Source of the DNA: Arenicola marina
Lineage: Eukaryota > Annelida > Polychaeta > Arenicolidae
Assembly: GCA_964019135.1 (NCBI GenBank)
Contig: OZ025265.1
Span: forward strand, 26,883,143 to 26,947,142
Reading direction: 5' to 3'
Length of the DNA: 64,000 bases
Under the pieces are notes generated by a model. That model was not told where the DNA came from, ran no database searches, and was given only the letters and a program-made list of their open reading frames with translations. A program made the position numbers and the translations under genes. Positions 1-64,000 of this stretch are shown here, piece after piece. Position 1 is the stretch's first letter. Each line of letters opens with the position of its first letter.

Positions 1-730
1 ATACAGAGCGGTTTTGCTGGGGGAAAAAGTCGAACAGGTCTGCCTAGAGCTGTGACACATAGAGCAAGTCAATATAGGATACCCCTTCTGTGCAGATCCT
101 GGAGGTGAAAAGTCCTTCCGAATGGTGCGAAGTCCATCGGGGCACCTTTTGGAGGTAACAAAGCGGGGCTGTAAACACAGCGGTGTATTAAGTACCCCCC
201 AGGACAAATATGACCCTGTCCTATTGGTAAAAAAAGGCACCAGCTGTACTTATTTAGCTTCTTCAAAGCTACATGTAGAAATAATTTTTCGACAAGATTT
301 TAAACAAATAAATATTAAGTGTGGTCTAGCAAGCTATTATGGTAAAGTAAGTTTTACATGGAAAAATGACCAGAAAGTGTCTCATATATCGATGACTATG
401 TTGCTGCTCATAGCGATAAAATGGAAAAACTTTCATGGCCACTCTCCAACTACAATAGTTTTTGATGGATAATGGAGGCAAAATGCATTAAAACAGAGAA
501 CATATTCTTAACCCATTAATGCCCAGGCAGAGACGGCGTCGACAAAGTTTTATTTCTTTGCCATTTATTATCATCAAGAAGGACAGAAAGACATGTTTGC
601 AATCTGAAAGCTGCTTCTTTATTTGAATATGAAAATGTTGGGCGTCATATATATGTAGGACGCTAAGCAGCAGGGTATAAGCAAAATTTACAAATGTAAG
701 TCACTACAGTTTATTTAGGAACTTTTCTTG
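1..730. other. No recognisable gene
   Basis: A 116-codon open frame lies on the plus strand at 122-472, but I recognise no domain, splice context or repeat in it. Nothing else in this stretch could be assigned. Confidence 0.4.
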
Positions 731-2580
731 TAGTTTAGGGCGCGGGCTATGGCTCCGGCGCGGCTTAGGGCTCCGGAAACTGGACTAGTGCCCCAGGCTA
801 TGGGTTATGGCTCCGGTCGCCAGGCTATGGCTCCAGCGCGGCTTAGGGCTCCGGAAACTGGACTAGTGCTCCAGGCTATGGGTTATGGCTCCGGTCGCCA
901 GGCCATGGCTCCGGGAGGCTCTGGGCGCGGGCTATGCTTCCAAGCGCGGGCTATGGCTCCGAGCACGAGCTATGGCTCCGAGCGCGGGCTATGGCTCCAA
1001 GCGCGGGCTATGGCTCCGAGCACGAGCTATGCTTCCAAGCGCGGGCTATGGCTCCGAGCACGAGCTATGGCTCCGAGCACGAGCTATGGCTCCGAGCACG
1101 AGCTATGGCTCCAAGCGCGGGCTATGGCTCCGAGCGCGGGCTATGGCTCCGAGCACGAGCTATGGCTCCGAGCGCGGGCTATGGCTCCGAGCGCGGGCTA
1201 TGGCTCCGAGCACGAGCTATGCTTCCAAGCGCGGGCTATGGCTCCGAGCACGAGCTATGCTTCCAAGCGCGGGCCATGGCTCCGAGCACGAGCTATGGCT
1301 CCAAGCGCGGGCTATGGCTCCTAGCACTCGTGAGCTATGGCTCCGAGCGCAGGCTATGGCTCCGAGCGCGGGCTATGGCTCCAAGCGCGGGCTATGGCTC
1401 CGAGCACGAGCTATGCTTCCAAGCGCGGGCTATGGCTCCGAGCACGAGCTATGGCTCCGAGCACGAGCTATGGCTCCAAGCGCGGGCTATGGCTCCTAGC
1501 ACTCGTGAGCTATGGCTCCGAGCGCGGGCTATGGCTCCGAGCGCGGGCTATGGCTCCGAGCACGAGCTATGGCTCCGAGCGCGGGCTATGGCTCCGAGCG
1601 CGAGCTATGGCTCCGAGCGCGGGCTATGGCTCCGAGCACGAGCTATGCTTCCAAGCGCGGGCTATGGCTCCGAGCACGAGCTATGCTTCCAAGCGCGGGC
1701 CATGGCTCCGAGCACGAGCTATGGCTCCAAGCGCGGGCTATGGCTCCAAGCGCGGGCTATGGCTCCGAGCACGAGCTATGCTTCCAAGCGCGGGCTATGG
1801 CTCCGAGCACGAGCTATGGCTCCGAGCACGAGCTATGGCTCCGAGCACGAGCTATGGCTCCAAGCGCGGGCTATGGCTCCTAGCACTCGTGAGCTATGGC
1901 TCCGAGCGCGGGCTATGGCTCCGAGCGCGGGCTATGGCTCCGAGCGCGGGCTATGGCTCCGAGCACGAGCTATGACTCCGAGCGCGGGCTATGGCTCCGA
2001 GCGCGAGCTATGGCTCCGAGCGCGGGCTATGGCTCCGAGCGCGAGCTATGGCTCCGAGCACGAGCTATATCTCAGAGCGCGGGCTATGGCTCCGAGCACG
2101 AGCTATGGCTCCGATCGCGGGCTATGGCTCCGAGCGCGAGCTATGGCTCCGAGCACGAGCTATATCTCAGAGCGTGGGCTATGGCTCCGAGCACGAGCTA
2201 TATCTCAGAGCGCGGGCTATGGCTCCGAGCACGAGCTATGGCTCCGAGCGCGGGCTATGGCTCCGAGCACGAGCTATGGCTCCGAGCGCGGGCTATGGCT
2301 ACGAGCGCTGGTTATGGCGTTGGATTACGACTCCGGGCGCGGGCTATGGCTAACTGCGCTGGACTATGTCTCCGTGCCCTGGGTTGGCGCTCCAGGCTCC
2401 GGTCGCCAGTCTATGGCTCCAGACTATGGCTCCGGCCTATGGCTCCGGATGCGCGCTATGGCTGCGGGCTATGGCTCCGGACACGAACTAGGGTTTCGTG
2501 CGCTGGACTATTGCTCTAGGCTTCGGTCGCCGGTCTATGGCTCTGGGCTATGGCTCCGAATGCGGGCTAGGACTCCCGAA
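731..2580. repeat. 19-bp GC-rich minisatellite
   Basis: The core unit is GCTATGGCTCCGAGCGCGG, alternating with a variant carrying GAGCACGA in the second half. Roughly 70 or more copies lie between about 910 and 2330. The array opens with a related 78-bp block present twice (about 744-908) and decays into degenerate copies up to about 2580. The unit has no stop codon in any plus-strand frame and 19 is not a multiple of 3, so frames rotate. This explains the overlapping open frames of up to 600 codons, which I do not regard as genes. Confidence 0.95.
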
Positions 2581-2617
2581 GCGGGTGGGTGTGAGATGCA
2601 TGGAGGGTTGCAGCCGG

Positions 2618-3000
2618 GAAGAGAGAGAGGGCGGAAGAGACGGTGGCTTCGAGGGAGGGCGGAAGAGACGGTGGCTTCCAGGGAGGGCGGAACAGACAGT
2701 GGCTTCGAGGGAGGGCGGAAGAGACGGTGGCATTGAGGGAGGGCGGAAGAGACGGTGGCTTTGAGGGAGGGCGGAAGAGACGGTGGCTTCGGGGGAGGGC
2801 GGAAGAGACGGTGGCTTCGAGGGAGGGCGGAAGAGACGGTGGCTTCGAGGGAGGGCGGAAGAGACGGTGGCTTCGAGGGAGGGCGGAAGAGACGGTGGCT
2901 TCCAGGGAGGGCGGAAGAGACGGTGGCTTCGAGGGAGGGCGGAAGAGACGGTGGCATTGAGGGATGGCAGAAGAGACGGTGGCATTGAGGGAGGGAGGGG
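2618..3000. repeat. 28-bp purine-rich minisatellite
   Basis: About 13 tandem copies of a 28-bp unit containing GAGGGAGGGCGGAAGAGACG. It directly follows the 19-bp array. It is strongly purine-rich on the plus strand. Long open frames on both strands are by-products of the repeat. Confidence 0.95.
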
Positions 3001-3087
3001 ACGATTATACCACAGAAAGCCCCCGTGCGCGGGACTATGGCTGCGGATGCGGGTTATGGTTGGTTGGTTATTCAGGACGCTTTAACC

Positions 3088-3300
3088 ACTTTTGGTCATA
3101 TGGCGTTAATGGGAGAAGGAAGGGAGAGTGGAGCCATGTCCCCGGGGGTAACCCCCTACTCTTTACGAAGAAAGACATGGTATCTTTATCCTGCGACCAC
3201 ACAGACATGGCCACAGCAGGGTTCGAACCACCGACCCTAGTGCCGTTAGGCTCTCAGGTGACCAGAGCACTCTAGCCCACTGAGCTGTCGCGCCGGCCCC
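3088..3300 (-). mobile_element. tRNA-derived SINE
   Basis: Read on the minus strand, the head at 3300 has an RNA polymerase III A-box-like stretch (CAGCTCAGTGGGCTAGAG, about 3254-3285). A perfect B box, GGTTCGAACC, lies near 3220-3230, at tRNA-like spacing. The body continues to about 3088. The 19-bp minisatellite motif GATGCGGGTTATGG occurs on both sides, so the SINE sits inside the array. That motif could be the target duplication or simply two array units. No transcription terminator or 3' LINE-like tail was identified. Confidence 0.75.
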
Positions 3301-3500
3301 TATGATGCGGGTTATGGATCCGTATGCTGGATAAGTGCTCCAAGCTCTGGGTTATGTCTACGAGCGCGGGCTATGGCTCCCGGCTATGGCTCAGGGTTAT
3401 GGCTTTGGGCGTGGGCTATGGCTTGAGGCGTGCGCTATGGTTTGGGGCGCGAGCTATGGCTTGGGGCGTGCGCTATGGCTTGGGGCGCGGCCCAAGACAC
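3301..3500. repeat. Degenerate continuation of the 19-bp minisatellite
   Basis: Repeated GCTATGGCTTGGGGCG-type units resume after the SINE. They have diverged from the main array, as expected for the edge of an old array. Confidence 0.75.
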
Positions 3501-6500
3501 TGGCACTCGCCTTACTATCAAGTAATGACAGGCCATTGCGGGAAATACATAGAATTCCTCAGGGTACGGTTCAAGTGACAACTTTGTCGAAGGCGGCATG
3601 CGACGTTTTCCTTGGGAACGCAGTTTATTTTACAGGAATCACCCACAGAAAAAGCCAAATTTATTTTGGGTTCAAGCACAGTCTTCAGTTAGAGATGCGT
3701 ACATGTATACTGGCCACTTTTAGTATGTGAAACCACCAGTAGTAAATAAAGTAAATATTGCATTTTGAGATAGGCAAACAAGGTATTGGAAACGTTCACA
3801 CCCTTTAAATCAGGTCTCAATGCAGTGAGTCTTAGAGCGTGAACTTAATAAAGGATAGCAAGAGTACTTTTGTCATACAGGGCATGGCATAAGTTTACAA
3901 GATCATACCCATAACCATCCATATATTATAATAATAACTGGGATTGAACAGTTACCAAAATGTGATCTATGCTTCTGAAATTCCGATTCCGTCTTGGAAA
4001 TGAAATTCCCTGTTTTCCCTGACCTGTGGGAACACTGTTATGGGACATTAATTTAAATAAAATATTGTGTAGTCTGTATGCTATTTTATTTGAAGGAAAC
4101 CCCTTAAATAAATACATATACAATAGTTTCTAATGCTTAGCACCAAAAAACCAAAACAATAGTAGGTCTATGGACAGATACGTTACAGTACAAAGATCAT
4201 AGCTAATGTGGAGAAAGTGAGTTAAAATTGGGGGGGGGGGGGGGGGGGGAGGGGGAGCTGCCATGTTAATTGACCCTCGTGGCATGCCGCACGAAATACC
4301 CCCTTTTTTCAAATATACTTGCTCCAAAACACCCTTTTTGTCTGCCTGAATTATGTTTTATTACTTAAAACACCTGTGAGCTGTCGCAGTCATGCATTGA
4401 ACGAGTCATGCAGTTTGTGTGTTCGCAGGCACAGCCTCATGTTGGTGTCAGTATAGACAGTCTGTGTATAAGGCGTATAGGGGTATCTGTTTCATCACAA
4501 ATGGTCGATCTTAGGCCTCAATGGACACCCACAGAACTTCCCACCAGGTTCGCATATTAGTGCCCCCCCCCAACATCTGCCCAAGGGGGGGGGGGGTTGT
4601 CCTAGAACTATATAACATATTTTCCATCTATATATAACTAAAGCTTGCAGAACAAGACTCATAAGTTTTTTCAAGTTTCCAGTACTTTTTAAAGATTATT
4701 TAACAGATTTTTTTATCTAATATTATCTGAAACTGTATTTTGATGCAAAATATCTGCTATATAGCCGCCCCCCCCCCCGTTCCTGCTGGAATAAAGGTAG
4801 TAGATCTGCTGTATTCAATTGTAAAATGGAAGTTGATCATCCAGGTCAACATTTAAAGTCACACACATACAAATACCGGTACCTCTTTAAAGACCGCCTC
4901 CATGCAACTCCCCGCCCATCCCAAAAGCAAACAAGATACTACAGGAAATACAGCCCCACTGGTCACAGCCACCCACCTGCGACATCCAGGTGACAAACTA
5001 CAGTGGGACAATTCAAAGTTATATCCCAACCCAGAATAAAAGCCAGCTGATGATCGGAGAGGGAATTCAATTGCAACTTTTCCGGCAGTTTCCAAAGGTG
5101 GATGCTTGTCTTGGCCATTAACTCCCAATATGGGGAATAGACCCAATGAATGACGAATGCTCACAAAATAGTGAGAGCAGGGGCTAACACAGGGGCAGAG
5201 GTCCTTCCCGGTCCCCTTTTCTCAAATGTCCCTAAGCTACCATAGATGTGGCCACCCCCCCGCCCAACTCTCCTGTTTGTCGTTGATCCCAGGTGCCCTA
5301 CTTTGTTGCCACCCCTCCCCCACCCTGATTTTCATATACACCCCAATGTGTATAGCTACCCCTGCTTTTCTTCAGTCACCAGTCTTCAACCGAGCCGGAG
5401 GCAAGACTGGAATAGACCAGAATTGTACAAATGATCCAGAATTCAGGTAAAAAGAAAATTCCAAAGTCAAGATTCCTCAAATATACTCATGATTTCATGA
5501 TTTGCTCTATCATCCGGGCAAGGAGCAGATACAGGATTTTGGATAGGGGAGGGTGACTGTTTGAAAAATTTACGAATGGTGGTGTCTGCTGCTGGGGCCT
5601 AGCTAGAAACAAGCTTCATAAACATGGAAGGCACTTGACCGTATTTAAATAAAGATTTTAATTGACCAGCACTCTAATTGCCAGGTGAATGCTCAGCAAC
5701 ATTCATCCACACCTAAAGAACATGATGACATGATTTTGTTAAACCCTGTCAATAAGTTTTCAAACAGTGTCTGTTTATAAGGGTTAGGGTAGACCCTGAA
5801 ACAGAGTCTGTTTCGCGAAGCAGACCTGCATTTCGCGAAATGGACCAGTAAGTGGCATGCAAACCAATGATAATGATACCAAACTTACATTTGTAATGTG
5901 AGGTTATGCTTTTCTAAGACACAAACAATATTTCTTCATGCCAACAGTCCATTGACAGAAGACACACTTTAGCAAACATACTAAAACATGTCATAAAATG
6001 ACAGTTGCTATGGCGACGAAAATGCTCTGAACAATACATGCTCTATATTTACACCAGCCATGTGCGCCATGGCATTTATAGAGCCTTTCATTGACTATGA
6101 TTTAGTCTATTTGCAACGTTTCTGCTGCCAATGTAAATGGAAAACAGCATGGACAAATATTGTTTGTGTTGTTAAAAAGGGATAACACTGCAGTACACAC
6201 ATAAGTTTAGTATCATTAAAATTGCATGTGTGTTTTTCTCCCGTCAGTGATTTGCAAATTGATCGCAGCAAATTCGCTGAAAATATGGGCTGAACCATCA
6301 GTCTACAGCATTTATGACTGACTTTAGTGACACTGACAAGACATTTCAGTTGAAGACATTTTAAGGATGCATCTATGGAAGATCTTTATCTCCTTCACCA
6401 ATGGGAGGTCCATTTGGCGGGTGGGGGTGTTTGTGTGGGGGCTTGGTCAGTTGGTTGGTCGAGCGATTAAGTAGAGATGGGTGTTAATTGAGTGGTTCCA

Positions 6501-7254
6501 GTTAACATTCGATTGAGGTTGTCGCTGGTCGAGATGGTTGGGAGGCCAGATCATTTTTTATTTTTTTAGAAATATAACGCAAACTGTATACCATGCAAAA
6601 GATCTCGCCAAGAGAAAAACAATTTGTGCTAATTTGAGTGATCTATTCATTTGAATGAATTAACGAAGTTGCACAAATTACCTGCTAACTTTTCTGCCAG
6701 TTTTGTGACATTATTAGGAACGAACTGTTTTCTTTAGCAAGCTCTCTCAGCGCCTGCTACACATAGAGATCGTTGAAGAAGCAATGCCAAAGGCACAGCT
6801 AGTCCAGTGGTACTTATTCTAATGCTATATCTCCCCCTGCAAACATGTTTTCCACAGGTTGGCTGATACAAGTACTCCAGGCAGAAGTACAATAATTAGA
6901 ACAGCCTGCAATGTAATTTGCATACAGTCACATGAGACATATAAGTGACTTGAAACTATACTTCGGTTTGCAACCTCCAACAGTTCCCATTCGAAATGCC
7001 ATTTACCCAGTTAAGATAATGTCGTCACACTACTCTATTTGTGTCCAAGACTCTCATCCGTCAAAATAGTTTGATTTCTAGAGTTGACATAATCAACAGT
7101 CATTGATAGCGGTTGATTTCTGCATGATTTTATAAAACAATATGGCCACGCATATGGTGACATCAGAATGTTAGCCTTGTTTAGGCATGAATAACTCGCT
7201 ACAAAGTCAATACAACTTTATTTTATTTTGATAAAAGAGACTTTTAAAAGTCAT
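3501..7254. other. Non-coding stretch with an old inverted repeat
   Basis: No gene recognised. Poly-G or poly-C runs occur near 4231, 4581 and 4768. Segments 5868-5966 and 6125-6222 are diverged inverted copies of each other, sharing for instance CACAAACAATATTT and its complement. They may be the arms of a decayed short transposon. Confidence 0.5.
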
Positions 7255-7440
7255 ATGAAATGACTTCCAACACTAGTAACAGGATAACAGTACACGATTA
7301 CACAACACACTGCCTTTCCATTGCATCCTGCTTACGCTGCTAATCCCTGGACCCCCCCTTCAGTGATTCACCACCAACACCCCCCCCCCCCCAGTGGCCA
7401 ACTTAAGCGGTAGCCAGGTTAAAACGCGGCCACAGCACAT
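7255..7440. repeat. Interspersed repeat, copy 1
   Basis: Shares CACTAGTAACAGGAT, CACGATTACACAACACA and GCTGCTAATCCCT in the same order with 40515-40712. Both copies run into a poly-C tract followed by a GCCAACTTAA motif. The unit is probably a short dispersed element. No TIR was identified. Confidence 0.7.
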
Positions 7441-7559
7441 GTGGACCTTTACACCTAATATTTACAAATATATGTTTTCTTACACACCAGCCTTTAACAC
7501 TTACCGTAAGGAGCTTCTCTCATGAATGAGAACAGAGGGACGATGTTATTCAATTCATG

Positions 7560-7725
7560 GGCATGAGTAGCTGTGATTTCCAGATGGGCAGCTTGGATCG
7601 AAAATAAAACAAAAATAAATGGCAAATCATACATTGACTTATTCCTTCAATTTACCGATGGGGGCTGGAGAGGGCTGGGATTTACCAAAGGGGGCTTGAT
7701 GGAGGGGGCCTGGTGAATAAATTAT
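7560..7725. mobile_element. Partial copy of the GGGGGCT-type short inverted-repeat element
   Basis: Carries the internal motif GCAGCTTGGAT followed by AT-rich sequence and the terminal-type motif TTACCGATGGGGGCTGGAG. Both recur in the element at 8613-9384. Only one end is visible. Confidence 0.55.
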
Positions 7726-7730
7726 GTGTC

Positions 7731-8095
7731 CAATTTATAAAAACATATATCATAATTCCAATTTATAAAAACATATATTATAATTCCAATTTATAAAAAC
7801 ATATATTATAATTCCAATTTATAAAAACATATATTATAATTCCAATTTATAAAAACATATATTATAATTCCAATTTATAAAAACATATCACTTCAATTTA
7901 TAAAAACATATATTATAATTCCAATTTATAAAAACATGTTATAAGCTTAATATATAAAATGTATAAAAACATGTTATAATATATAAAATTTATACAAACA
8001 TATATTATTATTCCAATTTATAAACACATAAGCATATTATAATATATAAAATTGATAAAAACATATATTATTATTCCAATTTATAATTAACATCA
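7731..8095. repeat. 28-bp AT-rich tandem array
   Basis: About 12-13 copies of a 28-bp unit that includes TTTATAAAAACATATATTAT. The first six or so are nearly identical and later ones are degenerate with deletions. Confidence 0.9.
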
Positions 8096-8317
8096 AACAA
8101 CCCTCAGAGACTCAACAGAAAACGGACATTGACAGACCCCTTATCTGACTTGGATTACGTTTTGGCAACTGGCATGCAACACTATCGACTGACAATGACA
8201 GAGTGGACGGCAATGACCAACAAGCAACTGAACAAGAGAAGCTGGGCCTTCATAAGAAACAGATGCAGAAAAGGGACTGTCCATATCAGACACCCTTGGG
8301 GGGGGGGGAAACTAGCC

Positions 8318-8405
8318 CTGTAACATGGCCCACAGGTCGCAGGGCAGACCGGATGGCCATGGATTACCGATCACGGCCTGTCATCCGATAGCAGGGGGTG
8401 GTGAA
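8318..8405. repeat. Inverted repeat arm, left
   Basis: An inverted, diverged copy lies at 8990-9085. Shared blocks include TGTAACATGGCC, GGCCATGGA and TACCGATCACGGCCT. The spacing suggests arms of a short element, or two opposed copies of one repeat. Confidence 0.7.
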
Positions 8406-8612
8406 GATTGAAGGCCCCATGCGCTATTTGTGAATTCAAATCAAACCTTCTGCCACTCACCGCCATTTAAAAATTTGCTTGTTTCCTCCTCAAAAACAAG
8501 GTTGGTTCCACTCTCACAGCAACAGGCACTCAGCTGCTTATATGGCGTTAGTGATGCAAGAATGAGCGCCCTCTGGCATGAGAGTTAGCCTTCCGTGGCA
8601 CTAGCGGGTACG

Positions 8613-9384
8613 TCTAATTACCGAAGGGGGCTGGAAGGGGCCAGGATTTACCGAAGGGGGCTCGATGGAAGGGGTTGATGCTTAAATGAAAGGGGCTTGC
8701 TGGCATCTTGGATTAGAAATAAACGGCAGATTATTCATTTATTTATTCCTTCAATTTACTGAAGGGGGCTCGATGGAGGGGGTTGATGCTTCCCCTCCAG
8801 CCCCCTTCGGTAAATTTGAGGCCCCCTCCAGGGGAGAGTCCTGGCAGAAGCCATATTTTTTAAATGGAATTTGTAAGTAGCATGTGGGGTCTTCAATCTT
8901 TCTGCCTAACTGTTCATAAATGTATCCTAAACATGAATATGTGAAACATATGTGCAGTCTTCATCACATTCTTGTGGAATCCAGGAATGTTTGTCAACAC
9001 CCCATGCTATCGGATGATAGGCCGTGATCGGTATTCCATGGCCCTCTGGTCAGTCTTGCGGCCAGTAGGCCATGTTACAGAGCTAGGAAGAAATCTGGAC
9101 AACGAAAGCCAAGAAGAACAGAGAAGACAATGACAACTACAAAGATCAAAGTTACGGATTGATTTAAAGATGATATTATGTAAATAAAATATGTGTAATC
9201 ATTGAATGAATAAATAAATGATTTGCCTATTAGTATTTTCCTATTTGTTTTATTTCAATCCAAGCTGCCCGCCAGCCCCTTCCATTCAATAATCAACCCC
9301 CTCCATCTAGCCCCCTTCAGTGAATCCCGGCCTTCAGTAAATTCGAGGCTCCCTCCAGCCCCCTTCGGTAAGTAGACGGACCAG
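8613..9384. mobile_element. Short non-autonomous inverted-repeat element (MITE-like)
   Basis: The left end reads CGTCTAATTACCGAAGGGGG. The right end, read on the other strand, has CGTCTACTTACCGAAGGGGG, giving TIRs of at least 25 bp. The termini contain further direct and inverted copies of CCGAAGGGGGCT. A related poly-G-flanked block sits at 8755-8830. No transposase frame and no clear target duplication were found. It encloses the right arm of the 8318/8990 inverted pair. Confidence 0.65.
8990..9085. repeat. Inverted repeat arm, right
   Basis: Reverse complement of the block at 8318-8405 with scattered differences. It contains the complement of the same CCATGGA and CGATCACGGCC motifs. Confidence 0.7.
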
Positions 9385-9446
9385 GCCTAATGCATGGCAC
9401 ACTCCACTGGCATAGCCTGAATGTTCAGACATTACAGTTTGACGGT

Positions 9447-10061
9447 CTGATGCTTGGTTTCTAGACTTTTCGCCCGCTGGCTTGTTCGAACCCGGCTTTT
9501 TCGCACCCACCGGAGAATGCTAACAACCAAGCTGGCTGTTTCGCCCCCTTCGTAGTGCGAGCCCGCTGAGCCCGGCAGGGTGTGCCTGGCCGCGAGGTTG
9601 CGTAGGGCGAGGCCGAGGCCGCTGGGTCTGAAGGGTGGCCCAGCGGGGGTCTCGCGTATTAAGGAAATGGGGCGGGAGTGGGGGCTTCACGTAACCACTT
9701 TGGGCAGAGTACCGGAGCAGGCTGGCGATTTCTTCCTGGTCTGGGGCACTGTCTTGGAGCTCTTGGAAGGCAGGGCCGACGTGCTCCTCTATCAGGAAGG
9801 GTAGCGCTAGGAGCCTCCTGATGAAACAGTGCGTGGAGCTCCGTTCCATGTAGGCCTATCGCCTGCACCTTCCTCCAGATAGCCTGCGTCAGGTGGAAGA
9901 CGCACCCTTGCAGGGCAACCTGCTGAAACACACGCCATACCGCCTTCCACGCTCCGCTCTCAAAGAGCCCTACGAAAGGGGCGAAACAGCCGGCTTGGCT
10001 GTTAGCACTCTCCGGTGGGGGCGAAAAAGCCGAGGGCGAAAAGTCCAGTTACCTGATGCTT
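9447..10061 (-). mobile_element. Small MULE (Mutator-like) derivative with 9-bp target duplication
   Basis: The element spans about 9456-10052 and is flanked by the 9-bp direct repeat CTGATGCTT (9447-9455 and 10053-10061). Nine base pairs is the usual Mutator-superfamily duplication. The ends share TAGACTTTTCGCCC (left) and GGACTTTTCGCCC (right, complement). Longer subterminal homology includes GGCTGTTTCGCCCCC and its complement. The interior carries a transposase relic on the minus strand. It inserted into an older inverted-repeat sequence whose halves (around 9395-9445 and 10100-10135) share CTGAATGTTCAGAC in opposite orientation. Confidence 0.8.
9520..9931 (-). pseudogene. MULE transposase C-terminal relic
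   Basis: Two overlapping minus-strand frames carry consecutive parts of a MULE transposase. The first, from 9931, reads QGCVFHLTQAIWRKVQAIGL, the conserved CxxH segment typical of the end of the MULE transposase domain. The second, from 9849, reads RRLLALPFLIEEHVGPAFQE, which matches the family's following segment. The join lies near 9830-9850 and needs a frame change, so the gene is dead. N-terminal DNA-binding and most catalytic parts are absent. The assignment rests on family motifs I recognise, not on a search. Confidence 0.7.
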
Positions 10062-10136
10062 ACAGTAGGTTACAGTCACAAGAACAAGTGTCAAGACTGT
10101 ACCGTCTGAACATTCAGGTTAGCACTGCCACTCACA

Positions 10137-10239
10137 GGCACAGTAAATCAGTGGCGGGGGGAGGCCGGGGTGGGGGGAGGGGGTTGTGCGTTGTGGGGCC
10201 CCCTACCCACCCCCCCCCCCTCCACTGATTTACTGTGCC
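10137..10239. repeat. Short hairpin element with poly-G/poly-C centre
   Basis: An 18-bp perfect inverted repeat, GGCACAGTAAATCAGTGG at 10137-10154 and its complement at 10222-10239, encloses a G-rich then C-rich core. It is either a very small MITE or a stand-alone hairpin. Confidence 0.75.
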
Positions 10240-10926
10240 TGTGCTGCCGCTGATATTATCGCCCACAACAAATTTGATTTTATCTGCATCTGAGGTCGAA
10301 AACTACACAATTATGCAATTCTACATTACCTAAATAGATACAAGTTCAACATGTATATTTAATTATGTGTTCAATAGCCCTTCCTTCTGTTTTCTGGAGC
10401 ATTTGATGATCTATCGGCGACAAGGTAGCACCCACAGGCGGCGATAACCAAGGAAAAGCGCCAAGTTCTAGTGTCCGCGTCTCCTATTGGTTAACACATG
10501 CGGGCCCCGTTACAACGCAAAACGTTCTTAATATATATGCTGTGATTGGCGCGGGACCGTCTGGCTTTAAAACTCACGAGTGTTTAACGTCCTTTTCTGA
10601 CTCTGCAGTCGAACAGGTCGGACGTGTTATTACTGTTTTGTTATTCCTACTGTTTCAAATTATTCGCAATTTCTTACAACGACTTAAAGTTTGTTGAACA
10701 TTGTTAAGGCTCACTCCGAGCCTAGTTATTATATTTATCAAAGATCAATTTTCATTCGATAGCGGAGTTCTTTTTGCGAAGTTCAGCTTTTGTTCAATCC
10801 CCGTCGGTCACAGTCACAGGCACACTCTCCTTCTTAACATATCTTGGCCACGCGCCGTGCGGCGCTAGCCGTGTCCCCGTTTTCTCGGCCCGGGGTGCCG
10901 GGCTGCCACGCCCCACAGGCGGGATC
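10240..10926 (+). promoter_or_regulatory. Non-coding stretch with weak promoter-like features
   Basis: Two CCAAT-type boxes occur (CTATTGGTTAAC near 10492 and TGATTGGCGCG near 10542). An AT-rich TTTAAAA follows about 20-30 bp after the second, then moderately GC-rich sequence. No start codon with a convincing downstream frame follows before the transposon at 10929. I list it only because the element-box spacing is promoter-like. Confidence 0.2.
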
Positions 10927-10993
10927 TATGAGGGGCCATTTGGGTCACATTGGAATTTTCAACGCGTTCAATATTGAACGCGTGATAGCCAGC

Positions 10994-11176
10994 TTACGCG
11001 CGTAAGTGACTGGGTTACGCGCGTAAGTGACTGGGTTACGCGCGTAAGTGACTGGGTTACGCGCGTAAGTGGCTGGGTTACGCGCGTAAATGACTGGCTT
11101 ACGCGCGTAAGTGGCTGGGTTACGCACGTAAGTGACTGGGTTACGCGCGTAAGTGACGCGCGTAAGTGACTGGGTT
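10994..11176. repeat. Subterminal 21-bp array, left TIR
   Basis: About nine copies of a 21-bp unit TTACGCGCGTAAGTGACTGG plus one base. Each unit contains the perfect 12-bp palindrome TTACGCGCGTAA. Such arrays next to transposon ends often bind the transposase, but that role is inferred here. The open frames on the minus strand are repeat artefacts. Confidence 0.9.
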
Positions 11177-11400
11177 GACCTGTTGTAACCTGTTGACCAA
11201 TCAAGACCTTCCTTACATCGCGACATTTTGGCGGTATCTAAATTTACAAAATGGCGTGAGACTCCACCAGAGCAAGCGGTTTCGCCGATAGAACACAAGA
11301 GTCGAACTTAACCTTCATTCGACGCATGAAGTCCACACCGGTCGCCATCAGGGGGGGTTTGGAAGACTCCGCGCATGCGCGCTAAATGCACCATACAAGT

Positions 11401-14400
11401 GATCGCCGGAAGTTTCGGCTCAGTGTGTTTTGAGAGAGCAAGGGAGGCGCTCGTGTGAGAAGAGTGCGCGGCCGTTTCACTGCTTCAGATTTTCAAACCG
11501 CTCACACTCAGTCAAATATGGTCGTGTCTTCTTTTATATACGTCTGTTTGATTCCATGACACGTGTAATATGTATAGTGATGTAGAATTAAAGCGATTAT
11601 CCTATCTTCCCTCTTTTATAGCTATTTGAAAATTGTTATCCGCGTACAGGAAAACGAGCGATAATAGGAGAGAATATAGGCTCACACTGGGGTAGATCAG
11701 CTAATTTGTCAGACACTCAACAGATTACAAACAGACTGTCCAGTCACTGGTGAAATCAAAAATTGCATTACTTTGACATATGAAAACTAACCATGGGAGC
11801 ATCAATGGTAGGAACTTATACTTATTGCTTGTATAGTAGGAGGGGGAGGGGGGAAGGATCTAATTTTCTTCTGAAAAAGTCAAAAGAAAAAATGAATAAA
11901 CTTAATTTTAATCATTTCAGTATCTGTACAGCATTTTGCTATTTGTTAACTGTCAAAAAGTCAAAATGCTGCAGTCAACTGCTTTACCAATGATTTATAA
12001 TAGGATCATATTGGCAGTTATTAAACTGTTAATTAAACGCATAAACAAATTTGTTCTTACGCTTCAGTGGCATAACCATCCTTAAAATGAAGTGTGCAGA
12101 CTAAGTAGTATAACAGTCGCTAGAGGAGTCGGAGTCACTGTATATTAATCTAATAGACTGCTGTAACTTTCGGGTTATAAGTCTATCTCACCGGTGTATA
12201 AGTCGCATCCGCTGATTTGGAGAAGTATTTAGACTTTAGCCATATAGCTATAAGTCGCACTGCATCCTGTCTTAAAAATATCTATAGATTAATCAGGTCT
12301 TAAAAAATATCTATACTTATCGGGTTATTACAGTAAAAATAGATTTCTTTATTACTTGCTATAGTTGACTAAGCTATAGAATGTATTGATAAAGATATTT
12401 TATTGATAAAATGTCTGCAGAAATCATATTACCCCCTTAATGATTTGTTTCTGAGGTAAACATTTTGTATTTTTAAGATACTAATTTTCAAATTGAGAAT
12501 TATTTACCTGTATAAATAATTAATTAGTGTGACTATTGCTGTTTTGGTTATTACTATTAGCCAGACTCAATAACTGCAATACAACTTGTGGTTTAAAAAT
12601 AGATTTCCAAAATAAAAAAAATATTTTGTGGAAACCTAGAATCATCTAGAGCATCTATAGAGTCTGCTGCTTTCTTTAATTTATTTTCCTTTGGTATGTA
12701 GATATGTAAATATCCAATGTTACACTAGTATAATTACTTATTAAAGCATTATGCTGAGAACATTTTACCAGGTTTTATATTTCTAGATTATATGGCATAT
12801 TGTGTGTAGGTGTTTGCATTTGCATCTTTTAGCCACTTTATTCTTTGATTGTCTCACTTCCTGCAAAGTAATACAATATTTTCAAACTGCCAGTTTTGCA
12901 TCTGAGCTGTTACATATGGCCAAACCTAGTTTATCATTTGAGCACTCATTATCTAAGTACTACCACGCATTGACAATTTAATGGTGGATAATGAGACCTG
13001 TGTCCCTTATGTAACATAGTGCACAATTGTCTTTACATGGATTCCTTGGATGGATTGCACTCACAATGTATGGTTAGTTGTTAATATTATCATTAAGAAG
13101 AAATTATTAGCATGAGGGACACATTAGATAAGAGACAAACAAAAATCTGGTAGTATTAAGTGTGCCCTGTGCTACATTCATGCAGCACTTCATGAACATA
13201 TAATCCTTGTTTGAGAATGATTTCTCTATGCTATTTACCACCATGTCATATACTGTGGGTCTCGATCACCTCATTATGGTGTTATGTAAAGTATTTTTAA
13301 TTGTTTTTATGCATAACTTAGTAATTTGTTGATGGCAATGTTACTTTTTCTAATCCTGTGCACAATTGTGCTTTGACTAGCTAGAGGCAGTATACTTGGA
13401 ATATAGCATACATATTATGTAATGTTATTAAGCCAAACTTTCTGATGATCTGTATGTCAATCCTGCAGGCATCTTTGTCTATTATATCTCAAACATAGCA
13501 GACAGTTATGTGTCTGTGTATTTGATTAATATTGATAAAGTATCATATTCATGTTTATGATTTAACTTTGTATTTATTTTACAACAGGCCATATCTCTCA
13601 ATAAAGTATCCTGTTCACCTTACCTGCTTTGTTATTTTCTGATTTCTCACATACTTAGCAGTATTATAAAACGCTTTACAAATATTTGCCCAGATTAGTC
13701 CCGAGTATAAAAGGGTCATTATAATAATCTGCGCTCAAACATTATATCAGTCCTGGTTAACATAATTTGTATGGCCCCCGTTGTTTTACGCACGGACGTG
13801 GTGACTTCAACATGTGCAAGCGTAGCACGACTTGCTGTAGTGAACTGCGGCCAGAAGTGCCCGTGTGGGCCATAATAGGCATAATTGCACTAAAATCGAC
13901 TTTCGTGTCCGGTAAAGGCTCACCGAAGTGTATGTTTTAGTGTCCATATGCCATCAACAATGTAAATCTGCGCATAAATGTGCATGGAAATGCTGATCAG
14001 AATATATTCTAAGTTTTATGCATCGGGAGTCTAATCTGTACAAAATATGGCCTGTCGTGGCGATCTCGACTGGCATTTCAAGTGAGCAATACGGCTTTAT
14101 AGACTGGAGAGCTCTTCCGGAATTTGATACAGTAGTCTTGTATGATGTATTTCATGTTTTTGAAAAGCTGGGTTCGTCTTTATAAATTGCAAATATTTTC
14201 AATTGAAAAAAAAATGCCATGTTTGTTTACTTTTTCGCAGTATTTTTTGAGTCGAGTTTGACTGGAAATTACTTTTCGTAGAGGGTCAATCGAAAGCATT
14301 TAAAGAATCTATTTGGATAATCGGTCTTCTGTTAAGTATTCCCCAAAAGGATTTTTCAAATCTTGATACCTTAGTGGAAATATAAACAAGAAGTCAACAC

Positions 14401-14454
14401 CACCGAAAACCAAATTATCGAAGCGAGCACGTGTACGGCGAAAAAATGTAAACA
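11401..14454. other. AT-rich interior of the TA-flanked transposon
   Basis: No open frame longer than about 70 codons and no recognisable domain. A probable nested MITE lies at about 12158-12340. The sequence around 13592-13612 has an AATAAA signal (CTCAATAAAGTATCC), which could be a transcript end, but no coding exon precedes it. Confidence 0.5.
12158..12340. mobile_element. Possible short MITE nested in the transposon
   Basis: The left part has CTGTAACTTTCGGGTTATAAG-like sequence and the right part has CTTATCGGGTTATTACAGTA. These form imperfect TIRs around internal GTATAAGTCGCA and CTATAAGTCGCACTG motifs. The TATAAGTCGCA motif is common in animal hAT-type MITEs. No target duplication was verified. 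Confidence 0.35.
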
Positions 14455-14601
14455 CACGTGCGCATGCGTCGAATCTTCCAACCCCCCCCCCCCTGGGTCG
14501 CCATGATCCCAACTCGAACTTTGCTCCAAAAATGTCCTTTCAAAAAGTAATAACGACGACGGCGACCGCGATGTAAGGAAGGTCTTGATTGGTCAACAGG
14601 T

Positions 14602-14766
14602 TACGCGCGTAACCCAGTCACTTACGCGCGTCACTTACGCGCGTAACCCAGTCACTTACGCGCGTCACTTACGCGCGTAACCAAGTCACTTACGCGCGTA
14701 GGCCAGTAACTTACGCGCGTAACCCAGCCACTTAGGCGCGTAACCCAGTCAATTACGCGCGTAAGC
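14602..14766. repeat. Subterminal 21-bp array, right TIR
   Basis: About eight inverted copies of the left subterminal unit, again centred on TTACGCGCGTAA. Copy number and order differ from the left side, so the two arrays have turned over independently since insertion. Confidence 0.9.
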
Positions 14767-14831
14767 TGGCTATCACGCGTTCAATATTGAACGCGTTCAA
14801 AATTCCAATGTGACCCAAATGGCCCCTCATA

Positions 14832-15244
14832 GGGCTCGGCCGGGCCGCTGGGTCTGTGACTCACCAAGCGGTGGATGGCGCGGCTTTGAGCGTGCGCGCC
14901 GGCTTTGACAGCCAGTGCCGCCCAGCGTCAGGCCCCTGCGTCAGGCTCCCTCGCTACTTATTAAATGGATCCCGCATGCTGCACCGATTTGCGTTCTCCG
15001 GCCTGCTAGTGATGATCACCCGCCTACTACGGCTGTATACTGGGAATACTTGTTTCGCACTATGTCGCTTGTTCCCCGCTCGGATTCTTCGTTTCTGTTT
15101 CTGCCTGCGTTTTCCTGTTATTATGTTTACGTTTTCCTATGTATCTTTATTTCCTTGCGGTGGCGGCCCATGTGGTCCGTGGTCCGGCATTCCTTTGTCG
15201 GGGCTACGCAGTTACTTTTAGCACATAGCATCGTTCACTGGGCT
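14832..15244. other. GC-rich flank between transposon and satellite
   Basis: No gene recognised. Open frames of 120-200 codons begin here on the plus strand but run straight into the 105-bp satellite and show no domain. Sequence on the far side of the transposon (10800-10926) is similarly GC-rich and was continuous with this stretch before insertion. Confidence 0.4.
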
Positions 15245-18200
15245 TTATATGACGTCAGTGGTCGGGCATTGTCCTGCTCAGGCTACAAACTGATTTTCAT
15301 AGTCCAGCTCTTACACACAAGCAGTGCTTGTTCGGCTACATTGCTTACCTATGTTTGGCTATACGCCGACTATCCTCACCCCGCGTTTCGCCCCAATATC
15401 ATTAGCTGTGGCTATACATGTCGTCCGTGGTCGGGCATTGTCCTGCTCAGGCTACACACTGATTTTCATGGTCCAGCTCTTACCCCGCCTTTTCGCCCCA
15501 ATATACTTAGCTGTGGCTATACATGAAGTCAGTGGTCGGGCATTGCCCTGCTCAGGCTACACACTGATTTTCATGGTCCAGCTCTTACCCCGCCTTTTCG
15601 CCCCAATATAATTAGCTGTGGCTATACATGACGTCAGTGGTCGGGCATTGTCCTGCTCAGGCTACAAACTGATTTTCATGGTCCAGCTCTTACACACAAG
15701 CAGTGCTTGTTCGGCTACATTGCTTACCTATGTTTGGCTATACGCCGACTATCCTCACCCCGCGTTTCGCCCCAATATCATTAGCTGTGGCTATACATGA
15801 AGTCAGTGGTCGGGCATTGCCCTGCTCAGGCTACACACTGATTTTCATGGTCCAGCTCTTACCCCGCCTTTTCGCCCCAATATAATTAGCTGTGGCTATA
15901 CATGAAGTCAGTGGTCGGGCATTGCCCTGCTCAGGCTACACACTGATTTTCATGGTCCAGCTCTTACCCCGCCTTTTTGCCCCAATATAATTAGCTGTGG
16001 CTATACATGATGTCAGTGGTCGGGCATTGCCCTGCTCAGGCTACACACTGATTTTCCTGGTCCAGCTCTTACCCCGCCTTTTGGCCCCAATATAATTAGC
16101 TGTGGCTATACATGATGTCAGTGATCGGGCATTGTCCTGCTCAGGCTACACACTGATTTTCATGGTCCAGCTCTTACCCCGCCTTTTCGCCCCAATATAA
16201 TTAGCTGTGGCTATACATGATGTCAGTGGTCGGGCATTGTCCTGCTCAGGCTACACACTGATTTTCATGGTCCAGCTCTTACCCCACCTTTTCGCCCCAA
16301 TATAATTAGCTGTGGCTATACATGATGTCAGTGGTCGGGCATTGCCCTGCTCAGGCTACACACTGATTTTCATGGTCCAGCTCTTACCCCGCCTTTTCGT
16401 CCCAATATACTTAGCTGTGGCTATACATGATGTCAGTGGTCGGGCATTGCCCTGCTCAGGCTACACACTGATTTTCATGGTCCAGCTCTTACCCCGCCTT
16501 TTCGCCCCAATATCATTAGCTGTGGCTATACATGATGTCAGTGGTCGGGCATTGCCCTGCTCAGGCTATACACTGATTTTCATGGTCCAGCTCTTACCCC
16601 GCCTTTTCGCCCCAATATAATTAGCTGTGGCTATACATGAAGTCAGTGGTCGGGCATTGTCCTGCTCAGGCTACACACTGATTTTCATGGTCCAGCTCTT
16701 ACCCCGCCTTTTCGCCCCAATATAATTAGCTGTGGCTATACATGATTTCAGTGGTCGGGCATTGCCCTGCTCAGGCTACACACTGATTTTCATGGTCCAG
16801 CTCTTACCCCGCCTTTTCGCCCTAATATAATTAGCTGTGGCTATACATGAAGTCAGTGGTCGGGCATTGCCCTGCTCAGGCTACACACTGATTTTCATGG
16901 TCCAGCTCTTACCCCGCCTTTTCGCCCCAATATAATTAGCTGTGGCTATACATGATTTCAGTGGTCGGGCATTGCCCTGCTCAGGCTACACACTGATTTT
17001 CATGGTCCAGCTCTTACCCCGCCTTTTCGCCCTAATATAATTAGCTGTGGCTATACATGAAGTCAGTGGTCGGGCATTGCCCTGCTCAGGCTACACACTG
17101 ATTTTCATGGTCCAGCTCTTACCCCGCCTTTTCGCCCCAATATCATTAGCTGTGGCTATACATGATGTCAGTGGTCGGGCATTGTCCTGCTCAGGCTACA
17201 CACTGATTTTCATGGTCCAGCTCTTCTTACCCCGCCTTTTCGCCCTAATATAATTAGCTGTGGCTATACATGATGTCAGTGGTCGGGCATTGCCCTGCTC
17301 AGGCTATACACTGATTTTCATGGTCCAGCTCTTACCCCGCCTTTTCGCCCCAATATAATTAGCTGTGGCTATACATGAAGTCAGTGGTCGGGCATTGTCC
17401 TGCTCAGGCTACACACTGATTTTCATGGTCCAGCTCTTACCCCGCCTTTTCGCCCTAATATAATTAGCTGTGGCTATACATGATGTCAGTGGTCGGGCAT
17501 TGCCCTGCTCAGGCTACACACTGATTTTCATGGTCCAGCTCTTACCCCGCCTTTTCGCCCTAATATAATTAGCTGTGGCTATACATGATGTCAGTGGTCG
17601 GGCATTGCCCTGCTCAGGCTACACACTGATTTTCATGGTCCAGCTCTTACCCCGCCTTTTCGCCCCAATATAATTAGCTGTGGCTATACATGATTTCAGT
17701 GGTCGGGCATTGCCCTGCTCAGGCTACACACTGATTTTCATGGTCCAGCTCTTACCCCGCCTTTTCGCCCTAATATAATTAGCTGTGGCTATACATGAAG
17801 TCAGTGGTCGGGCATTGCCCTGCTCAGGCTACACACTGATTTTCATGGTCCAGCCTTACCCCGCCTTTTCGCCCCAATATAATTAGCTGTGGCTATACAT
17901 GATTTCAGTGGTCGGGCATTGCCCTGCTCAGGCTACACACTGATTTTCATGGTCCAGCTCTTACCCCGCCTTTTCGCCCTAATATAATTAGCTGTGGCTA
18001 TACATGAAGTCAGTGGTCGGGCATTGCCCTGCTCAGGCTACACACTGATTTTCATGGTCCAGCTCTTACCCCGCCTTTTCGCCCCAATATAATTAGCTGT
18101 GGCTATACATGATGTCAGTGGTCGGGCATTGCCCTGCTCAGGCTACACACTGATTTTCATGGTCCAGCTCTTACCCCGCCTTTTCGCCCCAATATAATTA

Positions 18201-19310
18201 GCTGTGGCTATACATGATGTCAGTGGTCGGGCATTGCCCTGCTCAGGTTACACACTGATTTTCATGGTCCAGCTCTTACCCCGCCTTTTCGCCCTAATAT
18301 AATTAGCTGTGGCTATACATGAAGTCAGTGGTCGGGCATTGCCCTGCTCAGGCTACACACTGATTTTCATGGTCCAGCTCTTACCCCGCCTTTTCGCCCC
18401 AATATAATTAGCTGTGGCTATACATGATGTCAGTGGTCGGGCATTGCCCTGCTCAGGCTACACACTGATTTTCATGGTCCAGCTCTTACCCCGCCTTTTC
18501 GCCCCAATATAATAAGCTGTGGCTATACATGATTTCAGTGGTCGGGCATTGCCCTGCTCAGGCTACACACTGATTTTTATGGTCCAGCTCTTACCCCGCC
18601 TTTTTGCCCCAATATAATTAGCTGTGGCTATACATGATTTCAGTGGTCGGGCATTGCCCTGCTCAGGCTACACACTGATTTTCATGGTCCAGCTCTTACC
18701 CCGCCTTTTCGCCCTAATATAATTAGCTGTGGCTATACATGAAGTCAGTGGTCGGGCATTGCCCTGCTCAGGCTACACACTGATTTTCATGGTCCAGCTC
18801 TTACCCCGCCTTTTCGCTCCAATATAATTAGCTGTGGCTATACATGATTTCAGTGGTCGGGCATTGCCCTGCTCAGGCTACACACTGATTTTCATGGTCC
18901 AGCTCTTACCCCGCCTTTTCGCCCTAATATAATTAGCTGTGGCTATACATGAAGTCAGTGGTCGGGCATTGCCCTGCTCAGGCTACACACTGATTTTCAT
19001 GGTCCAGCTCTTACCCCGCCTTTTCGCCCCAATATAATTAGCTGTGGCTATACATGATGTCAGTGGTCGGGCATTGTCCTGCTCAGGCTACACACTGATT
19101 TTCATGGTCCAGCTCTTACCCCGCCTTTTCGCTCTAATATAATTAGCTGTGGCTATACATGATTTCAGTGGTCGGGCATTGTCCTGCTCAGGCTACACAC
19201 TGATGTTCATGGTCCAGCTCTTACCCCGCCTTTTCGTCCCAATATAATTAGCTGTGGCTATACATGATGTCAGTGGTCGGGCATTGCCCTGCTCAGGCTA
19301 TACACTGATT
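15245..19310. repeat. 105-bp satellite array with dimeric higher-order structure
   Basis: About 36 units of 105 bp plus two early 170-bp variants (starting near 15250 and 15630) that carry an extra ~65-bp insert. Each unit contains GTGGTCGGGCATTGCCCTGC and TTAGCTGTGGCTATACATGA. A variant with GATTTCAG and CCCTAATA is repeatedly followed by one with GAAGTCAG and CCCCAATA (for example starting near 16744, 16954, 17691, 17898, 18632 and 18843). That gives 210-bp dimers. Since 105 is divisible by 3, frames persist across units, but stops recur and I call no gene. Two early units contain TGACGTCA, a CRE-type palindrome. Confidence 0.95.
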
Positions 19311-20525
19311 CTCCGCTTTTGGCTTTACGCCTCCCGTTGCCACTGGCCGAGTCGATGGAGCCCACTATATGTTTTTTCTCTATACTGTGTTCTTCCCTCA
19401 GTGAGTGCGCCCGACTCCTTTGTCAGTCGGCTGGCATGGTGTAGACCTGCGGTGCATACGCCTGATATGGCTGCGTTAGCTCTCCTACTGCCTCGGTGTT
19501 AGGGGGTATCGTGGGCGTTATGCAATTCCTCTACACAATGTTACGGGCTGCTTGGCTTTTTGTGCCACCTTGCCCCTTTTACGGAAATGCCTCGTTGCTT
19601 TCCGGGAGCCCTTTACACTTGGTTCCAGGGTCAAGGCTGTTACCGTTGTTTTTCCATTCCACAGCCGAGTGGGGGCGAGCAGACCTATACAGACCTACCG
19701 AGAGGGGACGAGCAGACCTATACAGACCTACCGAGAGAAAAGGAGGGAAACTGCTCTTGGAAGCCGTACATACAAGCATATCGCCAACGAAAACAATTGG
19801 TAAGCCATTCACATGACACGTATTTTCATGATGATAGATAATCTATCTAGATATGTACAGTTTACTAATATTTGACCTCATAACTGAATTATATCGATCA
19901 AGTTAATATAACAATAGCCGGGCCCCTCTTGATATTCCCCATGAATAATTAATTTTTGCGCGAAAACCTGGCTAGCAGGGGAAACATCCAAGTGGCGCTC
20001 GCACGCAGTTGCAGCGCGGGCGTTTATCATGGGTCTGCGCTTCGATCAGTATCTGATTATGATTACCCCATGTCTCATTCACATGCATTGAACTCAAACT
20101 GTACTGTAAATGTCCTAGTATGATTACCAGCAGAATCGCCCCGTTTGAATCGCGCGATAGTTACATTTGCGGCAATCAGGATTTCATCGTGTTCCCAAAA
20201 TCTTGTTTTCAATGGTAGGAAGATTTTCTCAGGCTTCTGGTTAAAAACATGCTCCTAAAGGCATGAAATATTTCATGATGTTCATGATGTTTGGGATGTT
20301 TAAGACTGGCAAGATATCTACTCGATAGCCATAAGACTAGTGATTTGGGAAGGGGTGCATTGTTACAGCGAATCCAGGCCCGGCGTCCAGGGATCCTGAC
20401 CACACACCCCTACCCCCGATCACCCATATATTTAGTGACGCCCCTCCCCTTCTCGCCCCGCGGTGTTAAAACATTGTTTTAACGGTCTCTCCCACCCCTC
20501 CGGTGGCAAGCGCTCAAGCAAGTTT
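19311..20525. other. Non-coding flank of the satellite
   Basis: No gene recognised. A 33-bp direct duplication with GAGCAGACCTATACAGACCT lies at 19677-19742. The stretch around 20380-20480 is C-rich with a GGGATCC motif of the type seen at short hAT-like ends elsewhere in the window, but no second end was found. Confidence 0.45.
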
Positions 20526-23450
20526 TTTGTAAATATTTTTTTTGTTTTGTTTTTGTTTTGTTATTCCACCATAACAAAGTCACACATCAAAAGAAAGCAT
20601 CATATCACATAAAAGGGTGCCACTTCGATAAAAACAGATGACATTTTTTCACTATCGCTGATGCACTGTTCTATCTTAAAGTAATACAAAATACTGTTCT
20701 GGACCCCCTGAAGATTAGGGATTTCATTAAGCCATTTACATCTATACACATATGTCTTCGTAATTAAACAAGTATGATTAATAAGTCGCTCATGCGATGA
20801 GGGTTCTAACCCTAATAAACAGGATTGACGCGTTGGAGTCAGAGATGTCAAGCATAGGTTATTTAACCAATCAAATAGCCTGAACCATAAAACTCTTTAC
20901 ATAAATACAATCAAAAAGTAAGTGCTGAATAGTTTCAGTCTCAGTCCCACAAAAAGGACATTTCTCTGAGTTTATTATATGACATTTATGCAAAAACTGA
21001 TTTGTGACCAATGCTAAATTCAATAACAGGAACTGAAAGCTTCCGTTTTTTTCTTCAACCGTACAGTGCAATGGTAATTAATAATATTGGCACCAATTAG
21101 CTTCCTCTATATCAATTTCTACATACTGACACCACCGTTCTTCGTCTTTTTTACTATAGCTTAAAGACTTGACCAGTAACTTTTAACTATAATTGCATAA
21201 ACGCGCCGTTCTTGTTATTAAATTCGCCCACTTGCCAGTTACGTTACCCAGTGTTTTACCTGATGTCATTATTTGGTGTTTCCAGTCTCGCGGTATGCAG
21301 CGCACAAAACTATAGAAATCAACAAAGTTACTATTTATTTGATATTTCTTTCCGAATTCTTCCCATCCTAACAGGACGCCATGTTCATCAACTATACCAT
21401 TAATAAAAACAATCCCCTTTGTGATCATTTCGTCTCTTTTGCTATTCAGATATGAAATTTTCATAAAAGAGAACTCATTTAGAGAAATGGCATCTAAGTC
21501 CCAACATAATATTTTATCACTACAAATAGTTTTACAAAACGATTGCTGCCACGCTCCATCATTTAGTACGAGTCTTCGTATCCAACTAATTTTGAGCGCG
21601 AACATCATAGAGTCTATGTGAGGGAGGCTAATGCCCCCAAAATCGACTGATTGTACCATTTTAGACATGGCAATTATAGGTTTCTTTTTATTCCACACGA
21701 ATTCCCGAATTAGACGATTAATTCTGTTTAGATAATATTTACCAGGTATAGGCAGAACAGACAAAACGTGTATTAGTTTAGGCAGAGCGATAACCTTTAC
21801 TACAGTAATTCTACCTCTTAAGGAAAAATTTCTCTTGCCATACATAACGACTACACCTTCAAATTAACATTAAACATCATACCGAGTAAAGTAAACTCCT
21901 CAGACCAGGTAAGATTTAGATCGGGACATAGGGTTTGGCGATCTTTAGCAATTCAAACAGGAACAAAATGGGAACACTTCCAGAACCCGTAACGCTTTTC
22001 TAATTGACTCTTTGCTTCCGTCTAGCAGCAAAAAAGTGTCATCTGCGTGTTGTCCTATTTTAAACTCTTGGTCCAAGATTCGTATACCCTTGATAGATTT
22101 GTCATTTAAACGTAGCCAGTGGTTCAATAGACAAAATAAATAAATACGGTGACAGTGGATCACCCTGTCTACAGCCGCGCCCCAATGGAAAAAACTGGGA
22201 GAAAACACCATTGTTTATAACACAACTGCAGGCTTCATTATAAAGAATTCTAATCCAATTAATGAAAAGATATACCGAAACCATACGTATCTAAAAGCTT
22301 ATGTATATAATTCCAGCTTAACGTATCAAACGCCTTTTCGAAATCTATAAGTAACAAAGTTCCCGTTTTCTCATTTTGAATCAGGTAATGCATAATATCA
22401 AAAACTAACCTCGTATTTTCTCCAATGTACCGGTCTTTCCTTTCTGGTCTGAAATGATAACATCCGGCAACACTTTCTTCATTATATACGCTAGGACCCC
22501 AGACAAATTTTTTATAATATGTATTCAACAGAGAAATCGGGCGGCAGTTTTTCATGAATTCTCTAGGCTTATCACCCTTTGGCAGGCAGGTTATTACGCC
22601 TTGCTTCTGTGTTATCGAGAGACCTTTTACTTTTAGCGCATGTTGGATGCTCTTTAACAAATACGGGCTTAATTCCTTCCAGAAAAACTGGTAAAATTCA
22701 ATTGAAACACCGTCACTACCAGGGGACTTGCTGTTTTTCATGTTCTTAACTACCATTCTGCCATTTCCCACATTTCAATTTCACCTTCACATGTCTCTCT
22801 CTGCTCTATACTAAGTTTCTTAATTTTTGAGTTCAGGAACGCCGTCATGTAGTACGTCGCGTCTGGGTGGTCATTATTCTTATACAAAGATTCGTAGTAC
22901 TTCCGTTGTTCGCAGAGTATTTTTTTCTGGTCCACCACTTCTTTCCCATCAACATTCAATCTATGTATAAGCTTACTTAAATAGTTGCTTTTCTCTAGAT
23001 TACAGAAATATTGACTTGGCTTTTTCCCTTGCTCGTAATACTGTGCTTTTGATCTAATAAAAACTCCTTTCATTCTCGGGATCCTAAGTTGCTCTAGTTC
23101 CGTCTTTAACTCGTCTAATCTGTTTTCAAGCTCTCCACTTTTTTCTTTAGACTCTTCTATCTTGTTTATACGTTGCTCGATTTTACGTTCCTGTGTCCTG
23201 GTAGCTTTACTCTTGTAACTGCTGTAACTTATAGATTTTCCCCTTATTTCTAGCATAAGCATCTCAAAAAACAATTGATCATCTATAGCCAGTGACGGTG
23301 CCCCCCCCCCCCCACCCCCGCTCCCCAGGATTGCTAGTGTACCTCTCCAAAACTCGCGCGATACAATCTTGAACAAGGTCCCGATATTCTGCATTCCTTA
23401 ATAAAGACGTATTCATTTTCCAAACACCTTGTAGCCCGATTTTATGTTTA
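20526..23450 (-). mobile_element. L1/Tx1-like LINE, 5'-truncated
   Basis: A minus-strand non-LTR retrotransposon. The 3' end at about 20526-20565 has an A-rich tail of the form AAAACAAAAACAAAAC. Upstream come the ORF2 C-terminus, a CCHC zinc knuckle, the thumb, the reverse transcriptase palm and the linker. At 23400-23450 a short piece resembles the last part of the endonuclease (GVWKMNTSLLRN in one frame). Most of the endonuclease and all of ORF1 are missing, as in ordinary 5'-truncated insertions. A poly-G run of about a dozen bases interrupts the linker near 23300. No target duplication was established. Confidence 0.9.
20600..23394 (-). pseudogene. LINE ORF2: reverse transcriptase relic
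   Basis: The parts in order are as follows. The linker (22780-23290) includes QYYEQGKKPSQYFCNLEKSN. The RT start has KSPGSDG near 22729. The palm motif A is LLIDFEKAFDT near 22345. The template-grip motif is GCRQGDPLSPYLF (about 22160-22205). The catalytic motif C reads HADD in place of the usual YADD or FADD (about 22040-22049). The thumb occupies 21183-21845. A CX2CX8HX4C knuckle lies near 20907-20960. The C-terminal tail with YVYRCKWLNEIPNL is at 20600-20851. At least five separate frames are needed to follow this order, so it is inactive. The zinc knuckle and tail favour the L1/Tx1 group. Confidence 0.9.
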
Positions 23451-24710
23451 CACTGTTAATAGCGGCGTGAATGTAAGTTTTTAGTGGACCCCCAGTTCCA
23501 AAATCTTGTCAAATAGAATATCGACTTTAAAAGTTAATTAGATTTTAGTTAATGGTACTTGTGTATCATCTATACCCTCCTCAGCACCATTATCAACATC
23601 CAACCGACATAAACCCCCTCCACTTATACACAATGTTTGTGAGGGGGTAAATCCCCCCCCCCCCTTTTACCTCCAGAATCCGCTCGGAAGCGGTATCTTT
23701 TTTTCAGATGACACCCTCTATTGTGGCGCCCCATGCTGACCCGCTCGGTTTATTACATTTCCCAGCAAACCGCTCTGTGGACGCAAATTTTAACGATCGC
23801 CCCAGCCCCCTGTGGCAAGTTCTGTCTTTTATTTCGTCACAAATATCCACTTTTTAGGGCCATCCTTTCAATTTTGTATTCGACATTTCCGCTCTCTCAA
23901 GCATCCAAGGACCATTCCACCCACTACACGCCCACCAGATTTGCATAATAGTCCCCACCCTCCCCCCGGCATAGGCCTTGCTTTTGCCGACGTATTCAAT
24001 CGGAGCATCCTGCTATCATCACTTTTACTTATCGCTCCACCCATTGGGGTATTACAATTAAATTATGAAATAACAGGTCTGAAACGTTAGATCTTCTCTA
24101 CCGAATTTTATCGCATTGCATTTTTATCTATTTCCATAAAAGCTGTAGAGTCGTTGGTTTACGCCGATCTAAGTTTCGAAGAAGTCTAAATCCCCCGATA
24201 TCGTATCATATCAGATGAATTCGCATGTATCTTAACATCAATTATAAAGGCAAATCGTTGAACAGGGTCTTTCCAGTAACTTCTTTTTTACCGCAAAGTC
24301 TTTACTTAAAGTCGGCAACACAAAATGTAACCAAAATCTGTTATATGAACATGTACGGTTTTGTTTGTCAACAGAAACTGGGCGTCAGTTGTAGATGCAT
24401 AAATGTAGATAAATTTCACCCCGCATACCTGGGGGGAGGGGAAGGGGTGGCTAACTACCTTACTAAAGCGATAGGGTAGGGGGGGGGGGGGGGGGCGGGG
24501 GCGCTTTTACTATAGAGCAGGGTGCGTTTTGCTACAACGTTTCTCAGAATTGTTTTCGAGATTCTTGAAAAACCGTCGCGTCCCTCGCCATATAGCAACG
24601 GGGTCTATCCATTGCCACCGTTTTCGTTTTCGCGCTGCATGCATAATTTTTGAGAGGGGCCTATAGAGTTCGCGGGGCGTTAGGTAATTGTATTGCCCCG
24701 ACGTCAAGGC
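23451..24710. other. Non-coding stretch
   Basis: No gene recognised. Poly-C or poly-G runs occur near 23657 and 24480-24497. The segment about 24606-24665 (CGCTGCATGCATAATTTTTGAGAG, partial) resembles 46135-46190, suggesting a dispersed repeat. Confidence 0.45.
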
Positions 24711-24891
24711 CAGGGGTGGATCCAGAAAATCTGGAGGGGGGGTGGGGGGCGGTTTCAAGGTCGATTACAGATATGCTGGAAAGGGGGTGGGCCGTTTCGT
24801 TTTCGTTCGGTTTTCTTGTTAGGTGGTATAAATTTTGGACGGGGCCGGGTCGCCCCACCCCCCCCCCCCCCCCCCACTGGATCCGCCTCTG
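24711..24891. mobile_element. Short hAT-like MITE
   Basis: The ends CAGGGGTGGATCCAG and CTGGATCCGCCTCTG form a 15-bp imperfect TIR of the CAGGGG type common in animal hAT elements. The interior has a long poly-C run at 24859-24876. An exact 8-bp target duplication is not visible, so the superfamily call rests on the TIR alone. Confidence 0.55.
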
Positions 24892-26190
24892 TAAGCTGTA
24901 GGAGCCCGCCATTTTTCATAATCCACCCGAGGCCGTGAGGCCGAGGGCGGATAATGAAAATGAAAGGATGCTACAAGTTGTTGAAGGACCAATAAAATGT
25001 CTAACGCCATGCGAAACTCGCGTTATTACTATTATTATGAGTGGAATTTAAGTTTTAGTTTACCTCACGTATGTGCTTCGCGTTAACATGTTTGTTTGCT
25101 TCTTTGGTTAATGACATAAAACGTTTGAAGTAGATCTAAAATGCTTAGCGCTTACATGCAGTCGTCTTCTTTATTACACATGACTTTACACCATATAAGT
25201 ATATATCAATATATCGTGACCAAGAAACGGCACGCGTAGCTAGACAATTAGGCGGCTAGGCGGGACATTTATATCAATAACACAATTCTTTTGTGCGTGA
25301 CGTAATGCTTCATTGTTCTACGCCATGTAACTATGGCAACGATTGTCTATTGAACCGGCCGAAAGGCGGTTTTGGTCAGATTACGGGATTTTACCCGCCT
25401 TTTTATTTATATTCATATTTTAAAAACACTATCCGCCCTGCTCGTTCCGCTCGCGGGACGTTTCCGCATGTAGTCCGACTAACTGTAAAGTTGGACACTG
25501 CGGTAATTAGGGTCTAGCGCAGTTTCCGCATGTTGCCCCTTATCCGCTCGCGGGACGTCTAGCGCTGTTTTCGCATATAGTCCGCTTAACTGCAAATTTG
25601 TTGTTTACCTTATTTTGCTACATGGTAATCCAGTGACATACTGTAAAAAACATGTAATGACTTTTTACACCTTGTGACAGAAAGTTACTAAATTAATAGC
25701 GAGCGTATCGAGCTCTTTGGATAGCACACACGCAAAGAAATGACAAAATCTACCGGAAGTCGATCTCCACTGGTGAAAGCGGAAGAGATCGCATGTTATG
25801 TACGCATGCGTCGGGTTTTTTTTCGTCGAAGATTGATTACTATAAGACATAGATCTATATGTATATAAGTTATCAACGAAATTTGCTGATTGATGTTCTA
25901 TAATTTATTAACAAGAAGAATTTGACGTTTTAAAACCGAATTCGAGACTTTGTCGCGGTTATCATACTGAATAGTTGTGACGTCAAAATGTTATAAAAAT
26001 GACGTCACAATGGGAGTTCTTAAGCAACCAAGCACGTGCATGACTGATATACGTCATCCTGCCAAAGATATGCAATATGGCAAGCCGAAGTGGGATTTAT
26101 TTTGAATATTAATCAAGAAGTATCCCCATGGAATAGCTAAATTAATATGTAGCAGTGAATCAAACCATTCCTACTAGCCTCGGCTACAGG
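24892..26190. other. Non-coding stretch
   Basis: No gene recognised. CTCGCGGGACGT-type motifs at about 25450 and 25550 are related to the complement of a motif at 35645-35670, so a dispersed repeat fragment is likely. Confidence 0.4.
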
Positions 26191-26194
26191 GTTC

Positions 26195-26290
26195 ACCCCT
26201 TTAGCCGAAGAGGTACATTGGTTGACTTGAAATCGGGAAATCGTGAGTTCGACGCCCGCTGGGGACCAAACGACCCCCGCTGTTACAAAT
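26195..26290 (+). mobile_element. Probable tRNA-derived SINE head
   Basis: TAGCCGAAGAGG at 26202-26213 fits the tRNA A-box pattern. GTTCGACGC at 26247-26255 fits the B box, with a gap of about 35 bp. No 3' tail or flanking duplication was identified, so it is probably a degraded SINE and not a functional tRNA gene: the arms do not pair into a convincing cloverleaf by eye. Confidence 0.4.
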
Positions 26291-27093
26291 ACATACGCTC
26301 GGATTTTTTAGGTAGCGCCTATCCATATTATGTCACTAACCACAAGGTTCCTTTTATTCCCATATATATTAACCTTTATTCCCCTCATTTTTTCATGTAA
26401 ATATTACATAATGTAGATTTATTCACATGAATTTTAGACTGGTATGCTTATAGATGTAAAGACATAACAATTGATAACTTCCGCAACGGTTTGCGTACAT
26501 GGGGAGGTGGGTAACGAGAAGGTGTCTGAAACGCAGTTCTGATACCGTGTTGAAGTTCGTTAGATAGGCACCTTGAAGATCGATAGCTCACAAAATTTCC
26601 TCGGTGACCCCCATTTTTTTTTTCCTGTTTTCGTCCCTTTTTGTTTTGGGTAACAGGCTACAATTTTTTTTTTAAGAAACTTGTAATGACTTTCAATTTT
26701 TTACTATAAAGTGAGAATTGTCTTTAATGCTATTGTACTAGTTAACACGACCATCAATTCGTAATACTTTTCATTATCCTCCCGAGGCCGTTAGGCTGAT
26801 GTGTTCGACCTCTTATTCTCTGTGTCGGTACTCACAGTTCTATTCCTGTTATTTTCCTGTTATGTTTGTCCTTTTTTACATCCACTATTATTTTGCGCGT
26901 AAACTTAAAATTTGTAGGAGCCACCGAAAATAGGTCCGTCCTACTCGATCGCCATTGCTGAACCATAGACTTGGATATTAGTACATATGCATGCATGTTA
27001 CGCTTGCGCTCGCTATTAAACCGAACCGGTTTATATTGCGAAGGGTATGTTATTCAGAAGTGCATTCTGTATGTGACTGTTACTTATTGTTTC
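26291..27093. other. Upstream of the 27.1-kb coding exon
   Basis: No element recognised. This could contain the intron and promoter of the downstream candidate gene. The only supporting signal is the pyrimidine-rich acceptor at its right edge. Confidence 0.3.
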
Positions 27094-27128
27094 AGGGTGC
27101 AAGGTTACGTACCTGAACCATCGCATCG

Positions 27129-27605
27129 ATGAATCCGGACAACATAGGGGACACATACCTAAAACAGTTAACTGACATGAAACACGACGCCCAACTCACG
27201 ATAGCCAAACGTGTCGATTCGAATAGTCTGATATGTTTTATGGCTCAAGATAGGTTATGGTGTGGCATTTGTGCCAAGAATGGCGCCAGTTACCGTGTTA
27301 AATGCTGTAATCGTGGAGAGCTAAGAAATAAAACGGTCCCGTCTTGCAACTATGTGATCACTTTCAACGATAGAGATAGAGGTAACCTCAGTTACAATAA
27401 TGTTACCTACGATGACTTAAAACAAGTCCGCTTTTTGGAAGGTGATAATGAAAAAACTGCTAAAGAAATCCTTACGGCTGTAGAAGACAGCCAAAATCGA
27501 ATCCAGGATTTGGTCCTGGTAGACCTTTTTCAGAGTCTTGCGATAGAGGGTACAGAGGATGTCATTAAAGACACCAAGGAGATAATAAAAAAAAAGGAAG
27601 CGTAG
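27129..27605 (+). CDS. Hypothetical protein, 158 aa
   Basis: The best candidate for an ordinary host gene in this window. The frame opens with MNPDNIGDTYLKQL and ends in a lysine-rich tail, IKKKEA. A splice-acceptor-like TTATTGTTTCAG lies just upstream (ending near 27095). An in-frame stop at 27114 sits between that site and the ATG, so 27129 is the real start if the exon is used. Cysteines cluster in the middle (CGIC, later CCNRG), which might bind metal, and the last 60 residues look helical and charged. There is no signal peptide or membrane segment. I do not recognise the family. A poly(A) signal was not identified. It could be a single coding exon after a 5'-UTR intron, or a chance frame. 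Confidence 0.45.
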   Translation: MNPDNIGDTYLKQLTDMKHDAQLTIAKRVDSNSLICFMAQDRLWCGICAKNGASYRVKCCNRGELRNKTVPSCNYVITFNDRDRGNLSYNNVTYDDLKQVRFLEGDNEKTAKEILTAVEDSQNRIQDLVLVDLFQSLAIEGTEDVIKDTKEIIKKKEA

Positions 27606-29156
27606 CTTAGACTTAGCTTATGATTGACAAGAGGTTTCGCAAGTTTGTTATGATATATTTGTCTTTTATGGAGCCAAGTCTTTGCAATGCGAACGCACGA
27701 TGTGGTGCAAAAAAACTGTGAAATACCTTCCAATTTACGGTCACGTTTCTAGCACGAAATACGTTTTCTGCCATAATGCACATTGACATATCTATGCTGT
27801 TTACTGTAAGTGCTAATAAGTTTGGTGTGTTTACCAAAAATATTATTTTGTAATTGGGGTGTTTTTATCTATGTTTATTTATGTTTGAATCGCCGTCAGT
27901 GTTGGCGTATTATCAGCGAAGGGCGTAAACGCAAGAGGGTAGGGTGGGTCGTGGAATTAGGGCATCCCTGCGTGGAAAAGTCTCACCGTTTGTTATTGTT
28001 TGCAAAGGCAACAGTTGCTACTGGTGCACTGTTATGTGAAACTGTTGTGGTTTGGAACACATTTGGCAAACCATGCAAAGTTTTATCTACCTGTTTTAGC
28101 AACAACACAAGCGGGTTCAATATTTAATGAGTTCATAAGACGTTGACACATCTCCACAAAGGAGTGATACGTTCTTCTGGGGAATAGAGCAGTGTTGATT
28201 CTGGTGTTATATATATATCGGTTGTGGGCTTAAGGCGGCCACTGGATCGCAGAAATCAGACGTAGACGTTCTAGTGTAGACGGGCCCTGTCTAATTTTTG
28301 GTGTTCTAGTCATCGGGTAAAATAGGCTAAGGGATCCTGCTTGATAAAGAGAACATTTTATCACGGAGCTTGTGAGCAAATGATAAAATCTTCGGTTTGT
28401 GTAAATTGGTTAACAGAACCTAGTATTTTCATAAAGAATGGATGATACAAAACAGCTACCTATACTAGGCATGGTATCGTCATCTGCATAAGTTACGAAT
28501 GGAAGACATTAGAAGGTTTTATAATGTCATTGAGACTAATGGCAGTTGTAATCTTTCGCAGATGTTATCTGTTCAAATGGGACGTTCTGTTTACGGTGGC
28601 CTTAATATGTTAAAGAGTGTTGTGTGATGCATATAACAGAGTACGATCTATCACTTTTGTAAACGTTTGTAGATTACTTTAGTCTATTATTAATGATATT
28701 ATTTTTTTATTTGAATATTGCTTTTAATTAATTGATTGTTAAATATTACTTAGAAGATTTTCTTCTCCACGCTCACATAATTATATTGTGTCTTATATAC
28801 ACACGCTTTGTGTACTGCTGGACTTAACCATGCTTACCTTGGTGTAACTCCTATGGTCGTGTCAAGTCTTATGGGACGACCCATCGCTACGAGGCGTGCT
28901 CACATGGAACGTGCGGAGGGGAGTCTGTGTTAGAGCCAATGTACGACGTACATGTGTGACGAGAGGCGTGTGACGGTTTCCTGGTACCGAGACACCGACA
29001 TTGATAGGCCTACACCCATGCGCATACCACTGTCAGCTATCATGTTACTACTTTGACAATAAAGGCTTGACGCACTAGCCATTCTTGTTTGTCAGCCAGC
29101 CTCCCCGCAGCTTGCTGCCCAACAGCTTGCTGCTGATGAAATATAATAAATCGTGT
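27606..29156. other. Non-coding stretch, possible 3' UTR of the 158-aa frame
   Basis: Several small frames on both strands without domains. AT-rich around 28680-28760. No element ends were recognised. Confidence 0.35.
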
Positions 29157-29290
29157 TTTCGGTAAAAGGGTACGTGTATGTACCTGCCATTCATTTTCCA
29201 TTACAAATGGAAAATAGAAAAGAGCAAAATGTTGGCTCATTTTCCTTCTCCTGTTTCAAATGGGTAATGGGTAAAGGATGTTGCATGAAA
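29157..29290. repeat. Dispersed repeat, inverted copy at 49435-49572
   Basis: Shares ATTCATTTTCCATT, AATGGAAAATAGAAAA, GCAAAATGTTG and related blocks in opposite orientation with 49435-49572. The internal TTTTCCATT...AATGGAAAA arrangement is itself palindromic. Confidence 0.65.
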
Positions 29291-29422
29291 ATAGCGAGTC
29301 GTGAAAAAATAGAGCCAGCCCGACTCACTTTTTTCGCGCAGTTTCTCTTCGGACTCCGCTTTTTAACGGCTACAAACGGTTGGGTAAACCTAGCCCAAGT
29401 CAAATTGCTCCATTAGATTCCT

Positions 29423-29860
29423 GACCGGTGGCTCAAGTTGAAGTTCATAACAGAATAAATATGCAGTGCCTACCCGTCAAGTTGCTCCATTAGATTCCTG
29501 AAGCTTTCATGACTTTCGTCGGACAGTCATTGCTTTGGTCGGTAGTGTATTTTCTTGTAATCCGGGCGATTTTTGTCATCTCTCGCTTCGTTTTGAATGC
29601 TCCGCCGTTTGCCGGACGTCAACAAACGCCGCCTGGCAACGAGTGCTCACGCTAAGTTTGTTTACTTCCGGCGAGCGGCGGAGCATTCAAAACAAAGCGA
29701 GAGAGGACACAAATCGCCCGGATTACAAGAAAATACACTACTGACCAAAGAAATGACTGTCCGACGAAAGTCATGAAAGCTTCAGGAATCTAATGGAGCA
29801 ACTTGACGGGTAGGCACTGCATATTTATTCTGTTATGAACTTCAACTTGAGCCACCGGTC
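29423..29860. mobile_element. Fold-back (near-perfect palindromic) element, ~438 bp
   Basis: Ends GACCGGTGGCTCAAGTTGAA and the complement. Arms of about 185-190 bp match almost perfectly around a core of about 65 bp, so nearly the whole element can form one hairpin. A motif inside the left arm (TTGCTCCATTAGATTCCTGA at about 29484) is repeated just outside it (about 29404). The element may therefore have inserted into, or duplicated, part of a relative. No clear target duplication. Confidence 0.85.
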
Positions 29861-30057
29861 GGCGATTTCTTGTTTTCGGTCGTGTCAGCGGCATGGCTCT
29901 CACCCTTGCTCCGTTTACGGGCGTGGTAAGAGAGGCATGTACCAGGGCTAGGGTAAACCATGCCGCCGAGAAACACTGTCCTAGTGCAGTTGCGACGAAA
30001 TTTGTCTAAAGTACAAAACTTAGATGGGCGCATATGGAAATATCCAACTTTGCCTAG

Positions 30058-30284
30058 GGCACAGGAGGCTTGGTGGGGTTGGGATGGATGGGGGGGGGGG
30101 GGGGGGCGGTAATAACCATTTTCATGTCAGTGTCCCTTTTTCTGACAGATTCTGCTGCCCCCCCCCCCCCCCGGCACAGGAGCCTTAGTGGGGTGGGAAT
30201 GTATGGGGTAGAGCGGTAATAACCATTTTTATGTCAGTGTCCCTTTTTCTGGCAGGTTTTGGTGCTGCCCCCCCCCCCACCACC
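30058..30284. repeat. Two tandem copies of a ~115-bp unit
   Basis: GGCACAGGAG begins both copies (about 30058 and 30173). Each continues through TAATAACCATTTT and TGTCAGTGTCCCTTTTTCTG and ends in a poly-C run. The copies differ mainly in the length of their G and C tracts. Confidence 0.85.
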
Positions 30285-30483
30285 ACCACCCTCTCCCCGG
30301 CCACCCGCCAACGAGTCTACTTTGCTTAAGCCCGGTTCCCACGAGGCAACTTTTCCACCGCACCCGCCTTCTGGACCATTACTGGTGAAAATGTGTCGGC
30401 TGAAAATTCGCCGTTCACACGAAAAGATTTGTCCATAAGATTTTTTACGACCTTCAAATTGGCCATCTGTTCTTGAGGTAGGC

Positions 30484-32030
30484 TAGCCTGAAAACAAGAC
30501 GTTACTGTCGTAAGACAGTTGGCAATGAGACGACATAACGTCTGAACTCATCGCACTTGTTCCCTGTTCAACAAACCTATTTCACCATCTTGACTAAAAC
30601 ACTTCACTTGCCTGTATTTAGCAATTAAACCGGAACCTGCATTTACGTCACTTGGCGCGAAAATTACGGCTTTGATCTTTCATAATGGATGCCAGAGTTT
30701 GTAAAGATTTCGTGATTGAAACGTGCCACATTTACCAAATTATGAGCCACATAATTTGCACAAACATTTAACCCAGATTGCTTCAATATTTACTCTTCTG
30801 TGTGTATATTATGGTAATTTTTACGAAATTAATTTACCCAGAAGCTGGCCTTTAACTGTTCGTACGCACCCTTAAGGGCATAAGCGAAAAAAAAGGGGGG
30901 GGGGGGGGTTGATCGGCAACAAGATACTCATGCCGCCCCCTTGGGTAATTACCTTGAAAAAATGGTGACTGTACAGCGGGTTTAGGCCCAAGAAGCATAT
31001 TGTGTCGCCCCCCGCCCCCACCACCCCGTAATAAGATAGGCCTACATTTCTTATTTGTTAGCGTGGGGTATCAGGCCCGTCGGAAACGGGGGGGGGGAGC
31101 AGGGGGGGCCATTTGCCCCCCCCCCCTGTCCCAAACTAATTAAAGGTTGCACGTTAAGAAGTCACCGATGGCAAGTGTTCAGCCCCCCCCCCCCACCCCA
31201 CCCGCTCCCGGTTGCAAGCATGAGCTGCGTCTACCCCATCACTTTCATTTTGCTTCCGACGGTGCTGGGTATACATGCATTGGTGTACAAGCGTGGGAAC
31301 GTGTGTGTATGGGTACAAGGTGTAGAAGACTTAGATTAAATGCATAGACATGGGCCTACTTAGAAAACCCGTAACCAGTTGCTCTCTTTGCAAACTGGCT
31401 TTTACAGACGACACAGAGATTATCGGCCATGGTGACACATGTTCTTGTTCCAGTCAGCAATGAACTCAGTCACCGCAGTCATGGTAACCGGCGAACAATT
31501 CTGACGTCATTTGCAGCCTGACGCGTGGGAAATCCTTGTACAGTAGAATCGACATTGAATTTTTGAATTGATTTTATTTTTCATGCATAATAAACGGTGT
31601 TCAATAGTATAATATATTATTAAGTAATTATTTCCATTGTTTTATCGGTCGATTTGCATGCGGATCATACTTAAAATTACGGACTGAGAACTTGAGCATT
31701 TGTCTGTGTGTATTTCGTGTGTGTCTCCAGAATTCTTAGTTTGCCGCACCCCGGAAGGTGTCGCTACGAAAACCATCATGGCTGATCGCGAGAGAAGTGA
31801 AATTGCGCGTTCGTGAAAATGTTGATTTATGGAGTTATCTTGCCTGAATGAGTGCGATTCTTGTGTGCCCACGCTTTGATTTTTATCAAGGAAGAAATAT
31901 GTGATTTCAAAATACGGCTGACAAGTGAGTGTTTTAGTCAAGATGGTGAAATAGGTTTCTTGAACAGGGAACAAGTGCGATGAGTTCAGACGTTATCTTG
32001 CCGTAAGCTGAGTAACGTCTTTTCAGGCTA
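30484..32030. mobile_element. Element E: 1.5-kb transposon with 9-bp duplication
   Basis: TIRs begin TAGCCTGAAAA. Inverted similarity runs for about 130 bp (30484-30613 with 31917-32030) and includes AACTCATCGCACTTGTTCCC and its complement. The flanks are the perfect 9-bp direct repeat GAGGTAGGC (30475-30483 and 32031-32039). No transposase was recognised in the interior, which carries poly-G and poly-C runs near 30896, 31091, 31119 and 31182. A 9-bp duplication suits a Mutator-like origin, but the TIR sequence does not decide it. Confidence 0.85.
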
Positions 32031-32187
32031 GAGGTAGGCCTACCTTCTGGAATATTCGCAGCGGTCTCAAAGCGAGGGAATCACGCAGTCCCTTGACACC
32101 AACCAGACCCGGGACCAGACCCGGCTGCGGCTCTTTGAAGATGTCGCCTGGATATATAGCATGTCCTATTTCTGGAAGACGACGCCT

Positions 32188-33341
32188 GGGGCCGGTTGCA
32201 CCAAGCGGTCGCAAACGGTGGTCGCAAATCTGAAACGCCGGACGTACAAACGCCGGACGTATCACCGCCCTCTCTACGCCCGTGAGCTAACGTCGGTTGC
32301 ACCAACCAAAATTTAGGCGGTCGCACGTACGTCCTTGCTTTACGCCCGCCAGCCGAAAGTTTCGGGTTTTCCCCGTTGGAATGTGTCATGTCTGTCATCA
32401 CACTGACTCCGTGTCGTTCGCAGGGGCACGGTTCCCGCACAGGAGACGGTACCACATCGGTGCAAACTCATTTATTAAAGTCAAAGAACTCCCGTTGCCA
32501 GATTGGGCGCGCAAAAGAGCCTTTTAGCACTCACTTTCACGCTCCCGTAACAGTGGCATTTTAAGCAAGTAAGACGTATTTACTTCAAATTATTAGTTCA
32601 TAACTTACATGAAGATGGGGTCATTGAACAATCCTGTTAATTTAATACACAAAAACTGTTGTTTGTAGCTAGTCATTATATGCACCATCCCCAAAGACTA
32701 CAATATCTTATGGTATTGACGCTAAAACTTGCTTTTAATGACAATACTGCACCATTGGTGGAAACCCTTTTTATATAAAACATCTATCTATTGATGACTC
32801 ATGGACACTACTGGCATAGATAATCAATAAATTAGTAAAATACTGCTTTAATTTCGTACTGTGGCTGCTGTTGTAATGAAACTGCACCCTGTACGAGTGA
32901 TATATTGCTGTCTCAGTGCTGTAGAGTAATACCAAAGGAAGGATTGTTCAACCAATAACATTGAGTAATCGTTAAATTGTGCACAACAAAATACGGAAAT
33001 AAAAGTTGCATAAATAGTCCCGAAAAATTATTTCACAATATATTCATATTTGAAATAATTCTTTAAATGTGCTTTAGTCGATGCACAAATGATACAAGTT
33101 AAGCTTGAAAATATTTACTCATGTAAATATTGTGTTTAAACAAAGAAATGAGATGGTCTTGGTGGCTTTACCGATATACGACCACGGTACGCCTACCTCC
33201 TAGTGGTCGTATATTTACGCCCCCTTTTGCGACCGCGTACGATTTGCGACCACGTCGTGCAACCGACGTATGGAGGGCGTACCGTATACGACCACGATAC
33301 GACCGGCGTAAATTTTACGACCGCTTGGTGCAACCGGCCCC
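32188..33341. mobile_element. Element A: 1.15-kb non-autonomous transposon, uninterrupted copy
   Basis: Ends GGGGCCGGTTGCACCAAGCG and its complement. Subterminal regions repeat GTCGGTTGCACCAAC and GGCGTA/TACGCC-type motifs. The interior is AT-rich and non-coding. It lies head to tail against copy B, sharing one base between them. Copy A shows the sequence TTTACTCATGTAAATATT (around 33114-33131) where B is split by element D. No unambiguous target duplication. The TIRs resemble Harbinger-type GGGCC ends, a weak assignment. Confidence 0.85.
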
Positions 33342-35554
33342 AGGGGCCGGTTGCACCAAGCGGTCGCAAACGGTGGTCGCAAATCTGAAACCCCGGGCGT
33401 ACAAACGCCGGACGTATCACCGCCCTCTCAACGCCCGTGAGCTAACGTCGGTTGCACCAACCAAAATTTAGGCGGTCGCACGTACGTCCTTGCTTACGCC
33501 CGCCAGCCGAAAGTTTCGGGTTTTCCCCGTTGGAATGTGTCATGTCTGTCATCACACTGACTCCGTGTCGTTCACAGGGGGACGGTTCCCGCACAGGAGA
33601 CGGTACCACATCGGTGCAAACTCATTTATTAAAGTCAAAGAACTACCGTTGCCAGATTGGGCGCGCAAAACAGCCATTTAGCACACACTTTCACGCTCCC
33701 GTAACAGTGACATTTTAAGCAAGTAAGACGTATTTACATCAAATTATTAGTCTATAACTTACGTGAAGATGGGGTCATTGAACAATCCTGTTAATTTAAT
33801 ACACAAAAAACTGTTGTTTATAGCTGATCATTATATGCACCATCCCCAAAGGCCATGACTACGCTATCCCATGGTACTGATGCAAAATCTTGCTTTTAAT
33901 GACAATGCTGCACCATTGGTGGAAACCCTTTTTATGTAAAACATCTATCTATTGATGACAATTTCGTACTGTGGCTGCTGTTGTAATGAAACTGCACCTT
34001 GTACGAGTGATTTATTGCTGTCTCAGTGCTGTATAGTAATACCAAAGGAAGGATTGTGCAACCAATAACATTGAGTAATCGTTAAATTGTGCACACAAAA
34101 ATAACGAAATAAAAGTTGCATAAAATAGTCCCGAAAAATTATTTCACAATATATTCATATTTGAAATATTTTTTAAATGTGCTTTAGTCGATGTACAAAT
34201 GATACAAGTTGAGCTTGAAAATATTTACTCATAACACCGAATTATTTGAAACCGGAATAACGAAATCTCCGGAATCACGCGTTCGCGCCAAAAATTTAAA
34301 TAGCCTGGCCGACACGGGAAACCAGATGTGGCGCGATGCCAAGACAGCAGGCCGGAGTTACAATGTGGTAACCCCGGCCCACACGAGTTCAGGCTCGTGA
34401 GCAATGGGTAGGCCGCAGTTATCAGCGAACAACCCCGGCCCACTCAAACGCAGACTCGCAAGGAATGGCTAGGCCGTAGTTACCCGAGCCCACTCGAACC
34501 GAGGCTCGTGAGCAATGCCTGGGCCGTGGCTGTCAACCATTCGCTTACAGGAACCACAGCTTTATATTTGAATGAATATTAATTACTGACAATAATCAAC
34601 ACTGTTTCCTGGGTAATACATCGTATGGGTTGGATGCATGGACTTGGGCTGATGTCTTATAATTCGTATGTGTTACGACAACTCCAGGTGGCGCTGATGA
34701 TAGCAATATTTAATCTTGGTCTCCCGCGTAAAATGAAAGATCTTATTCACCCATCAGTGCCGTATGGCGTTGATGTTTGGGAAATGAGGAGACAAAACAT
34801 ATTAGTCGAGCGTGGCTTCAAAAGCACCTGTATATATATAGCTACATCCGGCTATTAATCGCTCGAAATTATTTCCAATCTAGGACTAGAACACATATAT
34901 CGGAAAATCAGTTTAGCAAACAACAACATTTTTTTAATGTCCGCTCTCAGACATTCAGGGGCTCCCCCCTCCCCGACTCCCCGCCAGGTGTGTGTAATAA
35001 TGGCCCCCGCCCCCCTCTCAGGGGCACCCGGGGACCACCCTCCCCCCCCTCCCGCCCCCCACCAGTTGTGTGTAATAATGCCCCCCCTCCTCACGGGGTC
35101 CATCTATATTGCCAGGCCACTCTCTTAACTTATCACGGGGCGCGCACAGTCTGCTTATATCTATAGGCAGGCTTGGTAACATTGCGCCTAGCTTGATTGA
35201 TGTCTTGGGGTCGAGCACCGAAGCTGCTTGTAGGGAGGTTTGGGGCGCCAGATTTGATATCTGTCCTAACTCTAACAGTTCTATGCCCTCCGTTGGTACC
35301 GAAATGGCGGGACTCAGTCGTTCGCCGTGTGTACGCTTTCGCACCCTACAAGCAGCAGCAGTCAACCCGTCTGTAACTTTCAAGGCCACGCTAGCACGCG
35401 GTCGCCCGACTCTCCACCCCCACACCCCGACACCCGCCCCCACCCTGCCTGGTTGTCCGTTTTCAGGGCGCGAGTCACCACATGCAAATGAGATATAGGA
35501 AATGGGGTTGTTTTGCACTTTGCATTCTCGTTTTGCAATAGAAAAGGGGCGTCT

Positions 35555-35680
35555 ACCTTCTGTCTGCTACTATTTGGCGTATAAAACAAAATAGGCCTAC
35601 TGTCATACTGTTATTTCTTTCGCTTATTACCTACTACAAACGCTAGACGTCCCGCGAACGGAGCGAGCGGGGCGGCTAGG
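35555..35680. repeat. Direct repeat, copy 1 of a ~120-bp unit
   Basis: Matches 36545-36662 in the same orientation: CTGCTACTATTTG, CGTATAAAACAAAATA, ACTGTCATACTGTTATTTCT and TTTCGCTTATTAC occur in order in both. The ~985-bp separation could mean a solo duplication or the ends of a small element. I see no internal gene. Confidence 0.75.
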
Positions 35681-36544
35681 AGCATAATATGGTCCGTTCC
35701 TGATGATCGCAGTGTTCAAACCAGCGGGCCGACGAAATCCGGAGACAGGCCTGGCTAGGCTCAAGCTGCGAGACCCTGCATTTCTATACTAATAAGATTA
35801 AGCTGTCTGTCCCACTATGCCGCTGCATATGCAAGAGCACATTGGGATCAGCAGCCACCTTGAACGTATATCCAACCAAACCATGGTCCGCCTTGGATGT
35901 ATCGAAATTGTCGCTCTTAGATGTGTCAACGCTATCGCATGTGTCAACACCACCGCTCGGTGCTTATCACCTTATCCCGCGCATAATATCGCTTTCGGGT
36001 GATTAGCGGCGGGCTACTTGGCTTCGCGCCAACAGTAATAATATTTCTCCCAACGCCTTATCGCCCGAACCGTCATCAAAGCAAACAAATCCCGTACTGT
36101 CTCGCGCCCACAACTTCCCATCAGTAGCAAGTGAACGAACTCTGCCCGGGGAACCATGCCTATTTGAATTGATTTGATCTTTTTGATCTTTGATCCAATT
36201 TTACAGGATGGTTAAACGGACTACACGTCAATTCTATAGATCCAACCAGGACGTCAGGCAGATTCTATCCACTGAAGGTAGTAGTACTACGTTAAATGAC
36301 GAACAACGGACGGGAAACAGCCCCTTTTTTAACCCAATCAACCCTTTTTTTTTACTCAATCAATGTATGAGCTTGGGCCTTAGTTTTACTGGACTGATAT
36401 TCATTTATTATCGTGCTTTAGCCGCAATTTGAGTATTCTGCAATGGATGCACAATAATTGCACAGGGTTTAAATATCCTTAACATTTATGTCCCGTTATT
36501 CCGTAACTCCCGGTCTCAATTTATGTCAATATAATTATCAATAT

Positions 36545-36662
36545 TATTTCTGCCCAATGTCTACCTACTGCCTGCTACTATTTGACGTATAAAACAAAAT
36601 ACTGTCATACTGTTATTTCTTTCGCTTATTACTACGAACGCTAGACGCTAGGCGGCTAGTGT
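36545..36662. repeat. Direct repeat, copy 2 of a ~120-bp unit
   Basis: Same unit as 35555-35680 with a few differences, including loss of part of the CTAGACGTCCCGCG segment near its right end. Confidence 0.75.
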
Positions 36663-37715
36663 TAGAGAAAGTCCGGACCTTTAGCAATTGAAATGTAGGT
36701 TCGTCGCGCGCGACACCTGAGACAAAGTAACCCACGTATTGCGACTGCAGGATCCATTAGCCCGGCCCGTGTAACAGATACGCAGGCAGTCAGCCTGACC
36801 TAGCTCTGATCCCAGCCCAGCCTGGCTGGCGGCTGACGTCCTACAGGCCCGCATGCACCCGGCTGTTTATACATTAACACATAATCTTGTTCATCACTGA
36901 TGGCGGTTAATTAAAAACGTCACAAATCATCCAAATCAATAGCTAGAACGCTTCTACGGCCAAACCAAACAATTTCGAAGACGTGGATGTTCGATTCCAG
37001 GTGACTAACCTAATGTAATGTATTTCCGCAACACGTATAGGGTTATGGTTGCTGTGTTTGCTAGGGGGAGGCGGGGGGTGGGGGATAACCCCTTTCCTTT
37101 GGATAGAGCTTTTCGTTTCATAGTGAACTGAACCAAATATTGTATAATACCCCCTCCGCATGTCCCCCCACCCCCCTTTCACTCGTCGCTTTGCGGCGCA
37201 TGTGGGTACGAGCAATGCTGGGCAGGCTACTTTTGAGGCTGCCAGATTAGCGCGAGGTGTGAAGTGATCTGAACCAGACGACTTGATGTGACTGTCACTA
37301 CATGCAACTTAAATACATAGCATTCCATGGAACGAGGTCATTTAGTGGGCTGGATCCATTCACGGACGCCGCGCACATTGATGTAGGTTACACTGGTGGA
37401 CGCACCGACCCCAGCCAACGGTCTGTTGCCGCGCGCCCAAAAACATGGCGGGAAGTTCAATTTGCAAAAGCCATTTACAAGCCAGAAAAGGGTGGCATAG
37501 TCAGGGTCGGCTAGGCAACGTGAAGCCTTTGCCAATATCTTTAAATGTGTGCACATATATGTCCAAATCAATTGTACACATGCGCAATTCATTTTGACAT
37601 AGTTCCAAGTAGAATTAGACGTTTGTACAAATATTTCCGGTGTACACATACGCCAAAATCATTGGCTAATGACCCGGGACGGCAGACACATGGAGATCCG
37701 GCAGAGCATGGGGGT

Positions 37716-38250
37716 CAATCGTGATCCGAGGGGTCAAATAGGTATTTGATGTGCAAATCGAGATCACTGGAATCGGGATCCGATCAGTCGAATAGGGATA
37801 GGTAGGTTTCATCGGGATTCATAGGGTACAATCGGATCTAAAGCATGCAATCGAGGTCCGGAGGGGCCACTCGGGAGTGGTAGGACAGACAAGTATGGTA
37901 AAATCGGGTTCCGGAGTCGAATCGGGATCCGAGGGTTTGAATTGGGATCCGAGGGATCGAATCGGGAAGGAGTCGAGCACATCGGGATCCAGATGCTGCA
38001 TTCGACATGGTCGAATCGGGATCCATGGATGTCTAGGGTCGACCCCGATCCTACGGATCTCGATTCGACCGGATCCCGTTCGATCATAGGGATCTAGATT
38101 AGACCGTTGACATCAGAATTGTACCTTATTAGACCCCTCGGATCTTGATTGGATCCCTGGGGTTCTGATTCGACTCCGAGATTCAGTATTGGACCCAATG
38201 GCTACATATTCGATCCCTCGGATGACGATTGAACTCCGGCTTCTATATCG
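37716..38250. repeat. Degenerate ~19-bp array that switches orientation
   Basis: The left half repeats ATCGGGATCCGAGGGNTCGA-like units, for example around 37915-37995. From about 38040 the same motif appears as its complement (CGGATCTCGATTCGACC and CCTCGGATCTTGATTGGATC). The array as a whole is an imperfect palindrome centred near 38035. Units are badly decayed. Confidence 0.7.
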
Positions 38251-38369
38251 GACAACGGTTAAATCATAAACCACATTACGAAAGGGTCTACGGTAGGGAT
38301 GAACACCATGAATGTACCCTACGGGTGACGGGTCTCTTAGATTGACGATAATTAATTACCGGCCAGGAT

Positions 38370-40025
38370 GGGCCCCTTTGACGTCACCACGGGTCTGTCA
38401 GATGGTTACAACTGGTCAACACTTGCCCACCACGGGTCTGTCAGATGGGTTACAACTGGTCAATGGGCAGGACGGGACACTTGCCCAACACGGGTCTGTC
38501 AGATGGTTGACAACTGGTCAATGGGCAGGACGGAACACTTGCCCACCACGGGTCTGTCAGATGGGTTACAACTGGTCAATGGACAGGACGGGACACTTGC
38601 CCATCACGGGTCTGTCAGATGGTTGACAACTGGTCAATGGGCAGGACGGGACACTTGCCCACCACGGGTCTGTCAGATGGGTTGCAACTGGTCAATGGGA
38701 AGGACGGGACACTTGCCCACCACGGGTCTGTCAGATGGGTTACAACTGGTCAATGGGTAGGACGGGACACTTGCCCACCAAGGGTCTGTCAGATGGGTTA
38801 CAACTGGTCAATGGGTAGGACGGGACACTTGCCCACCACGGGTCTGTCAGATGGGTTACAACTGGTCAGTGGGCAGGACGGGACACTTGCCCACCACGGG
38901 TCTGTCAGATGGGTTACAACTGGTCATTGGGAAGGACGGGACTCTTGCCCACCACGGGTCTGTCAGATGGGTTACAACTGGTCAATGGGTAGGACGGGAC
39001 ACTTGCCCACCACGGGTCTGTCAGATGGGTTACAACTGGTCAATGGGTAGGACGGGACACTTGCCCACCACGGGTCTGTCAGATGGTTACAACTGGTCAA
39101 TGGGTAGGACGGGACACTTGCCCACCACGGGCCTGTCAGATGGGTTACAACTGGTCAATGGGAAGGACGGGACACTTGCCCACCACGGGTCTGTCAGATG
39201 GGTTACAACTGGTCAATGGGTAGGACGGGACACTTGCCCACCAAGGGTCTGTCAGATGGGTTACAACTGGTCAATGGGTAGGACGGGACACTTGCCCACC
39301 ACGGGTCTGTCAGATGGGTTACAACTGTTCAATGGGCAGGACGGGACACTTGCCCACCACAGGTCTGTCAGATGGGCTACAACTGGTCATTGGGAAGGAC
39401 GGGACTCTTGCCCACCACGGGTCTGTCAGATGGGTTACAACTGGTCAATGGGTAGGACGGGACACTTGCCCACCACGGGTCTGTCAGATGGGTTACAACT
39501 GGTCAATGGGTAGGACGGGACACTTGCCCACCACGGGTCTGTCAGATGGTTACAACTGGTCAATGGGTAGGACGGGACACTTGCCCGCCACGGGTCTGTC
39601 AGATGGGTTACAACTGGTCAATGGGAAGGACGGGACACTTGCCCACCACGGGTCTGTCAGATGGGTTACAACTGGCCAATGGGTAGGACGGGACACTTGC
39701 CCACCACGGGTCTGTCAGATGGGTTACAACTGGTCAATGGGCAGGACGGGACACTTGCCCACCAAGGGTCTGTCAGATGGGCTACAACTGGTCATTGGGA
39801 AGGACGGGACTCTTGCCCACCACGGGTCCGTCAGATGGGTTACAACTGGTCAATGGGTAGGACGGGACACTTGCCCACCACGGGTCTGTCAGATGGGTTA
39901 CAACTGGTCAATGGGTAGGACGGGACACTTGCCCACCACGGGTCTGTCAGATGGGTTACAACTGGTCAATGGGTAGGACGGGACACTTGCCCACCACGGG
40001 TCTGTCAGATGGGTACAACTGGTTA
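38370..40025. repeat. 58-bp minisatellite with ~463-bp higher-order repeat
   Basis: About 28 copies of a 58-bp unit containing CACGGGTCTGTCAGATGGGT and GGGCAGGACGGGACACTTGC or its GGGTAGG variant. A few units lack one G. Diagnostic variants such as GGGACTCTTGCCC recur at about 38939 and 39402, and blocks starting at 38851 and 39314 repeat over 463 bp (eight units). The array has therefore grown by duplicating multi-unit blocks. Open frames of up to 220 codons follow from the repeat. Confidence 0.95.
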
Positions 40026-40514
40026 ATTAGTTAAAACACCTTCTTATTTCAAGTGGGATTTTTTAAGCAATTGGGATTTGTATGAAATGTTTTCCTGTTT
40101 TCAAATCTGGCCCGTGTCACCTATTTCCATTGGGTTTCTCATATTCTTTGAGACCCTGGCCTCGTGGATCGAGATGCGTGGCGGAGCCACAATGTATCCA
40201 GCCCAAGCCACTTCACCTCTCCGCATGTGGCCTGTCGCTATCAGCCTATTAAGTTAAGTGCCACCACCCATCCCGCCCCGCCCTCCCGTCAGTGTACATG
40301 CGACCTGGCCGCCGATTTACTGCATGTTGGCCAATACAAATACTTGAGGCGAGAGTGCAATAATCGTATGGTTGGGTGAATCACGCCAGAAAAATGTGGC
40401 TTGTAGTACATTGTCTCAGAAGGCAAACTTCAGCCGGCGAAATCGTTTGACGTCGCTAGAGAGGGTATTAAGCGGTTTTACTTTCAAGACAAAAAAGAGA
40501 TGATGTGAAAACTA

Positions 40515-40712
40515 TTTATTAGGCTGACACTAACACTAGTAACAGGATGCACGATTACACAACACATTGCCTTTCAATTACATCATGCTAATGCTGCTAA
40601 TCCCTAGCCCCCCCCCCTCCCCCCTTCCCCTTCCCTTCACCGCCACACTCCTCCGCCACACTCCTCCGCGGCCAACTTAATCGGCGGCCAGGTTGAAGCG
40701 CTGCCAAAGCGT
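40515..40712. repeat. Interspersed repeat, copy 2
   Basis: Same family and orientation as 7255-7440: CTAACACTAGTAACAGGAT, TTACACAACACA, GCTGCTAATCCCTA, a poly-C tract, then GCCAACTTAA and GGCCAGGTT. Confidence 0.7.
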
Positions 40713-40967
40713 ACGTGCCCCCCCCCCCCCCCATCCCTCTCGCCCTCCATTAACCACCAGGCACTTACACACCCCATGTTTGAGTTAATTACTATCTATC
40801 TACCCTACCTCATGTCTTAAATCAAGCTCACCAAGAGGGCATCAGGACATCTGGCAGCCGCGCCTCCTTATATACCCCTCCCACACCCCCGCCCCGCCCT
40901 CCACAACATATCTGTCTGGACCTAGCAGCCCTAGCAGAGATTTTGCCATTATCGTACTTTTCACATT

Positions 40968-41092
40968 ATGTTTAATAATACTTCCTGACCGGGAAATGTG
41001 TGTATTTGGGCCCTCTTATCCTAGACCAAATGAGATTACTGTAACAGTCAAATGTCGAAAATGGGGTCTCAATAAGCACAAAAACGGCATGT
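40968..41092. repeat. Direct repeat, diverged copy at 41511-41620
   Basis: ATGTTTAATAATACTT, GTATTTGGGCCCT, CAAATGAG and AAGCACAAAAA-type blocks appear in order in both copies, 543 bp apart. Divergence is considerable, so the duplication is old. Confidence 0.65.
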
Positions 41093-43255
41093 TGCAATGT
41101 TTTCTTACCCTTGCCATTGACCTTGGTGCTTATCCTTGTAATAATTACATATTTGACCCATCGCAAAGGGAAAAAATATGTCCTTTTCTTCGAATATGTA
41201 TTGCATGCTTTAAATAAGTGATAAATGACAATGAGGAATAGTATTATAAACATTGTATAGGGCCAGAACATAGGAAATAGGTGTTGTGGATCTTAGGGAA
41301 TTAAAAAACCGTAATTTTGAGGGTAACACAGTTGTCTTTACATGTTCTGGATAGAACACTGTCTTTTCATGTTCCTATTCAGAAAATATGAGGTTTGATT
41401 AAAGATGAAAATTCAAAGAGTCAAATTTTTGTTCAAAGAAAGTCAATGTTGTTAATGGAAAATGCGTTATGGTAGCTAAAGTAAGCCAGTTAAACAAGCA
41501 ATTTCACAGTATGTTTAATAATACTTTTTAGCCGCCCAATGTATTTGGGCCCTTATTCTATAACAAATGAGGTCACAGTCTAATGTAGAACATGAGGTCC
41601 CAATATGCACAAAAAACGACAATCGTAACCCTAAATATCGCGCATAGCGTGCATATTTCCGGCTGATGGCGCTATATATGACATCCCAGTTTTGCGTAGT
41701 CTATTGCTCTGTTATCATACGTTATGTTGACTTCCGTTCCAATATTGTTCTCGTTACTGAAGCAAATAGTGCAGTTGGTTTATTTTCACCTACTTAGGCA
41801 ACAGCTACCATCACTATGATTTCATAAGTAGTTTCTTTCAGGGTTGATGCACTCACTCCTGTAGTAGCTTGATCACGCCTGACACCCATATCAGAGGAAA
41901 CATAAACCAGAGGAAACATAAACCAGATGCTCTCTTAGCCCCTCCACACCCCGCCCCATTCCATAATAACGTTATAATAGCCCATCCCACCCGCAACTCC
42001 CCCATCTCTCCTTCGTCTGAACCCACACACACGCTCTAATAGCTGCCCCCCCCCCACCCCACGCCGCGTGAAACGCAGCCCCGTAGAGACCCCTGTGTCA
42101 TGTAGCGTACTCTCTGGCGCGTCTGCGCCCGGCCGCCACCTTTCTGTCCAGATAAGATGGACGTCGGACGCAGGTCAGCCAGTGCAGAGGGCGGGAAACT
42201 GGTCAACGGTTCGCTAATGTGCATGCATGGTGGTTGAATACTCATGAAACATGTCCTTCATTATCAGCACTCAGCATTATGGCGCAGGGTAGTATACACA
42301 TGTAGGGTGGGTGGGGGGGGGGGATTACCAAACGTAGCCCCAGCAAACACGTACCAACAATGCCTATGACCGCATTAAATTTAAGCGAGACTAGCTAATT
42401 ATAAGTTATAATATATAAGTATCTATATAAATATATATCTGTATATGTGTTGGCTAATACTTCAGTCAGGCGTCCTGATCTCTAATAAGCGCCGGTCTAA
42501 TATTTGCGAGGACACATAGCTTGTATTTTGAGCGAACAACACATACAGCGGAGCCACGGACGATAGAGATAATGGGTACACACGACATCGATGGAAAATG
42601 CAGGTTTCTGCTCAGGGGAAAGAAGAACAGGGGAAAAAAGGTGTTATTTGTGTGATACGTATTTGTTTACCTAGCTATACATAGTGCCCCCCGCACCCCC
42701 CCCCCCTCCCGCCTCGGCGGTCGCTTGGTCGTCAAGACGAAAGTAACTTTCGTTGAACAAATGCACTTTAGGTACTTTAGTAAGTAAATGTGTTACATTA
42801 AATACAGTTTGGTTTGGACGGAAGTAAATTTGGTTCGCCAAATGACTTTTTGTCACAACGTGGGCAGAAGCCCATAATTTTTTATATGGGTGTTACCTCA
42901 CTCGTGGCTGCGCACATGGCGTGCCAAGGTGGAAGGAAATACATATTTTCTCAGGCACCACTCGCACCCCATTGGCCGGGAAGGGGGGGGGGGGGGCACT
43001 AGATGTATTTAGGTATATACATATGTGTCGCCCAAATGACCACTTTTGTCGCCATTTTTCTCTCAATCCCCGGAGCAGAAATCTGGAATTCCTCTCGATG
43101 TGCCTATCTGAGACTGAAGTATTTTTTTTAATTGCAGCTATTGACTATATATTCCAGTTCATGTCGAAAGTGTTCAAATATTTAACCACCATAAACTTCG
43201 CCATGATTGCCAGTGTCTATCCCTCCCGGATGTCCTCCCGAAGTATTCCCATGTG

Positions 43256-43640
43256 TCGGAAGGAGAAGGGGGGGAGGGGGGGCTTGTCCGTTTGTGGGTG
43301 TGTGTTTCCAGGGGGTGGTTATCGTTCAGGGGGGAATTGTCCGGTGGCAACTTGCCGGGGGGGACTGGCCCAAGGGGAACATTTTCCAGGTGGGGGATTG
43401 TAGTGGGGGGGGGGGGGGGGCGTTGTCCGGGGGGGAACTGACTGGGGGGGAATTGTCCGGGGGCAATTGTCTGGGGGGAAGTTGTCTCGTAGGGGGGAGT
43501 TGTCCGGGGGGAAGTTGTCCTAGGGGGGAATTGTCCGGGGGGGAATTGTCCTAGGGGGGAATTGTCCGGGGGGGAATTGTCGGGGGCGTGGGAGTTGTCC
43601 GGGGGGGAATTTTCCGGGGGAGGAGTTGTCCTAGAAGCGG
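43256..43640. repeat. G-rich minisatellite
   Basis: Irregular tandem units of about 16-22 bp built on GTCCGGGGGGGAATT. The G runs of four to more than ten are candidates for G-quadruplexes. The proline-rich frame on the minus strand is a by-product. Confidence 0.85.
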
Positions 43641-46564
43641 ACAGTGATAGTGAGACCCAAGTGGAGAGGGGGAGAGAGAACCATACATTGGGCAGGGGCA
43701 GACAATGTGGGAGACAGATCGAGAGAAGGAAAGGGATACACACATGGGCAACGATGGAAAGAGGAAGAGACGTAATAGAGATAAAAACGGAGCTATTAGT
43801 AGGCATAAATAGAGAGAAAGAGACATACATAGTCTTCTAGTGTAGGATGTTTTCTTGCTTCCAGTCGTTCCTCTACATTGCATCCCCTACATTGATTGAT
43901 ATATTGCGACCGAGCACCAAAGTTCGCTATGTGTATCATGGACATAACGTAGTTTGGGCGCCAAATTTAACCGTTCGCTCTTGCCCGATAGCCCATGCGA
44001 CTATACCGCCGTCTAGCAGAGGCAGGCGAGTCCACACACAGAACTGTCGCTGCATGTCGAAACGAAACTGGAGACGATAAAGCTGTCACCAATGGTGTGA
44101 AATACCGCGACGCCGTCAGGCAAAGCTGGAATGATTTCTCAGCGGGAGGAGGGAGGAGGGAGGAGGGAGTCTGTGGGGCGGATTGAGGATAGACGCTGGG
44201 CCGGGGAAGTAGAGAGAAACCCACGAGGCCTATAGACCCTTCTTAATATTATCTCATGAATAATCCAGAACGAGGCTACCATGGCAGCGGTCCTACTGCA
44301 TGCGGCGCTATAACATGGCGACTGGCACTAACCTCTCGGGTGTTTCGCATAATCCGTCGGTTACACAGAGCAATCTTGACTTTTTATCGTTCCTGGCTAT
44401 ATATTTACATTTGTTGAAGAATATGTCACAAAGTGTAGTAAATCGTCAGGACATAACCACACCAGCAAAGGCTAGTTCAACGTTTAAAGTTCAAAGTTTA
44501 TATCCATAACATGAGAGGCAAGTTTGTTTCTTTATGAAACTGTCATGAAAGCAAGTCCTGGCGTATTCCAAAACTTCCCAAGATACCCTTCAGTACACGA
44601 GCCTGGCATTTGAAAAAGTACACTGAGGCTGATGACAACAGCAGAAGCTTGTAATGGAACATCTAAAATCTGGGGGTCACTCCACGGATCGTCTAGCTAC
44701 GGCTAATAAATAAATCGGGTTGAGACGATAAAGTGCACTTGATCAATTAATATTCGAATTAAAAATATAACTATTGCAATAATAATAATGCTTCGTGTTA
44801 CATTATAATTGCATTAATTATTATCGTTCAAGCAGTGGATGCCGGTTGTAGGCATATATTGCAGGAGTCTTTGCAACCTGAAGATGCTGGGCTGACGGTT
44901 CGAGCCACATGGTAATTAGAAAAGCCTGTAAGAAAAGATTATCATACCAAAACGCCCAATGACTATTTATTTTCTCATCAATTCAATGTCTTTGTCCCCT
45001 TCAGCCAAGTTTGATTGAGGTTCTTGTATTTCTTTCCGGGGAATTGCTTTTCATTTGCACCTGTGTCAGATTTCTTCTATCACTTGAGGCTTCTCTTGGA
45101 CAGCTTCAGTGGTATATGTGTCGGATGTGTATGTATGTGGGTCCTACAATGTCATGAGAAACACACCTAAGCATGTTGATATGTTTTGTTTACAGCGCGA
45201 TGTCTTTTTCTAGCTCCCATATGTTATATAGTGGGTAAGAATATATGCGGACGATATAAACCACAGTAATGTTCCTCTATTATGCACCCAAACTTGACGT
45301 GAGTCTGGAGGGACCGGCGCCACGTCTTTCTTAAAGCGCTCCAATTAAAATCGTCTTTGGTAAATTGCTCCCAGCACATCAGTGCTAGTTGTAATCTGTC
45401 AGAAAGAGGAATAGTAAATACATGCAGAATTACATGTATTAACATATCCCCACCACAGTACTCCATGGGGTAACCCCGCAAGAAAGAGATGGCCCCAGAG
45501 GTGACTGTATGGAGGTGGAGACTGCCCCATTAATTTGAGATAAGGCCAACTGACACATAGGACACGCCATTAAATTATGTGTTTCTCATTTAGTTTTAAC
45601 CACTTTAAATAATCAAAATATGATTTAACTTCTTCATTTAGCTCTTTTCAAGCTACTGAGTTGTTGTTGTTGAGTCAATCCATGCGTCATACCTCACTGT
45701 TCAGTGTCAAGGGTAAAAAAATAAATCTATCACATGAAGCCAAGAAACAAAATTGTGACTATCATTGGCCTTAGGCAAGACGGGATCTGGAAGGGCCATC
45801 TGGTTTCAATGTCATCTTCACTAGACCATGCAATATCCAGATAGGATACCGGTAGGCCTTGCCAAGCGACGACTTGTTACTGTTAGTGACCCTCTGTCCA
45901 ATGTAGGGTCAGTATTGTAGTTTAGGCGATACATTGGACTATTCCCTTCAAATAACAGTGGCAATAAGTGAACGAATACCTAAAAATTAGGCCAACCATC
46001 ACTTCGGATATTACCATCCATTCTTGGCGTATTTTTTTGTCATTGAGCAGTTGGTGGAAGCTGTTTTCAGCTGCCATTCACACAGTAGGGAACACATCAG
46101 TGCGCCATGTTGCCACCGACGCTTCGCGTTGCTGCGCGGGCAGCCTCGTTCTGGTGCCGCATGCATAAATTTTGAGAAGGGCCTATATGTGTAGCACAGA
46201 GTTGTTTTTATGTTTAAGAAGTACAAACTTTCATTTTGTGAGGTAGGTTGATTGGTGGACCCCCCTCCCCCTTTTTTTAAAGAATAACGCTATCTGAGGC
46301 GTGCCCCCCCCCCCCCAGTCGCAAGTTTGAATATACCCACCCCCCCCCATTTTTTAATTCCTGGATCCGCCCCTAACAAATTATGTCGGAGTCTTTTGTC
46401 CAACATCATGTCACAAGTCTGCAGTTATGATAGGAATACATTGTATGATACAGATCCCAGACCGCTTGTTCATCAAAATAAAGTATGATTGTCTTAAATT
46501 AAACCGTGTATAATCATATGCGAGCATTTGTTTAACCGCACGCACCACTAACACCGAACCCCCC
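43641..46564. other. Element D interior, right part
   Basis: No gene recognised. GAGAGAGA-type purine-rich sequence fills 43640-43830. A GGTTCGAGCC motif near 44898 resembles a B box but lacks a clear A box. A short GGATCCGCCCCT end-like motif follows poly-C runs near 46365. The segment 46135-46190 resembles 24606-24665. Confidence 0.4.
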
Positions 46565-46739
46565 ATGCATCCAACCCATATGAAGTATTTCCCAGGAAAC
46601 AGTGTTGATTATTGTCAGTAATTAATATGCATTCAAATGTAGAGTTGTACCTCCTATAAGCGAATGATTGACAGCGACTGGCCGGGGTTGCCACGGACAA
46701 CTCCGGCCCAGCCACAGCTCAAGAGCCTCGGTTCGAGTG
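46565..46739. repeat. Diverged tandem duplicate of the right TIR inner part of element D
   Basis: CATCCAACCCAT, CCCAGGAAACAGTGTTGATT, CAGTAATTAATA and TAAGCGAATGATTGACAGC repeat the sequence at 46752-46865 in the same orientation, with many more differences than exist between the two TIRs. The left end of D has no equivalent copy. Confidence 0.8.
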
Positions 46740-47499
46740 GCCCAAGCCCATTCATCCAACCCATTCGATGTATTACCCAGGAAACAGTGTTGATTATTGT
46801 CAGTAATTAATATTCATTCAAATATAAAGCTGTAGTTCCTGTAAGCGAATGGTTGACAGCCACGGCCCAGGCATTGCTCACGAGCCTCGGTTCGAATGGG
46901 CTCGGATAACTACGGCCTAGCCATTCCTTGCGAGTCTGCGTTTGAGTGGGCCGGGGTTGTTCGCTGATAACTGCGGCCTACCCATTGCTCACGAGCCTGA
47001 ACTCGTGTGGGCCGGGGTTACCACATTATAACTCCGGCCTGCTGTCTTGGCATCGCATCACATCTGGTTTCCCGTGTCGGCCAGGCCATTTAAATTTTTG
47101 GCGCGAACGCGTGATTCCGGAGATTTCGTTATTCCGGTTTCAAATAATTCGGTGTTTCATGTAAATTTTGTGTTTAAACAAAGAAATGAGATGGTTTTGG
47201 TGGCTTTACTGATATACGACCACGATACGCCTACCCCGTAGTGGTCGTATATTTACGCCCTCTTTTGCGACCGCGTACGATTTGCGACCACGTCGTGCAA
47301 CCGACGTATGGAGGGCGTACCGTATACGACCGCGATACGACCGGCGTAAATTTTACGACCGCTTGGTGCAACCGGCCCCAGGGTCGTAAAAGGGTCGTAA
47401 AAGTGTCTTAAATCGTGTCTTGAGCGCCCGTTCACACGGGGAGACTTCGCGCGTGCCTCGGGTGCGGTGGAAAAGTTGCCGCGTGGGAACCGGGCTTTA

Positions 47500-48620
47500 T
47501 TGGCACAGCTAGGGAGCTTAGTCGGTTGTTGTGTACCCCCGCCCGCCCACACTCACCCCCACCCCGGCCATCGACCCTCTTAGCCTGAGCGAGAAGCGTG
47601 CATTTATGCAGTGGCACAGGCGTCACAGAGGCGACAGAAAACCTGGGACTTGTCAATCCATCGCTGTCCTCTATTTCTCCACGCACGACCCCCCCCCCCC
47701 CCCCCACTACACAGTGTAGTGGTCTCGCCCGGGACTTTCACGCTCACTCGTCGTGGAGAAGGCGAGTTCAACTCCCTCACTACAATGCAGGGGAGTGCTG
47801 TGCGAAGCCCTTGACTTGACACCCTACCCAATGACTGTGCTCTGTTTCTCCACGCTCGCCCCACGTTGTAAAGTCGAGTCCGTTCTCTCTCTATACCACA
47901 TAGAGCAGCGGTCTCGCTTATTTCACGGCTTGCTTGCCGTGAAAACCCCGGTTCATTGGGTAGGGTGTCCCGGCCTTTTCACGGCGAGCAAGCCGTGAAA
48001 TAAGCGAGACCACTGCACTACCGATCCATGTGGGTTAAGGGACCTGGGGGGTGGGGGGGGGAGGTAATCATAGGATGAAGATTTCCCCCATTTCCCCCAT
48101 TGCTTAGCATGAGAGAGAGCTATCCCTATGCGTGAGCGACTCGATCATCGTCATATTCAGTCTATGACAATCTGTCCCCCCCCCCTCATCCCCATGTCCC
48201 TATGCCAAGCCGCAATGATCTTATTCATATTCTCTGTTCTCCGAGCCAAATTTGTACTATAGGTGTCACTGGCGTGTAACGAATATGTCACTTCCGATTT
48301 CTTTATTCACAGGCGATAATATGGACTTTTTAGGCATTGTGGGCGATAACAGATGAAGCTTCTGATTTTCACGTGAGAAACTCGGGATTTTCACGTTAAG
48401 AACTCGGGACTTTCACACGCTCTCTGTCTCTACGTTTTCACGCGACCGTCGCGTGAAAAAATGAAGTCCGTGGAAACAGCGAGACGGCACTCAGAACTCG
48501 CTTTTTTCACGTAAAGAAGTCGGGTTCTCCACGGACTCGCATTTTAAACGCAGTTAATTTGGGTGGTCTCGCACTTTTCACGTGAAAGTCCCGGGTTTTT
48601 CACGGACTCGCGATTTTCAT
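47500..48620. repeat. Inverted repeats with GGTCTCGC motif
   Basis: A strong hairpin at about 47908-48012: arms with TTTCACGGCTTGCTTGCCGT and its near-complement, stem of about 38 bp, loop of about 30 bp. GGTCTCGC or its complement recurs at about 47720, 47912, 48000 and 48570 next to CACG/CGTG-rich text. This suggests several short related elements or their fragments. No gene recognised. Confidence 0.6.
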
Positions 48621-49785
48621 GCAGCAAGGACACATCTTTCCTTCACCCATTTCCCATTGCAAAACGAAATTTGAGTGAGCTGACTAGCGCACGGAAAACG
48701 GGGAACAGGGACAGGGAGGGGAGGGGGACCATATTACACAGATCTGGTAGGGGTGACGCGGGTGCCCCTTGATTCCTGGGAGAGCGGACATTTGAGATGA
48801 AAAAGCTACCTATATAGAGCCGACAGTTGTGATTAATACAGATATAACTGATATTGATAAACCTGCGACCGTGTGTGTATGTGTGTGGAGCATTACTTAC
48901 TTTAAAAAAAAAAAGTCATTTCAAACTTCGTCGGGCAACGAGTTAATTTTTCTCTGAAACAAAATTCGTCGAAACCCGATGTATACCACTACATATATCT
49001 ATATATACACTTACGAGCCGCCCTAATGCCCTAATGATACTTTTCTCTCGCTCTCTATATGGCTTGGGCAGCATACCTACACTACTGCAATAAGGAAGTG
49101 CCCCCCCCCCCCTCCCCCGTCCCGTGGGGAAGGCTCGATAATTAGGTCACACTGATGTATGTGATTGTCAACCGGCTACAAAATTGCTGGACACCTGCAG
49201 TCATGGCTACCTTTGAAGTCAACCTGGCTGCCGCCAAAACAACGGAAGCCTTTCGTGTCTGACGTCGCCACTTTCAGAGCTACGCTAGCTCGCGCCGTCC
49301 ACCCTCACCCCCCCCCCCCATCCCAACCTGCCCCGTCCTGCCTTGTTCCCCATTTTCCACGAGCTAGTCAGCACACTCAAATGAGAAATGAGAAATGGGT
49401 TTGTTTTCTATTTTTCATTTTCATTTTGGGAAATGGGTGAAGAAAAGATGTACCTTTAACCCATTAATTATTTAAAACAGGTAAAAGAAAATGAGTCAAC
49501 ATTTTGCTTTTTCTATTTTCCATTTGCAATGGAAAATGAATGACAGGTACATACATGGACCATACACGGATCCAAAAGGCCACCAATTTCTAACTGACTA
49601 AAACTTATGTACAAATTATAATCTATCGAAACAGCGTTACCTGATCTAACGAACTATTACGCAAGATTACATAAGGTAACCGAGTATTAACTCTGCATGA
49701 AGGTCATCAAGACCATCCTTGGCTACACAGTCCAACGCAACATTACGTACTACGTACTCTCAACATAATGTCTGACAGTGTTAAA
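48621..49785. other. Non-coding stretch with a dispersed-repeat copy
   Basis: 49435-49572 is the inverted copy of 29157-29290. A poly-C run lies near 49100 and another near 49311. No gene recognised. Confidence 0.5.
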
Positions 49786-50548
49786 CCAGGAAGACAATCA
49801 GGTCTGGTTGCAGTCATTGGTCAGAGAGAGAGAGGGGTTCTCTGTCCGGATTTCCGATGCTGTCTGGTTGCAGTCATTGGTCAGAGAGAGAGAGGGATTC
49901 TTTGGCCGGATCTCCGATGCTGCCTGGTTGCAGTCATTGGTCAGAGAGAGAGAAAAGGATTCTCTGGCCGGATTTCCGGTGCTGTCTGGTTGCAGTCATT
50001 GATCAGAGAGAGAGATGGATTCTCTGTCCGGATCTCCGATGCTGCCTGGTTGCCGCCACTGGTCAGAGAGCAGAGAAGGGGATACTCTGTCCGGATCTCT
50101 GATGCTGCCTGGTTGCAGTCATTGGTCAGAGAGAGAGAAGTATTCTCTGGCCGGATCTCCGGTGCTGTCTGGTTGCAGTCATTGATCAGAGATAGAGATG
50201 GATTCTCTGTCCGGATCTCCGATGCTGCCTGGTTGCCGCCACTGGTCAGAGAGCAGAGAAGGGGATACTCTGTCCGGATCTCTGATGCTGCCTGGTTGCA
50301 GTCATTGGTCAGAGAGAGAGAAGTATTCTCTGGCCGGATCTCCGGTGCTGTCTGGTTGCATTCATTGATCAGAGAGAGAGATGGATTCTCTGTCCGGATC
50401 TCCGATGCTGCCTGGTTGCCGCCACTGGTCAGAGAGCAGAGAAGGGGATACTCTGTCCGGATCTCTGATGCTGCCTGGTTGCCGCCACTGGTCAGAGAGC
50501 AGAGAAGGGGATACTCTGTCCGGATCTCTGATGCTGCCTGGTTGCTCC
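49786..50548. repeat. ~61-bp minisatellite with 183-bp higher-order repeat
   Basis: About 12 units with CTGGTTGCAGTCATTGGTCA and CTCTGTCCGGATCTCCGATG. Three-unit blocks repeat at 183 bp (block starts near 50050, 50233 and 50416), marked by the variant TTGCCGCCACTGGTCAGAGA. 183 is divisible by 3, which accounts for a 261-codon frame that I do not consider a gene. Confidence 0.93.
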
Positions 50549-51194
50549 AGTGACTTGTTCACACAAGTGTGTTTTCGCTGGGCCGTGCAGTCGTGCTTCT
50601 AACCCTCCCCACCCCCATACTCCCACCTCTCACCTAATATGCTTTGAGTAGTAGGGAGAGTGAGTCCAGAGACATCAAGCTCACACACCCATAAATTAGT
50701 ATGTAAATAGGTATATTCAACAAGGTTATTAATCATTGTGTGTCTTATGTTCTCGTGCTATAGTACGAGTGAATGAAGAAGACATATTGTTTGAAGTCTT
50801 CAATCTGCGATCAAGTACTATTATGAATAGGCAATAAATGAACAAGTCCTTTTGCTTTGATGAAACAGTAAATCATTTAATCGCTATAGATATCGCCATG
50901 TAAACTGTATATTCTCGCGTTACAGTACGATTAATCGTCAATGACACGTGTATATAATCAATGTAATCAGGCCATGTGAGATCCTATAAGCTGTGTAATA
51001 TGTTTGTTTGTTTGTAAAAACCTAGGATATGTATCGAGTAAACCATATTAACGCAAATACAATCATCCATTTTGCAATTTTTTTATTCCTATATCACTAC
51101 ATGAATACCATTACCCGCTACAACATCTATCGTGGTCAAAAACTTAGTATCACAAAAATATACACCTTCATATCATATTATTATACATGACAAT
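50549..51194. other. AT-rich flank of the virus-like region
   Basis: No gene recognised. It lies 3' of the protease fragment. No terminal repeat or target duplication of a Polinton-type element could be identified here. Confidence 0.4.
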
Positions 51195-51533
51195 TTAGAC
51201 AATGGGTAAAGAGGTCTTGCACGCGATTTGCATAAAACGCGGGGACTGCCGGCGAGTGATACGCGGAAAGTGAACAGATTGGAAATTATGAATATAGTTG
51301 TCATTGCACATGGTGTGTGGAGACCAATACTCTCGATAGATTCGTGACATGGAGTAATTTCGACATTTGAAATATAAGTAAAATAGACAGTATTCTCCGC
51401 ATACATCTGTGCCAAGTGACTGCCACACCGCTCTCATGGGTTGTTGAATAAAATATTCCAAGTGTTTAAGGTTCACATAGGCACGAATTGGTTTTCCTAG
51501 TGAGTCAAACATCTCAATTTTCCCCGATGACAC
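51195..51533 (-). pseudogene. Adenain-type cysteine protease fragment (Maverick/Polinton family)
   Basis: The frame contains FDSLGKPI, then DVCGEYCLFYLYFKC and a following YSM. These fit the substrate-groove aspartate region and the active-site cysteine helix of the adenovirus/Polinton maturation protease (peptidase family C5). In that family the enzyme processes capsid proteins. It lies on the same strand as the PC4-like gene at 51679-52383, downstream of it. I treat it as a fossil part of a Polinton-type element, partial as seen here. Identity rests on motifs recognised by eye. Confidence 0.65.
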
Positions 51534-51678
51534 TAAACTTTAAATGTCACACGTACGTATACTAATCACCAATTATATATATATATATATATTCATCTAC
51601 ACCAGTGTAACTTTCACCATAATTCAGGATTGGTCATCCATAAATACATCAAATGTAACTTAGTGGATACATAAACAT

Positions 51679-52383
51679 TTAGGATAGATGCATCTTATCC
51701 AAACCTTTCGGGTAACATTCAACACAGTCAAAGTACCCCTCCTGATTTTGGTGAGATGACATACAATCAACCAACTCGGTGAGTTCCGGAACACACTTAT
51801 CATGGATCGTGTTGAGATGGAATATAAGTAAATTCCACTGCTTTAAATCGAGAGTAATTCCTTTTCGGGTCGGCACGGGCGTATCTTGTGTATCCGGCAA
51901 CCAGTATTTTCGAATATCTAGAAACTGGCCACGGTGCAGGACCTCGGCCATCACCAAACCTCCGAGATGATATTTCCGTGGATTGGTGGTCTGTTGCAAT
52001 TCTCGATCTATGGTGTTTGTCAATGTCTGCAACATCTTCCAGCGGGTTGTGATGAGATTGACACCCACTTTTGTAGGGTAATCACGGCCGTTTTCTTGAC
52101 ATACCCACTTTCTAATATCAAAGCGTAAAACGTCTTTGAAATACTGAACAGTTAAATAGACATTCTCTCCGATGCACTCTTGATAGCGTATATCGTGAGT
52201 TTGCTCGGAAGTACACTGCGTATTCTCCCACTTTCTTTTCTTGGCCAGCGGGATGAGTGGTAGCCGATTGGAGGGAGCGAAGCCCGCTGTTGTCTTGTGG
52301 GAAGTCATGTCGTTGTGGTGAAAAGATGGAGACCGCCCGTACATTATATTCACAAAGTCCCTCTCCACCTCCTCGTCATCCAC
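51679..52383 (-). CDS. Protein with two tandem PC4/SUB1-like domains, 234 aa
   Basis: Both halves match the C-terminal domain of the transcriptional coactivator PC4/SUB1, a single-stranded-DNA-binding fold. Domain 1 is at about residues 68-128 (VLRFDIRKWV, then a W at 115). Domain 2 is at about 138-202 (FLDIRKYWLPD, RKGITLDLKQWNLL). Domain 2 closely follows the human pattern IDIREYW...RKGISL..EQW. A basic KKRK near 48-51 may be a nuclear signal, and the N-terminus is acidic. PC4 normally dimerises, so two domains in one chain could form an intramolecular dimer (inference). The frame looks whole. Its same-strand neighbour is a Polinton-type protease fragment, which suggests it belongs to a virus-like element, though a host gene cannot be excluded. 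Confidence 0.75.
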   Translation of the reverse strand: MDDEEVERDFVNIMYGRSPSFHHNDMTSHKTTAGFAPSNRLPLIPLAKKRKWENTQCTSEQTHDIRYQECIGENVYLTVQYFKDVLRFDIRKWVCQENGRDYPTKVGVNLITTRWKMLQTLTNTIDRELQQTTNPRKYHLGGLVMAEVLHRGQFLDIRKYWLPDTQDTPVPTRKGITLDLKQWNLLIFHLNTIHDKCVPELTELVDCMSSHQNQEGYFDCVECYPKGLDKMHLS

Positions 52384-53029
52384 CCACTTGGGACGTGTCT
52401 GAACATGCTTTGGCGAGGTGTAAAAATAGCATCACGACTGACGTCATACATCAGCGAGGCTTTGTCATCTGTTTAAAGATAGAGAGAGAGGGGTGTGACC
52501 AACGGGCTTTGTACGCACGGGTAATCGCTGTAAATGAGCGATCAATCATTTGATCCCAACAACTCAAGCCCGCGTTATAATAAGACTGAGTCGCTTCACT
52601 ACGTTTTCTAATAATTGGTTCATGCACTACTGTGTGTGAATTGTGTGATTGATGTTAAAGGTCACAGAAAAGAGCCGTGGATGTTTTAAAACTCATCAAA
52701 ATGCTACCTTTGTGAAAGAGCGGTGACTTTAATGTCTTGTCTGCGAGCGACAGATGTTTCGTGGTCTTTGTCTTGATGTGTAGATTTGCAGCGACAATTA
52801 TTTATTTTCGGTCGGTTATTTTTTTTTTAAATGCGCGTTTGAATTCACCGGTGGGAGGGCAGTGAGTCGAGCCGTCCAGCGCGCTGGACGGTGGGGGCGG
52901 GGCTTCGTCCGAGACAAATATCGATTTTTTTTTTCCAAGCCCCTCAGCACCCGCTGGCCGTCACGACCTACTGACTTTCAAAAGTTCGGGCGAGCCAGCG
53001 AGCCACAGTCAGTGGAGCGTCATGTGGTT
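52384..53029. other. Region between the PC4-like gene and the giant inverted repeat
   Basis: No gene recognised. The segment 52490-52612 is similar, in inverted orientation, to 59530-59642 beside the integrase fossil: GACTGAGTCGCTTC and CTGTAAATGAGC-type blocks are shared. It may hold the promoter of the leftward PC4-like gene. Whether it is part of the large inverted repeat cannot be seen, because the window ends before its partner. Confidence 0.5.
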
Positions 53030-54672
53030 TTTGGCGGGGTATTGGCCGACGGTCTGTGTACGCACAAGTTTGGGAGTGTCGCTGTGATATATTGTGAAAT
53101 ATCGGAAGGAATAATCACCTTAATTTTAGTTTCGGTTGTAACATTATTCAACTGTCGCCGATGTAATAAGGATGCATCTATAAACGTTCGAACAAACAAG
53201 TCGTGGAGACAAGCGCCCGGTTGGCGTCCTTTTGTCGCGAGGGAGAAGAGTTATGACAGTTGTTTGATGAGTCAGTCTATTATTTCGATAGTAATAAGCG
53301 GGCTTTATGCTCTTCACCTCAGGTATTATTTATCTGCAAGCCATTAGTACGTCGGCCGGAAAGGTCAATGGGTTAACCTCTTTAACAACCACCCGTGGGT
53401 ATTTCATTATACCTTCCCCTCCTAGATAACTAGGCGTGGCAGCTGGTTACTATGTGGTGGCAGTAAAATTCACTGTTGTATATGTTACGAGGCGTCATTG
53501 TGTACTGATGGAAACATAAGAAGCTTGTGTTATAGGTCCACCCTTCCCCCTGCCCCCCCCCTTTCTCTCCCCCATCTATTCACTGACGATTCTGAACACG
53601 TGACTCCCATGCTACACCTGCCCTCTTCGTCAACGATGCAGTTTTAAAATCATAATGGAGTGAATGGTGACGTCATTGACATTTAGTCATCTGTTTGTTC
53701 AGGACCTATATAAAACGGGAGAGATGAGTTAATTAGTTGTTTCTTTATGTTGGCAACCCCTTGACCTCTGTAGCCGACGTTCTGTTTGCTTGCATATGCA
53801 TCCAAAAGAAGGTAGGGAGGGTGAAGGATATAACATCAATCGCCTATGTCATTGCTATACACGTTCTTGGGGAGTGTCTGTGGGTTTTTTATTGCATTGG
53901 AGTTACCAATGTTACGAGCACCCCACATCCGACGGCACGTTTAAACGAGTTTGGGGAAAGAGCGACTGGCTCCCTCCATACACCATACACTCACAATATT
54001 CCTATTAGGTTATTTTGCTGTTACTCCGTCAAGTGAAAACTATTATGGTGTATGACCGCTTTTCTAGTTCATTAAAAGAAGCAGTTGCATTTGCTTGTGA
54101 CATCTGCAACCAACGTCGCATTCATATAACTCATACACCGTTAAAGGAATTAATCTGTAAGTTTGAACATTGTTACTCGTTAAGTCAGTGTAAAGTAACA
54201 TATATGTTAAAAATGTATTGTATTGAACTTTATTTGTTTTTATTGCACTTTTAAAAGCCGCTAAAGTAAAAACACATACTAACATAAATTTTACCAACAA
54301 TAACCGTATCCATCCATGTCAAGGAACGTAGTCAACAATTAACTTTAGCGTAATTTAAATAACTCACAAATTTCATATGTCACCACGTCACAACTCATTC
54401 GTAGGTTTCAACAAGACTTTAAACCATCTGCAAAAGTGATTATAAAAGTGAATGCATCAACTTTAAAAATGATATTTTACGTATTGTATGTATGAAGTAT
54501 TCGTTTTCCGTCACGTGTTTATATATTTTTTAAACTATCAAGTGTTACAGTAACACAATAAGTTATGCATGTATCATATATTTGTGAAACATCCATTTAC
54601 CTTATTGCAATACGTCTCGGTTTACACATACACTTACAACTATGCAACTAGTCTTGTAGAATGTCATGTTTC

Positions 54673-54740
54673 ATAAAGTTAACAAGTTATTGAATCAACA
54701 GATTGACGCGTGTTACGCGTGCGTGTATCGCGAATGTGAA
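54673..54740. repeat. 68-bp motif repeated within the arm, copy 1
   Basis: ATAAAGTTAACAAGTTATTG followed by CAACAGATTGACGCGTGTTA and a CGCGAA-containing end. A second copy sits 1,270 bp further at 55943-56010, and both are mirrored in the right arm (about 62292-62360 and 61020-61088). It has the GC-rich palindromic core ACGCGT in an otherwise AT-rich arm, so a protein-binding or replication-related site is possible. Confidence 0.85.
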
Positions 54741-55942
54741 CTGAATTAAAAGTCGTCATCACGTTAACGAATTAGGAAGTGAGTATAAGCACTGCCATGT
54801 AATTTTTAGTGAGTAGCATTTGCGGTAAAAGAACTTCGCTATTGAAATAGCGTTAGCAACAGGCAAGTACTAATTCTACACAATCATGACAAGTTCTTAA
54901 ATTTTATTTAGTGAACATTGCAATTCCGAAAACAACGATATTTGTGGTGACAACATATCTGCAATGAAGTAAGAGAGAAGTAATTAGACATAAAAAATAG
55001 CGAAGCCAACGTGATGTATGTGCGAATTTAATGAATTGAATTCACCGGTATAATCAGATACATTCTAAACTACGGTGCGTAGAGAAGTATTGAATAGACT
55101 CATGACTGAGAAGAGTTTATCAAATGAATAACATTTGGAACATAACACAACATATGGATAATATAAACCTAATACTGTTGATTACAATAAAACTCACGCG
55201 AGTATTCTGAGAGAACATGTTGTAAACGGAATAAATCATCAGTTTGTAACCATACAAAGAGATGAATGAAACATATCATTTACTTTATCTCGTAACATAC
55301 ATTCTAAACTTAGAAAGAGGATCGTATTAAGTAGTTGTCATAGCAAACACTAACATAAATATAACGAATGAGTTATCTGTCTTTTTTGGTATATCTTGGT
55401 GCAATGTATGACGTATCTAACTCGTGTTTTCTCTCTGCGTAGAAGGTATGTCAAAACTGGGAGTATGTATCCTCTTTTTTTTTTTTTATACATCAAGAAG
55501 TTAAACAGATAGAATAGAATTCTCTTGAGTTGTGATGTCAAGGACAATGAATCAGTATTCAGTTTGGTTTTATTACACATTTCCCAAAACAGTTTTCTTA
55601 CTCTTACTCAACCAGATTATGTAGGAATGTATGGTAATGTAATTTTTAGAACCCTTAACTTCCTACATGAATTGATACTTCTAGTATCTAATTAATCTTA
55701 CCTTAAGCTACCCTGAAAGAAATTTCAGGGTCCACTCGTCTCCTGCGAGAATGTAACAATATGTTTAGTTGATTTATAACATTTAGGTTTTATCTACATG
55801 AAACGAATGCTTATTTTTTTTATTTTTAAACTATTAACATTTGTACTGAGTTTTACTCATTTTACTTACCACTCTCTTTCCTCTGGCGCACAGTAAACCG
55901 TTATACACTTACACCTATGACTAGTTACAAATGGAAGTATTA

Positions 55943-56010
55943 ATAAAGTTAACAAGTTATTGAATCAACAGATTGACGCGTGTTACGCATGTGTATATCG
56001 CGAACATGAA
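55943..56010. repeat. 68-bp motif repeated within the arm, copy 2
   Basis: Identical to copy 1 through ATTGACGCGTGTTACGC, then differs at several positions. It is preceded, as in copy 1, by a related CTAGT...CACTTACA-type block. Confidence 0.85.
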
Positions 56011-57683
56011 ACGTTTGATCCGCAAGTGCCATCACGTATGATATGTTAACTGGTTTGGTGGACACATGTAAAACCAAAAGGTAGAATTCTGTCAGTTACA
56101 TGCCGTCATCGAGTTTGTTACATTCGTGTAATTTGAAAGACAACGAAGAAGAAAGATGTCACTTTTTGTATTCAACATAACATCAAGTTTATACTTAATG
56201 TAACATGTGTGAAATAAATATCATGTCACATCTATGTACTCAATAGTCAACCGCAAAAGTAAAAAGCTGTAAGTATTGTGTGTGTGTGTATTCACTGTAA
56301 CATATGTCTGTGGATAGTAATCATTTGCATACGATTTTACTTATTGTAGATGACACAACGATGAATAACGTGTTCATGCTAGATATATAAAAACATACAC
56401 CCCCGTTGAACGAACGGTGTACGAGAAAATTAAATGACTTGTAAATAATATAGATGTGATCCGTACTACACATGTGTCACAATTGACATGATCGTTTGAT
56501 AGAACAAATATCGGTCTTGTCTTTTTCAAGTGAAGTAAATCGGGTTTGCAGACTGTTAAGAAAGTAACCGAGTGCGTAATACAATATATATATTTAATGA
56601 AGTAATATGTTTGGGAAAAGAGTCGTTATATAGTTTCGCTGTATGTTAACATACTTGAACACAAGAAAACGGTAACAAAAGTTAATGAATGATTGAATGG
56701 GAATATTTTCTTTGATATGTTTTGGATGAATTAGTTAACATTAATGCTACTGACTAACGACAACAACCACGGGAACCACCATAACCATAATATCGCCAAC
56801 TGTTTGAGTCAAAGGACAATGTGTGCATGTGAAAACTTGTTTTATAAATGTAATGGTAATACCAAAGATCTCTATACATCTTCTATTCTCTAACCACACA
56901 ACTCTCTACCCCTCACCTCTTAACATAACGTATTTTCCAAAAATGGAAACCGCATATATGTCCCCTGCATCCTCTCTGAGATGGCTACATCACTGATTAT
57001 TCAGACGTAATTCCTGTGATCATAGCGTTTCATTTCACATTTGTCTCAACACAGTTTATAACAGGGCCAGCTATAGCCCGTTATTCTCTTAATCGTTGGT
57101 AAACTTCCAGCGCAATCTTAATTTACACTACTAACTTTGCAAAAAAATAATAATAAATAAACGTAAGCTTTCTTGCATTAAATACAGAAATTTATAGTAT
57201 ACATAAGTACTCTTGACGGTTGTCTATTGAGTCTCCTAATGCGGCATAAAATAGAAACTTGATGCTATATGAAATGCTAAACATGTAAAATGCTACCTAT
57301 ATGTTTCACAATTTTCTAGTGAGCTACAAACATGTTGCACATAACTTGTACTTTATGCCATTTGAAACATAAACTTTACATAATAATTTCATAGTCGTTT
57401 CACTATTGTCTAAGTATTGCCCCGAACGGTACATAGAACATAAACTTGATTGCTTATGAAGCATCAAATACACAAACTTATATAATAATGCTATATTTTT
57501 AATCATTGTGTTATTCTAGTTATGCGAATGCTGCACAAAATTCATAATGCAATGAAACATAAACTAATTTTGTCCTATTATCATTGCAGTATGTTACACA
57601 TAACTGTTTCTAAACCTTAACCACCATAGCACTAGCACGCACAGAGGTAACAACACCTCATTCCTCCCTACTCTGATATCATT

Positions 57684-57860
57684 TATAAAAATAGAGAAGG
57701 CAAGCATCTAAACTCCGAAAGGGGAAGCCCCTCAACGCTCCACCCACCCTGCTTTAGCCAACCATTGACGTCATTGCTAAAAATAGTGCATACGCGCCCC
57801 CACGCCCCCTCCATCAACCACCCTCTCCTCATCGCCTCAACACTAAAAATAGAGCATGCG
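57684..57860. repeat. Loose tandem repeat with TAAAAATAG motifs
   Basis: TTATAAAAATAGAGAAGGCA, GCTAAAAATAGTGCATACGC and ACTAAAAATAGAGCATGCGT occur at spacings of roughly 65-90 bp within C-rich sequence. The last two match the MEF2 site consensus, but repetition could also just reflect an old duplication. Regulatory meaning is speculative. Confidence 0.4.
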
Positions 57861-58969
57861 TGCATAACCACTCCACCCTTCCCCAAGCGTCTCTCACCAC
57901 CTGTTTTTTTACCCAAAGTGTAAAGGTAGTCATGGAAAATTAATTCTCTCTAGCCAACTCAATGTAGGGAGCGGAACAAACCAGTGATGGGGATCTCACT
58001 CTTTTCGGCTGTCTTTGGTAGAAATGTTCCGTCAGTAAATTATACTGACTGATACTGATCACACAGCACCCTCACTGTGTGCAAAAACTTCGGTTACCCC
58101 GGCGTTCGCACTATGGTAGTCTAATAACGGCCCGCGTGCTTTGTAAAAGGGGATCGAGGATAAACTAACGGGTACATAAATCTTCGACAAAACCACCAAT
58201 GTACCCTGATTAAACACTCAAAACTGTCGAAACGCCACTACATCGTAATCTTTAGACTAACTATCGGAGTAATCTCAACAGGACATCCAACGTACGTTAT
58301 GTCTGACAAAACTATTAGTTATAAGTAAACAAGCCTATCACTTTCTGTTGAAGCCTTACATTTAAAAATAACAACTACACAGAGAAAAAACTATAAACAC
58401 CAGAACTCATGTTCTCAATCGAAAACAGGGAACTGAATTCAATATTGTCTTTACATTACTGCTCACCCCCATCTCGAAATCCGATGAACAGCCAGCTGGA
58501 GTGAACTGCGCACACACCCATTATATCCATCCGCCTACCCTCACCTTCAAGCCAAGAGACAAGGCTCAACACGCTCAGTGGTGACTAGTACTGGCTTTTC
58601 CTGGCGACACGCTTCGGTGACTCCACCGGTCTGGGTAGCCTCTCAAATTAATGCATTGGTGTCCTTGGGGTGCGGGCGTGGGGGAGGCGGGTGGGCGGTT
58701 AGAGTACGTCCCTCACTCATAGGTTGTGGTAAGGAGCGGCGACATGCTAAATAGGGGCGCGACTCGATGAACTCGGTGAATGCGGCAACCATGTAGGAAA
58801 AACGGTCGGACTAGGAGGGAGGGGGGAAAAGAGGCTGAGGGAGGGCGACTAATTTTACAAGCTAACTGCTGTCTTGGCAGTTACCTGCCGATGACACAGC
58901 TTAACGTCACTACATGATTGTGAATACCGATCACCGTCTTGGTTAGGTGAGGGTAGAAGGGAATCGACT

Positions 58970-59130
58970 ATTTCAATACTAATAAGTGCCTGTATGCTCT
59001 TCTCCTCAGGTAGTTTTTCATCTGCAAGCAATTAATACGTCGACCAGAAAGGTGAATGGGTTGACCTCTACAACATAAGCAACCAGCTGTCAGGTATTAA
59101 TTGTCTTCTCTAACCGCTCCTCCGTGGCAG
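58970..59130. repeat. Diverged copy of left-arm sequence
   Basis: TACTAATAAGTGC, ATGCTCTTCTCCTCAGGTA, TCTGCAAGCAATTA and GGTGAATGGGTTGACCTCT align with 53277-53450 in the same orientation, with many substitutions. An older relative of the arm sequence is therefore embedded next to the integrase fossil. Confidence 0.7.
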
Positions 59131-59159
59131 ATCTTCAAAAGCTGCCGCTACATCTGTTC

Positions 59160-59355
59160 CTTTTTTTGGATGGGAGAGCTCGTGTATAAGCGTATCTAGA
59201 CAAGATATCAATGGCTACTAGAATATAGATGTACTTGTCGTTACTCTCCTTGTATTTTACCATATCCACCAAATCCGCATCCCATTGGTAGCCTAAGCGC
59301 CCCACCACCACTTGTCGTTCATGAGATGATTTTCTGATGGGTCGGTGAAGAGTAG
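59160..59355 (-). pseudogene. Polinton/Maverick-type integrase fossil
   Basis: The minus-strand reading contains RLGYQWDADLVDM, then a segment with KYIYILVAIDILSRYAY. This is the typical start of the retroviral-like (DDE) integrase core of Maverick/Polinton elements, including the first catalytic aspartate within ADLVDM. Only this fragment was recognised. The element is broken. Divergence from the intact-looking sequences nearby suggests it is older than the inverted-repeat arms. Confidence 0.75.
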
Positions 59356-60333
59356 AAAAAACCTAATGCCAAATGTTCATTTGCAATGCAGACAACTGTA
59401 TTACTCTATTTCATAGTTCACCGCACGTTGATCCATAACTTACAGATAATTGCAGCCATCTGGTCATCATCTCTACAGCTGCTCGAGCTTGTATTGCACT
59501 GTATTGCATGAATCCGCGAACAAGTTATTATAAAACGCAGCGAAGCGACTCAGTCGCATTATAACACGAGCTTGAGGGTTGTCGGGGTTAATAGAGTAAT
59601 TGGTCGCAGGCTCATTTACAGTGATTATCTCCACCTACGGGGCAGATGACGGAAGGGGGGGGGGGTGAAGATATAGTGAGTATGTGGGAAGGGGAGGGGG
59701 TGAGAGGGCAGGTGGTTCGCGATGGACGTGATAGGGGGCGTGGAGTAGGCGTGAGATGCGGTGACCTTGGCGTCACCGAAGCCTAACGGGGGGGCCGCCT
59801 ACATCCCAACTCAAATTTACGGTTGCCGCCCGTCCACGACCGTCCACTGACACCTTTCAGGCGTTTCGATAGAGGGTGTTAGCCGCCGGGGAATGAATTT
59901 ACAGTTTAACCGAGAAATCACCCAGGTTCAACAGACACACTAAATAAATATCACTAAACATGATTTCAGAATTTGTGTAGATCCATACGGTGCGATCCGC
60001 CCAACGATACTTTTCGCACTCATCAGATTATAATTTACAATACCTTTTAGATGTTGAATCACTATAGTTTGTTAAATATACTTTACATCACCTGTTTAGC
60101 AAGGTTCTACATATAGATTACTACAACACCATCAATAGTGAGTTATTGGATTGTTCATTTGATGTTTAACTTCACAGAAATCAACAAACATTATACATAA
60201 ATGTTAATATTTTACTACAACTAGATCTATCATCATTACATAAAACAGACCTAGTACGTAATGTGAGCGATAACTGAAAACACAACACATTGTATGTTTG
60301 TCTTTAAACTAAACAGTCACGTAGCTGTTGACG

Positions 60334-63300
60334 CATTCAATCATTCATTAACTTTTGTTACCGTTTTCTTGTGTACAAGTATGTTAACATACAGCGAAAC
60401 TATATAACGACTCTTTTCCCAAAAATATTACTTCATTAAATATATATATTGTATTACGCACTCGGTTACTTTCTTAACAGTCTGCAAACCCGATTTACTT
60501 CACTTGAAAAAGACAAGACCGATATTTGTTCTAACAAACGATCATGTCAATTGTGACACATGTGTAGTACGGATCACATCTATATTATTTACAAGTCATT
60601 TAATTTTCTCGTACACCGTTCGTTCAACGGGGGTGTATGTTTTTATATATCTAGCATGAACACGTTATTCATCGTTGTGTCATCTACAATAAGTAAAATC
60701 GTATGCAAATGATTACTATCCACAGACATATGTTACAGTGAATACACACACACACAATACTTACAGCTTTTTACTTTTGCGGTTGACTATTGAGTACATA
60801 GATGTGACATGATATTTATTTCACACATGTTACATTAAGTATAAACTTGATGTTATGTTGAATACAAAAAGTGACATCTTTCTTCTTCGTTGTCTTTCAA
60901 ATTACACGAATGTAACAAACTCGATGACGGCATGTAACTGACAGAATTCTACCTTTTGGTTTTACATGTGTCCACCAAACCAGTTAACATATCATACGTG
61001 ATGGCACTTGCGGATCAAACGTTTCATGTTCGCGATATACACATGCGTAACACGCGTCAATCTGTTGATTCAATAACTTGTTAACTTTATTAATACTTCC
61101 ATTTGTAACTAGTCATAGGTGTAAGTGTATAACGGTTTACTGTGCGCCAGAGGAAAGAGAGTGGTAAGTAAAATGAGTTAAACTCAGTACAAATGTTAAT
61201 AGTTTAAAAATAAAAAAATAAGCATTCGTTTCATGTAGATAAAACCTAAATGTTATAAATCAACTAAACATATTGTTACATTCTCGCAGGAGACGAGTGG
61301 ACCCTGAAATTTCTTTCAGGGTAGCTTAAGGTAAGATTAATTAGATACTAGAAGTATCAATTCATGTAGGAAGTTAAGGGTTCTAAAAATTACATTACCA
61401 TACATTCCTACATAATCTGGTTGAGTAAGAGTAAGAAAACTGTTTTGGGAAATGTGTAATAAAACCAAACTGAATACTGATTCATTGTCCTTGACATCAC
61501 AACTCAAGAGAATTCTATTCTATCTGTTTAACTTCTTGATGTATAAAAAAAAAAAAAAGAGGATACATACTCCCAGTTTTGACATACCTTCTACGCAGAG
61601 AGAAAACACGAGTTAGATACGTCATACATTGCACCAAGATATACCAAAAAAGACAGATAACTCATTCGTTATATTTATGTTAGTGTTTGCTATGACAACT
61701 ACTTAATACGATCCTCTTTCTAAGTTTAGAATGTATGTTACGAGATAAAGTAAATGATATGTTTCATTCATCTCTTTGTATGGTTACAAACTGATGATTT
61801 ATTCCGTTTACAACATGTTCTCTCAGAATACTCGCGTGAGTTTTATTGTAATCAACAGTATTAGGTTTATATTATCCATATGTTGTGTTATGTTCCAAAT
61901 GTTATTCATTTGATAAACTCTTCTCAGTCATGAGTCTATTCAATACTTCTCTACGCACCGTAGTTTAGAATGTATCTGATTATACCGGTGAATTCAATTC
62001 ATTAAATTCGCACATACATCACGTTGGCTTCGCTATTTTTTATGTCTAATTACTTCTCTCTTACTTCATTGCAGATATGTTGTCACCACAAATATCGTTG
62101 TTTTCGGAATTGCAATGTTCACTAAATAAAATTTAAGAACTTGTCATGATTGTGTAGAATTAGTACTTGCCTGTTGCTAACGCTATTTCAATAGCGAAGT
62201 TCTTTTACCGCAAATGCTACTCACTAAAAATTACATGGCAGTGTTTATACTCACTTCCTAATTCGTTAACGTGATGACGACTTTTAATTCAGTTCACATT
62301 CGCGATACACGCACGCGTAACACGCGTCAATCTGTTGATTCAATAACTTGTTAACTTTATGAAACATGACATTCTACAAGACTAGTTGCATAGTTGTAAG
62401 TGTATGTGTAAACCGAGACGTATTGCAATAAGGTAAATGGATGTTTCACAAATATATGATACATGCATAACTTATTGTGTTACTGTAACACTTGATAGTT
62501 TAAAAAATATATAAACACGTGACGGAAAACGAATACTTCATACATACAATACGTAAAATATCATTTTTAAAGTTGATGCATTCACTTTTATAATCACTTT
62601 TGCAGATGGTTTAAAGTCTTGTTGAAACCTACGAATGAGTTGTGACGTGGTGACATATGAAATTTGTGAGTTATTTAAATTACGCTAAAGTTAATTGTTG
62701 ACTACGTTCCTTGACATGGATGGATACGGTTATTGTTGGTAAAATTTATGTTAGTATGTGTTTTTACTTTAGCGGCTTTTAAAAGTGCAATAAAAACAAA
62801 TAAAGTTCAATACAATACATTTTTAACATATATGTTACTTTACACTGACTTAACGAGTAACAATGTTCAAACTTACAGATTAATTCCTTTAACGGTGTAT
62901 GAGTTATATGAATGCGACGTTGGTTGCAGATGTCACAAGCAAATGCAACTGCTTCTTTTAATGAACTAGAAAAGCGGTCATACACCATAATAGTTTTCAC
63001 TTGACGGAGTAACAGCAAAATAACCTAATAGGAATATTGTGAGTGTATGGTGTATGGAGGGAGCCAGTCGCTCTTTCCCCAAACTCGTTTAAACGTGCCG
63101 TCGGATGTGGGGTGCTCGTAACATTGGTAACTCCAATGCAATAAAAAACCCACAGACACTCCCCAAGAACGTGTATAGCAATGACATAGGCGATTGATGT
63201 TATACCCTTCACCCTCCCTACCTTCTTTTGGATGCATATGCAAGCAAACAGAACGTCGGCTACAGAGGTCAAGGGGTTGCCAACATAAAGAAACAACTAA

Positions 63301-64000
63301 TTAACTCATCTCTCCCGTTTTATATAGGTCCTGAACAAACAGATGACTAAATGTCAATGACGTCACCATTCACTCCATTATGATTTTAAAACTGCATCGT
63401 TGACGAAGAGGGCAGGTGTAGCATGGGAGTCACGTGTTCAGAATCGTCAGTGAATAGATGGGGGAGAGAAAGGGGGGCAGGGGGAAGGGTGGACCTATAA
63501 CACAAGCTTCTTATGTTTCCATCAGTACACAATGACGCCTCGTATCATATACAACAGTGAATTTTACTGCCACCACATAGTAATCAGCTGCCACGCCTAG
63601 TTATCTAGGAGGGGAAGGTATAATGAAATGCCCACAGGCGGTTGTTGAAGAGGTTAACCCATTGACCTTTCCGGCCGACGTATTAATGGCTTGCAGATAA
63701 ATAATACCTGAGGTGAAGAGCATAAAGCCCGCTTATTACTATCGAAATAATAGACTGACTCATCAAACAACTGTCATAACTCTTCTCCCTCGCGACAAAA
63801 GGACGCCAACCGGGCGCTTGTCTCCACGACTTGTTTGTTCGAACGTTTATAGATGCATCCTTATTACATCGGCGACAGTTGAATAATGTTACAACCGAAA
63901 CTAAAATTAAGGTGATTATTCCTTCCGATAGTTAACAATATATCACAGCGACACTTCCAAACTTGTGCGTACACAGACCGTCGGCCAATACCCCGCCAAA
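60334..64000. repeat. Giant inverted repeat, right arm (runs off the window)
   Basis: Reverse complement of 53030-56699. The same small frames appear mirrored on the minus strand. Whether the protease and PC4-like region is also mirrored beyond 64000 cannot be seen. Confidence 0.95.

Follow-up and report, generated by a model that had tools for sequence, protein, structure and literature searches.

The window analysed here, a stretch of 64,000 nucleotides from the annelid Arenicola marina (contig OZ025265.1 of GCA_964019135.1), harbors on its minus strand a frame of 234 amino acids (51679–52383) that matches the PC4 profile PF02229 in two stretches (E = 2.5e-15, 56.1 bits, Pfam cut-off 25). 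The stretches correspond to residues 71–119 (domain 1, 52027–52173, minus strand) and 154–187 (domain 2, 51823–51924, minus strand), and when the frame was split, residues 1–136 and 137–234 scored 29.4 and 29.5 bits, respectively, each above the cut-off of 25, which bears out the two tandem PC4 domains of the original prediction. The frame is opened by a GTG at 52383, inside a stop-to-stop frame of 250 amino acids, and this GTG is unlikely to be the true start; in-frame ATG codons at 52344 and 52308 would give proteins of 221 and 209 amino acids. The ATG at 52308 was taken as the likely start because it aligns with a methionine of a divergent lineage of the gene (lineage B), giving a probable coding region of 209 amino acids at 51679–52308 (minus strand) with a TAA stop. 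The nearest solved structures by sequence were those of human PC4 (1pcf, 6ycs and 4usg) and of a phage T5 protein (4bg7, E = 0.032), with 1pcf retrieved by domain 2 (E = 6.5e-4) and 4usg by domain 1 (E = 0.004). A PHROG family annotated as transcriptional regulator also matched the protein (2.7e-9), while the PHROG search with six other element proteins yielded nothing useful.

The single-stranded DNA (ssDNA) contacts of human PC4 are Arg70, Phe77, Arg86, Trp89, Arg100 and Lys101, and the replacement of Phe77 or Trp89 by alanine abolishes ssDNA binding (PMC4350104). At the places of Phe77, Arg86, Trp89, Arg100 and Lys101, as read from alignments, domain 1 exhibits F82, R91, V94 (with W93 adjoining), K105 and V106, and domain 2 exhibits L149 (alignment extended by eye), R158, W161, R173 and K174; lineage B has a tyrosine at the Phe77 place. 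As to the two stacking aromatics, domain 1 keeps the equivalent of Phe77 and domain 2 that of Trp89, and this retention of one aromatic contact per half suggests that the two halves would form an asymmetric intramolecular dimer. Since one stacking aromatic is missing from each domain, the binding of ssDNA may also be weak. The AlphaFold single-sequence model of the protein reached a pLDDT of 32.9 and was unusable.

The gene lies in a palindromic, non-autonomous Polinton derivative with (AGT)2 ends, which begins at 50647 with AGTAGTAGGG, occupies the window from there to 64000 and continues into the segment L009, where it closes with the inverse of AGTAGTAGGG at L009:3123, giving a total of about 16.5 kb from coordinates. 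The 6-bp target-site duplication GCTTTG flanks both sides (50641–50646, and L009:3124–3129 outside the window). The left arm (50647–56699, plus strand) and the right arm (60334–64000 in the window, minus strand, continuing into L009) mirror each other at 98–100% in the aligned pieces around a spacer of 3.6 kb (56700–60333), and the right arm contains a duplication of about 0.6 kb. PC4 is present in both arms and faces outward, the second copy being at L009:643–1344. Within the spacer lies a 223-bp fragment of the Polinton integrase gene (59131–59353, minus strand; 99% identical to L018), which was recovered again as C20:26942280–26942501 in the genome search for integrases, and the spacer at 56883–58966 resembles the interior of an element on contig C7 at about 85%. 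Among the frames of at least 70 amino acids in this copy, no polymerase or integrase frame was observed, so the copy looks non-autonomous; PC4 is the only element gene recognised in it, with the Pfam scan covering the PC4 frame and the adjacent protease fragment. The window copy is a defective left-end Polinton palindrome carrying PC4 twice, and it would rely on the enzymes of complete elements to move.

The frame beside PC4 on the same strand (51195–51533, minus), described earlier as a fragment of an adenain-type protease, proved to be a terminal-repeat copy of the 3′ end of a protease frame only. It had no Pfam match at E < 1 and shows almost the same sequence as the 3′ portion of the fuller protease frame of a complete element, which itself matches PF00770 (adenovirus protease, Peptidase_C5) weakly (E = 0.0049, 17 bits, cut-off 21.3). 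The fragment displays the motifs FDSLG, VWQSLG and VCGEYC and lacks the GRHW of the fuller frame; these motifs have catalytic roles in the protease, and GRHW is its histidine motif. The 3′ end of the protease frame sits in the right terminal repeat of complete elements, with a copy in the left repeat, and the arm part corresponding to this repeat (50647–51532), matched to the right-end repeat of L018, ends at 51532, where the protease fragment begins. The fragment is a by-product of the terminal repeat and no gene of its own.

The organization of complete elements was observed on contig C10, where two elements of about 16.5 and 15.5 kb (from coordinates) are nested: the right repeat of the first has received the second in reverse orientation, with 6-bp duplications AACATA (outer) and CACGTG (inner). 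An inverted dimer, considered as a source of the double gene set, was ruled out by this nested arrangement. The elements contain, in a run of one direction, a C2H2-PolB gene and ATPase-like, integrase (rve plus chromodomain), capsid-like and adenain-like protease frames, with PC4 in the opposite direction just inside the left terminal repeat and divergent from the polymerase gene. The PolB of the complete element at L019 matches PF03175 (27.5 bits, cut-off 25.8), and the integrase at L018 matches PF00665 (rve, 1.6e-12) and Chromo (3.2e-7), over the Pfam cut-off; the ATPase-like frame reaches 21.3 bits with ATPase_2, below the cut-off of 33.2, and the capsid-like frame, which found no match in Pfam, is a presumed capsid gene by its place in the gene order. 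Each element has a PC4 frame within its own 6-bp duplication: the first has the full tandem frame and a polymerase broken into several frames, and the second has a frame cut to 167 amino acids by a deletion that removes domain 2. The duplications were found for the window, C12, C6, outer C10 and inner C10 elements, and the element ends read AGTAGTAGGG or AGTAGTATAG, carrying the (AGT)2 motif; 6-bp target duplications and (AGT)2 ends have been reported for Mavericks (PMC8097293). For a further element on C1, the left end was found and the right end was not. The capsid-like frame was also considered for conserved readthrough of a TGA, which was rejected, as in the three stop-bearing copies examined (L030, L040 and L043) the stop is the usual end of the frame and the query overran it. 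Two PolB versions, about 45–65% identical in the compared pieces, were also observed at L017 and L019 on C10 in elements otherwise near-identical, as if the polymerase had been exchanged between them.

The association of PC4 with these elements was assessed across the genome itself, where the PC4 search gave 150 scored matches, all over the cut-off and one of them a host-like exon, and the integrase search gave 113. The linkage set comprised the 69 integrase matches with at least 293 aligned residues, the 44 shorter matches being left out, and 42 of these 69 near-full-length integrases have an outward-facing PC4 frame upstream, in opposite orientation, at the expected place. The search accounted for 39 links (38 at 8.5–10.9 kb and one at 15.3 kb) and direct inspection of the sequence for three, two partial and one frameshifted, so that at least three of the 42 linked frames are partial or frameshifted, and stops or truncations affect several of the other frames as well, some of the 39 being so damaged. 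An inverted capsid-like frame takes the place of PC4 in 9/69, and neither was found by these searches in 18/69; six of these 18 were probed, three showing PC4 remnants or deleted frames and three nothing. At least 172 PC4 loci, the host-like locus not counted, resulted from combining 150 matches of one search with 40 of the 150 matches of another, chosen by eye as additional to the first set, and merging them within 700 bp, and by simple arithmetic with 172 loci in 867 Mb only about 0.1 linkages are expected by chance. Recurrent linkage to Polinton genes, named earlier as a form of support, was found for integrases within its own genome, at a set distance and orientation. Likewise, homologues are not confined to intron-bearing host genes, as the tandem frames run uninterrupted across the two domains and are parts of mobile elements; a host gene only was rejected on this ground, the one host-like match being a single-domain exon. 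The tandem frame is almost certainly a real gene of these Polintons and belongs to the accessory genes of a Polinton/Maverick lineage. The host-like exon, resembling SUB1, lies at about position 4175 of L026 (contig C8), with long simple-repeat frames downstream. The mitochondrial contig of this genome translates best under code 5, and its order nad3-S-nad2-cox1-N-cox2-D-atp8-Y-G-cox3, with genes named by eye, is one of annelids; an echinoderm host was rejected on these grounds.

Differential evolution patterns were observed for the two domains. Lineage B was found at nine sites with at least 85% identity, and the integrase matches include one at the usual distance for eight of these. Lineages A and B have almost the same domain 2 (dS 0.10) but a distinct domain 1, with pS of 0.92–0.97 and pN of 0.30–0.31 in the three distinct B copies (Fisher p from 4.6e-16 to 4.3e-13). 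These substitution patterns indicate that the PC4 protein has been under long constraint in replicating elements, as seen in domain 1, and, on the aligned sequences, that the halves of PC4 have recombined between the lineages; L048 looks like an A/B mosaic. For 19 lineage-A frames, pN/pS is 0.85 over the whole frame, with 1.08 for domain 1 and 0.59 for domain 2, values in which multi-hit codons are counted crudely and both arms of some elements are included. Recent insertions are drifting, which is normal for mobile elements, and taken alone they lend no support to constraint. A PC4 variant with another N-terminus (a 204-aa frame) is present on C7 at L014:3943–4554 and L016:7833–8444, as an outward-facing pair 23.7 kb apart whose interior is about 85% like the window spacer.

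Palindromes of the window type are abundant in the genome, with 40 outward-facing PC4 pairs among the at least 172 loci, and 27 of these pairs are spaced 11.4–13.3 kb and form a dominant size class. One may suppose that such pairs are assembly artefacts or adjacent insertions rather than real elements, and at least one of the other 13 pairs, the 29-kb pair on C10, did prove to be a nested insertion; yet exact and mutually different 6-bp duplications flank both ends of the window, C12 and C6 palindromes, and palindrome arms differ by 3–13 sites, not zero, which makes this explanation highly improbable. With up to 3 mismatches allowed, only the right end was located at C8 and neither end at C19 or C7; no duplication was found for these three. 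In the five palindromes with both inner arms compared (window, C12, C8, C19 and C6; a sixth, C7, was left out as it had no comparable segment), arms differ at 3–13 sites (0.1–0.5%) within an element and at 26–48 sites (1.0–1.7%) between elements, so that arms are closer within than between elements in 5/5. Either the arms were freshly copied at insertion or conversion keeps them alike. A small number of founders may have given rise to many of the palindromes: at least 12 short integrase pieces from the same region occur in the genome, several of them between PC4 pairs. The spacers in C12 (L010:8687–9821), and also in L012 and L023/L024, carry a proline-rich, internally repeated frame of 229–245 amino acids and a Cys-containing frame of 117 amino acids; the two C12 frames had no match in Pfam. 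Outward-facing pairs of capsid-like frames about 11–16 kb apart were also observed, such as C7:40288057/40300101; C4:15662018/15673797; C13:40694309/40706269; and C12:27320061/27331061, and these could represent right-end palindromes or, like the C10 pair, nested insertions.

The elements share with Polintons/Mavericks, as far as described in PMC8097293, the 6-bp duplication, (AGT)2 ends, polymerase B, rve integrase, ATPase-like and adenain-like protease frames and accessory regions at the ends, whereas the tandem PC4 in an accessory region, the abundant left-end palindromic derivatives and the single direction of all recognisable core genes distinguish them from the Polintons described there. 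The Polinton gene list in that source contains no ssDNA-binding protein, and its main text holds neither 'single-strand' nor 'ssDNA'. With cellular PC4/SUB1 (PF02229; PMC4350104) the protein shares a PC4 domain over the cut-off and, as read from the alignments, apparently most ssDNA-contact positions, but the cellular protein has one dimerising domain, whereas here two domains lie on each chain and the contact residues are split between the halves. PC4-type proteins are named in PMC4350104 for phage T5 (4bg7) and Lactococcus; the T5 protein likewise is a PC4 domain in a viral genome, although as a chain of 102 residues that is not tandem and from a different kind of virus. IMG/VR scans, run with the PC4 protein and its alignment as well as with the integrase, ATPase and capsid-like proteins, confirmed no relative, and none was found in the phage records searched. 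No paper joining PC4 with Polinton or adintovirus was found among the open-access papers searched, and PC4 terms were absent among the matches listed for wider queries, in keeping with the earlier statement that no standard Polinton gene set with a tandem PC4 was known.

In adenovirus, protein-primed replication by strand displacement exposes single strands, and the DNA-binding protein coats the displaced strand; fold-back copying of the linear, strand-displacing replicon yields palindromic molecules, and symmetric left-end palindromes are known beside the E2A DNA-binding protein. The present elements resemble this system in the left-end palindromic derivatives of a linear, presumably protein-primed replicon and in the presumed need for an ssDNA-binding protein, and differ in that their palindromes sit in a genome between target duplications and have multiplied there and that the protein is of another family. 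The Polinton polymerase is described as protein-primed (PMC8097293). By analogy, the two PC4 domains would fold as a covalent pseudo-dimer that binds ssDNA and, while protein-primed replication proceeds by strand displacement, covers the displaced strand. Such palindromes would be products of fold-back copying in a linear replicon that replicates by strand displacement, the arms of the window copy probably having been made or evened out in this way. From knowledge of the family, a role as replication ssDNA-binding protein is the favoured candidate, with about even chances of being right. The reading as a whole, of an accessory Polinton gene with this role and of palindromes arising by fold-back copying, draws on the tandem domains over the cut-off, the linkage to 42/69 integrases, the PC4 frame of each nested C10 element within its own duplication, the (AGT)2 ends and 6-bp duplications, the polymerase B and integrase matches over the cut-off, the domain 1 constraint between lineages A and B, the contact residues that each domain appears to keep and the likeness of arms within elements in 5/5 palindromes, against which stand the pLDDT of 32.9 of the only model, the lack of one stacking aromatic in each domain, the replacement or absence of PC4 in 9/69 and 18/69, the recent lineage-A pN/pS of 0.85, the lack of a relative in IMG/VR or phage records and the main known role of cellular PC4, which is that of a transcription cofactor.

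On the same family knowledge, the protein could instead be a transcription factor of the element, acting like PC4/SUB1 on promoters such as those of late genes, a serious but clearly less probable possibility. Cellular PC4 is a transcription cofactor according to PMC4350104, the PHROG match (2.7e-9) is to a transcriptional-regulator family, and the PC4 gene is divergent from the polymerase gene, which makes a shared promoter region plausible; yet ssDNA binding and DNA unwinding are also activities of this fold, and the data show no tie to promoters. It appears improbable that PC4 serves the palindromes as satellites competing with complete Polintons, or as a brake useful to the host: the 27/40 outward pairs at 11.4–13.3 kb and its standing as the sole element gene recognised in the window copy would fit, but PC4 occupies the same place in integrase-bearing elements, so hitch-hiking explains its presence in left-end derivatives. 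A passenger without function for the element would account for the little constraint in recent copies and for integrase elements without PC4; the strong domain 1 constraint between A and B and the one place kept in 42/69 leave this equally improbable. Returning to the replication role, its fuller form, in which the tandem PC4 serves this Polinton lineage as its replicative ssDNA-binding protein and is an asymmetric covalent pseudo-dimer, with the Phe contact in one half and the Trp contact in the other, and in which the palindromes are integrated, self-evening defective genomes recording extrachromosomal strand-displacement replication with fold-back copying, is put forward tentatively and would be somewhat unlikely to hold in every part. 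The tandem PC4 gene beside the polymerase represents a concrete, testable candidate for a Polinton ssDNA-binding protein, and the left-end palindromes, flanked by target duplications and with arms matched within the element, represent genomic evidence on the copying mode of such elements.

Other repeats were also observed in the window. Immediately to the left of the element is a minisatellite with units of 60/183 bp (49802–50545), long minisatellites at about 700–3100 and 38500–40000 produce long open frames, and frames at 21183–23397 (minus strand) resemble, by eye, remnants of LINE reverse transcriptases.
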